Source: Stenotrophomonas sp. 169 (lineage in GTDB: Bacteria > Pseudomonadota > Gammaproteobacteria > Xanthomonadales > Xanthomonadaceae). Taken from it: a stretch of 64,000 nucleotides of DNA. Below, piece after piece: positions 1 to 64,000 of this stretch. Position 1 is the first letter of the stretch. The number at the start of each line of letters is the position of its first letter. The translations under genes and the position numbers were made by a program. The notes beneath the pieces were generated by a model. The model made no database searches. It had not been told where the DNA came from and saw only the letters and a list, made by a program, of their open reading frames with translations. The DNA lies in NCBI RefSeq assembly GCF_014621775.1, contig NZ_CP061204.1, positions 2,810,501 through 2,874,500 on the forward strand, given 5' to 3'.

Positions 1-104
1 CGATGTGTGGCTGGCGCATGCAGCGCTGGACGCCGCCACTGACGGCCGCGGAGAAGAAGAAACGCGCTGCCGCAGCCGCCGTTGCAGCGGAGGCCCGGGC
101 ATGA
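1..104 (+). CDS. PepSY-type membrane protein, C-terminal end only
   Basis: Only the last 34 codons are present; the frame runs in from the left edge (codons from base 3) and stops at TGA 102-104. The visible tail (WRMQRWTPPLTAAEKKKR followed by an Ala-rich end) looks like the cytoplasmic end of a PepSY-associated transmembrane protein, a family often encoded just before a DUF3325 gene in TonB-dependent iron-uptake loci. The stop overlaps the next start codon in an ATGA arrangement, so the two are probably translationally coupled. The family assignment rests on the short tail and the neighbour, so it is tentative. Confidence 0.5.
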   Translation, partial: MCGWRMQRWTPPLTAAEKKKRAAAAAVAAEARA

Positions 105-430
105 TGCTGCTCGCCCTGTGCCTGTCCTTCAGTGCGTTCACCGCGCTCTCGCTGGCGATGGAAAAGCACCAGATGGACCTGCATGGACGGCAGGCCGCAC
201 CGGTGTCACGGCGACGCATGTGGTCCGTGCTGGGCTGGCTGCTGCTGGCGGCAGCCTTCGCCCTGTGCGTGGTCGATCATGGCTGGGCGCTGGGCCCGGT
301 GCTGTGGCTGGGCGCGATGACCCTGGGCGGCCTGCTGCTGGCGTTTGGCCTGTACCCGTGGAAGCCACGCTGGATCGTGCCGCTGGCCGTGGCGTTGCCG
401 GCGATGGGCCTGGTCGCGGCGGTGCTCTGA
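101..430 (+). CDS. DUF3325-family small inner-membrane protein
   Basis: This is a 109-residue protein that is almost entirely membrane-embedded. It has three to four hydrophobic segments: an N-terminal helix after MMLLALCLS, then helices around residues 45-60, 65-85 and 90-109, with one basic loop carrying RRRM. Size and layout match DUF3325 proteins found beside PepSY-TM genes in siderophore or iron-uptake clusters. Their function is not established. ATG 101 overlaps the upstream TGA; ATG 104 is an equally possible start. A longer frame from GTG 5 would overlap the upstream gene throughout and is unlikely. Confidence 0.65.
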   Translation: MMLLALCLSFSAFTALSLAMEKHQMDLHGRQAAPVSRRRMWSVLGWLLLAAAFALCVVDHGWALGPVLWLGAMTLGGLLLAFGLYPWKPRWIVPLAVALPAMGLVAAVL

Positions 431-465
431 CCAAGGCGATGGTCTGACCACGGCGCCGCTGCGCT

Positions 466-488
466 CGCCGAGCATGGCTCGGCGCTAC
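466..488 (-). repeat. GTAG-type REP (GCCGAGC/GCTCGGC)
   Basis: Reading the minus strand gives GTAGCGCCGAGCCATGCTCGG, a palindromic stem preceded by GTAG, which is characteristic of Stenotrophomonas intergenic REPs. It lies between the DUF3325 gene and rlmKL, which converge here, so it could help end transcripts. Confidence 0.8.
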
Positions 489-502
489 CACCGTGTAACC
501 CC

Positions 503-562
503 ATGACGGCTACCGGCCGTCATGCGTCATGTGGGACGGCAGTGACGGCCGCCGGCCGTCAC
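503..562. repeat. two GACGGCC/GGCCGTC palindromes
   Basis: Two hairpins in a row, ATGACGGC-taccg-GCCGTCAT (503-523) and GTGACGGCCG-CCGGCCGTCAC (542-562), sit just downstream of the rlmKL stop. The same GACGGCC/GGCCGTC core recurs after macC near 27375. It is probably a second REP family that doubles as a transcription stop. Confidence 0.6.
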
Positions 563-570
563 TGAGCTGG

Positions 571-2706
571 TCACAGTGCGCGCAGTTCCCACGCGCGGTG
601 GATGCGCGCGTTGCGCTCGAAATCCGGTCCGATGGTGCGCGGGCTGATCTCCCGGCAATTGGCGAACTCGGCAATCGCATTTTCTTCCAGCTTGAAGCGA
701 CGGAAGTTGTTGGAGAAATACAGAACACCACCGGGCGCGAGGCGCGCAACGGCCGCACGCAGCATCCGCACCTGCTCGCGCTGCACATCGAAGTCTTCGG
801 CACGAGCCGAGTTGGAGAAGGTCGGCGGATCGCAGAAGATCACGTCGTACAACCCTTCATCGGCCTCCAGCCACGCCATGGCGTCGGCCTGCACCAGCAG
901 GTGCTGGTTGCCGCCCTGCCCGTTCAACGCCAGGTTGTCGTAGCACCACTGCAGGTACGTGGCGGACAGATCCACGCTGGTCGTGCTGGCCGCCCCCGCC
1001 ACCGCCGCCTGCACACTGGCGACGCCGGTGTAGCAGAACAGATTGAGGAAGTGCTTGCCGCGGATCTGTTCGGCCATCGTCCGGCGCAGCGGGCGGTGGT
1101 CCAGGAACAGACCGGTGTCCAGGTAATCGAACAGGTTCACCCGCAGCAGCGCATCGTTTTCGCGCACGACCAGGAACTCATCCCGACGCTCGAAGCGGCC
1201 GTACTTGCTGCCGCCCTTGCCGCGCTCGCGCGACTTCAGCGCTACCTGTTCCGGCGGCACCTGGAATACCTCGCGCGCGGCCGACAGCAGCTCGTTGCGG
1301 CGACGGCGCACGTCATGCTCGGGAATGGTGGCCGGCGCGGCGTACTCCTGCACATGCAGGAACGTGCGGCCCTTGCCACCGTCCTCTTCGTATACGTCGA
1401 TGGCGGCCGCATATTCCGGCAGGTCGGCATCGTAGGCGCGATAGCAGGTGATCTGCTCACGGCCACGCCACGTCTTGAATTTCTTCAGGTTCTTGCGGAT
1501 GCGGTTGGCCACCATCTGCGCGCCTTCGCTCAGCTCGCGCGGAATGGCCGGGTCACGCTTCGGCACGGCGACCGGATCGCAGACGATCAAGGCACATTCC
1601 AGTGCGCCATTGAACATCTGGTACTTCTTGCCAGCGCGCAGGCCGGTAGCGAACGCCAGATCGTCATTGCCGCACAGCAGGCTGGCCCGCCATTGCGGCA
1701 CCGCCTTCTGCAAGGCGTCGCCGAGGCGGCGGTACAGCGCCGGATCGGCCGCCAAGCGCTCGTCATAGGGCGGGTTGCAGACCACCGTACCGATGTCCAG
1801 CGGGGGGGCCGGCAGGTCCACGATGTCGGCGCGGGTGAAGGTGATGGCATGCGAAACACCGGCCACTTCCGCGTTCTCGCGTGCGGCGGCGATGGCGAGC
1901 GGATCGATGTCACTGCCGAACACCACCGGCTTCAGCGCGGCCAGGCCTGCGGTTTCACGCTCACGGGCTTCGGCCAGCAGGGTCTTCCAGTTGTCCTTGT
2001 CAAAACCCAGCCAACGGCTCGGCGGCAGGCTGCCATGGCGCATCAGACCGGGCGCCACGTCGGCGGCCATCAGGGCACCTTCGATCAGCAGGGTGCCGCT
2101 GCCGCACATGGGATCCAGCAGGCCGCCACCGGCCGCATGCAGGCGCGGCCATTGACCGCGCAGCAGCACGGCCGCCGCCAGGTTCTCACGCAGCGGCGCC
2201 TCATGCGCCGCGCCGCGCCAACCCCGGCGATGCAGCGGGCCGCCACCGAGATCGATGGAGATCGTCGCACGTCCCTTGCGCAAGGACAGGTTGATGCGGA
2301 TGTCCGGCAGGTCGGTGTTGACCGACGGACGTTCCAGTCCCTCACTGCGCATGCGATCAACGACCGCATCCTTGATCCGCTGCGCGGCGAACCGGGCGTG
2401 GGTGATCTTGTCGCCGGATACATGCGCGTCCACGGCCAGGGTCATTTCCGGCTTCATGTGGTCCTGCCACGGCATCAGGTGCACGCCGTCGTACAGGGCC
2501 TGCTCATCCGGGCACTCGAATTCGGCCAGGGGCCACAGCACGCGGCTGGCCAGACGCGACCACAATATGACCCGCTGCGCCTGGGCCAGATCGCCCTCGG
2601 CATTGGCACCGGCGATGGTGGCAGTGGCCTTGGCAAGGCCCAGGGCCGACAGTTCGTCGGCAAGCAGGTATTCCAGGCCCTTGGCGCAGGAGACGAAGAA
2701 ATTCAC
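571..2706 (-). CDS. rlmL: bifunctional 23S rRNA methyltransferase RlmKL (m2G2445/m7G2069)
   Basis: A 711-residue fusion of two S-adenosylmethionine methyltransferases that modify G2445 (N2, RlmL half) and G2069 (N7, RlmK half) of 23S rRNA. An N-terminal THUMP RNA-binding region is followed by the RlmL Rossmann domain, with motif [11 protein letters not shown] near residue 198 and the catalytic NPPY near 309. The RlmK domain carries DPPTFSNS near 625. E. coli RlmL is 702 residues, so the length fits. I chose GTG 2704-2706 (protein begins [15 protein letters not shown]) because family homology starts there; the frame remains open to 2805 but that extension is not conserved-looking. Confidence 0.93.
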
Positions 2707-2912
2707 AGGATCGGTTTCGCAGGTGGGGCAGCCGCTTGCGCGGCGCAGGAACGGGCAGGCCCTGGCAACAGGCCCGCGCCCATGCCGGCGGCACGGGGAC
2801 CCCATTGTAATCGCTGGCGCCCCTACCGGTCCGGCCCGCGCTGTGGCAACGCAGGCGGCCGGGTCACGTTGCCTTGCGCATCGGCCGGGTCCCGCCCTCT
2901 GCGCCCATTACC

Positions 2913-3458
2913 TCAGATCCGGCGCAGCAAGGCCTCGAACGCGGCGGCCGATTCGGCGACGTGGTCATTCAGGCGGTGGCCGTCGTTGACCAGCAGCAGC
3001 GACGCAGAGCGGGCACCCGCCCAGGCGATGACCTCCGCTGCGGGGATCAGTTCGTCATGCCACGCGTGCACCACGCTGGTCGGCACATCGGCCGCATCCA
3101 ACGCCGGCATGGGGCCCATGGACGTAGGCGGCACCATCAGGAACAGCCCCTTCACCGGCACATGCAGCGATGCAAGCGCGGACACATAGGCGCCGAGGCT
3201 GGACCCGGCCAGGACCACCGGGCCGCGCGCGGCGGCCGACGCAGCCAGCGCAATCAGGCGCTGCAACCGGGCCGGCACATCACCTACGCGGCTTACGCCG
3301 GACTTCGCGTCCAGATCGGTGTAATCGGGCCGCTCGTGGCTCCAACCCAGGCGGGTGGCGACCTCCGCCAGTGCGGTCACCTTGGTGGCCTCCGGGCCGC
3401 TTTCAAAGCCATGCGAGAGAATGCAATGGCCGGTACTGTCTGGGAGATCATGATTCAT
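2913..3458 (-). CDS. small alpha/beta hydrolase (YcfP/YqiA-like esterase)
   Basis: A 181-residue single-domain alpha/beta hydrolase without a signal peptide. Near the N-terminus HGFESGP fits the oxyanion-hole loop. The nucleophile elbow GSSLG places Ser87, and Asp135 (HAWHDELIP) and His161 (DGHRL) complete a plausible triad. Short hydrolases of this kind are related to UPF0227-type esterases; the substrate is unknown. The gene is divergent from the amidase with only 22 bp between the two start codons, so at least one promoter must lie inside the neighbouring coding sequence or the transcripts are leaderless. Confidence 0.8.
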   Translation of the reverse strand: MNHDLPDSTGHCILSHGFESGPEATKVTALAEVATRLGWSHERPDYTDLDAKSGVSRVGDVPARLQRLIALAASAAARGPVVLAGSSLGAYVSALASLHVPVKGLFLMVPPTSMGPMPALDAADVPTSVVHAWHDELIPAAEVIAWAGARSASLLLVNDGHRLNDHVAESAAAFEALLRRI

Positions 3459-3480
3459 GACGCAATGCTAGCATCGCCGC

Positions 3481-4062
3481 ATGCCGAGTCTTCTGCTCCC
3501 CGACCTGCGGGTCGCGCCCCTGCCTTATCACGACCTGCTGCCCCTCCGCGCGACAGAGGCGCTGGACATGGTGGTGATCCATTGCACTGAACTGCCGGAC
3601 CTGGCGACGGCGCGGGAATACGGCGAGAAGGCGCTCTATCCCAGCGGCACGGGCAACAGCGGCCATTTCTACATCGACCGCGATGGCAGCGTGCACCAGT
3701 ACGTGGCCCCGGATCGCAGCGCGCACCATGTGCGCGGGCTCAATGCGCAGTCGATCGGCATTGAACTGGTCAACAGCGGACGCTACCCCGCGTGGTTCGA
3801 CAGCCGTCGTCAGCAGATGCACGAGGCGTACCCCGAGGCACAGATCGCGTCGCTGCTGCGGCTGCTGCATGCACTGTGCGCACGCTATCCCTCGCTGCGG
3901 CGGATCGCCGGCCACGACGAGCTGGACCTGGAGCAGGTGCCGGCCACGGACAATGCCCAGGTAACCGTGCCGCGCAAGCGGGATCCCGGCCCGTTGTTCC
4001 CGTGGGACACCGTGCTGGCGCCCCTATCGCTCGTCCGCGAGACGACACCTCTGCCCCGGTAG
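3481..4062 (+). CDS. N-acetylmuramoyl-L-alanine amidase (amidase_2 family)
   Basis: A 193-residue zinc amidase that cleaves the lactyl-L-alanine bond between MurNAc and stem peptide. The amidase_2 fold is visible: VIHCTEL with zinc ligand His34, the GIELVN strand, GHDELD (His near 145) and KRDPGPLFPW (Asp near 168). There is no signal peptide, as in cytosolic AmpD, but overall it resembles the broader AmiD/AmpD family rather than AmpD itself. In Stenotrophomonas, AmpD-type amidases influence beta-lactamase induction through muropeptide recycling; whether this paralogue does is not shown here. The stop codon TAG is supplied by a GTAG REP. Confidence 0.85.
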   Translation: MPSLLLPDLRVAPLPYHDLLPLRATEALDMVVIHCTELPDLATAREYGEKALYPSGTGNSGHFYIDRDGSVHQYVAPDRSAHHVRGLNAQSIGIELVNSGRYPAWFDSRRQQMHEAYPEAQIASLLRLLHALCARYPSLRRIAGHDELDLEQVPATDNAQVTVPRKRDPGPLFPWDTVLAPLSLVRETTPLPR

Positions 4063-4081
4063 CGCCGAGCCATGCTCGGCG
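4059..4081 (+). repeat. GTAG-type REP overlapping a stop codon
   Basis: GTAGCGCCGAGCCATGCTCGG begins one base before the amidase stop, so the TAG in the REP head is the actual stop codon of the gene (4060-4062). Confidence 0.85.
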
Positions 4082-4107
4082 AGCGCAGCGGGACGGTTGC
4101 TATCGGC

Positions 4108-5013
4108 TCAGGCGCCCGTCGCCACGGGGCGGCCTTCGTCGCTGATCCAGCCACTCCACGAATCCGCGTAGATACGCGCACCGCCCAACCCGACCGATTC
4201 CATCGCCAGCAACAGATGGCAGGCGGTAACGCCCGACCCACACATCAGCACCACCTGAGACGGTTCGTGCTGGCCGATCACCTGCTGCAGCTCCGCGCGC
4301 AACTCCTCCGCCGGCCGCAGATGGCCGTCGACCACATTCAACGCGAAGGGGCGGTTGACCGCGCCTGGCACGTGACCGGCAATCGGGTCCAAGGGTTCGA
4401 CTTCGCCCCGGAAACGTTCGTTCGCACGCGCATCCACCAACCACCCAGGACTGTGTTTCAGACGCGCGGCGACTTCGTCTGCGCTCGCGACCTGGGTGAC
4501 ATCCAGGCGTCCGGGATACGGAGGCAAGGGCTCAGGTGCGACCGCATCGGTCACCAGTGGCAATCCGGCGCGCTGCCATGCCGCCGCCCCGCCATCCAGC
4601 ACGGCTACCTGCCGATGTCCCATCAGGCGCAGCAGCCACCACAGGCGGGCGGCGGCCATGCTGCCTTCGGCACCGTCATAGACCACCACCTGCGTGTCAG
4701 GGCCAATGCCCCAGCGCCCCAGCGTGGCCGCGAACACGTCACTGTCCGGGAGCGGATGGCGGCCGTGGCCGGTCGTGCTCTTGTCTGACAGGTCGCGATC
4801 CAGGTCGGCGTGGACGGCACCTGGCAGATGGCCGGCAGCAAACTGTGCCGCGCCCGATTGGGGATCTGCGAGGGAGAACCGCGCATCAACGATACGCAGG
4901 GCCGTGCCCGGCGTCGCGCGCGCATCCACCAGGCGCACACCTTCCTGCGTCAATCCAGCCTGCAGGGACGCTACGTCCACGACAGTGGTCCACGGGGTAT
5001 CGATCACGCTCAT
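4108..5013 (-). CDS. sseA: 3-mercaptopyruvate sulfurtransferase
   Basis: A 301-residue protein made of two rhodanese domains. The C-terminal one carries the persulfide-forming Cys (about residue 258) in the loop CGSGVTA, the signature of mercaptopyruvate sulfurtransferases; thiosulfate rhodaneses usually have a more basic loop. The N-terminal domain is catalytically silent, as in the family. The enzyme transfers sulfur from 3-mercaptopyruvate to cyanide or thiol acceptors in the cytoplasm. Its ATG overlaps the stop of the upstream Nudix gene (ATGA), so the two are co-transcribed. Confidence 0.9.
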   Translation of the reverse strand: MSVIDTPWTTVVDVASLQAGLTQEGVRLVDARATPGTALRIVDARFSLADPQSGAAQFAAGHLPGAVHADLDRDLSDKSTTGHGRHPLPDSDVFAATLGRWGIGPDTQVVVYDGAEGSMAAARLWWLLRLMGHRQVAVLDGGAAAWQRAGLPLVTDAVAPEPLPPYPGRLDVTQVASADEVAARLKHSPGWLVDARANERFRGEVEPLDPIAGHVPGAVNRPFALNVVDGHLRPAEELRAELQQVIGQHEPSQVVLMCGSGVTACHLLLAMESVGLGGARIYADSWSGWISDEGRPVATGA

Positions 5014-5822
5014 TGCAGTTGCTCCAGACGTCGACGCAGGTTGTACAGGATGGCCGCCGTGGCCCCCCAGATGCGGTGGCCCGGCCAGCCGTACTCCAGC
5101 ACATGGCGGACGCGGCCACGATGGACTATTTCCACGTGCCGCAGGTTGTCGGCCGTCATCAGGTAGTCGAGCGGCACTTCGAAGACATCAGCCACTTCGT
5201 CCGGTGAAGGCACCGGCGTGAAGTGCGGATCGACAACCGCCACCACCGGCGTCACCCGATAACCGGTAATGGTGACGAACGGATCCAGATAGCCCAGCGC
5301 CTGTACCTGCTCGGCGGGGAGTGCGATTTCCTCGTTGCTTTCGCGCAGGGCGGCGGCGACCGCGTCGGCATCGTCCGGCTCGGTGCGCCCGCCAGGAAAC
5401 CCCACCTGCCCGCCATGCTGGCGAAGGGTTTCCGTGCGTCGGGTGAGGATGACCTGGGCCCCGGTGGCACGCGGCACGATGCCCGCCAGCACCGCCGCTT
5501 CCACCAACGGACCGTCTGGCAGCAGATCGTCGAGCTCACTGCGATTCCAGCCGTCGCCCATCGGCGGCGCGTGCAGCGGATGCAGCGCGCGCATCAGCCG
5601 TCCATCGTCGGCCAGTGTTCCAGACAGTGATGCCCGAAGCTGCTCACGCAGGGGCAGGCGGTGATGCAGCACGTGGTGGCGTTCGCGCTCGCTCATCGAC
5701 GACCATCGCGCAATTTCGTCGATATCGCGCAGGCAGCCGATGCAGGATCGATGATGATCAAGCTCGCATTTTCCAACGCAGGGACTGGGCACCGCACGCG
5801 TGTTTTCTTCCGTGGTCTGCAC
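5010..5822 (-). CDS. DUF1289 domain fused to CoA pyrophosphatase-type Nudix hydrolase
   Basis: A 270-residue two-domain protein. Residues ~10-50 form a DUF1289 module with four conserved cysteines (SPCVGKCELD...SCIGCLRDIDEI), a possible metal site. After a linker, residues ~85-265 form a Nudix hydrolase with the box beginning GGRTEPDDADAVAAALRE and ending ESNEEIAL, preceded by GGQVGFPGG, the pattern of coenzyme A diphosphatases (NudL type). It is the first gene of a two-gene unit with sseA. DUF1289 is most often a separate small protein, so the fusion is worth noting. Start ATG 5822 keeps the Cys motif complete. Confidence 0.85.
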   Translation of the reverse strand: MQTTEENTRAVPSPCVGKCELDHHRSCIGCLRDIDEIARWSSMSERERHHVLHHRLPLREQLRASLSGTLADDGRLMRALHPLHAPPMGDGWNRSELDDLLPDGPLVEAAVLAGIVPRATGAQVILTRRTETLRQHGGQVGFPGGRTEPDDADAVAAALRESNEEIALPAEQVQALGYLDPFVTITGYRVTPVVAVVDPHFTPVPSPDEVADVFEVPLDYLMTADNLRHVEIVHRGRVRHVLEYGWPGHRIWGATAAILYNLRRRLEQLQ

Positions 5823-5865
5823 CGATGTAATTTACCGCGAAACGGCGAGGGAGGGATGGGGGGGG

Positions 5866-5888
5866 CAGCCGACTGAAGTCGGCTCTAC
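5866..5888 (-). repeat. GTAG-type REP (GCCGACT/AGTCGGC)
   Basis: On the minus strand GTAGAGCCGACTTCAGTCGGC is a complete unit. It is followed by a truncated echo (AGTCGGCTCTACC) near 5890-5901. It lies between the Nudix start and the FKBP terminator. Confidence 0.8.
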
Positions 5889-5931
5889 CAGTCGGCTCTA
5901 CCGGTCGGATCTAACGAGATGCCGCGCGCAT

Positions 5932-5964
5932 AAAAAAACGCGCCGGTGGAAGCCACCGGCGCGT
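5932..5964 (-). terminator. intrinsic terminator of the FKBP gene
   Basis: On the minus strand an 11-bp stem CGCGCCGGTGG/CCACCGGCGCG with a 3-nt loop is followed by seven T residues, 22 bp after the FKBP stop codon. Confidence 0.9.
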
Positions 5965-5985
5965 CGGGTCAAACAGTGATGCGGA

Positions 5986-6690
5986 TTACTTGACGCTGAC
6001 CAGCTTGATCTCGAACTGCACGGCCACGTTCGGCGGGAACGGGGTACGCGGGTCGGCACCGTAGGCCTGTTCCGGCGGCAGGGTGACTTCCCACTTCGAG
6101 CCGGCCGGCATCTGCAGCAGCGTTTCGCGCATGGCCTTCATTTCCACTTCGCTCAGCTTCATGGCAGGAATCTGCTGGGCCGGGCGGGCTTCGGTCGGAC
6201 GCTGGCCGAACGGGAACGGACCGGCCACTTCCAGCTGCACGCTGCTGGCCTGGGTCGGCTTGGCGCCGGTGCCGGCTTCGATCACGCGGTACTGCACGCC
6301 GCTGGCAAGCGTCTGCACGCCGGACTTGGCCTTGTTGTTGGCCAGGAACTGCGTGCTCTTGGTCTTGTTCTCAGCCGCAGCCTTGTCGTACTCGGCCTTG
6401 GCGGCCTGTGCACGACCCTGCTCGCGCTTCTGGAACGCTTCAACGGCCGGCTTCAGCTGGTCGGCGGTGATCGCCGGCTGCTTCTTGGCGTAGGCGTCCT
6501 GCAGACCCTTCACCACCGAGTTGATGTCCAGCTGCTCACCGCGACCGGTCAGCTCCGCAAGGTTGTTGCCGTAGTCATAACCGAAGTAATAGCTCAGCTT
6601 GCCCTTTTCGGACGCGACGTCCTGGGCGAAGGCATTGCCCGTCAGGGCCAGGGCCGCAACGGCGACCGCGATAGAACGCAACTTCATCAA
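5986..6690 (-). CDS. periplasmic FKBP-type peptidyl-prolyl isomerase-like protein (FkpA/Mip family)
   Basis: A 234-residue exported protein with a clear signal peptide (MMKLRS, hydrophobic core, cleavage after GNAFA). Residues ~25-120 are the helical FKBP N-terminal dimerisation domain found in FkpA and Mip, rich in Lys, Ala and Glu. The C-terminal FKBP domain keeps MPAGSKWEVTLPPEQAYG and FPPNVAVQFEIKL, but the central part is shortened and lacks the usual DGxxFDSS strand and the VIxGW segment that line the active site. It is therefore probably a periplasmic folding helper with reduced or no isomerase activity. It is monocistronic, with its own terminator. Confidence 0.85.
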   Translation of the reverse strand: MMKLRSIAVAVAALALTGNAFAQDVASEKGKLSYYFGYDYGNNLAELTGRGEQLDINSVVKGLQDAYAKKQPAITADQLKPAVEAFQKREQGRAQAAKAEYDKAAAENKTKSTQFLANNKAKSGVQTLASGVQYRVIEAGTGAKPTQASSVQLEVAGPFPFGQRPTEARPAQQIPAMKLSEVEMKAMRETLLQMPAGSKWEVTLPPEQAYGADPRTPFPPNVAVQFEIKLVSVK

Positions 6691-6853
6691 ACAATTCTCC
6701 AGGGGTGGTAACTCAGGGGGCGTTTTCGCCGCCCTGAGGCGACGGGTTAGGATAGCGGTCGCACGGGTGATCCGCTACTGACGACGTAGGCTTTGACCTG
6801 TCTGCGTTTCAAGAGTTCAACATCACTGTTTTTTAACGTTCAGGAGCACCTGC

Positions 6854-7636
6854 GTGTCACATTCCCCGATCATCGTCGCTGACCGCGGTGCCGTGCGCAC
6901 GCTGACCGTGAACCGGCCGGACAAGCTGAATGCCCTCGACGGGGCGACCCTGCGGGCGCTGTCGGAGGCCTTCACCGCCGCCTGCGAGGCTGACAGCGTA
7001 AGGGTCGTGGTGCTGACCGGCGCGGGGCAGAAGGCGTTCGTGGCCGGCGCCGACATCAGCGAAATGAACGGACTCAGCGCTGTGCAGGGACGCGATTTCT
7101 CGCTGCTGGGACAGCGCCTGATGCGTCAGATCGAGCGCATGCCCAAGCCCGTGATGGCCCGAATCAACGGCTTCGCGCTGGGGGGTGGGTTGGAGTTGGC
7201 GATGGCCTGCCATCTGCGCATCGCGGCTGATAGCGCCAGATTGGGCCTGCCCGAGATCACTCTCGGCCTGATTCCCGGGTTCGGCGGCAGCCAGCGCCTG
7301 CTGCGCCTGTGCGGGCGCGCGGCCACGCTGGAACTGTGCCTGCTGGGCAGCCCGGTTGACGCCAACCGAGCGCTTCACCTCGGTCTGGTCAACGAGGTAG
7401 TTGCCGCCGACGCGCTGGTTGCGCGGGTGGATGAGCGCGCCGACCAGTTGGCGCGCGCCGCGCCATTGGCCGTCCGGGCGCTGCTGGACGCGGTTCACGT
7501 GGGCGGCGAATGCAGCCTGGAGGCGGGCCTGGACTACGAAAGTGCGCAGTTCGGCCTGCTGTTTGCCACCGATGACATGCGCGAGGGCACCCGCGCCTTC
7601 CTTGAGCGTCGTCCCGCCCACTTCGAGGGTCGCTGA
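6854..7636 (+). CDS. enoyl-CoA hydratase/isomerase family protein
   Basis: A 260-residue crotonase-fold enzyme. GADISEM and GFALGGGLELA form the CoA-binding and oxyanion parts, and both catalytic glutamates of true hydratases are present (GGGLELA and LPEITLG). It is therefore likely to hydrate 2-enoyl-CoA in fatty-acid or branched-chain amino-acid degradation; the exact substrate cannot be read from sequence. Start GTG 6854 has a good Shine-Dalgarno (CAGGAG at 6841-6846). A short unknown gene and nth follow with minimal spacing, so the three may form a transcription unit. Confidence 0.87.
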   Translation: MSHSPIIVADRGAVRTLTVNRPDKLNALDGATLRALSEAFTAACEADSVRVVVLTGAGQKAFVAGADISEMNGLSAVQGRDFSLLGQRLMRQIERMPKPVMARINGFALGGGLELAMACHLRIAADSARLGLPEITLGLIPGFGGSQRLLRLCGRAATLELCLLGSPVDANRALHLGLVNEVVAADALVARVDERADQLARAAPLAVRALLDAVHVGGECSLEAGLDYESAQFGLLFATDDMREGTRAFLERRPAHFEGR

Positions 7637-7639
7637 CGG

Positions 7640-7996
7640 ATGGCCCGCCGACCGGACCCCGTGGCGCTGTACGAGCGGCTGCAGGCTGATGACCTGGACG
7701 GTGCGCTGCTGGCCGGGCTGATGGACTACGTGCCCGACGCGGCCGATGCCTGCCAGCTCCCCGGCCACGCGGACCTGCCCGATCGCCTGCAGGCGGTGCA
7801 GCGCCAGTTGCAGCGCGCCTGGCAGGCACGAGAACGGTACCGCGACCGTGCCGTCCGGCTGGCGCGACGTGATGCCGAACGCGATGCGCGGCGTTCGCCG
7901 CCCCCTGCCCCCGATCACACCCCCGCCCTGCCCTCTGCCGCTGCCGCCATCCTGGCGCGGGCGAAGGCGCGTGCGGCCGCGCCGCGGGGGTCGTGA
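7640..7996 (+). CDS. small hypothetical protein between echA-like gene and nth
   Basis: I do not recognise this 118-residue protein. It starts three bases after the hydratase stop, and its TGA (7994-7996) overlaps the nth ATG, which argues that it is translated. The first 55 residues look globular (PDPVALYERLQADDLDGALLAGLMDYVPDAA is the start, given here in two parts: PDPVALYERLQADD then LDGALLAGLMDYVPDAA). The middle is a basic, Arg-rich helix (residues ~50-80), and the end is Pro/Ala-rich. It has no signal peptide or membrane segment. The charged helix could bind nucleic acid, but that is only a guess. Confidence 0.6.
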   Translation: MARRPDPVALYERLQADDLDGALLAGLMDYVPDAADACQLPGHADLPDRLQAVQRQLQRAWQARERYRDRAVRLARRDAERDARRSPPPAPDHTPALPSAAAAILARAKARAAAPRGS

Positions 7997-8685
7997 TGGC
8001 TGTTTCGGGTTTGCCCACGCGCACGGCTGCGCGGCGCACGACGAAGATGCCACGCGCCGACGTGCTGGAAATGTTCACCCGGCTGCGCGAACTCAACCCA
8101 CATCCGAAAACCGAGCTGGAATACAGCAGTCCGTTCGAACTGCTGGTGGCCGTCGCGCTGTCTGCGCAGGCCACCGATGTCGGCGTCAACAAGGCGACCC
8201 GGCGTCTTTTTCCGGTGGCCAACACGCCACAGGCGATTCTCGACCTGGGGGAGGAAGGGCTGAAGCCGTATATCTCCACCATCGGTTTGTTCAACGCCAA
8301 AGCGAAGAATGTGATCGCCGCCTGCAGGCTGCTGGTGGAGCAGCACGGCAGCGTGGTGCCGGAGGATCGTGCCGCATTGGAGGCCCTGCCGGGAGTGGGG
8401 CGCAAGACGGCCAACGTGGTACTCAATACGGCGTTCGGCCAGCCGACGATGGCCGTCGACACCCACATTTTCCGCGTATCCAACCGCACCGGCCTTGCTC
8501 CGGGCAAAGACGTGCGTGCGGTCGAAGACGGTCTGATGAAAGCCATCCCTGCCGAATTTTTGCTGGACGCGCATCACTGGCTGATCCTGCATGGACGGTA
8601 CGTGTGCAAAGCGCGCAAACCCGATTGTCCGCAGTGCGTCATCCGTGACCTCTGCCGCTTCAAGGACAAGACCGCGTCGGTCTGA
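7996..8685 (+). CDS. nth: endonuclease III (DNA glycosylase/AP lyase)
   Basis: A 229-residue base-excision-repair enzyme that removes oxidised pyrimidines and cuts abasic sites. The helix-hairpin-helix with catalytic Lys is LPGVGRKTANVV and the catalytic Asp lies in MAVDTHIFRVSNR. The C-terminal [4Fe-4S] cluster ligands have the canonical spacing C-x6-C-x2-C-x5-C in CKARKPDCPQCVIRDLC. ATG 7996 overlaps the preceding stop (TGATG); GTG 7993 would add one codon, and an internal ATG near 8047 (MPRADVLEMF) gives a length closer to E. coli Nth. Confidence 0.93.
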   Translation: MAVSGLPTRTAARRTTKMPRADVLEMFTRLRELNPHPKTELEYSSPFELLVAVALSAQATDVGVNKATRRLFPVANTPQAILDLGEEGLKPYISTIGLFNAKAKNVIAACRLLVEQHGSVVPEDRAALEALPGVGRKTANVVLNTAFGQPTMAVDTHIFRVSNRTGLAPGKDVRAVEDGLMKAIPAEFLLDAHHWLILHGRYVCKARKPDCPQCVIRDLCRFKDKTASV

Positions 8686-8795
8686 TCCGCCGCGCAGACT
8701 GCCATCGCCGCGCCATCCGGACGTCACAACCACAGGGCATCAATGGCCCCGGCGAAGAGGGGTAAGGGGTGCTGCGGGCGCACGGCGTTCGCAAA

Positions 8796-8813
8796 CTGTC
8801 ACATTTACGCAAT
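8796..8813 (+). promoter_or_regulatory. possible degenerate Pho box before the phosphate porin
   Basis: CTGTCAC-attt-ACGCAAT has one good 7-bp PhoB half-site and one poor one in the right 11-bp register, 56 bp before the porin start. It is much weaker than the boxes before the two pstS genes. Confidence 0.35.
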
Positions 8814-8868
8814 CTTCACGTTCTAGCCTGCGCGCATCTTCCCACCTGCCTGCAAGGCTACTCTCTCC

Positions 8869-10080
8869 ATGAAACTGCATCGCCAACTTCTCACTGCGGC
8901 CGTTGCGGCTGCGCTGTTCGTGCCGGCCGCCCACGCTGAAGTGGCCATCGATGTGATCGGCGGTTCGGAGATCACCTTCGAAGGCCTCGTCCAGGCCGAC
9001 GGCAACTGGTTCGACAACGATGTAGCCGACCTCAATGGCGGCGATGCAGCCAACGGCAAGGACAGCGAATTCGAGCTGCGCCGTGCCGAGCTGGTGCTCA
9101 AGGGCAAGGGCCCGGGCAACGTGGAATGGGTGGTCGGGTATGACGCCAAGGCCGACAAGTTCCTCGACACCAACGTCAAGTACAAGCTGGGCGGCAACAG
9201 CAACCACTTCGTGCAGCTGGGCCAGTACAAGCAGCCCAACAGCCTGGAAGAACTGTCCAGCACCAAGAACAACGACTTCATCTCGAAGGCCGCCGTGACC
9301 AACACCTACGCCGTGGCCCGTCGCCTCGGTGGCGCGTGGGGCTATGCACAGGACAACTGGTCGGTGACGGCCAGCGCGTTCGGTCGCGAGCTGACCCGCA
9401 ACCTTGCGCACGGCAGCGGCTACGGTGCACGCGGTACCTTTGCGCCGATCAATGAAAAGGGCCAGGTCCTGCATTTCGGCCTGAGCTACGTGGCGTATGA
9501 CACCGACGCCGATACCCTGCGCGTGCGTGCCCGTCCCAACGCCGACCTGGCCACCGTGCGCCTGGTCGACAGCGGCAACATGGTCGACACCGACCGCGTG
9601 ACCACGCTGGGCCTGGAAGCGATGTACATCGGCGGCCCGTTCAAGGCCCAGAGCGAGTACTACAGCAGCAAGGCCAAGCGCCTGGCCAACGACAACTACA
9701 CCAGTGACGGTTACTACGTCAGCGGCCTGTGGAACATCACCGGCGAAAGCTGGGGTTACAAGGGTGGCGTACCGGGCACCGGCCTGCCGGACAACCCCGC
9801 CGGTGGCATGTGGCAGCTGGGCGCGCGCTTCGACCATATGGATCTCAACGACGGCAACCTGAGCGCGAACCCGGTGGCCGGTCGTCCGCCGATCGTGGAC
9901 GGCGTGCTGGGCGGCAAGATGGATATCTGGACGGTGGGCGTGAACTATTACTGGCGCTCCAACACCAAGTTCGCCCTGAACTACGTGATGGTGGACAGCC
10001 AGAAGTACAGCTCCAGCGCACGCGGCTTCGTCAATGACGATCCGAACATCCTGGAAGCCCGCGCGCAGTTCTTCTGGTAA
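8869..10080 (+). CDS. phosphate-selective porin, OprP/OprO family
   Basis: A 403-residue outer-membrane beta-barrel protein. It has a signal peptide cleaved after AAHA, then the family opening (FEGLVQADGNWFDND, with the FELRRAELVLKGKG strand) and many amphipathic strands, ending ARAQFFW with the C-terminal aromatic expected of barrel proteins. OprP-type porins bind and pass phosphate or polyphosphate under phosphate limitation. Its place directly before two pstS genes and pstCAB supports that role. A large hairpin lies after the stop. A duplicated paralogue is not seen here. Confidence 0.88.
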   Translation: MKLHRQLLTAAVAAALFVPAAHAEVAIDVIGGSEITFEGLVQADGNWFDNDVADLNGGDAANGKDSEFELRRAELVLKGKGPGNVEWVVGYDAKADKFLDTNVKYKLGGNSNHFVQLGQYKQPNSLEELSSTKNNDFISKAAVTNTYAVARRLGGAWGYAQDNWSVTASAFGRELTRNLAHGSGYGARGTFAPINEKGQVLHFGLSYVAYDTDADTLRVRARPNADLATVRLVDSGNMVDTDRVTTLGLEAMYIGGPFKAQSEYYSSKAKRLANDNYTSDGYYVSGLWNITGESWGYKGGVPGTGLPDNPAGGMWQLGARFDHMDLNDGNLSANPVAGRPPIVDGVLGGKMDIWTVGVNYYWRSNTKFALNYVMVDSQKYSSSARGFVNDDPNILEARAQFFW

Positions 10081-10100
10081 GACCTGCAGCAAGTGAAAAT

Positions 10101-10131
10101 GGAAGGGCACGGCATGACGCCGTGCCCTTCC
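10101..10131 (+). terminator. stable hairpin after the porin gene
   Basis: GGAAGGGCACGGC-atgac-GCCGTGCCCTTCC is a perfect 13-bp stem with a 5-nt loop 20 bp after the stop. There is no proper T run, so it may protect the mRNA 3' end or terminate inefficiently. Confidence 0.6.
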
Positions 10132-10152
10132 GCGTTTGCGGCCCCGCGTTTG

Positions 10153-10277
10153 GTAGAGCCGACTTCAGTAGGCTGCTCCACCGTTCGGTAGAGCCGACTT
10201 TAGTCAGCTGCGGCGGCCAGCCGACTGAAGTCGGCTCTACCCTGGCGACTGCGCCAGCCGACTGAAGTCGGCTCTAC
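10153..10277. repeat. cluster of four GTAG REPs (two facing pairs)
   Basis: Forward units lie at 10153-10175 and 10188-10210 (with point changes, AGTAGGC and AGTCAGC); reverse units lie at 10218-10240 and 10255-10277 and are perfect. The forward and reverse pairs can fold as one large cruciform between the porin and pstS. Together with the porin hairpin and the Pho box, this accounts for the 331-bp gap. Confidence 0.85.
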
Positions 10278-10304
10278 CCCTGGCTATCCCCTCCTCTGGC
10301 GACG

Positions 10305-10344
10305 CTGTCATCGATGCGTCATGTGACAGACGCGGCGGTGTCAC
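10305..10344 (+). promoter_or_regulatory. multi-unit Pho box (PhoB operator) of pstS1
   Basis: Four 7-bp units occur in an 11-bp register: CTGTCAT (10305), GCGTCAT (10316), CAGACGC (10327, degenerate) and GTGTCAC (10338). The first two form a near-consensus Pho box. PhoB boxes replace the -35 element, and an AT-containing -10 candidate (GTTATGGAAT) follows at ~10350, 60 bp before the start codon. Confidence 0.8.
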
Positions 10345-10411
10345 GCAATCGTTATGGAATGTGCACCGACACGACGGGTAATCGCCCGTCTACCACCCAG
10401 GAGCCATTCCC

Positions 10412-11431
10412 GTGATCCACGCCTTCAAGTCGCGCGCCGCCGTTGCCATCCTCGCCGCGTCGTCCGTCTTCGCCGCCAACGCTGCCGATGTGACCGGTGC
10501 CGGCGCGTCCTTCATCTTCCCGGTGATGTCCAAGTGGTCGGCCGACTACACCGTGGCCACCGGCAAGAAGGTCAACTACCAGTCCATCGGCTCCGGTGGT
10601 GGCATCGCGCAGATCAAGGCCGCCACGGTGGACTTCGGCTCGTCCGACGCCCCGTTGAAGCCGGAAGAACTCGCTGCTGCCGGCCTGGCCCAGTTCCCGT
10701 CGGTGATCGGCGGCGTGGTGCCGGTGCTCAACGTGGCCGGTGTCGCACCGGGCGCGCTTAAGCTGGATGGCCCCACCCTGGCCAACATCTTCCTCGGCAA
10801 GATCAAGACCTGGAACGACCCGGCCATCGCCGCGCTGAACCCGGGCCTGACCCTGCCGTCGGCCAAGGTCACCATCGTGCACCGCTCCGACGGTTCGGGC
10901 ACCACCTTCAACTTCGTCAACTATCTGTCCAAGGTCAGCCCGGAGTGGAAGACCAAGGTCGGTGAAGGCACCTCGGTCCAGTGGCCGGCCGGCATCGGTG
11001 GCAAGGGCAACGAAGGCGTCGCCGCGTACGTGAAGCAGATCAAGGGCGGCATCGGCTACGTCGAGCTGTCCTACGCGCTGCAGAACAAGATGTCCTATGC
11101 GTCGATGAAGAATGCCGCCGGCAACGTCGTGCAGCCGTCGGACACCACCTTCGCCGCCGCAGCCGCCAGCGCCGATTGGGCAAACGCCAAGGATTTCTAC
11201 CTGGTGATGACCAATGCACCGGGCGCCCAGGCTTGGCCGATCACCGCCACCAACTTCATCCTGGTGCGCAAGCAGCCGCGCAACGTGGCCAACGCGAAGG
11301 CAACGCAGGACTTCTTCCGCTGGATCTACAAGAGCGGTGACGAGCAGGCCAAGCAGCTGGACTACGTGCCGCTGCCGGACACCCTGGTCCGCCAGATCGA
11401 GACCTACTGGACGCAGAACCTGAAGTACTGA
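10412..11431 (+). CDS. pstS: phosphate ABC transporter, soluble substrate-binding protein PstS (copy 1)
   Basis: A 339-residue periplasmic phosphate-binding protein. It has a Sec signal peptide (cleavage after FAANA), then the PstS signature GAGASFIFPVMSKW, the phosphate-contact loops GSGGGIAQIKAATVDFGSSD and HRSDGSGTTFNF, and GKGNEGVAAYVKQI. It captures phosphate and hands it to PstCA. The start is GTG 10412 with Shine-Dalgarno CAGGAG at 10398. The gene is followed by its own intrinsic terminator and by a second, lipidated pstS with long stretches of identical DNA. Confidence 0.95.
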   Translation: MIHAFKSRAAVAILAASSVFAANAADVTGAGASFIFPVMSKWSADYTVATGKKVNYQSIGSGGGIAQIKAATVDFGSSDAPLKPEELAAAGLAQFPSVIGGVVPVLNVAGVAPGALKLDGPTLANIFLGKIKTWNDPAIAALNPGLTLPSAKVTIVHRSDGSGTTFNFVNYLSKVSPEWKTKVGEGTSVQWPAGIGGKGNEGVAAYVKQIKGGIGYVELSYALQNKMSYASMKNAAGNVVQPSDTTFAAAAASADWANAKDFYLVMTNAPGAQAWPITATNFILVRKQPRNVANAKATQDFFRWIYKSGDEQAKQLDYVPLPDTLVRQIETYWTQNLKY

Positions 11432-11485
11432 TACACCCAAGGGCACGGGGCCAGCGGAGACTCTCTCCCTCCGCTGGCTCCACCG

Positions 11486-11520
11486 GGCGCGCGATCCCTC
11501 AGGATCCCGCGCCTTTTTTT
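11486..11520 (+). terminator. intrinsic terminator of pstS1
   Basis: GGCGCG(c)GATCC-ctca-GGATC(c)CGCGCC is followed by a seven-T run. It isolates pstS1 from the downstream pstS2-pstCAB unit. The remaining ~110 bp up to the next Pho box show nothing else. Confidence 0.9.
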
Positions 11521-11632
11521 ATTCCAGGACGCGCTCGAATCCGCGCAGTTCGACCGCTTCCCCGCTGCGTCCAGCACCCGCCAACACCGTGAAAAGCCCG
11601 TCAAACCGTGGCGTGGGCTTCGCCCGTGACCT

Positions 11633-11661
11633 GAGTCATCAGGCTGTAACAAAAACATCAT
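11633..11661 (+). promoter_or_regulatory. Pho box (PhoB operator) of pstS2
   Basis: Three 7-bp units occur at exact 11-bp steps: GAGTCAT (11633), CTGTAAC (11644) and ACATCAT (11655), with AT-rich spacers such as AAAA. They lie 54 bp before the pstS2 start and give the second phosphate operon its own PhoB control. Confidence 0.75.
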
Positions 11662-11714
11662 TTCATAGCCGCAACCGCCGGATGGACCGGCAACTTCCCG
11701 CTATGGAGTGACGC

Positions 11715-12806
11715 ATGAATCTGCAGAAGGCCGGCCTGGCCACCCTTTCCCTGGCCATCGCCCTCGGCCTGTCGGCCTGCGGCGGCAGCGAGTCGCCGAC
11801 CGCCCAGCAGCCCGCCGCCGGTGCCGCCGCCGCCGCCCCGGCCGCCGGTGACAAGGTCAGCGCCGAAGTGTCCGGTGCCGGCGCTTCCTTCATCTTCCCG
11901 CTGGTGTCCAAGTGGTCGGCCGATTACAACGCCGCCACCGGCGCCAAGATCAACTATCAGTCCATCGGCTCCGGCGGCGGCATCGCCCAGATCAAGGCCG
12001 GCACCGTCGACTTCGGTTCGTCCGACAAGCCGCTGAGCAGCGAAGAGCTGGCGCAGGCCGGCTTGGCCCAGTTCCCGTCCGCCATCGGCGGCGTGGTGCC
12101 GGTCGTCAACATCGAGGGCCTGGAGCCGGGCAAGCTGCGCCTGAGCGGCACCCTGCTGGCGGACATCTTCCTGGGCAAGATCAAGACCTGGAACGACCCG
12201 GCCATCGTCGCCGCGAACCCGGGCGTCACCTTGCCTGACGGCAAGATCACCCTGGTCCACCGTTCGGACGGTTCGGGCACCACCTTCAACTTCACCAACT
12301 ACCTGTCCAAGGTCAGTGCGGACTGGAAGGGCAAGGTCGGCGAAGGCACGTCGGTACAGTGGCCCGACGGCGTGGGCGGCAAGGGCAACGAAGGCGTCGC
12401 CTCGTACGTGAAGCAGATCAAGGGCTCCATCGGCTATGTCGAGCTGGCCTATGCGCTGCAGAACAGCATGCCGTACACCGCGATGCAGAACGCTGCGGGC
12501 AGCTGGGTGCAGCCGAGTGCTGAAACCTTCGCCGCCGCAGCCGCCAGCGCCGATTGGGCGAGTGCCAAGGACTTCAACCTGGTCATCACCAATGCGCCGG
12601 GCGAGCAGGCATGGCCGATCACGGCGACCAACTTCATGCTGATGCAGAAGAAGCCGAAGGACGCCAAGCGCAACCAGGATGCCCTGGCGTTCTTCAAGTG
12701 GGCCTTCGAAAGCGGCCAGACGCAGGCCAACGAACTGCACTACGTACCGCTGCCGGCCGAACTGGTCACCCAGATCGAAGCCTACTGGGGTACCGAACTG
12801 AAGTGA
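11715..12806 (+). CDS. pstS: phosphate ABC transporter substrate-binding lipoprotein PstS (copy 2)
   Basis: A 363-residue paralogue of the preceding gene, but with a lipoprotein signal peptide (lipobox LSAC, then GGSESPTAQQ) and an Ala/Pro linker before the same PstS core (GAGASFIFPLVSKW, HRSDGSGTTFNF, GKGNEGVASYVKQI). It should therefore be anchored to the inner membrane next to PstCA while copy 1 is free in the periplasm. The two cores look about three quarters identical, pointing to tandem duplication. It heads pstCAB-phoU but is separated from pstC by a terminator-like hairpin. Confidence 0.94.
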   Translation: MNLQKAGLATLSLAIALGLSACGGSESPTAQQPAAGAAAAAPAAGDKVSAEVSGAGASFIFPLVSKWSADYNAATGAKINYQSIGSGGGIAQIKAGTVDFGSSDKPLSSEELAQAGLAQFPSAIGGVVPVVNIEGLEPGKLRLSGTLLADIFLGKIKTWNDPAIVAANPGVTLPDGKITLVHRSDGSGTTFNFTNYLSKVSADWKGKVGEGTSVQWPDGVGGKGNEGVASYVKQIKGSIGYVELAYALQNSMPYTAMQNAAGSWVQPSAETFAAAAASADWASAKDFNLVITNAPGEQAWPITATNFMLMQKKPKDAKRNQDALAFFKWAFESGQTQANELHYVPLPAELVTQIEAYWGTELK

Positions 12807-12813
12807 TGCAGGA

Positions 12814-12846
12814 ACGGTGCCCGCCCTGCGCGGGCACCGTCCTTTT
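12814..12846 (+). terminator. terminator-like hairpin between pstS2 and pstC
   Basis: ACGGTGCCCGC-cct-GCGGGCACCGT (an 11-bp stem) is followed by CCTTTTCC. The short T run suggests partial termination, giving more PstS than membrane components, as is common for binding-protein operons. Confidence 0.75.
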
Positions 12847-12891
12847 CCACCCCGCGTCACCCCGCCCCCTACTGGCCGCGTCGCCCATCCC

Positions 12892-13860
12892 ATGAATGCC
12901 ATCGCACAGCCTGCAGCCGCACCTTCCACGCGTGATACGCGTGATGCCCGCAACGACCGCCTGTTCCGATGGGTGCTGGTCGGCACCGTCATCTTCGTCC
13001 TCGCTGCCCTCGCCTGCGCCGCGCTGTCGATGCTCTGGGGCGGCCGTCATGCCCTGGAAGCCCAAGGCCTGAGTTTCTTCTATTCCGCCGAATGGAATCC
13101 GGTGGAGAACAAGTTCGGCGCACTCGCGCCGATCTACGGCACCCTGGTGACCGCGCTGATCGCGATGGTCATCGCCGTGCCGGTGAGCTTCGGCATCGCC
13201 TTCTTCCTGACCGAAGTCGCCCCGCGCTGGCTGCGTGGGCCGGTCGGTACCGCCATCGAACTGCTGGCCGGCATCCCCTCGATCATCTACGGCATGTGGG
13301 GCTTGTTCGTGCTGGTGCCGGTGATGACCGAGTACGTGACGCCGTTCCTCAACGAGACACTGGGCGAGTGGCCGATCATCGGGCCGATGTTCCAGGGCCC
13401 ACCGCTCGGCATCGGCATGCTGACCGCCGGCTTCGTGCTGGCGATCATGGTGATCCCCTTCATCTCCTCGGTGATGCGCGAAGTGTTCCTGACCGTGCCT
13501 ACCCGCCTGAAGGAGTCGGCGTATGCGTTGGGCTCGACCAAGTGGGAAGTCAGCTGGGACATCGTGCTGCCCTACACCCGCTCGGCGGTGATCGGCGGCA
13601 TCTTCCTGGGCCTGGGCCGCGCTCTGGGCGAGACCATGGCAGTCGCCTTCGTCATCGGCAACAGCGTGCGCTTGTCGCCGTCGCTGCTGGAGCCGGGCAC
13701 CACCATCGCCGCGTTGATCGCCAATGACTTCGGCGAGGCCACCGAGACCTACCGCTCCGCCCTGCTGCTGCTCGGCTTCGTGCTGTTCATCGTCACCTTC
13801 GTGGTGCTGGCCATCGCCCGCCTGATGTTGATGCGTCTGTCCCGCAAGGAGGGCAACTGA
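12892..13860 (+). CDS. pstC: phosphate ABC transporter permease PstC
   Basis: A 322-residue inner-membrane permease with six hydrophobic segments and a cytoplasmic EAA-like loop (TRLKESAYALGSTKWE then DIVLPYTRSAVIGG) that contacts PstB. ATG 12892 (MNAIAQPAAAPS) is chosen; the frame extends to 12817 but overlaps the hairpin upstream. Its stop TGA (13858-13860) overlaps the pstA ATG by one base, so translation is coupled. It imports phosphate together with PstA, PstB and PstS. Confidence 0.94.
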   Translation: MNAIAQPAAAPSTRDTRDARNDRLFRWVLVGTVIFVLAALACAALSMLWGGRHALEAQGLSFFYSAEWNPVENKFGALAPIYGTLVTALIAMVIAVPVSFGIAFFLTEVAPRWLRGPVGTAIELLAGIPSIIYGMWGLFVLVPVMTEYVTPFLNETLGEWPIIGPMFQGPPLGIGMLTAGFVLAIMVIPFISSVMREVFLTVPTRLKESAYALGSTKWEVSWDIVLPYTRSAVIGGIFLGLGRALGETMAVAFVIGNSVRLSPSLLEPGTTIAALIANDFGEATETYRSALLLLGFVLFIVTFVVLAIARLMLMRLSRKEGN

Positions 13861-14723
13861 TGTCCACCGCCGCTCAATCCCTGTACCTGCGCCGCCGCAT
13901 CGGCAATATCGTTGCGATCCTGATGTCGGTGGCCACGGCGCTGTTCGGCCTGTTCTTCCTGGGCTGGATCCTGTGGACGCTGTTTTCCAAGGGTCTCCCG
14001 GGCATCAACTGGGCACTGTTCACCCAGTCCACCCCGCCGCCCATGCAGGAAGGCGGCCTGGCCAATGCCTTCTACGGCACCGCCGTGATGTGTGCCATGG
14101 CCATCGGCATCGGCACCCCGCTGGGCGTGCTGGCCGGCACCTGGCTGGCCGAGTACGGCAACTTCCGCAAGGCGGGCACGGTCGTGCGCTTCGTCAACGA
14201 CATCCTGCTGTCGGCCCCGTCCATCGTGCTCGGCCTGTTCGTCTACACGCTGTTCGTGATGCAGACCGGCGGCAGCTTCTCCGCCTTCGCCGGTGCGCTG
14301 GCACTGGCCTTCATCGTGCTGCCGGTGGTGGTGCGCACGACCGACGAGATGCTGCGCCTGGTGCCCTCGCAGATGCGCGAAGCGGCCCTTTCGCTGGGCA
14401 TCCCGCAGTGGAAGGTCACCGTGCAGGTGCTGTACCGCAGTGCATCCGCTGGCATCGTCACCGGCATCCTGCTGGCCCTGGCGCGCATCTCCGGCGAAAC
14501 CGCCCCGCTGCTGTTCACTGCCTTCGGCAACCAGTACTGGAGCAGCAACGTGTTCCAGCCGATGGCCTCGGTGCCGGTGGTGATGAACCAGTTCGCCGGC
14601 AGCCCGTACGAATCCTGGCAGGTCCTGGCCTGGGCCGGCGCCCTGGTGCTGACCGTCTTCGTGCTGCTCATCAGCCTCAGCGCACGCGGCATCCTGCTGC
14701 GCAATCGTATCTCCCATGACTGA
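13860..14723 (+). CDS. pstA: phosphate ABC transporter permease PstA
   Basis: A 287-residue permease, partner of PstC, with six predicted membrane helices and the EAA loop ([14 protein letters not shown] then [17 protein letters not shown]). It starts by one-base overlap with pstC and overlaps the first codons of pstB by 8 bp. The gene order pstSCAB-phoU is the standard one. Confidence 0.94.
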
Positions 14724-15573
14724 CCTTTCCGCGGACACTGCCATGAACGATCTTTCCAATGCCGTGCCGATGCAGCGCATCGTGGTCCCGGCCTCGCATG
14801 AATCGCTTGCCACCCCGGCGCCGGTCAAGCTGGCTGCGCGCGGGCTGGACTTCTACTACGACAAGTTCCATGCCCTGAAGGGCATCAACCTGGAAGTGCC
14901 GGAGAAGCGCGTCACCGCGCTGATCGGACCGTCCGGCTGCGGCAAGTCCACCCTGCTGCGCATCTTCAACCGCATCTATGCGCTGTATCCGAAGCTGGAA
15001 GCGCGTGGCGAAGTGCTGTTGGACGGCGAAGACATCCTGTCGCCGAAGTATCCGATGAACCGACTGCGCAGCAAGGTCGGCATGGTGTTCCAGAAGCCGG
15101 TGCCGTTCCCGATGACCATCTTCGAGAACGTGGCTTACGGCATCCGCCACCACGAGAAACTGTCCAAGTCGGACATGAATGACCGTGTGGAAAGCGCGCT
15201 GCGCCAAGGCGCGTTGTGGGATGAAGTGAAGGACAAGCTGGGCCAGAGTGCGCTGGGCCTGTCCGGCGGTCAGCAGCAGCGCCTGTGCATCGCACGTGCC
15301 GTCGCCCTGCGTCCGGACGTGCTGTTGCTGGACGAGCCGACGTCCGCGCTCGACCCGATTTCCACCAGCCGCATCGAGCAGCTGGTGGAAGAGTTGAAGC
15401 ACGACTACACCATCGTCATCGTCACCCACAACATGCAGCAGGCCGCGCGCGTTTCCGATTACACCGCCTTCATGTACCTGGGCGACCTGATCGAGCACGA
15501 CCGCACCGAAGTGATCTTCTCGCAGCCCAGCAAGCAGCAGACCGAAGACTACATCACCGGCCGGTTCGGCTGA
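14716..15573 (+). CDS. pstB: phosphate ABC transporter ATP-binding protein PstB
   Basis: A 285-residue ABC ATPase that powers phosphate import. It shows Walker [10 protein letters not shown] (residues ~72-80), a Q loop in [11 protein letters not shown], signature [14 protein letters not shown], Walker [13 protein letters not shown] and the H loop in VIVTHNM. ATG 14716 overlaps the end of pstA; ATG 14743 ([11 protein letters not shown]) would give a product closer to the usual length and cannot be excluded. Confidence 0.95.
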
Positions 15574-15605
15574 TCCGTCGAACCACCCCATCCGAGAGCA
15601 CCGAC

Positions 15606-16313
15606 ATGAATCTACCCAACGACCACATCGTCAAGAGCTACGACGAAGAGCAGCAGCGCCTGGTGGCCGAGATCGTGCGCATGGGCGAGATGGCCGTCGC
15701 GCAGCTGGAGGCGTCGATGGACGTCATCGAGAAGCGCGACGAAAGTGCCGCCCGCCGCATCATCGCCAACGACGAAGCCATCGATGCGCTGGAGCAGCAG
15801 ATCAGCCATGACGTCATGCGCTTGTCGCTGCGTGGCCCGATGGCCCGCGACCTGCGCGAGATCCTGGCCGGCCTGCGCATTCCGGCCGATATCGAGCGCA
15901 TCGGCGACTACGCGGCCAACGTCGCCAAGCGCTCCATCGCGCTGGGCAAGGTCCCGCCGTTGCCGCAGATCCAGGGCCTGCGTGCACTGGGCCGGTTGGC
16001 GGCAGTGCAGGTCCGTCGCGCCATCGAGGCGTATCGCGACAATGACGTCGAAGCGGCGCTGGCGCTGCGCGAAGACGATGCACGGCTGGACGCACAGTAC
16101 ACCGCGCTGTTCCGCGAGCTGCTGACCTACATGATGGAAGACCCGCGCAACATCACCCCATGTACCCACCTGCTGTTCATGGCCAAGAACCTGGAGCGTG
16201 TGGGCGACCACGCCACCAACATCGCCGAGAACGTGTGGTTCCTGGTGCATGGCGAGCAACCGCTGCCGCCGCGCGAGAAGCGCGACGAAACCTCCAGCGC
16301 CGGGGAACCCTGA
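15606..16313 (+). CDS. phoU: phosphate signalling/PhoR-inhibitory protein PhoU
   Basis: A 235-residue all-helical protein with two repeated PhoU three-helix bundles and the metal-site motifs (E/DxxxD types) near residues 95-100 (ADIERIGDYAANVAKR) and 205-215 (NLERVGDHATNIAENV). PhoU links Pst transport status to the PhoR kinase and restrains the Pho regulon when phosphate is plentiful. phoR/phoB are not in the window. It starts 32 bp after pstB at ATG 15606 with Shine-Dalgarno GAGAG. The 191 bp after its stop contain no recognisable gene; GC-rich inverted sequence at ~16330-16400 may end the operon. Confidence 0.94.
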   Translation: MNLPNDHIVKSYDEEQQRLVAEIVRMGEMAVAQLEASMDVIEKRDESAARRIIANDEAIDALEQQISHDVMRLSLRGPMARDLREILAGLRIPADIERIGDYAANVAKRSIALGKVPPLPQIQGLRALGRLAAVQVRRAIEAYRDNDVEAALALREDDARLDAQYTALFRELLTYMMEDPRNITPCTHLLFMAKNLERVGDHATNIAENVWFLVHGEQPLPPREKRDETSSAGEP

Positions 16314-16495
16314 GCGCTGGAAGGTCTGCAACCGCGCCTCCACGGCGCGGCCCGTGGGGGGCGCGATGGCACGCCCTCCGCCTGCGGCCGGGGGATGCGC
16401 AGCGCATCGTCGCTCGCAGAGCAGCGGCCGCAAAGGCGCGCTGGCGCACGTAGATGGCCCGTACTGACACAGGGTCTGCGAGGCCGCTCTGTTAG

Positions 16496-17155
<660 letters not shown>

Positions 17156-17206
17156 GCGCGGGGATAAAATGGAATGTGTGGACCAGCATGGGCTGACCCG
17201 AGTGGA

Positions 17207-20200
17207 TCAGCCGACGCTGGTCCGGTCGCGGCCGTCGCGCTTGGCGCTGTAGAGGGCCCGGTCAGCGCGCTGGTACAGCAGTTTGGGCGTGCGGTCAGTG
17301 GCGTCCAGTTCAACCAGGCCCGCACTGAAGGTCACCCGCAGGTCGGCGATACCGGCCCAGTCCGGGTGCGCGTGGAACAGACCGTGCAGACGCACGCAGA
17401 CCTGTTCGGCTTCGTCCAGGCGCGTGTCGTTGAGCAGCAGCGCGAACTCCTCGCCCCCGGTGCGCGCCGGCATGTCCGAATCCCGGCATGCCGACGCCAG
17501 CAGCTGCGCGACCTCGGCCAGCACGACGTCGCCCACGCTGTGCGAGTACTGATCGTTGACGGCCTTGAAGTGATCCACATCCAGCACCACCAAGCACAAG
17601 GGATGGCCGCTGCGCTGTGAGCGGGCGAAGTCACGCGCCAGCGTTTCGTCGAACGCACGCCGGTTCGGCAGTCCGGTCAGCGCGTCCTCGCGCGCCTGCC
17701 GTTCGAACTGCTCGGATTGCAGTGCCAGGCGATCCACCAGCTGGGTCTTCTCCGAGTTCAGCGCCTGCAGGTGGACGGTCTGTGCCTGCAGGTCACGCGT
17801 CGCCTCATCCACCAGCTTCGCCAAGCGGATGTTCGACCGCTTGTAGCGGTTGATCAGGAACCGGTACAACGCCACCAGCGCGGCCAACAGCAGCAGGGCC
17901 GCCACGGCCTGCACACTGTGTCGCTGCCACCAGAACGGTTCGACGCTGAAATTCCATACCGCCTCACTGTCACTCCAGGCACCGCCGGGGTGGGCGGCGG
18001 AGACATGCAGCGTGTAGGTGCCCGGTGGCAGGCCGATGAATTCGACGCTGCGCTGCTGCCCGCGCTCCACCCATCCGTTGTCCAGGCCTTCCAGACGCGT
18101 GCGGTAGCGGATGCGTTCGGACATCAGGTAGCTCAATCCAACGAAGCTCACGGTCAGCCGGCGCCCCCCTTCAATGTGGTTGCGTTCGGCCCCCTCCCAG
18201 TGGATCGGCGCGCCGTCCACCTGCACGCTTTCGATGGCGGCAGGAGGCGCCAGCCGCTCGCGGAACCGCTGCAGGCGCAGGGGATCCACCGTACTGAGTC
18301 CGCCGGCGGTGACGACCCAGAACGTCCCGTCCTGACGTAACAGGGCGGCCGGGCCCGAGCTGCCGTTGGCCTGCGAATTGGCCATGCCGTCGATTTCGTT
18401 GTAACGCTCCACGTCCACGCGCGGCGCGCGACCGTCGGCGACCTCGTTGAGCATGCCCATGTCGGTGCGCAGCACGCCGCGGTTGCTGCTGATCCAGACG
18501 TTGCCGACCCGATCAGGGACCAGCTGGAATACGGTGTCCACCGGCATGCCCTGCTCCAGGCCGACCCGCGACAGCTTTCCGTCCTGATAGCGGTACAGGC
18601 CGCGATCGCTGCTGATCCACATCGCATCGCCGATCTGCTGGAAGCCGAACACGCTGCGACCGCCGCCCAACGGGGCCAGGTCGATGGACTGCACGTGATC
18701 CCCCCGCAACACCTTGATGCCTTCGATCGTGCCGATCCACAGGTTGCCCTGCCTATCATGCGCCAAGGCGGTGACCAGGCCGCCCGGCATGCCCGGCACC
18801 CGCGGCACGCTGACGCCCTGCGCATCGATCCGCACGACGCCTTTCTGGGTACCGGCCCATACCTCGCCCTGCGCGTCGATGCTGATGGCGCGCACATTGC
18901 CCCCCGGCATGCCGTCGCTGGTATCGAAGGTGTGCTTTGGCCTGCCCTGCGCATCGAGACGGAACACGCCGTCACCGAACGTGCCGACCCAGACGTCACC
19001 GTCGCGACCCTGCGCCAGGCTCAGTACCGAAGGGGCCTTGCCGCCGCGGTTGTGCAGAATCACCGGCGCGAAGTGACCGTCCGGCGCACGCCGGTCCAGG
19101 CCGCTGGCGCTGCCCACCCACAGGCCGCGCTCATGGTCTTCCAGCACCGTGCGGATGTAATCACCGCTCAGTCCGTCGCGCTCGGTGTAACTGGCAAACA
19201 GGGTCTCGCGCAGTCGGTACAGGCCGCCGTTCGCGCCCACCCAGATGCTGCCCTCGGCGTCTTCGCGCAGGCTGACCACGCGGCCGCCCGGCAGGTTGAG
19301 CCCCGCCGGCAGGCGTTCGAGTCCGTGCCGGGAAATCCGCAGCAGGCCCTGGTTCTCCGTACCAAGCCACAAATCGCCATGGCGATCCTGCAGCATGGCG
19401 GTCAGGTGGATCTGTCCGGGCAAGCGGTGCATCAGCTGCGGCGCGTCATCCTGCATCCGGTAGATCCGCTCGCCGCCGACGATCCACATCACGCCGTCTG
19501 GCGCGCGATACGGCCAGACCAGTCCGCGGCCCAGATCCCATGCCGCAGGCGCGCGCTTCAGTTCGCCATTGGCCTCGCGCAGCACCAGGCCGTCCAGCGT
19601 GCCGATCCAGACCCTGTCCTGCGCGTCGACGACCAGCTTGGTGAAATTGAGGGCCAGCGGCAGATCGGGAGGAGGCGGCTGGTAGACCATCTGCCCATCG
19701 GGGCCGAGATACCCCACGCCCTTGCCTTCGTACAACAGCCACAGGCGCCCGTGGCTGTCCATCTGCATGGCCTGCACGAGCACCTGGGGGGTGTCATCCT
19801 GGCGCTTCCAGACCTGCCAGCGGCCATCCGCGGAACGACGGGTGATGTTGCCGCGTGAATCGCTGATCCACAGCCCGCCCTGCCGATCGACCAGCAGCGC
19901 ACCCACGCCATTGTCGAGCAGCCCCGGCCGCGTGCTGCGGTCGAACACGGTGAAGTCCAGTCCGTTGTAGCGCACCAGGCCTTCCCAGGTGGCGAACCAC
20001 AGATGGCCTTCCGGCGTCTGCGCGATGTCGCGCAGTGAGTTGTGCGGCAGCCCGTTGCGCGAGGTCCACACGTCGATGGCGTAGTCACGTAGGGGCGGTG
20101 AACCGCCTTCCTGGGCCGCTGCGCGCGCGCAGGCCAGCAGCGCCAGCATGGCGAGCAGGACGCACAGGCCCAGGCGCAGAACGCCCGCTGATGGCCCACC

Positions 20201-20239
20201 GCGCCGCCACGCGGTGGCTGGATTCCCCCGACACCTCAT
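17207..20239 (-). CDS. periplasmic-propeller (two-component-regulator propeller/Y_Y_Y) membrane diguanylate cyclase
   Basis: A 1010-residue signalling protein. A signal/anchor at the N-terminus (LRLGLCVLLAMLALLACA) is followed by about twelve Reg_prop repeats (patterns GLWxGT/GDLWLGT, DGxxWxxT) that form one or two beta-propellers, then a Y_Y_Y domain (~residues 680-760). A transmembrane helix (~780-800), a coiled coil and a C-terminal GGDEF domain follow. The active motif TGGEEF (near 927) and an intact inhibitory I-site RDSD five residues before it predict product-inhibited c-di-GMP synthesis. ATG 20239 is chosen because a hydrophobic signal follows it; the frame is open to 20395. It lies downstream of, and may be regulated with, the sensor kinase. 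Confidence 0.88.
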   Translation of the reverse strand: MRCRGNPATAWRRGGPSAGVLRLGLCVLLAMLALLACARAAAQEGGSPPLRDYAIDVWTSRNGLPHNSLRDIAQTPEGHLWFATWEGLVRYNGLDFTVFDRSTRPGLLDNGVGALLVDRQGGLWISDSRGNITRRSADGRWQVWKRQDDTPQVLVQAMQMDSHGRLWLLYEGKGVGYLGPDGQMVYQPPPPDLPLALNFTKLVVDAQDRVWIGTLDGLVLREANGELKRAPAAWDLGRGLVWPYRAPDGVMWIVGGERIYRMQDDAPQLMHRLPGQIHLTAMLQDRHGDLWLGTENQGLLRISRHGLERLPAGLNLPGGRVVSLREDAEGSIWVGANGGLYRLRETLFASYTERDGLSGDYIRTVLEDHERGLWVGSASGLDRRAPDGHFAPVILHNRGGKAPSVLSLAQGRDGDVWVGTFGDGVFRLDAQGRPKHTFDTSDGMPGGNVRAISIDAQGEVWAGTQKGVVRIDAQGVSVPRVPGMPGGLVTALAHDRQGNLWIGTIEGIKVLRGDHVQSIDLAPLGGGRSVFGFQQIGDAMWISSDRGLYRYQDGKLSRVGLEQGMPVDTVFQLVPDRVGNVWISSNRGVLRTDMGMLNEVADGRAPRVDVERYNEIDGMANSQANGSSGPAALLRQDGTFWVVTAGGLSTVDPLRLQRFRERLAPPAAIESVQVDGAPIHWEGAERNHIEGGRRLTVSFVGLSYLMSERIRYRTRLEGLDNGWVERGQQRSVEFIGLPPGTYTLHVSAAHPGGAWSDSEAVWNFSVEPFWWQRHSVQAVAALLLLAALVALYRFLINRYKRSNIRLAKLVDEATRDLQAQTVHLQALNSEKTQLVDRLALQSEQFERQAREDALTGLPNRRAFDETLARDFARSQRSGHPLCLVVLDVDHFKAVNDQYSHSVGDVVLAEVAQLLASACRDSDMPARTGGEEFALLLNDTRLDEAEQVCVRLHGLFHAHPDWAGIADLRVTFSAGLVELDATDRTPKLLYQRADRALYSAKRDGRDRTSVG

Positions 20240-20391
20240 CGCCGCACGGTGTCTCCGGGCACGCCGCAGGACCGGCGCACACACACGGTGGCGCACCGGG
20301 CACCCTTGCTGGCAGGGGCGGACAGGGTGTTTTTCATCGGGCTGACGCTGGGAGGATGTGCGCATGATAGGCAAATCCGCGCCGCCGTGTG

Positions 20392-21798
20392 TCAACCGTG
20401 CCCGCGCGCCGCGGCCACGACCGGTGCCGCCCAGTACACCACGGCATCCAGCCCGCCACCCTCCCGGTTGTGCAGGCTGACCTTCGCCCCGTCCTTGCCC
20501 GCCAGTGCGCGGGCAATGGTCAGCCCCAGGCCAGCGCCACCGGTCTGCCGCGAGCGCGAGGTTTCCAGCCGCACGAAGGGATCGAACACGCTCAGCAGCT
20601 CATCCTCGGCCAGGCCAGGCCCGCGGTCGCTGATCACCACCCGCACGCCCTTGCCATCGCGCTCGGCGCGCACGCTGGCGCTGTGGCCATACATCAGGGC
20701 GTTGTCGAGCAGGTTGGAAAACAGGCGCCGCATCGCCAGCGGGCGCAGCATCAGCACCGCCGCACACCCACTTTCGAAACGCGCGTCCGCGCCGGCCTCC
20801 GCCGCGTCTTCCACCAGACTTTCCAGCAACGAGTCCAGGTCCAAGGGCGCGCGCTGCTCGGCGCTTTCGGCGCTGCGGGCCAGCTCCAGGCCCTCGCGGA
20901 TCAAGGCCTGCATCGCTGCCAGGTCGGCGACCAGTCGCTCGCGCAGGCCCTCGTCCTCTACGTTCTCCAGGCGCAGGCGCAGCCGGGTCACCGGCGTCTG
21001 CAGGTCATGGGTGATCGCGGCCAGCATGTGCGTGCGCTCGGCAAGGTGCCGCTGCAACTGCTGCTGCATGGCATTGAAGGCTTCAGCGGCGTGCTGGACC
21101 TCCAGCGGGCCGGCGACGGCCATCGGCGCCCGGTGCAGGTCCACGCCCAGTTCCTGCGCGGCACCGGCCAACCGCCGCAAAGGCGCGCTGGCCATCCGTG
21201 CCACCACGTAGGCCAGCACCGCGATCGCCAACACCAGCAGCGTCAGGAACAAGGGGTCGACCGCCAGCACGCCATTGTGTGCCACCGCAGGCGACTCCAG
21301 CGCCAGCGCCAACGACGCACCGTCGGACAACGTCAGTTGCACCGACCGGCAGCGCGGCGGGATGAAGGCGGGGTCGCGCTCGCGGGGCGGTCGGCCACGA
21401 TGCCCATCGGACGGCGGCAGCAGATCTTTCAGCCGCGGCAGGCATGCCCGGAACGAGGTGAAGCGGACCTGCGCGCTGGCCACCGGTCCGGGACGTGCGG
21501 CCAGTACGCCCATCAACGCGTCGTCCGGTCGCCCCTGCCGTGCGTCCGGCAGCAGGCGGCGCACACTGGGGCCGCCGGCATCCAGCAACCGCTCACGCAG
21601 CTCCGGATTGCCGTCCAGCAGGTTCACATAGCCCTGCAACCGGTCGGCGATGCGGTTGAGGTTCTGCCGCTCGAACTCCTGTTGGCGTTTCGCACCGGCC
21701 AGCATCGTCGCACCGATCGCCGCCACGCCCATGCCCAGCAGCAGGATCACGAACAGGCGCCCCACCATCGAGGACAGGAAGCGGCGCAACCGGTTCAT
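20392..21798 (-). CDS. sensor histidine kinase of an OmpR-type two-component system
   Basis: A 468-residue EnvZ-like kinase. TM1 lies at residues ~12-34, a periplasmic sensor of ~145 residues is rich in Arg and Pro, and TM2 is near 185-205. A HAMP linker, a HisKA domain with phospho-acceptor His264 in ITHDLQTPVTRLRLR, and an HATPase domain (LFSNLLDNALMYG, SDRGPG, GAGLGLTIARAL) follow. It overlaps the response-regulator gene by 4 bp (ATGA). The pair is divergent from macABC, matching the two-component pair reported next to macABC in S. maltophilia. Confidence 0.9.
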   Translation of the reverse strand: MNRLRRFLSSMVGRLFVILLLGMGVAAIGATMLAGAKRQQEFERQNLNRIADRLQGYVNLLDGNPELRERLLDAGGPSVRRLLPDARQGRPDDALMGVLAARPGPVASAQVRFTSFRACLPRLKDLLPPSDGHRGRPPRERDPAFIPPRCRSVQLTLSDGASLALALESPAVAHNGVLAVDPLFLTLLVLAIAVLAYVVARMASAPLRRLAGAAQELGVDLHRAPMAVAGPLEVQHAAEAFNAMQQQLQRHLAERTHMLAAITHDLQTPVTRLRLRLENVEDEGLRERLVADLAAMQALIREGLELARSAESAEQRAPLDLDSLLESLVEDAAEAGADARFESGCAAVLMLRPLAMRRLFSNLLDNALMYGHSASVRAERDGKGVRVVISDRGPGLAEDELLSVFDPFVRLETSRSRQTGGAGLGLTIARALAGKDGAKVSLHNREGGGLDAVVYWAAPVVAAARGHG

Positions 21799-22523
21799 TC
21801 CAGGGTCACCGCCGCCGCCAGTACGTAGCCTTCGTTGCGCACGGTCTTGATCAGCCCATCCGGACTGCCATCATCGGCCAGCTTGTTGCGCAGCCGGCTG
21901 ACCTGCAGATCGATCGCCCGATCCTGCGACTCATAGTTGCGGCCGCTGCTGAGCGCCACCAGCTGCTCCCGCGACAGCACCTTGTTGGCATGGCCGACGA
22001 ACACCCGCAGCAGGCGGAACTCGGCACCGGACAGCACCACCACCCGCCCATCGGGATCCACCAGATGGCGGTGCTCCAGATCGAACGTCCAGCGCGAAAA
22101 GCGCGCACGGCGGATCGCCAGCGGCTCCAGGTTGGCAGGCAAGGCTTCGGTCCGGCGCAGTACGTTGCGGATGCGCGCCAGCAGCTCGCGCGGTTCGAAC
22201 GGCTTGGCCAGGTAATCGTCGGCGCCCATCTCCAGGCCGAGCACGCGATCGATCGGTTCGGCACGCGCGGTCAGCATGATCACGGGCGTGGCGGATCGCG
22301 CGCGCAGATCGCGGCACAGGGTCAGGCCGTCTTCGCGCGGCAGGTTCAGATCAAGCACGATCAGGTCGACGTGCTCCCGCTCCAGCACCTGGCGCATGGC
22401 AGCGCCGTCGGCGGCGGTACTGACCTGATAGCCGGCACGTCCCAGCTGCTCGGCCAGCAGGTTGCGGATGTCGTTGTCGTCATCGACGATGAGCAGGCGG
22501 TGCATCGGGTTGGCGGTCTCCAT
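21795..22523 (-). CDS. OmpR/PhoB-family response regulator
   Basis: A 242-residue regulator with a receiver domain (acidic pocket VDDDND, phospho-acceptor Asp58 in IVLDLNLP, conserved Lys in LAKPFEP) and a C-terminal winged helix (FRLLRVFVGHANKVLSRE, then IDLQVSRLRNKLADD). ATG 22523 (METANPMHRLLIVDD) is chosen since homology begins there; the open frame extends to 22670. It pairs with the kinase and probably acts at its own promoter and perhaps at macA, which diverges 203 bp away. Confidence 0.92.
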   Translation of the reverse strand: METANPMHRLLIVDDDNDIRNLLAEQLGRAGYQVSTAADGAAMRQVLEREHVDLIVLDLNLPREDGLTLCRDLRARSATPVIMLTARAEPIDRVLGLEMGADDYLAKPFEPRELLARIRNVLRRTEALPANLEPLAIRRARFSRWTFDLEHRHLVDPDGRVVVLSGAEFRLLRVFVGHANKVLSREQLVALSSGRNYESQDRAIDLQVSRLRNKLADDGSPDGLIKTVRNEGYVLAAAVTLE

Positions 22524-22595
22524 GTCGGCATCATCCCCTGTCGGCAGCTGAACCGCACGCAGGCCAATGCGTTGCACTGTATCCAGCGGCATACG

Positions 22596-22643
22596 TGATA
22601 CACATTGAAACAGACAAGGCGCTGCAATGTTACACATGGACAC
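22596..22643. promoter_or_regulatory. direct repeat in the regulator-macA intergenic region (candidate regulator sites)
   Basis: TGATACACATTGAAAC (22596-22611) and TGTTACACATGGACAC (22628-22643) match at 13 of 16 positions and are 32 bp apart, three helical turns, on the same face. OmpR-family regulators bind direct repeats. The sites lie 73 bp before the regulator start and 83 bp before macA. The assignment is inference. Confidence 0.4.
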
Positions 22644-22725
22644 ACGCTGAGGATTGAGCCTGCAGAGCAAGCGTCACCACAATGGACGCGACGCCGCTGG
22701 AGCGGCCTGCCGAGTATCACCGATC

Positions 22726-23964
22726 GTGAACTTCCACCTGCTGCCCAGAACCCGTCGCGGTCGCCTGCTGCTGTCCCTCCTCGTGATGGTGCTGCTTGCC
22801 ATCGGCGCGTGGTTCTTCCTGCGCAAGCCCGCGGCACCCGCCCTGGCGACCTCGCCAGCCACGCGTGGCGATGTCGAACAGACCGTCGAGGCGACCGGCG
22901 TGATCGATGCCTACAAGCTGGTCAGCGTGGGCGCGCAGGCGTCCGGCCAGGTGAAGTCACTGAAGGTCCAGTTGGGCGACACGGTGAAAGAAGGCGACCT
23001 GATCGCCGAAATCGACGCGACGACCCAGCAGAACACGGTACTGCGGGCAGAAGCCACGCTGCAGCAGCAGCGCGCCCAGCTGGCGGTGCAGCAGGCCAGC
23101 CTGCGGCAGAGCGAGCTGAACTTCGCGCGTCAGCAGGAGATGCTTGCCGCCGAAGCCACCTCGCGACAGGAATACGATGCGGCCGAGGCCGCGCTGAAGA
23201 CGGCCCGCGCACAGATCCAGTCGAACCAGGCCCAGATCAAGGGCAGCGAAACCGAGGTGGCGACCGCGCGCGCCAACCTGGCCTACACCCGCATCACCGC
23301 ACCGATGGATGGCACGGTGGTGGCAGTGGTCACCGAAGAAGGCCGCACGGTCAACGCCAACCAGACCGCCCCGACCATCGTGATGCTGGCGCGCCTCGAC
23401 CTGGTCACGGTCAATGCGGAAATCTCCGAAGCCGACGTGGTCAAGATCAAGGCGGGCATGCCGGTGTACTTCACCACCCTGGGTGAGCCGGACCGGAAGT
23501 ATCACGCCAAACTCCGGCAGATCAATCCGGCACCGGCCTCCATCTCCAGCGACAGCGCGTCCAGCTCCAGCAGTTCGTCCAGTTCGTCCAGCGCGGTCTA
23601 CTACAACGCGCTGTTCGATGTGGAAAACCCCGACGGCACGCTGCGCATCGACATGACCGCGCAGGTTTCGGTACTGCTCAAGCAAGCCAAGGGGGTGATC
23701 CTGGTGCCATCGGTCGCATTGGGTGCAAAGACGCGCGACGGCCAGCAGGTGGTCCGCGTGGTCGGTGAAGACGGCCAACCGCAGCGGCGGCGGGTGAAGG
23801 TGGGCATCAACAACGGCGCCAACGCGGAGATCCTGTCCGGGCTCGCCGAAGGCGACCGCGTGGTGGTCGGCGAGGGCGGCGGCGCTGCCGCGAGCGGCGG
23901 CGGTGCGCGCGGTGGTCCCAGCATGCGCATGGGGCCGGGGATGGGCGGCGGGCCGCGTCGATGA
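22726..23964 (+). CDS. macA: MacA-like periplasmic adaptor of an ABC-type tripartite efflux pump
   Basis: A 412-residue membrane-fusion protein. An N-terminal membrane anchor ([19 protein letters not shown]) is followed by a biotinyl-lipoyl domain ([19 protein letters not shown]), a long alpha-hairpin (residues ~100-190, repeated Gln/Ala) and a beta-barrel domain. The C-terminus is Gly-rich. A run of eleven Ser residues (~279-289) interrupts the barrel region, and its repeats of TCCAG/TCG are prone to slippage. GTG 22726 ([13 protein letters not shown]) is chosen; the frame opens at 22654. Its stop overlaps macB by 4 bp. MacABC in S. maltophilia is reported to affect drug, oxidative and envelope stress tolerance. 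Confidence 0.9.
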
Positions 23965-25928
23965 ATACCGTGGGCTCTTCCAGCGTCCTGCTGCGGCTGC
24001 GCGACCTGCGCCGCGAATTCCCGGCCGGCGATGAAACCATCGCCGTGCTGCGCGACGTCAACCTGGATATCCATGCCGGTGAAATGGTCGCCATTGTCGG
24101 CCAGTCCGGCTCGGGCAAATCCACCCTGATGAACATCCTGGGCTGCCTGGATCGGCCCACGCGCGGCAGTTATCAGGTGGCCGGTCGCGAGACCGGCAGC
24201 ATGGGTCCGGACGCCTTGGCCGAACTGCGTCGAGAGCACTTCGGTTTCATCTTCCAGCGCTATCACCTGTTGGGCGACCTGGATGCACGGGGCAACGTGG
24301 AGGTTCCTGCGATCTATGCAGGCAACCCCAGCGAACAACGCAGCGCGCGCGCGGTGCAGCTGCTGCAGCGCCTGGGGCTGGGCGACCGCATGCAGCACAA
24401 GCCCGGGCAGCTGTCCGGCGGCCAGCAGCAGCGCGTGTCCATCGCGCGTGCGCTGATGAACGGTGGCGAGGTGATCCTGGCCGACGAACCGACCGGCGCA
24501 CTGGACACCCGATCGGGTGAGGAAGTGATGGGCATCCTGGGCGAACTGCACGCCGAAGGCCACACCATCATCATCGTCACCCACGACATGAGCGTGGCCG
24601 AGCACGCCCAGCGCATCATCGAGATACGCGACGGCGAAATCATCGCCGACCGCATCAACGAGAACGCGCCCCGTTTCCGCGCACAGCGCGCACCGAGCAT
24701 CGATGCCGGCAAGGGCAACAGCTGGCGCGCGGCCCGCGACCGTTTCACCGAAGCCTTCCGCATGGCGCTGCTGGCGATGAACGCGCATCGCCTGCGCACC
24801 TTTCTGACGATGCTCGGCATCATCATCGGCATCGCGTCGGTGGTCTCGGTCGTGGCGCTGGGCAACGGGTCGCAGCAGCAGATCCTGCAGAACATCAGCT
24901 CATTGGGCACCAACACGATCGATGTCTATCCAGGGCGTGGTTTCGGTGACATGCGTTCGGCACGGGTGCAGACGCTCAAGGCAAGCGATGCCTACGCGTT
25001 GGCCGAGCAAAGCTATGTAGACAGCGCCACGCCCAACGTCTCCACATCGGTGACAGCGCGGTTCCGCAACCTGTCCGCCACCGCATCGGTGAGCGGGGTC
25101 GGCGAACAGTTCTTCCGGGTCAAGGGCGTCAGCCTGGTAAGCGGCAGCTTCTTCGATGCGGATGCGGTGAGATCGCTGGCGCAGGTGGCGGTCATCGACG
25201 AAAACACCAAGACCCAGTTCTTCCCGGACAGCGATCCGATCGGCCAGGTGATCCTGCTCGGCAACGTACCGGCGCGGGTGGTTGGCGTGGCAAAGCGGCA
25301 GAGTTTCGGCTTCGGTGGCAGCACCAGCCTGAGCGTCTGGGTGCCCTACACCACCGCGATGTCGCGCATGCTCGGGCAGAACCATATCTCCGGCATCACC
25401 GTGCGGGTGAAGGACGATACGCCGATGGACGCTGCGCAGGCCGCGATCACCAACCTGCTCACCCTGCGCCATGGCACCGAGGACGTGTTCCTCAGCAACA
25501 GCGCGCAGATCCGCCAGACCATCGAACAGACCACGCGCACGATGACCTTGCTGATCGGCGCCATCGCCGCCATCGCGCTGCTGGTCGGCGGCATCGGCGT
25601 CATGAACATCATGCTGGTGTCGGTGACCGAGCGCACCCGCGAGATCGGGGTACGCATGGCGGTGGGCGCACGCCAGAGCGACATCCGCCAACAGTTCCTG
25701 ATCGAAGCCGTACTGGTCTGCCTGCTGGGCGGCCTGATCGGCGTCAGCCTGGCGCTGGGGCTGGGATGGGCCTTCGGCCGTCTCTCCAGCGAGTACCTGA
25801 TGGTGTTCTCCACCAGCTCCATCGTGGCGGCGTTTGCCTGCTCCACCCTGATCGGCGTCGCCTTCGGATTCCTGCCGGCGCGCAGCGCCGCGCAGCTGGA
25901 CCCGGTCGACGCCCTTGCACGCGAATGA
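23961..25928 (+). CDS. macB: MacB-like ABC transporter, fused ATPase and FtsX-type permease
   Basis: A 655-residue inner-membrane component. Residues ~1-235 are the ATPase (Walker [10 protein letters not shown], signature [15 protein letters not shown], Walker [12 protein letters not shown]). The first transmembrane helix lies near 285, a periplasmic MacB core domain covers ~300-525, and the FtsX permease has three helices ending [11 protein letters not shown]. It drives mechanotransmission-type efflux of macrolides, lipids or peptides through MacA and an outer-membrane channel. It is coupled to macA (ATGA) and to macC. Confidence 0.94.
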
Positions 25929-25936
25929 GGACCACC

Positions 25937-27373
25937 ATGACGTTTTCCTGCTCGACCCCTGTGCGCGTGCTGTTGGTCAGCGCGCTGCTCACTTCATTGG
26001 CCGCATGCGCCACCGCGGGCCGCTATCCGGTGCAGGCTGCAGCGGTACCGTCCAGCTACGGTGCCGACAGTGCCAGCCTTGCTGCAGGCAGCACCCTGCC
26101 CACCAGTGGACTGGACCGGCCGCGCGCCGACGTGCGCGCCGACCGCTGGTGGACGGCATTCGGCGATGAGCGGCTCGACCGCCTGGTCACGCAGGTGCTT
26201 GCCGCCAACAACGACCTCGCCGTCGCCGGCCTCAACGTCCAGCGCGCACGCCTGCAGGCCGGACTGGCGAACAACGCACTCTGGCCGGACCCTTCGCTGT
26301 CCGGACTGGCTACCAGCACCTCGCGCGCCATCGACCGCAGTGACGACTGGCGGCGTTCGGGTGACTACGCCACCCGCGTATCGCTGCAGTGGGAAGTCGA
26401 CCTGTGGGGCAAACTGCGCACGCAGCGCGATATCGCAGTGTGGTCCGCGCAGGCCAGCGAAGAAGACCGACAGAACACCGCGTTGATCGCGATCAGCGAC
26501 GCGGTGAACTACTACTGGAATCTCGCCTATCTCAACCAGTCGATTGTTTCGGCTGCCGCAGACATGGCGCGGCTGGCGAGAACGCTGGAGCTGGTGCAGG
26601 CGCGATTCGATGCGGGGGCTGCATCCGGCCTGGAAGTGCGCCAGGCGCGACAGGGTCTGGAGGCACAGCGCGCCACGCAGTCGGTGTTGGAGCAGCAGCG
26701 GGTGGAAGCGCGCAACGCGCTGACGGTGCTGCTGGATGGCCAGGCCTGGCCGCAGGCGGATGAGCCGCAGAGCCTGTCGGGCGCGACCAGTCCACCCCTT
26801 GAAGCGGGCCTGCCCGCCGACCTGCTGGCACGCCGCCCGGACCTGCGCGCCGCCGAGTTGCGTCTGCGCAACAGCCTGAAACAGATCAAGGTGACCGCTG
26901 CCAGCTACTACCCCACGCTGAGCTTGAACGGTGGCGTGGGCACCAGCGGGCCGACCTTGGGGGATGTGCTGCGCAATCCCGTGGCGACGCTGGGTGCGGG
27001 GCTCACCCTGCCCTTCCTCAACCTGCAACGGGCACAGCTGAACACCGATCTGGCCGGTACCGATTACCAGATCGCCGCGACCCGCTTCCGCAAGACCCTG
27101 TACACGGCCCTGTCGGAAGTGGACAACGCGCTGTCGGCGCGAGATCAGTTGGCGATCCAGGTCGCGGCGTCGCAGGCCTCGTTCGATGAGGCCGTGGCGG
27201 TGGAGCGGGCCGAGGAGGTGCGTTACCGCGTCGGCGCCACCGCCCTGCGCGACTGGCTGCTGGCGCAACAGACCCGGCGCAGTGCGGAGCTGGCGCTGGC
27301 AAGCGTACGGCGAAGCCAGTTGATCAACGATGTCACCCTGTTCAAGGCATTGGGCGGCAGCGCAGCCCGGTAG
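25937..27373 (+). CDS. macC: outer-membrane efflux lipoprotein (NodT/TolC family), third gene of macABC
   Basis: A 478-residue outer-membrane factor with a lipoprotein signal (lipobox LAAC followed by ATAG). Two OEP repeats show the NodT-family pattern: WWTAFGDERLDRLV near the start, GLPADLLARRPDLRAAE at the inter-repeat hinge, and coiled coils ending SQLINDVTLFKALGG. It should form the exit duct for MacAB. ATG 25937 has a GAGG Shine-Dalgarno at 25927-25930; ATG 25925 overlaps the macB stop. Its TAG stop is part of a repeat-associated GTAG. Confidence 0.92.
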   Translation: MTFSCSTPVRVLLVSALLTSLAACATAGRYPVQAAAVPSSYGADSASLAAGSTLPTSGLDRPRADVRADRWWTAFGDERLDRLVTQVLAANNDLAVAGLNVQRARLQAGLANNALWPDPSLSGLATSTSRAIDRSDDWRRSGDYATRVSLQWEVDLWGKLRTQRDIAVWSAQASEEDRQNTALIAISDAVNYYWNLAYLNQSIVSAAADMARLARTLELVQARFDAGAASGLEVRQARQGLEAQRATQSVLEQQRVEARNALTVLLDGQAWPQADEPQSLSGATSPPLEAGLPADLLARRPDLRAAELRLRNSLKQIKVTAASYYPTLSLNGGVGTSGPTLGDVLRNPVATLGAGLTLPFLNLQRAQLNTDLAGTDYQIAATRFRKTLYTALSEVDNALSARDQLAIQVAASQASFDEAVAVERAEEVRYRVGATALRDWLLAQQTRRSAELALASVRRSQLINDVTLFKALGGSAAR

Positions 27374-27400
27374 TGACGGCCGCTGGCCGTCCGGTTTTTT
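27370..27400 (+). terminator. GTAG palindrome acting as macABC terminator
   Basis: GTAGTGACGGCCGCTGGCCGTC starts inside the macC stop and folds as GACGGCC-gct-GGCCGTC, followed three bases later by six T residues. A repeat element thus appears to provide both the stop codon and the terminator. Confidence 0.7.
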
Positions 27401-27442
27401 CGCCCTGATGGATCACGCACGTTGCTGCGTTACCGCTGCGCT

Positions 27443-27465
27443 CGCCGAGCATGGCTCGGCGCTAC
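27443..27465 (-). repeat. GTAG-type REP (GCCGAGC/GCTCGGC)
   Basis: On the minus strand GTAGCGCCGAGCCATGCTCGG is intact. It lies immediately after the rlmB stop on that strand. Confidence 0.8.
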
Positions 27466-27477
27466 CGGCGCAGCCAC

Positions 27478-28224
27478 TCAACCGCGCTGACGCACCACTT
27501 CGAACAGGCTCACGCCGGTGGCCACGGACACGTTCAGGCTCTCGATTTCACCCGGCATCGGGATCTTGACCAGACCGTCGCAGTTCTCGCGGGTCAGGCG
27601 GCGCAGGCCGTCGGCTTCGCCGCCCAGTACCAGCGCGATGTTGCCCTTCAGGTCCAGATCGTACAGCGACGCGGTCGCTTCGCCGGCCAGACCGTAAATC
27701 CACACACCCTGCTTCTGCAGGTCCTTCAGGCAGCGCGACAGGTTGGTCACCGCTACCACCGGTATCCGATCAGCCGCGCCGGCCGAGGTCTTGCGCACGG
27801 TCGCGTTGACCGTGGCCGACTTGTCCTTCGGAATGATCACCGCCGTCGCACCCGCAGCGGCGGCACTGCGCAGGCAGGCGCCCAGATTGTGCGGATCCTG
27901 TACTTCGTCCAGCACCAGCAGCAGCGCCTTGCCCTCGGCTGCCTCCACGAGGGCTTCCAGCTCATTCTCGTTGTACGTGCGCGCTGCCGCGTAACGCGCG
28001 GCCACGCCTTGATGCCGCACCGATCCGCCGACACCGTCCAGCGCCTGGCTGTTCACCTTGCGCACGTCGATACCCTTCCGGCGCGCGTTCTCCTCGATCT
28101 CGACCAGCCGCGGATTCTTCGCCCCGGCCTCGACCAGGACTTCGCGGACGTTCTCGGCGTCGTTCTCGATGGAAGAGGCGACGGCGTTGACGCCGACGAT
28201 CCACTGGCTGCTCTTGCTGCTCAT
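27478..28224 (-). CDS. rlmB: 23S rRNA (guanosine-2251-2'-O)-methyltransferase
   Basis: A 248-residue SpoU-class methyltransferase that 2'-O-methylates G2251 in the peptidyl-transferase P loop. An N-terminal substrate-binding domain begins WIVGVNAVASSIE. The knotted C-terminal domain shows the SpoU motifs: LDEVQDPHNLGACLRSA (motif 1), ALVLGGEADGLRRLT (motif 2) and IPMPGEIESLNVSVATGVSL (motif 3). ATG 28224 (MSSKSSQW) is used; the open frame reaches 28494 without conserved sequence. rnr and rlmB are neighbours in many proteobacteria; here a GFA gene sits between them. Confidence 0.94.
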   Translation of the reverse strand: MSSKSSQWIVGVNAVASSIENDAENVREVLVEAGAKNPRLVEIEENARRKGIDVRKVNSQALDGVGGSVRHQGVAARYAAARTYNENELEALVEAAEGKALLLVLDEVQDPHNLGACLRSAAAAGATAVIIPKDKSATVNATVRKTSAGAADRIPVVAVTNLSRCLKDLQKQGVWIYGLAGEATASLYDLDLKGNIALVLGGEADGLRRLTRENCDGLVKIPMPGEIESLNVSVATGVSLFEVVRQRG

Positions 28225-28279
28225 GCGCGGCGTGACCGGTAAGGGGGGTGGGTATGGTAGAGCATCTGGCGGACAGGGG

Positions 28280-28762
28280 TCAGCGGCTCTGCGGCGGCCA
28301 GTGCGGTGTGTCGTGGTCTGGATGCTGGTGTGACACGATGCGGGCGAGGAAATCCAGCGCTTCCCCATCCTGCTCGGTCCGCGTGGACGGCAGCGCGCCC
28401 AGCGTGTCGACGAACGGCAGTTGCGCCTCCATGCCGTATTGGCGGGTCGGCGGCAACCGCTCCGGCTGGTCGAACGCGCCGGCGGCCACCGCAATCCCGT
28501 CCGGGGCCTCGTAGGTCAGCGGCGTCCCGCAGAGCGCACAGAACCCCCGCTGGACCAGATTGGACGATTGGAAATGGGTCGGCTGGCCCCGGGTCCAGCT
28601 GAACTGCGCGCCGCGTACCGACACCAACGGCGCGTAATACGCGCCGAAGGCCTTCTGGCACATCCGGCAATGGCAGATCGAGCTGTCCGTCAGCTCGCCA
28701 CGGACTTCGAAGCGGACGGCACCGCACTGGCAACCGCCACTGTGTTCGGGTTGGCCCTGCAT
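28280..28762 (-). CDS. GFA-family zinc-binding protein
   Basis: A 160-residue protein of the glutathione-dependent formaldehyde-activating (GFA)/CENP-V fold. The zinc cysteines are visible as GGCQCGAVRFEV, CHCRMCQKAFGA and CALCGTPL. The original enzyme activity of the founder is disputed, so the function is best left open. It lies in a small interval between rlmB and rnr on the same strand, with 55 and 57 bp gaps, and may be transcribed from rnr. Confidence 0.82.
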   Translation of the reverse strand: MQGQPEHSGGCQCGAVRFEVRGELTDSSICHCRMCQKAFGAYYAPLVSVRGAQFSWTRGQPTHFQSSNLVQRGFCALCGTPLTYEAPDGIAVAAGAFDQPERLPPTRQYGMEAQLPFVDTLGALPSTRTEQDGEALDFLARIVSHQHPDHDTPHWPPQSR

Positions 28763-28784
28763 CGTTCTCGTCTCCTCTGCTGCG

Positions 28785-28807
28785 GACGCCGAGCGTAGCT
28801 CGGCGCT
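28785..28807 (-). repeat. GTAG-type REP (GCCGAGC/GCTCGGC)
   Basis: On the minus strand GTAGCGCCGAGCTACGCTCGG occupies most of the gap between the rnr stop and the GFA start. Confidence 0.8.
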
Positions 28808-28819
28808 ACCCGCGATGTC

Positions 28820-31288
28820 TCAGTACTTCTTCTTGCTGCGCTTGGCCGGCTTGCCGTGCTCGGGCAGCGGTGCCGCGCGCGGCGCCTCTTCTTCCTCGCC
28901 CTTGTGCTCGACCAGACGGAAGTCGATCTTGCGTTCTTCCATGCTGGCCTTGAGCACCAGTACGCGGACGCTGTCGCCCAACCGGTAGCTCGTGCCGCGA
29001 CGCTCGCCGCCCAGCGTTTTGCGCACCGCATCGAACTTGTAATAGTCATGCGGCAGCTGGGTGACATGCACCAGACCCTGCACCTTGGAATCGGTCAGCT
29101 CGACGAACAGGCCGAAGCTGGTGACACCACTGATCACGCCGTCGAACTGGCCGCCGACATGCTTTTCCATCCAGGCAGCGCGGTAGCGCTCGTCCACCTC
29201 GCGCTCGGCCTCGTCCGCACGGCGCTCGCGCTCGGAACACTGCAGTGCCAGCGCGGCCATCTCGCGCGCGGTGTAGAGGTACTTGTCCGCGCGTGCGCCG
29301 GTGAGTGCGTGCTTGATCGCACGGTGCACCAGCAGATCGGGGTAACGACGGATCGGCGAGGTGAAGTGCGCGTACGCCTCCAGGGCCAGCCCGAAGTGGC
29401 CATTGTTGTCGGGGTGGTACACCGCCATGCTCTGGCTGCGCAGCAACACCGACTCCAGCAGCGCCGCATCGGGGCGATCACGGATCTTCTTCAACAGCTT
29501 CGTGTAGTCGCCCGGCACCACCTTCGACCATGGCGGCAGGCTCAGCTTGAATTCCTTCAGGAACTCCAGCAGGTCCGCGAACTTGGTCTCCGGCGGCTTG
29601 TCATGCACGCGGTACGGGGCCGGTACGCCGTTGGCCAGCAGGTAGCGCGCGGCCTCCACGTTGGCGGCGATCATGCATTCTTCGATCAGCTTGTGCGCAT
29701 CGTTGCGCATCAGCATGCCGGCCTGCGTGACCTCACCGGTATTGTCCAGCACGAAGCGGACTTCACTGGATTCGAACTCGATGGCACCACGCTTGCTGCG
29801 TGCCTTGGCCAGCACGTGATAGAGCTGGTACAGGCGCTCGACCTGCGGCAACAGCGGACCGATCACTGCCTTGGCACCGGCATCGTCCTCACCCACGGCC
29901 TGCCACACCTGGGTGTAGGTCAGTCGCGCGTGTGAGTTCATCACCGCTTCGTAGAATTTCGAGCTGCTGACCTGGCCATCGCGATCCACCTGCATGTCAC
30001 AGACGAAGCACATGCGGTCGACCTTCGGCATCAACGAGCAGATACCGTTGGACAGGGTTTCCGGCAACATCGGCACGACGAAGCCCGGGAAGTACACCGA
30101 GGTCGCACGCTTCTGTGCTTCATCGTCCAATGGCGTGCCAGGCCGCACATAGTTGGACACATCGGCGATTGCCACCACCAGCCGGAATCCGTTGGCATTG
30201 GGCTCGCAGAACACCGCGTCATCGAAGTCCTTCGCATCCTCGCCATCGATGGTGACCAGCGGCGTCGTGCGCAGGTCCACCCGATGGCCGATCATCTGCG
30301 GCTCGACCACCAACGGCACCGAGGCGGCCTCATCCAGCACCTCCTGCGGGAACTCGAACGGCAGTTCGTGGCCATGGATGGCGGTCTCCACCACCAGCGA
30401 GGCAGTCAGCTTGTCGCCCAGCACGGCAATGATGCGCCCGATCGGCGGCCGACGGCTGTCCGGCGCCTGGGTCAGTTCGCACACCACCAGCTGGCCGTCA
30501 CGCGCGCCGCCGATCTGGTCCGGCGGCACCTGCACGTTGCGCTGGATGCGCTTGTCATCAGGCACCACATAGTTGATGCCCATTTCCACGCTGAAGCGAC
30601 CGATCAGGCGGGTCATGCCGCGCTCGAGCACGCGGGCGATGCTGCCTTCGCGGCGGCCGCGGTGATCGATACCGGTCACGTTGGCCAGCACCTTGTCGCC
30701 GTGCATGACCTTGCGCATTTCATACGGCGGCAGGAACAGATCCTCACCACCCTCCACCGGGCGCAGGAAGCCGAACCCTTCCGGGTTGGCGATCACCACG
30801 CCAGTAACCAGGTTCAATGCCTGGATGGGCGCGAACCCGCCGCGCCGGTTCTGCACCAGCTGGCCATCACGGACCATCGCACCCAGTCGGCGCGACAGCG
30901 CCTCGGCACGGTCCGGAGCACTCAGGCCGAGACGGGCACCGACTTCCTCGGCGGTCTGCGGGCCTTCGCAGCGCTCCAGCAGGGCAAGGATCGCCTCACG
31001 GCTGGCGATGGGCTGTTCGTACTTTTCTGCTTCGCGCGCGGCGTGCGGATCATCGACCGGCGCGCCCAGTGGCGGCAACGGGCGGCGGCCACGCGGGGTG
31101 GACGGGGCCGGACCGCGTCGGCTGTTGCCTCGCGACGGGGCCGGAGCACCGGCATTGCCGGTCAGGCTGTCCGGCATCCACGGCGGCAGACTCTTCTTCT
31201 TCGGGCCCTTGGGCGAGCCAGCGGGGGCGCCCGAGGGCGGCGTCGTGCGGGAGCTCTTCCCGCCCTTGCTTGGTTTTTTGGTATTCAT
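28820..31288 (-). CDS. rnr: ribonuclease R
   Basis: An 822-residue processive 3'-5' exoribonuclease. It has a low-complexity basic N-terminus (Pro/Arg/Gly/Ser to ~residue 95), a winged-helix region, cold-shock domains (NPEGFGFLRPVEGG), and an RNB catalytic domain with the acidic cluster TIDGEDAKDFDDAVF. The S1 domain (FDGVISGVTSFGLFVEL) and a Lys-rich tail ending KRSKKKY complete it. It degrades structured RNA and acts in tmRNA-linked quality control. ATG 31288 (MNTKKPSKGGK) has a GGAGGG Shine-Dalgarno; the frame continues upstream to 31444 but would run into the tRNA. Confidence 0.94.
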   Translation of the reverse strand: MNTKKPSKGGKSSRTTPPSGAPAGSPKGPKKKSLPPWMPDSLTGNAGAPAPSRGNSRRGPAPSTPRGRRPLPPLGAPVDDPHAAREAEKYEQPIASREAILALLERCEGPQTAEEVGARLGLSAPDRAEALSRRLGAMVRDGQLVQNRRGGFAPIQALNLVTGVVIANPEGFGFLRPVEGGEDLFLPPYEMRKVMHGDKVLANVTGIDHRGRREGSIARVLERGMTRLIGRFSVEMGINYVVPDDKRIQRNVQVPPDQIGGARDGQLVVCELTQAPDSRRPPIGRIIAVLGDKLTASLVVETAIHGHELPFEFPQEVLDEAASVPLVVEPQMIGHRVDLRTTPLVTIDGEDAKDFDDAVFCEPNANGFRLVVAIADVSNYVRPGTPLDDEAQKRATSVYFPGFVVPMLPETLSNGICSLMPKVDRMCFVCDMQVDRDGQVSSSKFYEAVMNSHARLTYTQVWQAVGEDDAGAKAVIGPLLPQVERLYQLYHVLAKARSKRGAIEFESSEVRFVLDNTGEVTQAGMLMRNDAHKLIEECMIAANVEAARYLLANGVPAPYRVHDKPPETKFADLLEFLKEFKLSLPPWSKVVPGDYTKLLKKIRDRPDAALLESVLLRSQSMAVYHPDNNGHFGLALEAYAHFTSPIRRYPDLLVHRAIKHALTGARADKYLYTAREMAALALQCSERERRADEAEREVDERYRAAWMEKHVGGQFDGVISGVTSFGLFVELTDSKVQGLVHVTQLPHDYYKFDAVRKTLGGERRGTSYRLGDSVRVLVLKASMEERKIDFRLVEHKGEEEEAPRAAPLPEHGKPAKRSKKKY

Positions 31289-31373
31289 CGCCCTCCATGG
31301 TAGCTGCTGTGGGCGTGCAGAACGGGTCATGGCCGGCCGTAAATGAATGGCCGCCGCAATTTGACGAAAACCG

Positions 31374-31402
31374 TTGACAACGGCTCGCCGCATCTTCAAA
31401 AT
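31374..31402 (+). promoter_or_regulatory. promoter of tRNA-Leu copy 1
   Basis: TTGACA (31374-31379), a 17-bp spacer and CAAAAT (31397-31402) precede the tRNA by 14 bp. The -35 box is a perfect sigma-70 consensus. Confidence 0.8.
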
Positions 31403-31416
31403 CGCCCGTTCTGCAA

Positions 31417-31503
31417 GCCCAGATGGCGGAATTGGTAGACGCACTAGCTTCAGGTGCTAGCGGGGGCAACTTCGTGGAGGTTCGAGTCCTCTTCTGGGCA
31501 CCA
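31417..31503 (+). tRNA. tRNA-Leu (anticodon CAG), copy 1
   Basis: An 87-nt class II tRNA with encoded CCA. The acceptor GCCCAGA/TCTGGGC, a D arm, the anticodon stem CTAGC/GCTAG with loop TTCAGGT (anticodon CAG, reading CUG), a long variable arm and GGTTCGAGTC T loop are all present. It differs from copies 2 and 3 only at the last acceptor pair (A-T here, G-C there), a compensatory change. It has its own promoter and terminator. Confidence 0.97.
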
Positions 31504-31516
31504 GTTTCAAGATGTA

Positions 31517-31552
31517 CGAAAACCCTCGAGAAATCGGGGGTTTTCGCTTTTT
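31517..31552 (+). terminator. terminator of tRNA-Leu copy 1
   Basis: CGAAAACCC-tcgagaaatcgg-GGGTTTTCG is followed by CTTTTT, 13 bp after the CCA end. Confidence 0.85.
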
Positions 31553-31699
31553 CGGCACCCCCTCGCGCGCCAGCTCAGCGCCACCGGACTCCCAGCCATT
31601 CCGCTATGCTCCCGACGTAGCGAGCGGACAGTCACCCGCCGCTGGCGGTAGTCGATAGGACGACAACCAGTGCATCGGCATGGAGCCTTGGGGATACGT

Positions 31700-33226
31700 A
31701 TGGTGTGGCGGCAACTCTTTACCTTGAGCACGAAGGCTCCGGCGCTTGAGCTGCTCCTCCAGCAGAGCGTCCGCGCTGTATGCCAACTGCCTGGGAACTC
31801 CGCAGACCCAGTACATGCTCATACCTATCTGTTGAGCTTGCCGCCCGAGAAACTGTTCGATCTCGACGAGCGACTGAGGTTCTGCTCCAGCACGGTGTTT
31901 GGAGACTGGCCCACAACGGCGCTGACTCACATTACGACGGGAGAGCTGGAGCCTGCTCTTCGCCAACCCCTGTTGTTTCTGCTGGCGGGACATCACGACG
32001 GTCGACTGCGGCAGAAGGCCCTGTGGAAACTCCCCGAGTTCCCTGGCTATCTGGCACTGGCCGTTGCGTTGATCCGCTGCGCCGATTGGGTGCCCGAGGT
32101 GAAGCACGCCGCACAAGAAGCAACGAAGCGCCTTCTTGAGCTGTCTGATGTCGAGGATGTGCTGACGCTGTGGCCGCTGGTACTACGCCTGCGCATTCGT
32201 GAGCGCGGATCGCGGGAATGGCTCGAGCACCATGTTGAAAGCTGGGCACTGCGCACCGAATTGCAGCCCTTGTTACGCTCCCTGTTGGCAAGCGACAACG
32301 CCCAGGTGCGCGCTTGGGCATTTTCCAGCAGCTTGCAGGCCGGCGTCGATCTTGGGGTTGATCTTTTGGAGAGCGCCGTTCGCGATCCAAATCCCGCCAT
32401 CGCGCTGTATGCCCTGCGCCACGCACAACGCCAGGACGATGACGCCCGCATTCGATTGCTGGCAAAGATCGGATTGAACGCGCCACATCCTGTGGTGCGG
32501 CGCGAGTCGTTACGCGTATTGTCTGGCCTGGAAGGAGCCCTGACGCGCGACAAACTGCTCCTGACGGTCTGCGATGCATCGGCAGGCGTACGTTCGTTGT
32601 CCGCATTCCTTCTCCGGGAGAGATATGCGGTGGAGCCTTCAGCCAGATGGCGCGCCGTACTGGATGACCAGAGCAGACGGCCAACCCTGGGAGCACTCGT
32701 GTCCCTTGCCGACCACGCACAGCCGGAAGATGTGGACAGGATGCGCCACTGGCTGCTCGACTCCAGCGGCCCCGTCCGGATGCACGCGTTACGCGGCTTG
32801 CTCACGTCGGGAGGTCAGCTGAGTGAGGACGAGTTTGCTCATCTTGTCGCAGAGGGAGGCAATCCGGTGTTGCGCTTCCTTGCCAGTTCAATCAGAGCAG
32901 GAGACACGAAGCTCGGCGTGGAACGGCTGACTACCGCCCTGACGTCACCCGCTGCCCCCCTCTCCGCAAGCCTGAACCTTCGACGCCTCCTGAAGAAGCT
33001 CGGCCATTGGCAGCGACTGGAACTCCTGCTGCAACTTCCTGCCACCCAGGACACGGTTCGGGAATGGTGGCGTTGTGCCCTAGCTGACTGGGAGGAGGAT
33101 AGCGGGAGGTACGCGCCGATCGGCTCCAATCGGCGACTCGAGCTGCTCCGGCTTCTGCAACGACGCCAGGAAGAGATCGACGTTGACCATTTCGATGCAA
33201 TCAAGGGCGCGATCCTGCGCCACTGA
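31700..33226 (+). CDS. unknown protein of HEAT-like alpha-helical repeats, between two tRNA-Leu genes
   Basis: I do not recognise this 508-residue protein. It is built of about 30-40-residue helical pairs with Leu/Ala/Arg periodicity (for example LLRSLLASDNAQVRAWAFSS, LLESAVRDPNPAIALYALRH, LLAKIGLNAPHPVVRRESLR), the look of HEAT or ARM solenoids that bind proteins. There is no signal, membrane or catalytic motif. Codon use is less GC-biased than in neighbouring genes (many TTG, CGT, ACG and GAT codons), suggesting acquisition. ATG 31700 (MVWRQLFTLS) has GGGG six bases upstream; GTG 31670 would add ten residues. Confidence 0.7.
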   Translation: MVWRQLFTLSTKAPALELLLQQSVRAVCQLPGNSADPVHAHTYLLSLPPEKLFDLDERLRFCSSTVFGDWPTTALTHITTGELEPALRQPLLFLLAGHHDGRLRQKALWKLPEFPGYLALAVALIRCADWVPEVKHAAQEATKRLLELSDVEDVLTLWPLVLRLRIRERGSREWLEHHVESWALRTELQPLLRSLLASDNAQVRAWAFSSSLQAGVDLGVDLLESAVRDPNPAIALYALRHAQRQDDDARIRLLAKIGLNAPHPVVRRESLRVLSGLEGALTRDKLLLTVCDASAGVRSLSAFLLRERYAVEPSARWRAVLDDQSRRPTLGALVSLADHAQPEDVDRMRHWLLDSSGPVRMHALRGLLTSGGQLSEDEFAHLVAEGGNPVLRFLASSIRAGDTKLGVERLTTALTSPAAPLSASLNLRRLLKKLGHWQRLELLLQLPATQDTVREWWRCALADWEEDSGRYAPIGSNRRLELLRLLQRRQEEIDVDHFDAIKGAILRH

Positions 33227-33269
33227 GACGTGATCGAAAGGTAGGCTAGCTGCAGGGATCGTGAAAGTA

Positions 33270-33298
33270 TTGACAGCCCCTGCCCACGTCCTCATAAT
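33270..33298 (+). promoter_or_regulatory. promoter of tRNA-Leu copy 2
   Basis: TTGACA (33270-33275), a 17-bp spacer and CATAAT (33293-33298) precede the tRNA by 13 bp. Confidence 0.85.
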
Positions 33299-33311
33299 TC
33301 GCCCCCTCGAT

Positions 33312-33398
33312 GCCCAGGTGGCGGAATTGGTAGACGCACTAGCTTCAGGTGCTAGCGGGGGCAACTTCGTGGAGGTTCGAGTCCTCTCCTGGGCACCA
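33312..33398 (+). tRNA. tRNA-Leu (anticodon CAG), copy 2
   Basis: An 87-nt gene identical to copy 3 and differing from copy 1 only at the paired acceptor positions (G-C instead of A-T). The anticodon loop is TTCAGGT and CCA is encoded. Confidence 0.97.
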
Positions 33399-33409
33399 TC
33401 GATAAAAAG

Positions 33410-33435
33410 AACCCCGCTGACGCGGGGTTTTTTTT
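33410..33435 (+). terminator. terminator of tRNA-Leu copy 2
   Basis: AACCCCGC-tgac-GCGGGGTT merges into an eight-T run. Confidence 0.9.
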
Positions 33436-33462
33436 GCCTGTTGTCCCCGGTCGGGTACAACG

Positions 33463-34209
33463 TCACCAGAAGGGACGCGTGGCCAGTTCGATCCCGAGCA
33501 GCAACAGGAAGCCCAGAAAGCACAGGCGGAATGCCTTCGCGCTGATGCGGCCCCGGATTTTCTGCCCCAGCCACATTCCCGCCAGCGCCGGCGCGATGGC
33601 CAGCGCACTCAGGCCCAACTGCTGCACACCAAAGGCGCCGTGCACCAGAAGACCACTGGTCAAGGAAATCGTGGACACCGTGAAGGCCAGCCCCAGCGCC
33701 TGCACCAGCTCGTCCCGATCCAGCCCCAGTGATTGCAGGTAAGGCACCGCCGGCATGACAAAGACGCCGGTAGCGCCGGTGACCACGCCAGACACCGCGC
33801 CGACCAGCGGCGACAGCCAGCGTTCTTTGCTGGCGGGCACCCGGAACGCGGGAGCAAAGGCGGAGTACACCGCATAGAGGATCAACGCCACGCCCAGCGC
33901 CATGCCCGACCATCGCGGTTCGACACGGACCAGCAGCGCAGCGCCAGCGACGGTCGCCACCACCACGCCGAGCATCATCGGCCACAGCCGCCGGAGGATG
34001 CGGCCGAGCGAAGGTCCGGCGATGATCTGCCACACATTGGTCACCAAGGTGGGAACGAACAGCAGGGAGGCCGCCGCCACCGGGGACAACGCACTGCCCA
34101 GCAGGCCCATCGCCACGGTAGGCAGGCCCATCCCCGTCACGCCCTTGACCACCCCGGCCAGGACGAACACCCCGATGAGCAGGACATAGAAGTACAGCGA
34201 ATCGTTCAT
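33463..34209 (-). CDS. TSUP-family (TauE/SafE) anion transporter
   Basis: A 248-residue inner-membrane protein with about eight hydrophobic helices arranged as two related halves. The family glycine motif GVVKGVTGMGLPTVAMGLLG lies near the start and its echo GAVSGVVTGATGVFVMP in the second half. TSUP proteins export or import sulfite, sulfoacetate or other organosulfur anions; the substrate here is unknown. ATG 34209 (MNDSLYFYVLL) is used. It is divergent from a LysR gene with 92 bp between, so that regulator probably controls it. Confidence 0.88.
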   Translation of the reverse strand: MNDSLYFYVLLIGVFVLAGVVKGVTGMGLPTVAMGLLGSALSPVAAASLLFVPTLVTNVWQIIAGPSLGRILRRLWPMMLGVVVATVAGAALLVRVEPRWSGMALGVALILYAVYSAFAPAFRVPASKERWLSPLVGAVSGVVTGATGVFVMPAVPYLQSLGLDRDELVQALGLAFTVSTISLTSGLLVHGAFGVQQLGLSALAIAPALAGMWLGQKIRGRISAKAFRLCFLGFLLLLGIELATRPFW

Positions 34210-34301
34210 GGCGCCATTAGGACCTGCCCTGCCCCTTTGGCACAATGCGAGATTCCCCACCGAGCCTTCGGCTGGACCGAAGGCAGACACGAGGTTCCAG
34301 C

Positions 34302-35198
34302 ATGCGGATGGACCTGGCGGATCTGCGCCTGTTCTTGCTGGTGGTCGACGCCGGCACCATCACTGCCGGCGCCAGCCGCGCCCACCTGGCCCTGGCATCA
34401 GCAAGCGAACGGCTGCGGACGATGGAACGCGAGGCCGGCATCGCGCTGCTTGTACGCCATCCGCGTGGCGTCACCACGACCGAGGCCGGCGAAGCGCTTG
34501 CCCACCATGCGCGCCTGATGCTGCGGCAGCAGTCCCTGTTGCGCGAGGAACTGCAGGAGTTCGCCAGTGGCGCGCGCGGCACCCTGCACCTGTATGCCAA
34601 TACCGGAGCGCTGACCACCTTTCTGCCGGGGCGGCTGGCGCCGTGGATGGCCGCGCGTCCGCGCCTGCAGGTCGACCTGAAAGAACGCACCAGCGTGGAG
34701 ATCGTGCGCGCCGTGCGCGGCGGCCAAGCCGAAGCGGGCATCACCTCCAATGCAGTGGACAGTACGCCCCTGCACCTGCAGCCGGTTGCGGATGATCCGC
34801 TGATGCTGATCGTGCCGCCTGCCCATCGGTTCGCCCACCGCCCCTCGCTCTCGTTCGTGGACGTACTCGGTGAGGACCTCGTGGCGCTGGCCGATGGCAA
34901 TGCGCTGCAGGAACATATCGAAGACCACGCGCGCGCTTTGGGGCGCGTGCTGTCACCCCGGATCCGCATGAAGACCTTTGAAGGCGTATGCGAGATGGTC
35001 GGGCACGGCATCGGCGTTGGCATCGCACCCCGATCAATCTGCCGCCAGCATCGGCGTCGCTACGGCTTCCACGCCATCGCACTGGACGATGCCTGGGCAC
35101 GCCGCCAGCTGAGCCTGTGCTTCGTTCGCTGGAACGGGCTGTCGCGTTCGATGCAGAGCCTGCTGCTGCACCTCGGCGGGCACGCCGTGGATGACTAG
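34302..35198 (+). CDS. LysR-family transcriptional regulator
   Basis: A 298-residue regulator. The N-terminal winged helix (LADLRLFLLVVDAGTITAGA then SRAHLALASASERLRTMER) is typical, as is the C-terminal type-2 periplasmic-binding effector domain. ATG 34302 has GAGG at 34290. The divergent layout with the TSUP transporter suggests that it senses that transporter's anion and controls both promoters in the 92-bp gap. Confidence 0.9.
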   Translation: MRMDLADLRLFLLVVDAGTITAGASRAHLALASASERLRTMEREAGIALLVRHPRGVTTTEAGEALAHHARLMLRQQSLLREELQEFASGARGTLHLYANTGALTTFLPGRLAPWMAARPRLQVDLKERTSVEIVRAVRGGQAEAGITSNAVDSTPLHLQPVADDPLMLIVPPAHRFAHRPSLSFVDVLGEDLVALADGNALQEHIEDHARALGRVLSPRIRMKTFEGVCEMVGHGIGVGIAPRSICRQHRRRYGFHAIALDDAWARRQLSLCFVRWNGLSRSMQSLLLHLGGHAVDD

Positions 35199-35219
35199 CA
35201 GGACGGCATTGAAATCCTG

Positions 35220-35248
35220 TTGACATGAATTAATTCGTTGCCCATAAT
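35220..35248 (+). promoter_or_regulatory. promoter of tRNA-Leu copy 3
   Basis: TTGACA (35220-35225), a 17-bp AT-rich spacer and CATAAT (35243-35248) lie 14 bp before the tRNA. Confidence 0.85.
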
Positions 35249-35262
35249 TCTCCTCCTGAGTC

Positions 35263-35349
35263 GCCCAGGTGGCGGAATTGGTAGACGCACTAGCTTCAGG
35301 TGCTAGCGGGGGCAACTTCGTGGAGGTTCGAGTCCTCTCCTGGGCACCA
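35263..35349 (+). tRNA. tRNA-Leu (anticodon CAG), copy 3
   Basis: An 87-nt gene identical to copy 2, with encoded CCA. All three copies keep their own -35 and -10 boxes and terminators, so they were duplicated as whole transcription units rather than as a polycistronic array. Confidence 0.97.
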
Positions 35350-35366
35350 CGACTCAGAAAATGATC

Positions 35367-35389
35367 AAACCCGCGCAAGCGGGTTTTTT
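35367..35389 (+). terminator. terminator of tRNA-Leu copy 3
   Basis: AAACCCGC-gcaa-GCGGGTTT is followed by further T residues. Confidence 0.9.
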
Positions 35390-35427
35390 CATGTCCGGCG
35401 TTCGGGTTTCGTGCCGGTGGAGAAAAG

Positions 35428-35450
35428 CGCCGAGCGGGGCTCGGCGCTAC
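35428..35450 (-). repeat. GTAG-type REP (GCCGAGC/GCTCGGC)
   Basis: On the minus strand GTAGCGCCGAGCCCCGCTCGG lies directly after the emrB stop codon. Confidence 0.8.
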
Positions 35451-35460
35451 CGGTACGGGA

Positions 35461-37044
35461 TCAGTGGCCGCCCGCGGCGGCGGAACTGCCTGCGCCCGCT
35501 CCGAAGGGCGGCTTGGCCAGCCACAGGAACGCGATGATGGCCAGGAAGATCCAGCCCAGCAGGAAGAAGATGTCATTGAAGCCCATCTGCGATGCCTGAT
35601 GGTTGATCATCGTGTTCAGTGCTGCCGCGCCGTGCTGCAGGTCGCCCTGCCCCATCGCGGTGACCTGTTCCTGCATGCCTGGCCGGTACACGGAGATGTG
35701 CTCGGTGATGTCCGCATGATGCACTTGCGTGCGGCGCGCCCACAGCCACGTGGTGAGTGACGCGGCAAAGCTGCCGCCCAACGTACGCAGGAAGGTGGCC
35801 AGCCCGGAACCCGCGGCGATCTCGCGCCCGTCCAGGTCCGACAGCAGGATCTGCAGCACGGGCATGAAGAACAGCGCCACGCCAACACCCATCAACAACT
35901 GCACGCCCGCTACATGCTGGAAGTCCACCTGCAGGTTGAAGTCCGAACGCATGAAGCTGGTGAAGGACAGGAACACGAAGGCCACCGTCGCCAGCATGCG
36001 CATGTCGAAGCGCGATGCGTACTTGCCCACGAACGGCGTCATGATCACCGGCAGGATGCCGATCGGCGCGGTCGCCAGGCCGGCCCAGATCGCGGTGTAG
36101 CCCATGTCCCGCTGCAACCACTGCGGAATGAGCAACGACACGCTGAAGAACGCGGCGTACGCCACCACCATCGCCATCGTGCCCGCGCGGAAATTGCGAT
36201 GGCGGAACAACCGCAGGTCGACGATGGGGTCCTTGTCGGTCAGCTCCCAGATCAGGAACACCGCCAAGGCCACGACAGACACGCACGCCAGCGCCACGAT
36301 CATCGGCGAACTGAACCAGTCTTCGTCGTTGCCCAGGTCCAGCACCAGCTGCAGGGCGCCGACGCCGATCACCAGCGTGACCAGGCCGACGTAATCCATC
36401 TTCGGCTTTTCGATCTGCTCCGGCCGCCCCTTCATCTGGTTGCCGACCACCAGCGCCGCGAAAATGCCCAACGGCACGTTGATCAGGAAGATCCATTCCC
36501 AGCTGTAGTTGTCGGTGATCCAGCCGCCCAGGATCGGCCCGCAGATGGGCGCCACCACGGTGATCATGGCCAACAGGGCCAGCGCCTGGCCGCGTTTCTC
36601 ACGCGGATAGATCGACACCAGCAGCGACTGGGTGATCGGGTACATCGGGCCGGCGACGAAGCCCTGCAGGGCGCGCGACACGACCAGCATGCCCATGCTC
36701 TGGGCAAGGCCGCACAACAGCGAGGCAATGGTGAAGGCCAGCGTGGCCCATACAAACAGCTTGGTTTCGCCGAAGCGGCGGCTCATCCAGCCGGTCAAGG
36801 GCAGCGCGATCGCGGTACTGACCGCGAACGAGGTGATGACCCACGTCGCCTGCTGCGAGCTGGCGCCGAGATTGCCGGCGATGGTCGGCAGCGACACATT
36901 GGCGATGGTGGTGTCGAGCACCTGCATGAACGACGCCATCGCCAGGCCAGCCGTGCACAAGGCGATGTTGGGTGGCAGGAAGCCAGCGGCCGGGGCCGCC
37001 GGTGCACCCGGCGTACCGGGTGCGGCAGGGGCTTGGGAAGACAT
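35461..37044 (-). CDS. emrB: EmrB-like MFS drug exporter (DHA2 family, 14 TM)
   Basis: A 527-residue inner-membrane proton-drug antiporter with about 14 hydrophobic helices. Family motifs are visible: MQVLDTTIANVSLPTIAG in helix 1 (motif D1), the loop GWMSRRFGETKLF (motif A) and GPILGGWITDNYSWEWIF (motif C). Both termini are Ala/Pro/Gly-rich. It is the last gene of an operon with emrA, emrC and a marR gene, matching the EmrCAB pump reported in S. maltophilia for hydrophobic uncouplers and some antibiotics. A six-base gap separates it from emrA. Confidence 0.93.
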   Translation of the reverse strand: MSSQAPAAPGTPGAPAAPAAGFLPPNIALCTAGLAMASFMQVLDTTIANVSLPTIAGNLGASSQQATWVITSFAVSTAIALPLTGWMSRRFGETKLFVWATLAFTIASLLCGLAQSMGMLVVSRALQGFVAGPMYPITQSLLVSIYPREKRGQALALLAMITVVAPICGPILGGWITDNYSWEWIFLINVPLGIFAALVVGNQMKGRPEQIEKPKMDYVGLVTLVIGVGALQLVLDLGNDEDWFSSPMIVALACVSVVALAVFLIWELTDKDPIVDLRLFRHRNFRAGTMAMVVAYAAFFSVSLLIPQWLQRDMGYTAIWAGLATAPIGILPVIMTPFVGKYASRFDMRMLATVAFVFLSFTSFMRSDFNLQVDFQHVAGVQLLMGVGVALFFMPVLQILLSDLDGREIAAGSGLATFLRTLGGSFAASLTTWLWARRTQVHHADITEHISVYRPGMQEQVTAMGQGDLQHGAAALNTMINHQASQMGFNDIFFLLGWIFLAIIAFLWLAKPPFGAGAGSSAAAGGH

Positions 37045-37050
37045 GGGCCG

Positions 37051-38301
37051 TCAGCCTGCCTTGGCTGTGCGCGGCGGCGTGGCCGGCGCGGTGGAGGGCG
37101 ACGGTCGGCCCGCAGCCGACACCACCGGTGCACCGGCCGTCTGCGGCAGGTTGCCCTGGATGATCGTATGGATCATGTCGTCGGCATCATGCAGCTGCTT
37201 GGCATACACGTCCGTGTCGAACACCGAACCGGTCGCTGCCTGGCTGGGCAGCACTTCGCCCTTCTGGTCACGCAGGCTGACCTCGGCCTTCATCGACAGG
37301 CCGATGCGCAGCGGGTGCTCGGCCAACTGCTTGGCATCGATGGCGATGCGCACCGGCACGCGCTGCACGATCTTGATCCAGTTGCCGCTGGCGTTCTGTG
37401 CCGGCAGCAGCGAGAACGCCGAGCCGGTGCCCATGCCCAGGCTGGTCAGGCGTCCCTTGTAGCTGACATCGCCGCCATACATATCCGAACGCAGCTCCAC
37501 TTCCTGGCCCAGGCGCATGTGCCGCAGCTGGGTTTCCTTGAAGTTGGCTTCCACCCACATCTGATCGGTAGGCACCACCGCCATCAGCGCATTGCCCGGC
37601 TGCACGCGCTGGCCGACCTGCACCGAGCGACGCGCCACGTAGCCGGTGACCGGCGAGACGATGCCGGCGCGCGCATTGTTGAGCCACGCTTGGCGCAGCT
37701 GCGCAGCGGCGGCCTGCACGTCGGGCTGGGTGGCGATCACCGTGTCATCGACCAGTGCGCGGCTGCGTTCGAACGTTTCGCGCGAACCGGCCACGGCGGC
37801 TTCCGCAGCGGCCAGTTCGTTGCGCGCATGCGACAGCTCTTCATCGGAAATGGCGCCGGTGGCGGCCAGGTCCTTGCGGCGGGCGAAATCATCGCGTGCG
37901 CGCTTCAACGTGACCTGCCGTGCATTCAACTCGGCCTGTGCACCTTCGGCGCTGCGGTACAGGCCACGCACCTGGCGGACCGTACCGGCAAGCTGGGCTT
38001 CTGCCTGTTGCAGCGCTACCTCGGTATCGGCTGGATCCAGCTGTACCAGCAATTGGCCGCGCTCGACACGCATGCCATCGTCGGCCGCGATACCGACCAC
38101 CGTGCCGGTGATCAGCGGGGTGATCTGCACCTGGTTGCCGCCCACGTAGGCGTCGTCGGTTTCTTCGAACCAGCGGCCGAACATGAAATACCACAGGGCC
38201 GCTGCGGCGATCAGCAGCAGCACGATCACAAGCAGTCCGCGCAGCAGCTTGCCGCGACGGCTGGGAGCGGCGGGCGCCGCGGGGGTAGAGGTCTGGCTCA
38301 T
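37051..38301 (-). CDS. emrA: EmrA-like periplasmic adaptor (HlyD family)
   Basis: A 416-residue membrane-fusion protein with a single N-terminal membrane helix (LLRGLLVIVLLLIAAAALWY), a split lipoyl domain (QVQITPLITGTVVGIAADDG), a long coiled-coil hairpin (~residues 100-200) and a barrel region. It joins EmrB to the outer-membrane channel. A Pro/Ala-rich C-terminal tail (~40 residues) is disordered. It lies 11 bp after emrC. Confidence 0.92.
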   Translation of the reverse strand: MSQTSTPAAPAAPSRRGKLLRGLLVIVLLLIAAAALWYFMFGRWFEETDDAYVGGNQVQITPLITGTVVGIAADDGMRVERGQLLVQLDPADTEVALQQAEAQLAGTVRQVRGLYRSAEGAQAELNARQVTLKRARDDFARRKDLAATGAISDEELSHARNELAAAEAAVAGSRETFERSRALVDDTVIATQPDVQAAAAQLRQAWLNNARAGIVSPVTGYVARRSVQVGQRVQPGNALMAVVPTDQMWVEANFKETQLRHMRLGQEVELRSDMYGGDVSYKGRLTSLGMGTGSAFSLLPAQNASGNWIKIVQRVPVRIAIDAKQLAEHPLRIGLSMKAEVSLRDQKGEVLPSQAATGSVFDTDVYAKQLHDADDMIHTIIQGNLPQTAGAPVVSAAGRPSPSTAPATPPRTAKAG

Positions 38302-38312
38302 GGGAGATGTCT

Positions 38313-39806
38313 TCAGGAATGCGAGGAATCGGAAAGAGGGGCAGCACGCACGGTGTCATCGGCAGCCGGCTGGAAGCCGCCGCCCAACGCCTGGCTGAGA
38401 CGCACCGATGACAACAGCTGCTGCGACTGCAGGCCGGCCAGCCGCTGCTGCGCCTGCAGCAGGGTGGACTGTGCGGTCAGCACATCCAGATAGCCGCCGA
38501 TGCCGGCGCGATACCGCTGGTCAGCCAGACCGTGCGCAGCGCGCGCGGTATCCACCGCCTGCTGCTGCGACTGCGCCTGCTGCTGCAGCGAGCGCACCGC
38601 GTTGACCTGGTCGGCCACCTGGTGCAATGCGTCCACCAGCCCTTGGTTGTACGTGGCAACGGCGAGATCGTACTCGGCGTCACGGCGGTCCAGGCCCGCG
38701 CGCAGACGCCCACCCTCGAAGATCGGCAGACTCAGCGCCGGGCCGATGTAGGCGAACGTGGATTCGCGCTGCAGCAGGTCGCCGAGATTCGGTGCGACGA
38801 CGCCGGCCAGCGCGGTGAGATTCAGGCTCGGATAGAACGCCGCCTTGGCTGCATCGATCTGCCGGCCGGCCGCTTCCACCCGCCAGCGCGCCGCCACGAT
38901 GTCCGGGCGGCGCCCCAGCAGTTCGCTGGGCAACACGCCCGGCAGCTGCAGCGCCATCGGGTCCAATGCGTGCGGACGCCCAATCTGCAGGCCCCGGTCC
39001 GGCCCCTGCCCGACCAGCGCCGCCAGTGCGGTACGCCCTTCGTCAATCTGCTGCTGGGCGGCCTGCAGCTGCTGCTGCGCCGCCGGCACGCGCGATTCGG
39101 CCTGGCGCACCTGCAGGTCACTGTCGATGCCGGCGGCGCGGCGCTGGCGGGTGAGCTGCAGGGTTTTCTGCGAACGTGCCAACTCTTCTTCGGCCACATC
39201 GTGCAACTGCCATGCGTAGGCCAGCCCGGCGTAAGCCTGAGCGATGTTGGAGGACAGATTCAGGCGCGCCGCCTGCGCGTCGATCGCCGCCGCATGCGCG
39301 CTGTCCACCGCCGCTTCCCAAGTGGCGCGCTTGCCGCCCCACAGGTCCACGCCGTAGCTGAAGTTGAGGGCGAGCTGGCTGCTGCCCGCGTAGTGACCGC
39401 CGGTTTCATCGCCCAGCATGGATTCGGGCAGGCGCAGACCCGTATAGCCGCCGGATACCGAAAGACTGGGCAACTGGTCGGCACGCGCCCCACCCACCTG
39501 CGATCGTGCCTGGCGCAGCCGTGCATCGGCCGCATCCAGGCTGGGGTGGCTGGCCAACCCTTCTTCGATCAGGGCATCCAGCTGCGGGTCCCCCAGTGCT
39601 TTCCACCAGTCCTGCGCGGGGAAGCCGGCCGCGCCCAGCGAGGCGCCCGTCAACGTGCGGCTGCTGTGCAGCGCATCGGCATCCAACAGCGCGCCGTGCG
39701 GCTGCAGCCCGCGGCTGCTGGCACAGGCGGCGAGTGCCAACACCAGGCCGGCCAACAACAGGGGCCGGCCCTGGCGCCATGTAGAAACAAGAGGGATGGA
39801 AGTCAT
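38313..39806 (-). CDS. emrC: outer-membrane efflux lipoprotein of the EmrCAB pump
   Basis: A 497-residue NodT/TolC-family channel. It has a lipobox LAAC after a hydrophobic signal, WWKALGDPQLDALIEEGL at the start of the first repeat and LPSELLGRRPDIVAARWRVE at the hinge. ATG 39806 overlaps the marR stop (ATGA); the frame open to 39929 overlaps marR itself. Having the channel gene inside the emr operon differs from E. coli, where TolC is encoded elsewhere. Confidence 0.92.
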   Translation of the reverse strand: MTSIPLVSTWRQGRPLLLAGLVLALAACASSRGLQPHGALLDADALHSSRTLTGASLGAAGFPAQDWWKALGDPQLDALIEEGLASHPSLDAADARLRQARSQVGGARADQLPSLSVSGGYTGLRLPESMLGDETGGHYAGSSQLALNFSYGVDLWGGKRATWEAAVDSAHAAAIDAQAARLNLSSNIAQAYAGLAYAWQLHDVAEEELARSQKTLQLTRQRRAAGIDSDLQVRQAESRVPAAQQQLQAAQQQIDEGRTALAALVGQGPDRGLQIGRPHALDPMALQLPGVLPSELLGRRPDIVAARWRVEAAGRQIDAAKAAFYPSLNLTALAGVVAPNLGDLLQRESTFAYIGPALSLPIFEGGRLRAGLDRRDAEYDLAVATYNQGLVDALHQVADQVNAVRSLQQQAQSQQQAVDTARAAHGLADQRYRAGIGGYLDVLTAQSTLLQAQQRLAGLQSQQLLSSVRLSQALGGGFQPAADDTVRAAPLSDSSHS

Positions 39807-40255
39807 GGGGTCGTCAATGAGTCGCGGATTCGGGTCAACAGGGAGAGCAGCTGCGCACGTTCGTCGGCGCTGAGCTCGCGGGAGGCGTAATCGATCACAT
39901 CCTCGCCGCGCTTCTGCAGGCGTGCCCACAGCGCGCGACCTTCATCGGTCAGCACGATCTGCAGCGCACGCCGGTCCATCGCATGTGCTTCGCGGCGCAC
40001 ACAGCCCAGCGCCTCCAGCTTGTCCAGCAGGCGCGTCACCGCGCTGGGCACCTGGTCGATGGCCTTGGCCAGTTCGTTCGCCGTGCACGGTGCGGTCCGG
40101 GACAGGACCTTCAGGCCGATGTAGTGGGTGAAATTGAGGCCGAGGTTCTCTTCGGCCATGGAAGCGTCCAACTGCCGGACCAGGCCATCGCGCACCTGGC
40201 GCAACAACAGGCCGAAACTGGGAGGTGTCGTATCGGGACAGATCATGCCGCACAT
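39803..40255 (-). CDS. emrR: MarR-family repressor of the emrCAB operon
   Basis: A 150-residue MarR-type winged-helix dimer. The recognition region is TANELAKAIDQVPSAVTRLL, the wing is GCVRREAHAMDRRALQIVLT, and helical dimerisation ends flank it. It is the first gene of the operon and overlaps emrC, so it should autoregulate the pump, being released by drug-like ligands. A perfect inverted repeat 16 bp upstream is a good operator candidate. An alternative start is ATG 40246. Confidence 0.9.
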   Translation of the reverse strand: MCGMICPDTTPPSFGLLLRQVRDGLVRQLDASMAEENLGLNFTHYIGLKVLSRTAPCTANELAKAIDQVPSAVTRLLDKLEALGCVRREAHAMDRRALQIVLTDEGRALWARLQKRGEDVIDYASRELSADERAQLLSLLTRIRDSLTTP

Positions 40256-40270
40256 TCTCTTCCAAAAAAT

Positions 40271-40290
40271 ATATTTCTCAATGGAAATAT
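40271..40290. promoter_or_regulatory. inverted repeat ATATTTC-N6-GAAATAT, candidate EmrR operator
   Basis: A perfect 7-bp inverted repeat with a 6-bp spacer (20 bp, the usual MarR operator size) in an otherwise GC-rich genome. It sits 16 bp before the emrR start and 98 bp before the divergent AraC gene, so it could control both. Confidence 0.6.
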
Positions 40291-40388
40291 TCGATCTGGC
40301 ATCGAATGCTGTGTTGCAACAATGTGAGTGATCGGGAGAGGGCTACCTTAATGAGCGTTCGGGCTGGCCCGGTAGTACAATCCAGCCA

Positions 40389-41318
40389 ATGAATGGTGTT
40401 ATCGAGCCACTTGCGACCCTCATCAGTCCACCGGACGTGCCACTGCCGGTACGCCAGGGTCCGGACCTCGTGGCCGCCCGGCAGGTGATGCGGGAAAGCG
40501 CGCTGGAGTGGTTCGAGCGCCTGGATGGCCTGCCCGTGGTGGGCTTCCACATCGACAGCGCGAAAGGGTTGGCGCATGAGGTGGATTGGCATGCCCATGG
40601 CCGCGCCCAGCTTATCTGCGTGGAAAGTGGTCTGCTGACCACGCGTACGCATCACGGCACGTGGTCGCTGGCGCCAGGCTCGGCGGGCTGGATGCCTGCG
40701 GGCGAACCGCACACCGTGGCCATCGACGGGCCTCTGCGGGGCTGGGGCATGGTGCTGGCGCCGACGTTGTGCCATGACCTGCCCGCTGATCCCTGTGTGA
40801 TCGGCATCTCCCCCCTGCTGCAGGCCGTGGCCTTGCGGGTATGCGGATGGACACCTGCCGAGCGCGTCACTTCGCGCCAGCAGCACCTGGTGGAGGTGCT
40901 GCTTGACGAGCTGCGCACGGCCCCGCGACAACGGATGCACCTGCCCATGCCGCGCGACAGGCGCCTGCTGAAGATCGCCTCCCAGCTGCTCGCCGACCCC
41001 GCCGATGACCGCAGTCTTGCGCAGTGGGCCGCGTGGGCAGGCCTGTCGACCCGCTCATTGACCCGCCATTTCCGCGAGGAGACCACGCTCAGCTTCTCCC
41101 ATTGGCGGCAACAGGCCCGCTTGGCCGAGGCGCTGCGCCAGCTCAGCGAAGGACGACCGGTGGCCGATATCGCCCACGGGCTGGGCTTCAGCAGTTCCAG
41201 CGCGTTCGTCACGGTGTTCCGCCGCCACTTCGGCGTGCCGCCGGGACGCTATCTTGCACGGGCAGCGCAGGGACTCGATCCACCGCGCGGCTTGGCTTCT
41301 CCGGCCGCATCCGGATAA
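40389..41318 (+). CDS. AraC-family transcriptional regulator
   Basis: A 309-residue regulator. The N-terminal cupin-like sensor carries EVDWHAHGRAQLICVESG and the cupin-type PAGEPHTV. The C-terminal pair of helix-turn-helix motifs shows SLAQWAAWAGLSTRSLTRHF and VADIAHGLGFSSSSAFVTVFRR followed by GVPPGRY. It diverges from emrRCAB, and the two genes share a 133-bp promoter region with the candidate EmrR operator. The target is unknown. Confidence 0.88.
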   Translation: MNGVIEPLATLISPPDVPLPVRQGPDLVAARQVMRESALEWFERLDGLPVVGFHIDSAKGLAHEVDWHAHGRAQLICVESGLLTTRTHHGTWSLAPGSAGWMPAGEPHTVAIDGPLRGWGMVLAPTLCHDLPADPCVIGISPLLQAVALRVCGWTPAERVTSRQQHLVEVLLDELRTAPRQRMHLPMPRDRRLLKIASQLLADPADDRSLAQWAAWAGLSTRSLTRHFREETTLSFSHWRQQARLAEALRQLSEGRPVADIAHGLGFSSSSAFVTVFRRHFGVPPGRYLARAAQGLDPPRGLASPAASG

Positions 41319-41376
41319 TCACCCTATTGCGAGGGCGACGCCCGTCGCCGCCTCCGAACACAGGTAACAACCCCGC

Positions 41377-43620
41377 ATGACCGATCTTGCCCGCCCCGTC
41401 TTCCACGGCTTCGAACAGCTGCCGCTGCGCGAATATGCCGAGCGCGCCTACCTCGACTACTCGATGTATGTGGTCCTGGACCGTGCGCTGCCCTTCCTCG
41501 GCGACGGCCTCAAGCCCGTGCAGCGCCGCATCATCTATGCGATGAGCGAGCTGGGCCTGAACGCAGGTTCCAAACCGAAGAAGTCCGCGCGCACCGTCGG
41601 CGATGTCATCGGCAAGTACCATCCGCATGGCGACAGCGCCTGCTACGAGGCACTGGTGCTGATGGCCCAGCCGTTCTCGTACCGCTATCCCCTGATCGAA
41701 GGCCAGGGCAACTTCGGTTCCAGCGATGACCCGAAGTCGTTCGCCGCGATGCGCTACACCGAATCCAAGCTGACCCCGATCGCGGAAGTGCTGCTGGGCG
41801 AGCTCGGCCACGGCACGACCGACTGGACGCCGAACTTCGACGGCACCATGCAGGAGCCGACCTGGATGCCGGCGCGGCTGCCGCACCTGCTGCTCAACGG
41901 CACTACCGGCATCGCCGTGGGCATGGCCACCGATGTGCCCCCGCATAACCTCAACGAGATCGTCAGCGCGCTGCTGCATCTGCTGGAAGATCCCGATGCC
42001 AGCGTGCGCGACCTGTGCGAGCACGTGAAGGGGCCGGACTACCCGTCCAACGCGGAGATCATCACCCCCGCCGCCGATCTGCTGCACCTGTATGAAACCG
42101 GCCACGGCAGCGTGCGTGCGCGGGCGACCTACCTGAAAGAGAACGGCAACGTGGTGGTCAACGCCCTGCCCTTCCAGGTGTCGCCGTCCAAGGTGATCGA
42201 ACAGATCGCCGCACAGATGCGGGCCAAGAAGCTGCCGTGGATCGAAGACGTGCGCGATGAGTCCGACCACGCCAACCCGGTACGGGTGGTGCTGGTGCCG
42301 CGTTCCAACCGCGTCGATGCCGACCAGCTGATGGGCCACCTGTTCGCCACCACGGACATGGAACGCAGCTACCGGGTGAACCTCAACGTGATCGGCCTGG
42401 ACGGCCGCCCGCAGGTGAAGAACCTCAAGACCCTGCTCAGCGAATGGCTGGCGTTCCGCAGCAGCACCGTGGTCCGCCGCCTGCAGCATCGCCTGCAGAA
42501 GGTCGAGCGTCGCCTGCACCTGTTGGAAGGCCTGCTGGTCGCCTTCCTCAACCTGGATGAAGTGATCCACATCATCCGGACCGAAGACGAACCGAAGGCC
42601 GCACTGATCGCGCGCTTCGGCCTGTCCGACGACCAGGCCGAGTACATCCTGGAAACCAAGCTGAAGCAGCTTGCGCGCCTGGAAGAAATGAAGATCCGCG
42701 GCGAGCAGGATGAGCTGGCCAAGGAACGCGACAAGATCCTCGGCATCCTGGACAGCAAGGCCAAGCTGAAGAAGCTGATCAAGGACGAACTGACGGCCGA
42801 TGCCAAGAAGTTCGGCGACGCACGTCGTTCGCCGCTGGTGCAGCGCGGTGCGGCACAGGCCATCGATGAAACCGAGCTGGTACCGAGCGAGCCGATGACC
42901 GTCGTGCTGTCGGAGAAGGGCTGGATCCGCGCGGCCAAGGGCCACGACGTGGACCCGTCATCGCTGAACTATCGCGACGGTGACAGCCTGCTGGCTTCGG
43001 TCCGCGCCCGCAGCACGCAGCAGGTCGCCTTCCTCGACAGTGAGGGCCGCGCCTATTCCACCGCGGTGCACACCCTGCCCTCGGCCCGCGGCAATGGCGA
43101 GCCGCTGACCGGGCGCTTTTCGCCTGCATCGGGGACGAGTTTCGTCACCCTGGCGAGCGCCGAACCGACCGGACGCTTCGTGCTGGCCTCCACGCACGGC
43201 TATGGCTTCGTGACCCGCTTCGAGAACCTGATCGGCCGCAACAAGGCCGGCAAGGCGATGCTGAACCTCGCGTCGGGCTCGTCGGTGCTGCAGCCGGCCG
43301 TATTGGCCAACGTGGACACGGACCGCATCGTCGCGGTGACCAGTTCGGGCAACCTGCTGGCCATCGCCGCCAGCGACCTGCCGGAACTGGACAAGGGCAA
43401 GGGCAACAAGATCATCGAGATCCCGAAGGCCAAGCTGGCCACCGAGCGGGTGGTGGCGGTGGTGGCGATCAGCCCTGGCCAGACCCTGCAGGTCCGCAGC
43501 GGCCAGCGCACGATGGGCCTGAAGTTCAGCGAGCTCGACACCTACCTGGGCACGCGTGCCACGCGCGGCCACCTGCTGCCGCGTGGCTGGCAGAAGGTGG
43601 AAGGGCTGTCGGTGGAGTGA
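41377..43620 (+). CDS. parC: DNA topoisomerase IV subunit A
   Basis: A 747-residue topoisomerase subunit that cuts and rejoins DNA to decatenate chromosomes with ParE. The catalytic Tyr is Y127 in [10 protein letters not shown]. The quinolone-determining region [15 protein letters not shown] keeps Ser87 and Glu91 (equivalent to E. coli Ser80 and Glu84), so no classical resistance change is present. The C-terminal beta-pinwheel blades follow from ~residue 500. It is a single gene; a bidirectional terminator lies at 43887. Confidence 0.95.
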
Positions 43621-43642
43621 GCTGACTCCGTCCTGCCTGCGG

Positions 43643-43727
43643 GTAGAGCCGACTTCAGTCGGCTGCTCCCTTGGTAGAGCCGACTTCAGTCGGCTGGTCC
43701 GGAGAAGCCGACTAAAGTCGGCTCTAC
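43643..43727. repeat. three GTAG REPs
   Basis: Forward units lie at 43643-43665 and 43674-43696 (GTAGAGCCGACTTCAGTCGGC) and a reverse unit at 43706-43727 (AAAGTCGGC variant). The facing units 2 and 3 could form a cruciform. Confidence 0.85.
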
Positions 43728-43731
43728 CAGT

Positions 43732-43857
43732 CGGTGCCACCCGTCAGCCCCACCAGTCGGTGCCACCCGTCGCCCCCACCAAACGGTGTGACCCGTCGCC
43801 CCACCAAACGGTGCCACCCGTCAGCCCCACCAAACGGTGCCACCCGTCAGCCCACCA
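43732..43857 (+). repeat. tandem repeat of 25-26 bp, five units
   Basis: Units begin CGGTGCCACCCGTCAGCCCC at 43732, 43758, 43784, 43809 and 43835, with small changes (GTGTGACC in unit 3, loss of one C in unit 4). They are followed by a decayed sixth copy. There is no spacer variation, so it is a minisatellite, not a CRISPR. With the REPs and the terminator it fills the 330-bp gap between parC and bfr. Confidence 0.85.
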
Positions 43858-43886
43858 GCCAGCTCCACCAACGCATTGTCAGACAC

Positions 43887-43914
43887 AAAAAAGCCGGGGA
43901 ATCCCCGGCTTTTT
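43887..43914. terminator. bidirectional terminator between parC and bfr
   Basis: AAAAAGCCGGGGAATCCCCGGCTTTTT is symmetrical, with A and T runs on both sides, and can end both converging transcripts. Confidence 0.9.
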
Positions 43915-43950
43915 CATTGCTGGCTGGCGCGAGGCTGGCTGGCTACACGG

Positions 43951-44439
43951 TTAGTGCGCGACAGCGCCCTTGCCGTCGATCTTGCTCAGCTGGTAAAGCT
44001 CCAGGCCGATGCGCTGGATCAGACCCAACTGCTGCTCCAGCCACCACGCGTGGTCTTCCTCGGTGTCCTTCAGCTGTACCAGCAACATGTCGCGGCTGAC
44101 ATAGTCACCGTTGGCTTCGCACAGCTTCATACCGGCAGCCAGGTTGTTGCGCACCGCGTACTCGGTATCCAGGTCCTTGCGCAGCATCTCCTCGACGGTG
44201 ACGCCGGGCTCGAAGGCGTGCGCGCGCATGTCCGGGTCGCCGCCCAAGAACAGGATGCGCCGCAGCAGCGCATCGGCATGCTCGGTCTCCTCCTGCATTT
44301 CGTGGTTCAGGCGTTCGTACAGCGCGAACAGGCCCTGGTCCTCGTAACGGCGGGAATGGATGAAGTACTGGTCGCGGGCGGCAAGCTCGCCGCGCAACAG
44401 TTCTTTCAGGCAGGCGATGACGTCCGGGTTGCCTTTCAT
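43951..44439 (-). CDS. bacterioferritin-like iron-storage protein lacking haem-ligand Met52
   Basis: A 162-residue four-helix ferritin. Ferroxidase ligands are in place: Glu18 ([11 protein letters not shown]), Glu51 and His54 ([10 protein letters not shown]), then Glu in [12 protein letters not shown], and Glu and His in [13 protein letters not shown]. Residue 52, the haem-ligating Met of true bacterioferritins, is Thr here. The sequence as a whole resembles Pseudomonas FtnA (formerly BfrA). It probably stores iron without haem, or forms mixed shells with another subunit. No bacterioferritin-associated ferredoxin gene is adjacent. Confidence 0.9.
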
Positions 44440-44590
44440 GGGGGATGCTCCTGTGACTCGATGACGCCATGGTGCCCTATCCAGAAATCCGGTGATCTAA
44501 TCGGAATCAATCGCAGTCGCGTCTCTCCTGCGATCTGTCCTGAAGGGTGGCTACAATCGGTTCACCCCCGGTCCGGCAAGGAAGCGTCCC

Positions 44591-46900
44591 ATGCGTCGAT
44601 GGTTGTTGCGCTTGTTCTGGTTGTTCGTCGTCGTGCTGGTGGCTGCGGGTAGTTCGGCATGGTGGATGCTGCGTGGCAGCCTGGCGCCGCTGGACGGCGA
44701 GGCCTCCCTTACCGGGCTGCAGGCACCGGTGACGATCACCCGCGATGCATTGGGGGTCGTGACCCTCGAAGGCAGCAGCCAGATCGATGTCATGCGCGCG
44801 CTGGGCCAGGTGCATGCGCAGGAACGCGGCTTCGAGATGGACCTGATGCGGCGCAGTGCCGCCGGTGAATTGTCCGCCCTGTTCGGTCCTGCTGCACTGG
44901 ATCTGGACAAGCGCATGCGCGTGCATCGCCTGCGTGACCGGGCAGCGCGCGAGCCGGTCAGTGCCGAGCTGCGCGCGTACGTCGAGGGCGTGAACGAGGG
45001 CATGTCCGGGCTGCGCGTGCGGCCCTGGCCCTATCTGCTGCTGCGCCAGCGCCCCACCCCGTGGCAGGCCAGCGACAGCCTGCTGACCGGCTATGCCATG
45101 TACGCCGACCTGCAGGATCCTTCGAACCAGAACGAGCTGGCCTACCGTCGCCTGCGCGAGGTGATGCCACCCGCGCTGTATGGGCTGCTCAGCCACGGCG
45201 GCAGCAGCTGGGACGCACCGTTGATGGGTGATGCGCGCGGCGATGCGACGCTGCCCGGTGCCGATGTGCTGGACCTGCGCGCACTGCCCTCCGGGCCGGT
45301 GGCCCCTGCTGCGGAAAAGGACGTCACCGGCAGCAACAATTTCGCCGTGGCCGGCGCGCTGACGGCGGATGGCCGCGCCATCCTGGCCGACGACATGCAC
45401 CTGGGACAGCGCGCCCCGAACATCTGGTTCCGCGTGCGCCTGCGCTACCCCGATGCCCAGGCACCGGGTGGGCGGGTGGATGTCAGTGGGTTCTCACTGC
45501 CCGGCCTGCCCGCCATCGTGGTCGGCAGCAACGGCCACGTTGCCTGGGGCTTCACCAACAGCTTCATCGATACCGCCGATTTCCAGCCGGTCCCCGCAGG
45601 GGCCTCGATGACCGAACACCGCGAACGCATCGAGGTGGCGGGCGGCGACCCCGTGGACTTCATCGTGCGCGAGACGGCATGGGGGCCGGTGCTGCATCAG
45701 CGTCCGGATGGCTCGGGCGAGGCACTGCGCTGGGTCGCACACCAGCCCGGTGCGATCAGCCTGGCGCTCGCTGATCTGGCGCGCGCGGGAGACCTGGACG
45801 CTGCGCTGCGCGTCGCCGACCGCACGCGCATTCCGGCGCAGAATCTGTTGCTGGCCGACAGCAGTGGACGCATCGCGTGGCGACTGCTGGGTGCACGGCC
45901 TGCGCGCACGGCTGACTGCCTGCCGGCCGACATGCATGCGCTGCCGCATGCCGGTTGCGCCGCGTGGCCGATCCGCAGTGATGCAGCCCCTTCGTTGATC
46001 GATCCCCCCGGGCAGCGACTGTGGACCGCCAACGGGCGTGTGCTGGATGGTGCCGAGCTGACGATTGCCGGTGACGCAGGGTATGACCTCGGTGCACGTG
46101 CGGGACAGATCCGCGATGCACTGCAGGCCAGCGAGCGCTTCACGGAGAAAGACCTGCTGGCCATCCAGCTCGACGATCGGGCCTTGTTCCTGCAGCGCTG
46201 GTGGGTCGTGTTGCGCACTGTGGTGAAGGATTCGCAGGATCCAGCGCTGCAACGGCTGGAAGCCGTCACCCGCGTCTGGGACGGCCATGCGTCCGTGGAT
46301 TCGGTGAGCTACCGGATGGTCCGCGGATTCCGTGGCAGGGTGCAGGATGCCGTAACCGCCGGACTGTTGGCACCGGCGAAACAGGCACTAGGCGAGGAAT
46401 GGCTGGAGCCGAATCTGGTGCAGTTCGAAGGGGTGCTGTGGCCGTTGGTCAGCCAGCGCCCGGCGCATCTGCTGCCGGCGACATATGCCACGTGGGATGC
46501 CCTGCTGATCGATGCGGCGAAGGGCCTGGAAACCAGTCTGTCCGCGCAGGGACCGCTGGCCGAGCGCACCTGGGGCGAACGCAATACGGCGGCGATCTGT
46601 CACCCGATCAGCCGCGCGTTGCCTGCGCTGGCGCAGCGCTGGCTGTGCATGCCAGCCGATCCGCTGCCTGGCGACAACAACATGCCGCGCGTGCAAGGTC
46701 CCGCCTTCGGTGCATCGCAGCGCATGGTGGTATCACCCGGGCACGAAGCCGACGGCATCATCCACATGCCGGGCGGCCAGAGTGGACATCCCCTGTCACC
46801 GTTCTGGGCCGCCGGCCACGACGACTACGTGCACGGGCGCCCCACCCCGTTCCTGCCGGGTCCGACCACACACACACTGACCCTGAAGCCCGCACGCTGA
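44591..46900 (+). CDS. penicillin-acylase-family N-terminal-nucleophile hydrolase
   Basis: A 769-residue exported precursor. An N-terminal signal/anchor (WLLRLFWLFVVVLVAAGSSAWW) is followed by the alpha-chain region, and the autoprocessing site leaves Ser248 as the new N-terminus in TGSNNFAVAG. Further family features are DDMHLGQRAPNIWF and the oxyanion-hole segment GSNGHVAWGFTNSFIDTADF (residues ~315-335). Such enzymes cleave amides of penicillins or acyl-homoserine lactones; the substrate is not predictable. It is divergent from bfr with a 151-bp gap containing no clear site. Confidence 0.88.
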   Translation: MRRWLLRLFWLFVVVLVAAGSSAWWMLRGSLAPLDGEASLTGLQAPVTITRDALGVVTLEGSSQIDVMRALGQVHAQERGFEMDLMRRSAAGELSALFGPAALDLDKRMRVHRLRDRAAREPVSAELRAYVEGVNEGMSGLRVRPWPYLLLRQRPTPWQASDSLLTGYAMYADLQDPSNQNELAYRRLREVMPPALYGLLSHGGSSWDAPLMGDARGDATLPGADVLDLRALPSGPVAPAAEKDVTGSNNFAVAGALTADGRAILADDMHLGQRAPNIWFRVRLRYPDAQAPGGRVDVSGFSLPGLPAIVVGSNGHVAWGFTNSFIDTADFQPVPAGASMTEHRERIEVAGGDPVDFIVRETAWGPVLHQRPDGSGEALRWVAHQPGAISLALADLARAGDLDAALRVADRTRIPAQNLLLADSSGRIAWRLLGARPARTADCLPADMHALPHAGCAAWPIRSDAAPSLIDPPGQRLWTANGRVLDGAELTIAGDAGYDLGARAGQIRDALQASERFTEKDLLAIQLDDRALFLQRWWVVLRTVVKDSQDPALQRLEAVTRVWDGHASVDSVSYRMVRGFRGRVQDAVTAGLLAPAKQALGEEWLEPNLVQFEGVLWPLVSQRPAHLLPATYATWDALLIDAAKGLETSLSAQGPLAERTWGERNTAAICHPISRALPALAQRWLCMPADPLPGDNNMPRVQGPAFGASQRMVVSPGHEADGIIHMPGGQSGHPLSPFWAAGHDDYVHGRPTPFLPGPTTHTLTLKPAR

Positions 46901-46903
46901 TCC

Positions 46904-47122
46904 GGTAGAGCCGACGTGGTAGAGCCGACTTCAGTCGGCTGTCGTTGCCATCACGTCTCCGCCAACGCGTTCCATTTACCTCCGAATGCAACCGCTGCGC
47001 TCGCCGAGCACGGCTCGGCGCTACCGGGCGACCGGTGAACGGGCTTTGGTAGCGCCGAGCCGTGCTCGGCGGAACGGGTCAGCGCGCGTGGCTTGGGGGC
47101 AGCCGACTGAAGTCGGCTCTAC
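46904..47122. repeat. REP cluster, including the first copy of a 130-bp REP composite
   Basis: A truncated unit lies at 46904, a full forward unit at 46919-46941, then a composite block at 46992-47124. The block contains a reverse GCCGAGC REP (47002-47024), a forward one (47049-47071) and a reverse GCCGACT REP (47100-47122). An almost identical composite lies at 50288-50419. Together the repeats fill the 264-bp gap between the acylase and asnB. Confidence 0.85.
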
Positions 47123-47164
47123 CCGGCGGATCTGCCCCGCCAGGGCAGCGCCGAATCGGACGGG

Positions 47165-48856
47165 TTACGCCAGCGCGGATTCGTGCACGCCGGCAATCGC
47201 GCGGCCTGACGGGTCTGCCGCGTTGGCGAAGCTGGCATCCCACGCAATGGCCGCCGGCGACGAGCAGGCGATCGACTTGCCACCGGGCACCGTTTCGGCG
47301 GCGGCATGGCTGGGGAAATACTGCTCGAACACGTGGCGGTAGTAATACGCTTCTTTGGTCTGCGGTGGGTTGTGCGGGAAGCGCTTGTCCGCCGCGGCCA
47401 GCACCCGGTCACTGACCTGCGCCTCGGCGTGCGCCTTCAGGCCGTCGATCCACCCATAGCCCACGCCATCGCTGAACTGCTCTTTCTGACGCCACAGGAT
47501 GCTGTCCGGCAGGTAACCTTCGAAGGCTGCGCGCAGCACGCCCTTTTCCACCCGGCGCCCGCCAGATGCATCGCTGCCCACCATCTTGTGCACGGCATCG
47601 AAACGCATCGCCACATCGAGGAACTCGCGGTCCAGGAACGGCACGCGCGGCTCGACACCCCACGCCATCATCGACTTGTTCGCGCGCAGGCAGTCGTAGT
47701 TGCTCAGCGCATCAAGCTTGCGCACCAGCTCGGCATGGAACTCACGTGCATCCGGCGCCTTGTGGAAGTACAGGTAGCCCCCGAAGATTTCGTCGCTGCC
47801 CTCGCCCGACAGCACCATCTTCACCCCCATCGCCTTGATCCGACGTGCGAGCAGAAACATCGGCGTCGACGCCCGGATGGTGGTGACATCATAGGTCTCG
47901 ATATGACGGATCACCTCCGGCAGGACGTCCAGGCCTTCTTCGAAGGTGTATTCAAAGCCGTGGTGCACGGTGCCCAACGCTTCGGCGGCGATGGCCGCGG
48001 CGGCCAGGTCGGGTGAGCCCTTCAGGCCGATGGCGAAGGAATGCAGGCGCGGCCACCACGCCTCGCTCTCGCCGCCGTCTTCAATGCGCCTGCGCGCATA
48101 ACGCGCCGCCACGGCCGCCACCAGTGACGAATCCAGTCCGCCGGACAGCAGGACGCCGTACGGCACATCGCTCATCAACTGGCGTTCAACCGCACGCTCA
48201 AAGGCAACGCGCAGTTCGGCCAGATCCACCGGCGTGCCCTGCACGGCATCGTACTCACGCCAGGCCGGCTGGTAGTAGCGCACCAGTTCATCGCTGGCGC
48301 TGTCGTAGAAGTGGCCGGGTGGGAACTGCGCGGCGTCGGCACAGGTGTCGACCAATGCCTTCAGTTCGGACGCCACCCGCAGCCGTCCCTGCGCGTCATG
48401 GCCCCAGTACAGCGGCACCACGCCGATCGGGTCGCGCGCGATCAAAACGCGCGCCTTCGCCTTGTCCCACAGGGCGAAGGCGAAGATGCCGTTGATACGT
48501 TCCAGCCAGCGCGTCGGATCACCCTCGCGGTACAGCGCATTGATGACCTCGCAGTCCGAACCGGTCTGGAACGCGTAGGGCTGGGTGAGCTCGGCCTTCA
48601 GTTGCTGGTGGTTGTAGATTTCGCCGTTGACCGCCAGCGCCAGTTCTCCGTCTTCGGACAGCAGCGGCTGCGAGCCGCCGGCCGCGTCGACGATGGCGAG
48701 GCGCTCGTGCACCAGCAGGGCGCCGTCATCGAGATAGACCCCGCTCCAATCCGGTCCGCGATGGCGCTGACGCTGCGAGGATTCCAGCGCGTGGCGACGC
48801 AGCGCGGGGAGGTCGTCGCCGGCCTGCAGGCCGAATAATCCGAAGATCGAACACAT
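47165..48856 (-). CDS. asnB: asparagine synthase B (glutamine-hydrolysing)
   Basis: A 563-residue cytoplasmic enzyme making asparagine from aspartate, glutamine and ATP. Cys2 of MCSIFGLFG is the glutaminase nucleophile after Met removal, and RHRGPDWSGVY and NGEIYNHQQL belong to the class II amidotransferase domain. The synthetase domain has the PP-loop LLSGGLDSSLVAAVAA and SGEGSDEIFGGYLYFH. E. coli AsnB is 554 residues. ATG 48856 with CAGGAG Shine-Dalgarno is clear; the extended frame to 48937 would displace Cys2. A terminator and an Asn-rich leader frame lie directly upstream, indicating attenuation control. Confidence 0.95.
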   Translation of the reverse strand: MCSIFGLFGLQAGDDLPALRRHALESSQRQRHRGPDWSGVYLDDGALLVHERLAIVDAAGGSQPLLSEDGELALAVNGEIYNHQQLKAELTQPYAFQTGSDCEVINALYREGDPTRWLERINGIFAFALWDKAKARVLIARDPIGVVPLYWGHDAQGRLRVASELKALVDTCADAAQFPPGHFYDSASDELVRYYQPAWREYDAVQGTPVDLAELRVAFERAVERQLMSDVPYGVLLSGGLDSSLVAAVAARYARRRIEDGGESEAWWPRLHSFAIGLKGSPDLAAAAIAAEALGTVHHGFEYTFEEGLDVLPEVIRHIETYDVTTIRASTPMFLLARRIKAMGVKMVLSGEGSDEIFGGYLYFHKAPDAREFHAELVRKLDALSNYDCLRANKSMMAWGVEPRVPFLDREFLDVAMRFDAVHKMVGSDASGGRRVEKGVLRAAFEGYLPDSILWRQKEQFSDGVGYGWIDGLKAHAEAQVSDRVLAAADKRFPHNPPQTKEAYYYRHVFEQYFPSHAAAETVPGGKSIACSSPAAIAWDASFANAADPSGRAIAGVHESALA

Positions 48857-48937
48857 GGGGTGCAACTCCTGTTTGGGGGTGTATACGCGATGGGGGTGTT
48901 CGACCGGCCACCCTGGCCCGGGGTCTGCTCCGGGCAC

Positions 48938-48967
48938 AAAAAAACCCGCATCGGCCGATGCGGGTTT
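48938..48967 (-). terminator. attenuator terminator upstream of asnB
   Basis: On the minus strand AAACCCGCATCGGCCGATGC plus GGG, then seven T residues: a self-complementary stem (CCCGCAT/ATGCGGG and a CGGCCG centre) with a U tract. It lies 82 bp before the asnB start and 25 bp after the leader-peptide stop. Its 3' arm CGGCCGATGCGGG (48945-48957) is repeated exactly at 49012-49024 inside the leader frame, allowing a competing antiterminator. Confidence 0.9.
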
Positions 48968-48991
48968 CTGGTGTCCGGGTGTGATGGTGCT

Positions 48992-49093
48992 TTATCTACC
49001 CTGGGCGCAGTCCCGCATCGGCCGCGCACGATTATTCGCGCGCAGATTATTGCGGTTGGTGGTGGTGACGGCGGTGGCCAGGTGGCGGTGCAT
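48992..49093 (-). CDS. Asn-rich leader peptide of the asnB attenuator
   Basis: A 33-codon frame from ATG 49093 to TAA 48992, too short for normal gene finders. The core TTTNRNNLRANNR has five Asn codons (49055-49057, 49049-49051, 49046-49048, 49034-49036, 49031-49033), four of them AAT, which is rare in this GC-rich genome. Codons 17-19 and 22-24 can pair (CUGCGCGCG with CGUGCGCGG) around an AAUAAU loop. Codons 24-28 hold CGGCCGAUGCGGG, identical to the terminator's 3' arm. A ribosome stalled at Asn20/21 would mask the first arm and free the second. No Shine-Dalgarno is present; the ATG lies 7 bp after a -10 box, so translation may be leaderless. Confidence 0.75.
   Translation of the reverse strand: MHRHLATAVTTTNRNNLRANNRARPMRDCAQGR
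49012..49024 (-). promoter_or_regulatory. antiterminator segment (region 2) of the asnB attenuator
   Basis: CGGCCGATGCGGG on the minus strand pairs perfectly with region 3 (CCCGCATCGGCCG, 48952-48964), which otherwise forms the 5' arm of the terminator. Its first three bases also belong to the upstream 1:2 hairpin (49022-49030 with 49037-49045). Confidence 0.75.
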
Positions 49094-49100
49094 GGGATTG

Positions 49101-49129
49101 AACGTAGCGCGCCTGTGCGGCGGGTGCAA
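49101..49129 (-). promoter_or_regulatory. candidate promoter of the asnB leader transcript
   Basis: On the minus strand TTGCAC (49129-49124), a 17-bp spacer and TACGTT (49106-49101) are followed by CAATCCC and then the leader ATG. The predicted transcription start coincides with, or lies within a base or two of, the start codon. Confidence 0.5.
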
Positions 49130-49208
49130 CTGTTGCGTTGGCAACGAACGGTCATCGAGCGGCGGAGCCCCTCGCGGTGGCGGGCCGGGAAACGGGCTGC
49201 GACGTGGA

Positions 49209-49303
49209 CCGGACGGGGAGGCAATGCGGGGCACGCGTGAATCCGTCCATGGAGCTCTTCGCGGCTCCTGCCGCTCAAGGCCCCGCATTCCCTCCCCGTC
49301 CGG
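49209..49303. repeat. 23-bp inverted repeat with 49-bp loop
   Basis: CCGGACGGGGAGGCAATGCG continuing GGG (49209-49231) and its inverse at 49281-49303 match at 22 of 23 positions. It is not a GTAG REP. It lies between the divergent asnB leader and the Sel1 lipoprotein gene and could form a strong hairpin in RNA or a cruciform. Apart from this and the attenuator, I see nothing in the 551-bp interval 48857-49407. Confidence 0.8.
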
Positions 49304-49407
49304 CCCCTGACAGATTCCGATGGCCGGCAGCCGCGGAAAAAAGAGGAAGCGCGGGACCGCGCGATGCGAGCGGGACCGTGGGCGCCGTTGCGCGGATAAT
49401 GGGTGGG

Positions 49408-50265
49408 ATGAAACTACGTATCTTGCCTTTCGGCCTTGTCATCATGGTGCTGCTGCAGGCCTGCAGCAGTGTGCCGCGTACGCCTATCGCCCACGCTGCG
49501 CAGATCGAGCGCGAGGCCGCCGATGGGCGTGTCGATAGTGCGTTGGAGGCGGCCCAGCGCTATGAAATATTCAATGATCCGCGTGCGGTGTACTGGTACG
49601 AGCGCGCTGCGGCGGTGACGCCACGGACCTTCGATACCACGCGCGCCGAGTCGGCATTGGGGCGCATCTGGGAGAGTGGTCAACTGCTGCACGGTGATGG
49701 CCCGGATATCGTGCAGGCGTCGCCGTTGCGGGCGTCGCCGCGTCGCGCGGAACGCGCGTACCGCGCTTCGGCCGAGCACGGAAATGCGTTGGCGATGCTG
49801 GAACTGGCACGGTTCCACCGACTCCAGGGCGATGCGCGGCAAGCACTGCGCTGGGACCTGAGGGCAACGGTGTACAACCACATGTCGTCGGAATCTTCGC
49901 GACTGCCACAGGCCGTCGCACCGCAGCACGGACAGGAGCATCCGTTGGTCACCGATATCCGGGCACGTGCGCAGGCCGGGGATGTGGAGGCTCAGGTGGA
50001 TCTGGGCGCACTGCTTGAGACCGGTATCGGACTGGAGCGCGATGGCGTGCAGGCGCTCCAGTGGTATGAGCGGGCCGGCAACCGGGGCAACGTTTACGGG
50101 CAGTACTTCAGCGGATTGCTGCTGGGTCGTGGCCGGGCGGGCGTGACGCGCGATCTGGATGCAGCTGCCGGGTGGTTCGCAAAGGCCCATGCCCAGGATT
50201 TTCACCTGGCCGGCGAGGCGATATGGCGCAAAAGCATAGAGCCGCCGTTCTGGACGTTCGACTGA
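49408..50265 (+). CDS. Sel1/TPR-repeat lipoprotein
   Basis: A 285-residue protein with a lipoprotein signal (hydrophobic core FGLVIMVLLQAC, Cys19 after LQA). The rest consists of helical pairs, including two clear Sel1-like repeats near the C-terminus: AGDVEAQVDLGALLETGIGL and ALQWYERAGNRGNVYGQYFSGL (split for length as ALQWYERAGN, RGNVYGQYFSGL). Such proteins are protein-interaction scaffolds in the envelope; the function is unknown. ATG 49408 follows GGTGGG. Upstream frames lack conserved features. Confidence 0.8.
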   Translation: MKLRILPFGLVIMVLLQACSSVPRTPIAHAAQIEREAADGRVDSALEAAQRYEIFNDPRAVYWYERAAAVTPRTFDTTRAESALGRIWESGQLLHGDGPDIVQASPLRASPRRAERAYRASAEHGNALAMLELARFHRLQGDARQALRWDLRATVYNHMSSESSRLPQAVAPQHGQEHPLVTDIRARAQAGDVEAQVDLGALLETGIGLERDGVQALQWYERAGNRGNVYGQYFSGLLLGRGRAGVTRDLDAAAGWFAKAHAQDFHLAGEAIWRKSIEPPFWTFD

Positions 50266-50287
50266 CGCGCGGTAGACGCCACGGCCG

Positions 50288-50419
50288 CCGCTGCGCTCGC
50301 CGAGCGTGGCTCGGCGCTAGCGGGCGAGCGGTGAATGGGCTTTGGTAGCGCCGAGCCGTGCTCGGCGGAATGGGTGGGCGCGTGCGGGTGGGGGCAGCCG
50401 ACTGAAGTCGGCTCTACCA
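50288..50419. repeat. second copy of the 130-bp REP composite
   Basis: It contains a reverse GCCGAGC REP (50298-50320, ending CTAG), a forward one (50345-50367) and a reverse GCCGACT REP (50395-50417), in the same order, spacing and orientation as at 46992-47124. The linkers between units are also alike (GGGCGA-CGGTGAA-GGGCTTTG). The two copies are direct repeats 3.3 kb apart. Confidence 0.85.
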
Positions 50420-50439
50420 AGCAGCTCTACCAAGCGGCT

Positions 50440-51570
50440 CTATCCCGCCAGCAGGCGCTCGACCAGACGCTGGTACAGCGCGGGCAGCGCCTCCAGATCG
50501 GCGAGGGCTACGTTTTCGTCTACTTGATGGATGCTGGCGTTGACGGGCCCTACTTCGATGCACTGTGCGCCCAGCGGGGCGATGAAGCGTGCGTCGGAGG
50601 TACCGCCCCCGGTGCTCTCTTCCGGCGCGGCACCGGCGAACTCGCCCAGCACCTCGCGCGCTACGCGACGCAGTGTGCCTTCCGGCGTATAGAACGGCTC
50701 TCCGCTGCGGTGCCAGGCCAGCGTGTAGTCCAAGTCATGCCGATCCAGCAGCGCGGCGATCTCCCGCTCCAGCTTGTCCGCGTTCCAATGCGGGTTGTAA
50801 CGCAGATTGAAGTCCACCTGGAGGTGGCCCGGGATCACGTTGTTGGCCCCGGTACCGGCCTGGATGTTGGACACCTGCAGACTGGTCGGTGGAAAACTTT
50901 CGAAGCCATCATCCCAGTGACGCGCCGCCAGCTCGGCCAGTGCCGGGGCAGCGAGATGGATCGGATTGCGTGCTTTCTCCGGATAAGCCACGTGGCCCTG
51001 TACCCCCTGCACACGCAGTTTTGCCGACAGGCTGCCACGTCGGCCCACCCGCAACAGATCGCCCAGGCGCGCAGTGGACGACGGCTCGCCGGTTATGCAC
51101 CAGTCGATGCGCTGGCCGCGTTCGGCGAACAAGCGCGCGACGTGGCGAACGCCGTCGATGGCATCGCCCTCCTCGTCGCTGGTCAACAGCACCGCCAAGG
51201 TGCCTGGATGATCAGGATGTGCGGCAACGAACTGCTCTGCAGCGATCACGAACGCGGCCACGCTGCCTTTCATGTCTGCAGCGCCACGCCCATACAGCAC
51301 GCCATCGCGGACCGTCGGAACAAAGGGATCGCTGGCCCAGTCCGCGGCCGGGCCGGTGGGCACCACATCGGTGTGGCCGAGCAGCACCAGCACCGGCGCT
51401 CCGCTGCCATGGGTGGCCCACAGGTTGTCGACCTCGCCCAGCCGCAGGTGCTCGCAGGAAAAACCAGCCGCCTGCAGGCGGCCGCCGATCAATTGCTGGC
51501 AGCCGGCGTCTTCCGGCGTGACCGACGGGCGCGCGATCAGATCGCAGGCCAGCTCGAGCACCGCGCTCAC
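50440..51570 (-). CDS. dapE: succinyl-diaminopimelate desuccinylase
   Basis: A 376-residue dinuclear-zinc M20 hydrolase that releases succinate from N-succinyl-LL-diaminopimelate in lysine and peptidoglycan synthesis. Metal and catalytic motifs are [34 protein letters not shown] and, near the end, [16 protein letters not shown] 51570 ([19 protein letters not shown]) overlaps the yffB stop; the longer frame to 51741 is not conserved. It is the last gene of the map-glnD-dapD-yffB-dapE unit. Confidence 0.94.
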
Positions 51571-51929
51571 GCACCGACTCCGAAGCGTGCCTTGAAGCCG
51601 TTGTCGGTGAATCCCTGGCTGACCGTGCCGTCCCCGGTCACGACCACCGGACGTTTGATCAGCTGTGGATACTCGCGCAGCAGCAGCTTCCACTCCGCAT
51701 CGGAGGCAGCTGCCTTGCGGTTGTCCGGCAACTGCCGCCACGTGGTCGAAGACCGGTTCACCATGGCGCCCAGGCCGCCAAGCTGCGCCGCCCAGGCCAT
51801 CAAGGTATCCGGGTCCGGCTTGGCGTCGCGGTAATCAACGAATACGTAAGGAACGGCGAAGCGGTCGAGCCACTTCGTCGCCTTCTTGCAGGTATCGCAG
51901 TTCTTCAGCCCGTAGACGGTCGTGGTCAT
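51567..51929 (-). CDS. ArsC/Spx-family reductase (YffB-like)
   Basis: A 120-residue thioredoxin-fold protein with the CxxC motif in [16 protein letters not shown] and the family segment [12 protein letters not shown]. YffB-type proteins are found beside dapE in many proteobacteria (as in E. coli) and are thought to be glutathione-dependent thiol reductases; arsenate reduction is not indicated. It overlaps dapE by 4 bp and starts 5 bp after dapD. Confidence 0.9.
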
Positions 51930-51934
51930 CGCGA

Positions 51935-53011
51935 TCAGTCAGCCAGGCCGCGCAGCAGGTCGTTGACGCTGGTCTTGCTGCGGGTCCTGGCGTCCACCTG
52001 CTTGACGATCACCGCGCAGTACAGCGAATGGCTGCCATCGGCGGACGGCAGCGACCCGGACACCACTACGCTGTACGGCGGAATGTAGCCGTAGCTGACT
52101 TCGCCGGTGGCGCGGTTGTAGATGCGGGTGCTCTGGCTCAGGAAGACGCCCATGCCGATCACGCTGTGATGGCCGACGACCACGCCCTCCACCACTTCCG
52201 AACGCGCGCCGATGAAGCAATGGTCTTCGATGATCGTCGGGCTGGCCTGCAGCGGTTCCAGCACGCCGCCGATGCCGGCGCCCCCGGACAGATGGCAGTG
52301 CTGGCCGATCTGCGCGCATGATCCCACCGTGGCCCACGTATCGACCATGGTGCCTTCGCCCACATAGGCACCAATGTTGGTGAAGCTCGGCATGAGCACG
52401 ACATCCTTGCCGAAATACGTGCCGCGGCGTGCGATCGCACCTGGCACCACGCGCACGCCGCCACGGCGGAACTTCGCTTCATCGTAACCGGCGAAGCGCG
52501 ATTCCACCTTGTCCCAGAACGGTGCAGGACGTGCATCGACCACCGCCATGTCGTTGACCCGGAAATACAGCAGTACGGCTTTCTTCAGCCACTCGTTGAC
52601 CTTCCAGCCCCCCTGCCCGTCCGGCTCGGCCACGCGGAACTCGCCGCTTTCCAGCCCGTCGATGACCCGGTTGACCAGCGGCTTGGTGGAGCCTTCAAGC
52701 TCGTGCAGGGTGAGCGTGGCACGGCGCTCGAACGCGCTTTCGATACCGAACTTCAGCTCTGACACACCGGGCGCCGGCGGCTTGCGCAGCGACTTGCGCG
52801 CGATATTGTCCGCCCGCGCCTTCTCGACCGGCACCTTCTTGCTCACGGCCTTGCGCGCTGCCGGCTTCTTCGTTGCCGCCGCTGCCGGTGCCGCCTTGGC
52901 GACCTTGGCCGTGCCGGCGGCCTTCTTCTTCGCTGACGCGGTCGGGGTGGCAACAGGTGCCTGACCCGCCTTCGGCTGGGGGGACGCTTTCTTGCTCGGC
53001 TTGGTGGCCAT
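51935..53011 (-). CDS. dapD: tetrahydrodipicolinate N-succinyltransferase with H1-like N-terminal tail
   Basis: A 358-residue enzyme; E. coli DapD has 274. Residues ~85-358 align with DapD throughout ([54 protein letters not shown], left-handed beta-helix). The first ~80 residues are a Lys/Ala/Pro-rich tail ([19 protein letters not shown] and [15 protein letters not shown]) like histone H1 or AlgP proteins. ATG 53011 overlaps the glnD stop (TGATG) and has GGAGA upstream, so the long form is favoured. GTG 52770-52772 ([14 protein letters not shown]) would give a standard-length enzyme but lacks a Shine-Dalgarno. Confidence 0.93.
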
Positions 53012-55647
53012 CAGGGGGTATCTCCGGCGTTTATGTCAGGGTCCAGGCAGGACAACATCGCGTCCTGCAACTGCTGCCTGGCGGTTTCATCAAGGGGGAG
53101 GTCGTGCTCATCACTGATCACGAAGGTGTCTTCGGCGCGTTCGCCGAACGTGGCAATGCGTGCATCGTGCACACGCAGGCCTTGGTTGCGCAGCACGTGC
53201 GCCACGTCAGCCAGCAGGCCAGGGCGGTCCGGTGCCACCAGGCTGAAACGGGTTCCTGCCGCTTCGCCGGCCTCATCGCGGAACTCGATGCGCGGGGCGA
53301 AACGGAAGTGGCGAAGCTGACGGGGAATGGCCCGACGCGAGGGGCGCAACTGCGACAGATCGCCCGACAGCGCGTCGCGCAGGGCAACCTCCAGCCGCAG
53401 CGGGTCGCCATCGGCGTAGGTGTCGGCCGGATTGACTTCGAACGTATCGAAGATCGTGTCCGACGGGCCGTCCAGTACGCGCGCGCGGTGGATGCCGTAG
53501 CCCTTGCGGTCCAGCGTCATGACGATGGCCGCGAACAGACCGTCACGGTCGGGCGAATGCACGAACACTTCCAGTGCCGGGTCATCGACGCTGATCGGCC
53601 GCACCTTCACCAGCGTATGCCCCTGGCGCACGGGCACCAACGCGGCCGCCTGCCAGGCCAACTGTTCCGGGCGCAGGCGGATGAAGCTTTCATCGGGCAT
53701 CACCGCGAACTGGCGGTCGATGGTGGCATCGTCGTAGCCGTGCTCGCGCACCAGTTGGCGCACGGTATCGCGTGCTTCGGCAACCCGCTCGGCTGCTGGC
53801 AGCGGCGGCTCCAGGCCCTCGCGCAGCGCGCGACGGGTCGCGAAATACAGGTCGGCGAGCAGCCGGTCTTTCCACGCATTCCACAGCTTGGGGCTGGTGC
53901 CGGCGATATCCGCGCAGGTGAGCAGGTACAGATAATCCAGCCGCTCACGTGTAGCCACCAGGCTGGCAAAGCGATGGATGACTGCCGGGTCGGAGATGTC
54001 CTGCTTCTGCGCGGTCACCGACATGCGCAGGTGCTGCTCCACCAGCCACGCCACCAGATCGGTGTCCGCTGCACCCAGTTCGAGTGCCTGGCAGAACTGC
54101 CGTGCATCCACCGCACCGAGTTCGGAATGATCTCCGCCTCGACCTTTGGCGATGTCGTGGAACAGCCCGGCCAGCAGCAGGAGCTCCGGCCGCCGCAGAC
54201 GCGGCCACACTTCGTGGGCGATGGAGAACCGCTCCGCCGCGCGGCTGCTGGAAAATTCGCCGATGTTCCGCAGCACCATCAGGGTGTGCTGGTCCACGGT
54301 ATAGACATGGAACAGATCGAACTGCATCCGCCCGCTCACCTGCGCAAACGCGGGAATCCATTGCCCCAGTACGCCCAGCCGGGCCATGCGCGACAGCGTA
54401 TCCACCGGTCGTGGCTGGCGCAGCAGCGACAGGAACTGCTGGCGGGCGGCCTGGGTAGCCTGCTCGAAGCTGGGCAACTGCGGCAGGGCTTCTGCCAAGG
54501 CACGTGCAGTCAGTGAGTGCAGCCCGCGCACCTGCGCGTTGTTGGCCCAACTGGAAAACAGGGAGAAAATCGCGCTGATGTCATCGTCGGGCCAGTGTGC
54601 ATCATTGGCAGCCAGATAACCCCGGCGCAGCGAGAAGCCGACGGTCAGCGGCTCGGGCACGGCTTCGCCGTCGAACTGTTCTTCGAAGCGCTGCAGCAGC
54701 CGGTCGCTGATCCGGCGCACCACCGACGCGGCGCGGTAGAAGCCCTGCATCATCTTCTCGACGCCCAGGCTTTCGATGTCGTCGGCGAAGCCCAGGCGCG
54801 CGGCCAACGTTTTCTGGTAGTCGAAACGCAGGCGCTCTTCGGGCCGGCCGGCGACCAGGTGCAGGCCGTAACGCAGCCCGGCCAGCACGCCGCGTTCGCG
54901 GTGCAGCGCAGCAGCCTCGTCGGCGCCCAGATGACCCAAGCCGACCAGCGCTTCCAGGTCACGTACGCCAAACGCACGAAGCGCCATCCAGCCCAGCGTA
55001 TTGAGATCACGCAGCCCGCCCGGTCCGTCCTTCAGATCCGGCTCCAGGTTATCGGCGGTATCGCCAAAGCGCGCATGACGCGTGCGCAGCTCGTCCAGCT
55101 TGGCCAGGAAGAAGGCGCGTGGCGGCCACAAGGTGCCATCATTCATCGCCTGCCGCAGCGCGCGTCGCGCGGCATCGCCGGCCACCAGCGGGCGGGCTTC
55201 GATCAGTGCCGTCAGCACGGTCTGGTCGGCCGCGGCCTCACGGCATTGCTGCAGCGAACGCACCGCATGGCTGACCGGCAGCCCACAATCCCACAACAGG
55301 GCGAACAGCCGTGACAGACCGCCTTCTGCCGCGTGCTGCGCGCTGGTTTCGCCCAGCACGAGCACATCGACGTCAGAACGCGGGAACAATTCGCCGCGCC
55401 CATAGCCGCCCACGGCGAACATCGCCAATGCATCGCCGGGCGGCATGCAGCGCTGCCACGCCAGGCGGATCAGGTGGTCCGCCGCGCGCGCGCGCAGCGC
55501 AAGCAAGCGCTCGATGCGATCACCCTGGTCGAAACGCCGATGCAGCCGCGCATCGGCCTGCTGCAGCGCCTGACGCGCCGCAGCGGCCCAGTCGGCATCC
55601 GGAGCAGAGTCTGCCGGCGCGTCCAGCATCGAACCCGCCGGCAACAT
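53011..55647 (-). CDS. glnD: PII uridylyltransferase/uridylyl-removing enzyme
   Basis: An 878-residue nitrogen sensor. The nucleotidyltransferase domain has [19 protein letters not shown] (residues ~80-98). The HD hydrolase domain has [20 protein letters not shown] (~residue 480), and two C-terminal ACT domains ([19 protein letters not shown] in the second) bind glutamine. It uridylylates PII when nitrogen is scarce. It starts 2 bp after map and overlaps dapD. Homology begins near residue 17, so internal start codons are possible. Confidence 0.95.
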
Positions 55648-55649
55648 CG

Positions 55650-56426
55650 TCAGGCGACCTGCGATTCGCCGGGGGACAGGGTCAGTACGTCAACACCGGT
55701 CTCGGTGACCGCGACCATGTGTTCCCACTGCGCCGACAGCTTGCGATCCTTGGTCACCACGGTCCAGCCATCGGGCAGCACCTTGTTGTAGCGGGTGCCC
55801 TCGTTGATCATCGGTTCGATGGTGAAGGTCATGCCCGGCTGCAGCACCAGGCCCTGGCCGGGGCGGCCGTAGTGCACCACCTGCGGCTCATCGTGGTAGA
55901 CCTTGCCGATGCCGTGGCCGCAGTACTCGCGCACCACGCTGAAGCGCTCGCCCTCGGCATAGCTCTGGATCGCATGGCCGATGTCACCCAGCGTTGCGCC
56001 CGGCTTCACTGCACGGATGCCGCGCCACATGGCTTCATAGGTCGCATCGACCAGGCGCTTGGCCATGACCGACGGCGTACCGACGTAATACATGCGGCTG
56101 GTATCGCCGTGCCAGCCGTCCTTGATCACCGTGACGTCGATGTTGACGATGTCGCCGTCCTTCAACACCTTCGCTTCGCTCGGGATGCCGTGGCAGATCA
56201 CGTTGTTCACCGAGGTGCACACGCTCTTCGGGAAGCCACGATAGCCGACGTTGGCCGGCACGGTCTTCTGCACGTTGACGATGTGATCATGGCAGATGCG
56301 GTCCAGCTCTTCGGTGGTGACACCGGGCTTGACGAAGGGCGTGACGATGTCCAGCACCTCACTGGCCAGACGGCCAGCCTCACGCATCAGTTCGATTTCC
56401 TGGGGGGTTTTCAGATTTACGCTCAT
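55650..56426 (-). CDS. map: type I methionine aminopeptidase
   Basis: A 258-residue dimetal enzyme that removes initiator Met. Metal ligands are seen in NIDVTVIKDGWHGDTSRMYY (two Asp), GHGIGKVYHDEPQV (His), TIEPMIN (Glu) and SAQWEHMVAVTE (Glu). ATG 56426 (MSVNLKTPQEI) is chosen; ATG 56435 adds three residues. In E. coli and many others map is divergent from rpsB-tsf with nothing between; here a pilus cluster lies in that gap. Confidence 0.95.
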   Translation of the reverse strand: MSVNLKTPQEIELMREAGRLASEVLDIVTPFVKPGVTTEELDRICHDHIVNVQKTVPANVGYRGFPKSVCTSVNNVICHGIPSEAKVLKDGDIVNIDVTVIKDGWHGDTSRMYYVGTPSVMAKRLVDATYEAMWRGIRAVKPGATLGDIGHAIQSYAEGERFSVVREYCGHGIGKVYHDEPQVVHYGRPGQGLVLQPGMTFTIEPMINEGTRYNKVLPDGWTVVTKDRKLSAQWEHMVAVTETGVDVLTLSPGESQVA

Positions 56427-56619
56427 GGGGACCATTATCGCCGATCCGGCGCCGATGCTGAACGGGTTCCTGCACGGACCGACAGCGAAGGTTTGGCCTC
56501 GCGGCTCGCTGCCGATGGGTCAAAAGTGTGACGTAGGTCTGAATGCGCTCACTTCGCGCCCACGACGGCTTGTTATAAACGACATGTAACAACGCGTTCG
56601 ACTGCATCGCCCCGGTTCA

Positions 56620-56635
56620 GGACCCTGAAGGGTCC
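56620..56635 (+). promoter_or_regulatory. hairpin directly before the pilin Shine-Dalgarno
   Basis: GGACCCT-ga-AGGGTCC is a perfect 7-bp inverted repeat touching the AAGGAG ribosome-binding site of the pilin gene. It could modulate translation or protect the 5' end of the mRNA. Confidence 0.5.
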
Positions 56636-56650
56636 AAGGAGATCCCGCCC

Positions 56651-57193
56651 ATGCGCTCTACTCGTAGTTTCGGCCGTCTCGCCCTCAGTGGCCTGACCCT
56701 CTGCCTCGCAGCTGCGGCCCTGCCCGCCCTCGCGCAGAACAGCGTCACGTTCAATGTGCGTATCGCCATCACGACGTCGTGCACCATTGCCGCGGCCGCC
56801 CCTACCGACGTCGATTTCGGCACGGTAGCGTCCACGGCCACCGCACCGGTGCTGGCCCAAGGCACCATCACCGCGCAGTGCTCCGCGCTGACGCCGTACT
56901 CGATCGCCCTGAACGCCGGCAGCAACGCCGCGACCGCCGGTGATGTCACCACACGCCGCATGCGCAACGTCGATGCAGGCGTGACCACCAACAACTTCGT
57001 CGGCTATCAGCTGTACCAGGACGCGGGACGCACCAACGTCTGGGGCGCTACGACGGCCACCAACACCGTTGCCGCAGTGGGCACGGGCCTGCCACAGGCC
57101 TACAACGTGTACGGCCGCGTGCTCAATCCCAGCGTGAACAACGCCGCGGCCGGTTCCTACCTGGATACGGTCACCGCCACGATCACCTACTGA
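56651..57193 (+). CDS. spore-coat-U-domain major pilin (CsuA/B-like)
   Basis: A 180-residue secreted subunit of an archaic (sigma) chaperone-usher pilus. The signal peptide is cleaved after ALAQ, and a single SCPU beta-sandwich follows: FNVRIAITTSCTI, VDFGTV, ITAQCSALTPYSIALNAG, RRMRNVDAGVTTNNFVGYQL, and the conserved ending YLDTVTATITY. The two Cys form the usual disulfide. Donor-strand exchange with the chaperone and then the next subunit builds the fibre. It heads a six-gene cluster with strong Shine-Dalgarno AAGGAG. Confidence 0.88.
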   Translation: MRSTRSFGRLALSGLTLCLAAAALPALAQNSVTFNVRIAITTSCTIAAAAPTDVDFGTVASTATAPVLAQGTITAQCSALTPYSIALNAGSNAATAGDVTTRRMRNVDAGVTTNNFVGYQLYQDAGRTNVWGATTATNTVAAVGTGLPQAYNVYGRVLNPSVNNAAAGSYLDTVTATITY

Positions 57194-57207
57194 AGAGGGT
57201 GATCGCG

Positions 57208-57945
57208 ATGGTCATTGAACGATGCCGATGGCACACCATCGGCCTGGCGGCGCTGTGCGCGCTGCTTATCCCGCTCGACGCGCTTGCCGCCAGCCTGCAG
57301 GTGGCGCCCACGCGGATCGAGCTGCGCCCGGGCCAGACCAGCGAGGCGCTGTGGCTGACCAATACCGGCACGGCCCCCATGCAGGTGCAGGTGCGCGTCT
57401 TCCAGTGGCTACAGTCCGACGGACAGGACCAGTTGCTCGAAACGCGGGATATCCAGCCCAGCCCCCCGGTGCATGACATCGCCGCGGGACAGCAGCAGCT
57501 GGTGCGGCTGGTGCGCATGGGAGAAACGGATGAGACGCGCCAGCGCGCGTACCGGGTGGTCGTTGACGAACTCCCCCGCTTGGATCCGGATGCCAAGGGC
57601 ATGCAGTTCGTGCTGCGCTATTCCGTCCCCCTGTTCCTGCAGCCGGCTGACGCCGCCAAGCTGCAGCCCCGGCTGAGCGCGCGCCCCCTCCCCATGGCCG
57701 ATGGCAGCCCGGGTATCGAGGTACGCAACGAGGGGGATGGCCATGCCCAGCTGGCCGACGTGGCGCTGGGTGATCCACGGCGCCCCCGGATCGTACGGCC
57801 GGGCCTGGTGGGCTATGTCCTGCCCGGTCAGGTCATGCACTGGACACTGGACACCGCCTCCCTGCCGGAAGCGGCCTCGTTCTCGGCGAAGATAAATGGC
57901 GAACCGGCGCAGACGCCGCTGCCTGCGACGGCACCGGCTCGCTGA
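57208..57945 (+). CDS. periplasmic pilus chaperone (PapD-like, CsuC type)
   Basis: A 245-residue exported chaperone of two Ig-like domains. The signal is cleaved after LDALA, then LQVAPTRIELRPGQTSEALWLTN, with the edge strand G1 (MQFVLRYSVPLFLQPA) that completes the pilin fold and RAYRVVVDELP with the basic anchor residues. ATG 57208 has GAAGAGGG eight bases upstream; GTG 57199 is alternative. It lies 14 bp after the pilin. Confidence 0.88.
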   Translation: MVIERCRWHTIGLAALCALLIPLDALAASLQVAPTRIELRPGQTSEALWLTNTGTAPMQVQVRVFQWLQSDGQDQLLETRDIQPSPPVHDIAAGQQQLVRLVRMGETDETRQRAYRVVVDELPRLDPDAKGMQFVLRYSVPLFLQPADAAKLQPRLSARPLPMADGSPGIEVRNEGDGHAQLADVALGDPRRPRIVRPGLVGYVLPGQVMHWTLDTASLPEAASFSAKINGEPAQTPLPATAPAR

Positions 57946-57952
57946 GGCCGCC

Positions 57953-60307
57953 ATGCGCATCCTGCTCGGCCTGGTGCCGGCGAGCGCCCACGCCGCCGAC
58001 GTGGTCGCCACCGGCGCCATGCCGGACGCGCTGTTGCCGCCTCCCACCCCGCTCACCGCCAGCCAGTCGCTGTACCTGGAGGTCAGCCTGAACCAGGCAC
58101 CTCGCGGCCTGCTGCCCTTCACCGACGACCACGGGCGACTGCAGGCCAGTCCCCAGGTGCTGCGCCAGCTCGGCTTTCCCGCGCGCGGTGATGCACCGGT
58201 CTATCTGGACCAGTTGATGGGCGTACAGGTGCGTTATGACGCGCGCATGCAGACGCTCGCGCTGGATGCGCCGCTGGACGCGTTGCAGTTGCCCACCACG
58301 GCAGTGGGCGCACGCCCGGCGGACATTCCCGTGGCCAGCTCCAGCCCCGGCGTCCTGCTCAATTACGATCTCTACGGCACGCACGTGGCAGATCTGTCCA
58401 GCCTGGCGCTGACATCGGAAGTACGTCTGTTCGGCATCGGCCGTGGCACGTTGTCCAACCTTGCCCTGCAGCGCAGGTTCCAGGACGGTGACGCGCGACG
58501 TTGGCGCAGCGACAGCGTGCGCCTGGACACACGTTGGACCCTGGATTTCCCGCAGCAGGCGGTCACGCTGGAAGTCGGCGATTTTTACAGCGGCTTTCTC
58601 GACTGGAGTCGTCCGGTGCGCATGGGCGGATTGCAGATCGGGCGCAACTACGGCCTGCAGCCCTACCGCGTGTTATCGCCGACGCCCAGCTTCCTTGGCC
58701 AGGCCGTGGTGCCCAGCAACGTCGAGCTGTACGTGGACGGGCTGCGCCAATACAGCGGGGCCGTGCCGGTAGGCCCGTTCCAGCTGGCGACGCAGCCGGG
58801 CATCAGCGGCACCGGCACCGCGCAGGTGGTCATCACGGATGCGTTCGGACGCACGCGCACCGTGGACTTCGATTTCTATGGCACCCAGCAACTGCTGGCG
58901 CGGGGCCTGACCGACTGGTCAGTGGGCGTGGGCCGTCTGCGCGAAGACTACGGGGTGCGTTCTTTCGCCTACGACAACCGCACCCTGGCCAGCGCGACCT
59001 GGCGGCATGGCGTCAGCGACCGGTTCACCGCCGAAGCCCATGCCGAGGCCGGTGGCGGGCTGCGCACGGCCGGGGTGGGCGGCGGCTGGCTGGCAGGTCG
59101 CGCCGGGGTGGTCACCCTGGCCTATGCACGCAGCGCGCTGGGGGCGCTGGAGGGCGGGCAGTACTCGGTGGGCTACAACTGGAACAACCGGCGCTACAAC
59201 CTCAACCTGCTCAGTCGCCGCACCCACGGCGATTACCGCGACCTGGGCGCGCTGCAGGACAGCCTGCCAGCGGACATCACCGAGCAGGCCACGTTCGGCG
59301 TCAGCCTGGACCGGCTGGGTGCGTTCAGTGCCAGCTACCTGCGCTTGCGCCAGGCGGAAGGCCAGGACGACCGCTACGCCAGCGTGTTCTGGTCGCGCAC
59401 CTTCGCCCAGCGCTGGTCGGCCTATGTGTCGGTGAATCAGAACCTGAGCGACGGCGGCGACCGCAGCATCTACGCCTCGCTGGCGACGACCTTGGGGCGT
59501 GACCGACAAGCCAGCGCCGCCGTGCAGCACAACGGGGGCGACGCGCTGTACAGCGTGGACGTCTCGCAACCCGTGCCCGGCGACGGGGGTGGCAATGGCA
59601 TGGGCTGGCGCGTGCAGGCGCGCCAGGGTGACCGCGGCACCGGCGGGCTCGCAGAGGCCGGCTGGCTGACCCCGACCGGCCGCTACGCGCTGGGGGCGGT
59701 GCATGAGGGCGGCAGCACCTATGGCTACGCCAACGCCGGTGGCGCGCTGGTGTGGATGGGCGGCCACCTGTTCGCCGCGCGCGAGGTCAACGATGCCTTC
59801 GCGGTGGTGTCCACGGGGGGCATCGAAGGCGTGCCCGTGCGGCTGGAAAACCGTCCCGTCGGCATCACCAACCGACGCGGCCTGCTGCTGGTCAGCCCGC
59901 TGCTGTCCTGGCAGCGCAACCGCCTGTCCATCGATACCCTGGGCCTGCCGGCAGACATCGCCGCCGAGCGCGTGGACGATTGGGTGACGCCGAGCCAGGG
60001 CGCCGGACTGGGCGTGAGCTTCGGATTGCGGCGCAGTCGCGCGGCGCAGCTGGTCGTGCACGATGTCGCCGGGCAACCGCTGCCCGCAGGGAGCGTGGCG
60101 CGGTTTGGCGACCAGGGTGACGCCGTGGTCGGCTATGACGGCGCGCTGTACATCCAGGACCTGCCCAGCAACGGCAGGTTGGACATCGCCACCAGCGAAG
60201 GACGCTGCGTGCTTGCCGTACCGCCCCTCCCGGTGGCAGCCGACGGTGCCATTCCACGCCTCGGCCCGCTTGTCTGCCAGCCGGTGGCCGACGGGGACGT
60301 GCAATGA
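57953..60307 (+). CDS. outer-membrane usher (FimD/CsuD family)
   Basis: A 784-residue usher. A short signal (MRILLGLVPASAHAA) is followed by the N-terminal chaperone-binding domain (LYLEVSLNQAP, GLLPF), a 24-stranded barrel with the plug region (VPSNVELYVDGLRQYSG, VVITDAFGRTRTVDFDFYG) and C-terminal domains. Its size is typical of ushers of archaic SCPU systems, which are shorter than FimD. ATG 57953 has GAGG at 57943 overlapping the chaperone stop; the frame open to 57896 lacks a signal. It overlaps the tip gene by 4 bp. Confidence 0.88.
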   Translation: MRILLGLVPASAHAADVVATGAMPDALLPPPTPLTASQSLYLEVSLNQAPRGLLPFTDDHGRLQASPQVLRQLGFPARGDAPVYLDQLMGVQVRYDARMQTLALDAPLDALQLPTTAVGARPADIPVASSSPGVLLNYDLYGTHVADLSSLALTSEVRLFGIGRGTLSNLALQRRFQDGDARRWRSDSVRLDTRWTLDFPQQAVTLEVGDFYSGFLDWSRPVRMGGLQIGRNYGLQPYRVLSPTPSFLGQAVVPSNVELYVDGLRQYSGAVPVGPFQLATQPGISGTGTAQVVITDAFGRTRTVDFDFYGTQQLLARGLTDWSVGVGRLREDYGVRSFAYDNRTLASATWRHGVSDRFTAEAHAEAGGGLRTAGVGGGWLAGRAGVVTLAYARSALGALEGGQYSVGYNWNNRRYNLNLLSRRTHGDYRDLGALQDSLPADITEQATFGVSLDRLGAFSASYLRLRQAEGQDDRYASVFWSRTFAQRWSAYVSVNQNLSDGGDRSIYASLATTLGRDRQASAAVQHNGGDALYSVDVSQPVPGDGGGNGMGWRVQARQGDRGTGGLAEAGWLTPTGRYALGAVHEGGSTYGYANAGGALVWMGGHLFAAREVNDAFAVVSTGGIEGVPVRLENRPVGITNRRGLLLVSPLLSWQRNRLSIDTLGLPADIAAERVDDWVTPSQGAGLGVSFGLRRSRAAQLVVHDVAGQPLPAGSVARFGDQGDAVVGYDGALYIQDLPSNGRLDIATSEGRCVLAVPPLPVAADGAIPRLGPLVCQPVADGDVQ

Positions 60308-61338
60308 ACCGCATGGGGCTGCCCGGCATCCTGATGCTGCTCATGCTGTTGGCCTGGCCGCGTGCTGCCCACGCCGACACGACATGCACCGCCACCGCCA
60401 CAGCCGTGGCCTTCGGTAATGTGGGCAACATGGCGGGCTCGCCCACGCCCGCCAGCATGGGCATCAGCATCACGTGTGCCACCAGCGGACTGACCCTGCT
60501 GGCCAATGTCCGTGTGCGCCTGTGCGTGGGCATCGGCAGCGGCAGCGCCGGCACCACCCTTCTGCCAACCCGGCAACTGGCCAATGCCAGCGGCGATACG
60601 CTGGCGTTCCAGCTGTACACCGACGCGGCGCACCAGGTTCCGTGGGGCCTGTTGCAGGGAGGTGCGCCGCCCGCGCAGGACCTGCAGATCAGCTACTCCG
60701 CCCCCCTGCTCGGCGGCAGCACCACCACATCCACCACCGTGTACGGCCTTGTCCCCGCCAACCAGTCGTTGGCCACGGGCACCTACAGCAGCAGCTTCAA
60801 CCAGGCCAATGTCACCTTGACCTATGCCTACAACGAAGTAGTCATCGGCACACCGACCATGCCGGCCAGCTGCACCGCCCCGGCCGCCACCAACCGCAAG
60901 ACCGCCATCAACAGCTTTCCTTTCACCGCCACCGCCACGGTGCTGCCCCAGTGCGGCAGCTATCTGGTGACCGACATGGATTTCGGCAGCGCGGCAGGAC
61001 GCATCGGCAGCGCCATCGACCAGACCGCCCAGCTGACCCTCACCTGCGTGCGCCGCACGCCGTTCAACGTCTCCCTGGACAACGGCCTGTACGCATCCGC
61101 AGGCACGCGCCGGATGCGCCATGCCACCAGCAGCACCGCCTTCATTCCCTACGAGCTGTACCGCAATGCCGCGCGTACCCAGCGCTGGGGCAACGCGATC
61201 GGTACCGATACCGTCGCCGGCACCGGCACCGGCGTTGCCCAGCAGATCACCATCCACGGACGTGCCCCCGCCACCAGCGGCGCCCTACCGGCGGCCGGCA
61301 ACTACAGTGATCGGATAACGGTGACCATCACCTACTGA
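60304..61338 (+). CDS. two-domain SCPU tip subunit (CsuE-like adhesin)
   Basis: A 344-residue exported protein with signal cleavage after AAHA and two spore-coat-U domains. The second (from ~residue 205) closely resembles the major pilin (MDFGSAAGRIGSAIDQTAQL, TRRMRHATSSTAFIPYELYR, ending YSDRITVTITY). The first is more divergent and hydrophobic. In archaic pili the two-domain subunit sits at the tip and its N-terminal domain binds surfaces. It is coupled to the usher by ATGA. Confidence 0.86.
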   Translation: MNRMGLPGILMLLMLLAWPRAAHADTTCTATATAVAFGNVGNMAGSPTPASMGISITCATSGLTLLANVRVRLCVGIGSGSAGTTLLPTRQLANASGDTLAFQLYTDAAHQVPWGLLQGGAPPAQDLQISYSAPLLGGSTTTSTTVYGLVPANQSLATGTYSSSFNQANVTLTYAYNEVVIGTPTMPASCTAPAATNRKTAINSFPFTATATVLPQCGSYLVTDMDFGSAAGRIGSAIDQTAQLTLTCVRRTPFNVSLDNGLYASAGTRRMRHATSSTAFIPYELYRNAARTQRWGNAIGTDTVAGTGTGVAQQITIHGRAPATSGALPAAGNYSDRITVTITY

Positions 61339-61376
61339 TCAACCGTCCTCGTTGCGGGTTAAAGCGCGCTCTGTCA

Positions 61377-61404
61377 CAGCCGATATCCCGTCAGGTATCG
61401 GCTG
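61377..61404 (+). promoter_or_regulatory. hairpin directly before the Shine-Dalgarno of the mini-pilin gene
   Basis: CAGCCGATA-tcccgtcagg-TATCGGCTG is a perfect 9-bp inverted repeat, followed at once by CAGGAG. The same placement is seen before the major pilin. Confidence 0.5.
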
Positions 61405-61417
61405 CAGGAGAACGAGG

Positions 61418-61702
61418 ATGGGTCATCACACAGGGCGGGGCCTCCTGGCCGCCATGGCCGTCCTGTACGCAGCCGGCGCTGGCGCTTCGGCGTCGGACAC
61501 GCTGCGCCTGCGCATGCAGATCGTGGAAAGCTGCACCGATCCCGCACCGGCCCGGACGGCCCCGACCGACAGCCGCGTGCAGTGCAGCGCGCCGCACCGG
61601 CGCGGCGAACCGGCGCGCTTCCCCGCACAGCTGCAACGCCTCGCACCGCCACAGCGCCCCGGCGAACGCAGCGAGCGCGGCGCGGACACGGTGGTGTTCT
61701 GA
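61418..61702 (+). CDS. small exported pilin-like protein (truncated SCPU domain)
   Basis: A 94-residue protein with a signal peptide (GLLAAMAVLYAAGAGASA). Its mature start LRLRMQIVESCTD and the later PTDSRVQCSAP mirror the major pilin segments FNVRIAITTSCTI, PTDVDF and ITAQCSA, keeping both cysteines. The rest of the sandwich is missing, and the C-terminus is Pro/Arg-rich. It may be a decayed pilin or a short specialised subunit. ATG 61418 has CAGGAG eight bases upstream; its stop overlaps the next gene (TGATG), which argues that it is translated. Confidence 0.6.
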   Translation: MGHHTGRGLLAAMAVLYAAGAGASASDTLRLRMQIVESCTDPAPARTAPTDSRVQCSAPHRRGEPARFPAQLQRLAPPQRPGERSERGADTVVF

Positions 61703-62412
61703 TGCGGCAGCGCGTGCCCGTTGCCGCCACCCTCGCCTTGTTGGCAGCGACCGGCGTTGCGCCGCGCACCCTGGCACTGGAACTTCAACCGACCACGCTG
61801 CAGCTGGCACAGGGGCAGGCCCAGGGGGAACTCTGGCTGGGCAACCCCGGCCCTGAGCCGTGGGCCGGCCGGATCCAGATCCTGCACTGGGTGCAGACCG
61901 AAGGACGCGATGCCCTGCAGCCAAGCGCGGACGTGGTCGCCAGCCCTGCCCTGCCACGCCTCCCGGGTGGCACGCGCCAACGTATCCGGCTGGTGCTGCC
62001 ACACCCCCTTCCCGCAGGCGCCGAACGCGCGTATCGCGTGCTGGTGGAACCCACCGACCTGCGGCTGCCCCGGTACTCACTGCCCTTGTTCATCACACCT
62101 GCGGGGCCGACTGGCAAGGCGACCCTGCAGGCAGGCGTGCAACGTCGCACCGCGGACGCCTCCTGCCTGTATCTGCATAATGCGGACCTGCGCAGGGCGC
62201 GGCTGGCCGATCTGGCTTTCGTTGATCGCGACGGCGGGATCCAGGTGTTGCAGTCCGGGCTGGCCGGCTATGTACTGCCCGGCGCCTCGGTGTGCTGGGA
62301 CCTGCCACAGCGGGCTGACCACTATGCAGGCGGGCGGTTCCAGGCCCGACGCGATGGCGCCGATAGCGGGCTCCTTGCCGAGATTGCAGTGGCCGCCAGC
62401 AGCGGGCTATAA
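61702..62412 (+). CDS. second periplasmic pilus chaperone (divergent PapD-like)
   Basis: A 236-residue exported protein: signal cleavage after TLA, then LELQPTTLQLAQGQAQGELWL, RAYRVLVEPTDLRLPRYSLP with the G1-like strand, and LAGYVLPGASVCWDLP near the end (matching VGYVLPGQVMHWTLD of the first chaperone). Two cysteines in domain 2 are extra. It may serve the mini-pilin or tip. Its TAA stop lies inside the -10 box of the rpsB promoter. Confidence 0.82.
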   Translation: MRQRVPVAATLALLAATGVAPRTLALELQPTTLQLAQGQAQGELWLGNPGPEPWAGRIQILHWVQTEGRDALQPSADVVASPALPRLPGGTRQRIRLVLPHPLPAGAERAYRVLVEPTDLRLPRYSLPLFITPAGPTGKATLQAGVQRRTADASCLYLHNADLRRARLADLAFVDRDGGIQVLQSGLAGYVLPGASVCWDLPQRADHYAGGRFQARRDGADSGLLAEIAVAASSGL

Positions 62413-62413
62413 T
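62384..62413 (+). promoter_or_regulatory. rpsB promoter overlapping the end of the pilus cluster
   Basis: TTGCAG (62384-62389), an 18-bp spacer and TATAAT (62408-62413) form a strong sigma-70 promoter. The -10 contains the stop codon of the chaperone gene. About 230 nt of untranslated leader follow before rpsB. Confidence 0.7.
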
Positions 62414-62649
62414 CCGCGGATTCCTGCCGCATCCGTGCGCGGGACATCGCCCACACCGGACGTCACCGGTGAATCCACACCCATCGTCCCGATCCGTGCC
62501 GGGGTGCCCCGCAAGGGGTTCGGCCACGGAGACGATGGGGAAGCCCAACCCCGGAACCATTCATGCGCGCCCGCGCCGTCCCGCACACTTTCCGCGGGCG
62601 TCCTCCAGGGGACATCGGTGCACGCAGGTTCCCTGTCAGGAGTAATGCA
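62414..62649 (+). promoter_or_regulatory. long rpsB 5' leader
   Basis: A ~230-nt non-coding leader rich in self-complementary GC stretches (for example CATCGTC at 62482 with GACGATG at 62530). In gammaproteobacteria the rpsB leader binds S2 for autogenous repression of rpsB-tsf; the length and position fit, but I did not model the fold. Confidence 0.45.
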
Positions 62650-63462
62650 ATGCCCCAGATCACCATGCGCCAGATGCTTGAAGCCGGCGTCCATTTCGGC
62701 CACCAGACCCGTTACTGGAACCCGAAAATGGCTCCGTACATCTTCGGTGCCCGCGGCAAGATCCACATCATCAACCTGGAAAAGACCGTCCCGCTGTTCA
62801 ACGATGCGATGAACTTCATCTCCTCGATCGCACAGAAGCGCGGCATCATCCTGTTCCTGGGCACCAAGCGCAGCGCACGCGAGTCGATCCGCGAAGAAGC
62901 CGAGCGTTGCGGCATGCCGTTCATGAACCAGCGTTGGCTGGGCGGCACCCTGACCAACTTCCGTACCGTGAAGCAGTCGGTTGCCCGCCTGAAGGAACTG
63001 GAAGCCGGTGAGAACGACGGCAGCTTCGAGAAGCTGGTCAAGCACGAAGTGCTGGGCCTGCGTCGCGAGCGCGACAAGCTGGAAGCCTCGCTGGGCGGCA
63101 TCAAGGACATGAACCGTCTGCCCGATGCGATCTTCGTCATCGATATCGGCCACGAAGACATCGCCATCAAGGAAGCCAAGAAGCTCGGCATCCCGGTGAT
63201 CGCCGTGGTTGATACCAACTACAACCCGGAACTGGTCGATTACGCCATCCCGGGCAACGACGATGCCATCCGCGCCGTGCAGCTGTACGCCCGCGCTGCG
63301 GCTGACTCCGTGCTGGAAGGCAAGGCGGCTGCCCCGCATTCGGCCACCGTGCGCGAAGAAGAGTTCGCCGACGCTGCCGCTGAAGGCGAAGAGGCCAAGC
63401 CGGCCCGTCGCGCTCCGGCCAAGAAGGCTGCCGAGAAGAAGTCGGGCGAAGCCCAGGCCTGA
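62650..63462 (+). CDS. rpsB: 30S ribosomal protein S2
   Basis: A 270-residue ribosomal protein with the S2 signatures [20 protein letters not shown] and [20 protein letters not shown] Lys/Ala/Glu-rich tail ([18 protein letters not shown]) extends beyond the E. coli length (241). ATG 62650 follows CAGGAGT. It forms an operon with tsf. Confidence 0.97.
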
Positions 63463-63538
63463 TCCAGGCCCCCGGTGGGCGCCCTGCGCCCACCTCCCCT
63501 GCATGTCGCCACTGGCGGCTGACAGGGCCATGTCATAC

Positions 63539-63560
63539 GGGCCGGCCATCATGCCGGCCC
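63539..63560 (+). terminator. weak attenuator hairpin between rpsB and tsf
   Basis: GGGCCGGC-catcat-GCCGGCCC is an 8-bp stem followed by AACCCCTTTCTTTC. It resembles the partial terminator often found between rpsB and tsf that lowers tsf transcription. Confidence 0.6.
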
Positions 63561-63586
63561 AACCCCTTTCTTTCTGAGGAAATCCC

Positions 63587-64000
63587 ATGGAAATCACTGC
63601 TTCCCTGGTCAAGGAACTGCGCGAGCGCACCGGCGCCGGCATGATGGAGTGCAAGAAGGCGCTCGTCGAAAACAACGGCGACATCGAGCTGTCCATCGAA
63701 GCGCTGCGCAAGTCGGGTCTGGCCAAGGCCGACAAGAAGGCTGACCGCGTTGCGGCCGAAGGCATCATCCGCGCTGCACAGAACGGCGGCACCGCGGTGC
63801 TGGTCGAAATCAACTCCGAAACCGACTTCGTCGCCAAGGATGAGAACTTCACCAACTTCGCCGATTCGGTCGTTGCTGCCGCACTGTCCTCGGGCGCTGC
63901 CGACATCGCAACCCTGAACAACGTCAAGCTGGCGTCGGGCGAGACCATCAACGAGACCCGCGCTGCGGTGATCGCCAAGGTCGGTGAGAAGGTCGACGTG
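63587..64000 (+). CDS. tsf: elongation factor Ts, N-terminal part (cut by window edge)
   Basis: The first 138 codons are present. The signatures [20 protein letters not shown] (UBA-like N-terminal domain) and [14 protein letters not shown] (EF-Tu contact, with the conserved TDFV) identify EF-Ts, the nucleotide exchange factor of EF-Tu. ATG 63587 follows TGAGGA. The gene continues beyond the window. Confidence 0.97.

Follow-up and report, generated by a model that had tools for sequence, protein, structure and literature searches.

The asnB locus and its leader ORF

In this Stenotrophomonas genome, the asparagine synthetase gene asnB is preceded on its own strand by a short ORF rich in asparagine codons and by an intrinsic terminator. 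This arrangement raises the question of whether ORF and terminator together form an attenuator, in which the ribosome translating the leader reports the supply of asparagine to the polymerase that is about to transcribe asnB. A preliminary description of the locus proposed that they do, along classical lines. Here, we examine this proposal within the 64-kb stretch of DNA analysed (the window), in the rest of the genome, and in related genomes.

A genome search returned a single full-length asnB match. The same genome contains asnS (over cut-off, 630 bits) and a tRNA-Asn(GUU) gene, no gatA over the cut-off, and no match to asnA. Charged tRNA-Asn should therefore depend on free asparagine, and ribosome stalling at Asn codons would be a sensible signal for asnB. 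The gene and the coding features of its leader are as follows.

47165–48856, minus strand: asnB, glutamine-hydrolysing asparagine synthetase B (NF006949 equivalog, 851 bits, cut-off 499)
48866–48870, minus strand: asnB ribosome site AGGAG, read from the sequence
48992–49093, minus strand: Asn-rich leader ORF, 33 codons, predicted leaderless (sequence and comparison across loci)
49031–49057, minus strand: control codons, Asn 13 (49057–49055), Asn 15–16 (49051–49046), and Asn 20–21 (49036–49031) (sequence, comparison)

The leader ORF begins with an ATG at 49093–49091, encodes the 33-codon peptide MHRHLATAVTTTNRNNLRANNRARPMRDCAQGR, and has a stop codon that ends at 48992. Reading the sequence gave exactly the five Asn codons, four of them AAT, that had been claimed, coordinates included: AAC at codon 13 and AAT at codons 15, 16, 20, and 21. 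Of the 96 loci compared (see below), 33 have more than one possible leader ATG and two have none. In relatives, the Asn runs are retained while individual codons switch between AAC and AAT. Asn accounts for 20.2% of leader residues, Arg for 19.0%, and Ala for 16.7%. The C-terminal part of the peptide, which encodes one of the pairing regions described below (region 2), is well conserved within genera and changes together with that region between families. As a separate observation, AAT is over-used in the leaders, where it makes up 328 of 615 Asn codons (53%) versus 84 of 762 (11%) in asnB, although a single tRNA should decode both AAC and AAT.

The surroundings of the leader vary. In our genome, a Sel1-repeat gene on the plus strand (49387–50265) sits between dapE and asnB; in several relatives, for example at locus L036, the end of dapE was seen by eye directly upstream of asnB on the same strand. 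A long inverted repeat at 49205–49309, upstream of the leader, gives sub-threshold microRNA matches in Rfam.

Competing hairpins and terminator

The following elements, numbered as regions 1 to 4, could pair with each other in the leader RNA.

49037–49045, minus strand: region 1, 5′ arm of the upstream hairpin, with its partner at 49030–49022
49012–49024, minus strand: region 2, first copy of CGGCCGATGCGGG, 5′ arm of the antiterminator, within the leader ORF (sequence, comparison, folding)
48952–48964, minus strand: region 3, CCCGCATCGGCCG, 3′ arm of the antiterminator and 5′ arm of the terminator (sequence, comparison)
48938–48967, minus strand: intrinsic terminator, comprising the hairpin 48967–48942, region 4 (48957–48945), and a T7 tract (48944–48938) (sequence, scan, covariation)

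On the minus strand, CGGCCGATGCGGG occurs at 49024–49012 and again at 48957–48945, with its reverse complement at 48964–48952. The claim that an exact 13-nt repeat forms the 3′ arm of a terminator with seven Ts was thus borne out base for base and, with the reverse complement lying between the two copies, the 5′ arm of the terminator can indeed pair with either. The 13-nt sequence has three matches in the window when both strands are counted; 100 dinucleotide shuffles gave a mean of 0.05 matches and none reached three, and the repeat is therefore not due to chance. A scan of both strands of the window for perfect stems with a minimum of 8 bp and a T5 after the stem gave five, and only the one before asnB has its 3′ arm repeated upstream. 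With 10-bp arms, the scan found no stem whose arm is repeated, probably since the palindrome leaves no room for a loop at that length. A simple terminator scan missed the asnB terminator, probably since the stem includes part of the T-run, and a second scan listed it. Relative to dinucleotide shuffles, the folding energy of the leader has a z-score of −4.0 and that of the segment 48950–49039 a z-score of −5.6.

The upstream hairpin, said to overlap the first copy of the repeat, is also present: codons 17–19 (49045–49037) pair with 49030–49022 through nine pairs, two of which are G–U, and the overlap amounts to 3 nt only. Folding indicates that this 1:2 hairpin (codons 17–19 with 22–24) and the 2:3 antiterminator fit together in the window, and no trp-type 1:2 hairpin that would exclude 2:3 without a ribosome was found there. 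Since the two helices can coexist, the leader is not a classical exclusive switch in this species. Hence, the proposed full set of regions 1 to 4 stands as far as the arms and the terminator are concerned, but not in the mutual exclusion of 1:2 and 2:3. The locus combines a short leader ORF rich in codons for asparagine, which the enzyme encoded by the controlled gene makes; an intrinsic terminator between this ORF and the gene; and an antiterminator that shares the 5′ arm of the terminator and has its other arm inside the leader ORF.

Conservation and phylogenetic reach

The genus was sampled with 61 genomes, our own included; 60 have some AsnB match, and in 58 the match is full length. All 58 full-length loci (30 and a further 28) have an ORF upstream of asnB in which a 10-codon window holds 4 or more Asn. 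In a scan of named genomes, we kept the best 80 of more than 586 loci, of which 67 belong to Lysobacterales or evident relatives (L043 and L046, from vaguely named metagenome-assembled genomes, were taken as the latter) and 13 are outgroup by name. L075 was dropped because its sequence ends 60 nt upstream, which left 66 readable named loci; some genomes occur both among these and in the genus set. In 62 of the 66, the count reaches 4 Asn in 10 codons, and in the other four it is 3. The Asn-codon run predicted to be conserved upstream of asnB in relatives is thus present throughout, at 58/58 genus loci and, with at least 3 Asn, at 66/66 named loci. For the combined set of 96 loci, the best 10-codon count is at least 4 in 92 and 3 in the remaining four; a count of 4 was reached by 3 of 1920 shuffled versions of these upstream regions, and a count of 3 by 47. 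The best counts at the 13 outgroup loci range from 0 to 3, and three of these loci (L060, L072, and L099, at 80, 73, and 72%) encode an AsnB as similar as that of some Lysobacterales and have no leader. A terminator was found at 95 of the 96 loci by one scan and at the remaining one, L047, by another.

This type of AsnB occurs in 126 of 200 genomes across the order; in the class, E 1e-150 was reached in 3 of 143 genomes, our own included. To follow the leader outside the genus, 72 further upstream regions were read, 71 from the order list and one from the class search. Nine divergent members of the family were included, at least two of which are genomes already among the named loci; eight of the nine have 3 or more Asn, as do 3/3 genomes of family f143 and 1/2 of family f153. 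The leader is missing at G286, from the same family (AsnB 64% identity), and at G264, from f153 (65%). In deeper families of the order, 4 or more Asn are reached in 0/27 (f150) and 1/27 (f148) genomes; single genomes of three other families have 1–2, and the class genome has 3. A terminator lies within 200 nt of asnB in 28/28 of the further genus genomes, 8/9 of the family members, 2/3 of f143, 1/27 of f150, and 2/27 of f148. Given this distribution, a single origin of the element is most likely, close to the base of Lysobacteraceae, Rhodanobacteraceae, and f143. At one locus in f148 (L196, genome G277; one of 27 genomes), a short Asn-containing ORF ending in NTINTTNNRLLRSAGSF and then a terminator occur just before asnB, and this element may be a remote or remnant attenuator or an independent one.

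Pairing and covariation across loci

Pairing was assessed in two alignments, one of 22 Lysobacteraceae-type and one of 20 Rhodanobacteraceae-type leaders; the other 54 loci, including the Lysobacter-type ones, are in neither. In the Lysobacteraceae set, 99.2% of the cells of the 3:4 terminator helix are paired, three pairs are changed on both sides (seven double-change cells), and the covariation score was reached by 0/500 shuffles. The 2:3 helix is paired in 88.9% of cells, versus 22–48% when one arm is slid by 1–3 columns, and its covariation score was reached by 9/500 shuffles; double changes are limited to one pair (3 cells), which, given a shuffle mean of 0.9 pairs, is not above shuffles. 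The 1:2 helix is paired in 85.6% of cells. In the Rhodanobacteraceae set, 2:3 is paired in 84.9% of cells versus 34–59% when slid, with a covariation score that no shuffle reaches, and 3:4 is paired in 92.8%. The covarying pairs anticipated in the preliminary description are therefore, within these two alignments, strong for 3:4 and modest for 2:3. The 1:2 helix of Rhodanobacter was tried for the other Rhodanobacteraceae and rejected (62% of cells paired, covariation not above shuffles); by eye, Dyella and Luteibacter use another 1:2 register.

Beyond the alignments, the duplex between leader and terminator arm is at or below the 5% level of 60 composition shuffles at 78 of 95 loci, with a median z-score of −4.2; it is weak in the Lysobacter-type loci, the weakest of the set. 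In a fixed register around a 5-nt core, the 49 distinct arm pairs have 4.1 Watson–Crick pairs out of 10 in the flanks, versus 2.8 (SD 1.4) when arms are swapped, and the region 3 core lacks a leader partner in this register at 10 of 96 loci. For the stretch bounded by the first Asn codon and region 2, the median folding z-score is −2.5, with 34% of 86 loci above −1.5.

Promoter elements and predicted leaderless start

Two promoter-like hexamers lie immediately upstream of the leader ATG.

49124–49129, minus strand: −35-like TTGCAC (sequence; TTG[CT] conserved)
49101–49106, minus strand: −10-like TACGTT, with a 17-bp spacer to the −35 element, 7 nt upstream of the leader ATG

Promoter and ribosome-site counts refer to the 61 loci with one possible in-frame leader ATG. 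At all 61, TTG[CT] begins at −37 to −35 from this ATG, and at 58 a −10-like hexamer occurs 6–8 nt before it, compared with 2/366 control windows and 0/61 positions before asnB; the hexamer set was partly picked after inspection of the data, and a plain TAnnnT fits 41/61. An exact anti-Shine–Dalgarno match of at least 4 nt precedes only 8/61 leader ATGs versus 60/61 asnB ATGs. Because the promoter stands at a near-fixed spacing from the ATG and ribosome sites are rare, transcription is predicted to start at the leader AUG or no more than a few bases away, and the leader ORF is probably leaderless. Two further patterns were seen in this region: TTG[CT] at −51 in 30/61 loci, and an inverted repeat, GTTGC-N4-GCAAC, at 49132–49145 just upstream of the −35 element and, by eye, at other loci too. 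This repeat is perhaps the site of a regulator.

Geometry, folding states, and proposed switch

Over 95 loci, the first Asn codon lies a median of 37 nt, and the last a median of 9 nt, ahead of the start of region 2. From the end of region 2 to the stop codon the median distance is 6 nt, and from the stop to the start of the terminator 24 nt. With this placement of the control codons, stalling at Asn codons is predicted to free region 2, as had been suggested. The companion suggestion, that a ribosome at the stop codon covers region 2, agrees with the median geometry of the 95 loci; in our own leader, the stop codon lies 16–17 nt past region 2, so that cover is only partial and a ribosome there would reach only the end of the region.

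Attenuators are generally held to make their choice during transcription. After full-equilibrium folding (see below) had spoken mostly against the switch, folding before region 4 exists was used as a test, this being the relevant state for a kinetic choice. When a ribosome sits on the first Asn codon and the transcript extends as far as region 3, pairing of the 2:3 core is predicted in 93 of 95 nascent RNAs, L066 and L068 being the failures; in the same test on shuffled leaders, the per-locus mean exceeds one half at 50 of 95 loci. With a ribosome at the stop codon and region 4 present, 3:4 is preferred over other partners at 95/95 loci, and before region 4 is made the region 3 core is already paired upstream in 22/95. 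In RNAs without a ribosome, 2:3 is still predicted in 82/95. Full-equilibrium folding with region 4 included, the earlier test of the switch, speaks mostly against it: for a stall on the first Asn codon, the antiterminator wins at 24/95 loci and the terminator at 71/95, and for a stall on the last, the antiterminator wins at 8/95 and the terminator at 87/95. Since equilibrium favours the terminator, the choice must be made during transcription.

From the ORF, its Asn codons, the competing arms, and the terminator, with their conservation and geometry, all of which can be read directly from the sequences, we infer where transcription would start, where the ribosome would stall, where transcription would end, and in which direction asnB would be regulated. 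RNA polymerase would start at or near the leader AUG, and a ribosome would load on the leaderless 5′ end. When asparagine is scarce, this ribosome would stall at the first Asn codons and leave region 2 free to pair with region 3 as it emerges, thereby blocking the 3:4 terminator and allowing transcription of asnB. When asparagine is plentiful, the ribosome would move through region 2 as far as the stop codon as regions 3 and 4 are being made; 3:4 would then form, and transcription would end near 48938, giving an RNA of ~155 nt. As 1:2 does not block 2:3, an untranslated leader would tend to read through; in the trp attenuator, the untranslated leader terminates. Judged on its sequence, the element is very likely a ribosome-mediated transcription attenuator that tunes asnB to the charging of tRNA-Asn.

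Searches for related leaders

A pattern search of our genome for further Asn leaders gave five matches, including the asnB leader, versus four with the reversed pattern. A covariance model built from asnB leaders gave 12 hits in the genome at E up to 1: the asnB leader scored 131 bits, its reverse strand 34 bits, and none of the other matches listed exceeded 27 bits. One weak hit of this model led to a tRNA-Asn(GUU) gene at L235 (1126–1202) that adjoins a terminator resembling that of asnB. Before asnS of our genome, the best count was 2 Asn in 10 codons; for hisG, of which 21 loci were found and 11 examined, it was 0–3 His.

In two other genera, covariance-model hits of 38–39 bits lie before ilvC, for which attenuator-like leaders were recorded at the following positions.

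G000:C1:938982-939095, minus strand: attenuator-like ilvC leader in our genome, outside the window
L248 and 12 further genus loci, and L226 and L227: attenuator-like ilvC leaders

In 13 of 13 genomes of the genus, a leader ORF rich in Leu, Val, and Ile (such as LLVLVLISQPTGAG) followed by a T-run precedes ilvC, and in the 12 genomes where this could be read, TTGACA lies at the same distance from the leader ATG. The two leaders thus share an ORF, a T-run, and promoter spacing within the same genus, and differ in that ilvC uses Ile, Leu, and Val codons. There is about an even chance, in our estimate, that Lysobacteraceae and Rhodanobacteraceae use amino-acid attenuators on leaderless messages (for asnB, and for ilvC in the genus at least), with the asnB switch sensing both tRNA-Asn charging and the supply of ribosomes.

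Relation to known systems

T-boxes found before asparagine genes in Firmicutes read the charging of tRNA-Asn and exert control by termination; they bind uncharged tRNA directly and involve no leader peptide. Both systems would thus read tRNA-Asn charging, but the asnB leader would do so through a leader peptide, and no T-box is among the 22 Rfam matches obtained here at E up to 5. None of these 22 matches reaches the gathering score of a known leader or riboswitch. Among the leader families below it are His_leader (20.5 of 49 bits), Leu_leader (18 of 50 bits), and Thr_leader (17.5 of 55 bits).

The cysteine leader peptides of mycobacteria are leaderless. They are encoded by a short Cys-rich ORF upstream of biosynthesis genes, and no conserved terminator was found with them, according to PMC1262725. 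The asnB leader resembles them in being a short ORF rich in the cognate codon; the Cys leaders belong to Actinobacteria. In Sinorhizobium meliloti, the trpL leader RNA (rnTrpL) starts with the ATG of the leader ORF, as described in PMC7298713. The asnB leader RNA is likewise predicted to begin at the leader AUG, whereas trpL concerns tryptophan and an alphaproteobacterium. Ribosome-mediated attenuators are known for a list of amino-acid operons (PMC1183508). Like the enteric trp, his, leu, thr, ilv, and pheA attenuators, the asnB leader has an ORF with codons for the product, an antiterminator that competes with a terminator, and, as proposed, the ribosome as sensor; unlike them, it concerns asparagine, is predicted to be leaderless, and has, in the window, a 1:2 hairpin that does not exclude 2:3.

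No description of an asparagine leader-peptide attenuator was found in the open-access literature, supplements and most subscription journals aside. Asparagine is unmentioned in the main text of a survey of attenuators (PMC2965389), the work on Actinobacteria (PMC1262725), an attenuation model (PMC1183508), and an article on leader peptides (PMC4833913); a table in PMC3771888 has an entry for asparagine synthase AsnB2 with qRT-PCR values of 1.0. Hence, the kind of attenuator is known, its specificity for asparagine was not found described, and its leaderless start is probable.

Alternative explanations and implications

The same features could be read in other ways. The terminator might serve only to end transcription of the dap operon genes lying upstream, with the short ORF there by accident, and the end of dapE does lie directly upstream on the same strand in several relatives (L036, for example, by eye). 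In our genome, however, the opposite-strand Sel1-repeat gene separates dapE from asnB. The interval from dapE to the terminator also holds conserved Asn codons, a conserved promoter, and region 2, none of which a plain terminator needs, and this explanation is extremely unlikely. We also consider it highly improbable that the leader senses a general slowdown of translation, caused by drugs, cold, or other amino acids, instead of asparagine specifically. Arg and Ala are common among the leader residues too (19.0 and 16.7%), but Asn, at 20.2%, is placed where a stalled ribosome leaves region 2 free, and the controlled gene is an asparagine synthetase.

Two further possibilities accept the leader and assign it a different mode of action. 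In one, the 155-nt RNA or the peptide works chiefly in trans, with asnB attenuation as a secondary role; both the RNA and the peptide of the S. meliloti trp attenuator provide a reported precedent for this (PMC7298713), and the C-terminal part of the asnB leader peptide is well conserved within genera. That part, however, encodes region 2 and varies with it between families, so that RNA pairing can account for its conservation, and a role mainly in trans appears very unlikely. In the other, the leader senses starvation as proposed, but its ORF is translated from a longer 5′ UTR by ordinary initiation. In some Lysobacter-type leaders, the hexamer 6 nt ahead of the ATG is CAGGAT, which looks like a weak ribosome site as well as a promoter element, and the ATG is ambiguous at 33 of 96 loci and absent at two; the near-fixed distance of the −35 and −10 elements from the ATG, and the scarcity of ribosome-site matches of at least 4 nt at leader starts (8/61 vs 60/61 at asnB), argue against it, and we consider ordinary initiation unlikely. 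The asnB leader is a real, conserved element and almost certainly a functional attenuator.

If this is correct, the element would explain the control of asnB, the one full-length gene of its kind found in the genome, and asparagine would join the amino acids that Proteobacteria sense through leader-peptide attenuation. It would also represent a widely conserved natural case of attenuation on a predicted leaderless message, in which the timing of ribosome loading relative to that of the polymerase could be tested. For Stenotrophomonas, Xanthomonas, Lysobacter, Rhodanobacter, and their kin, the leader is a short conserved ORF that annotation may overlook.
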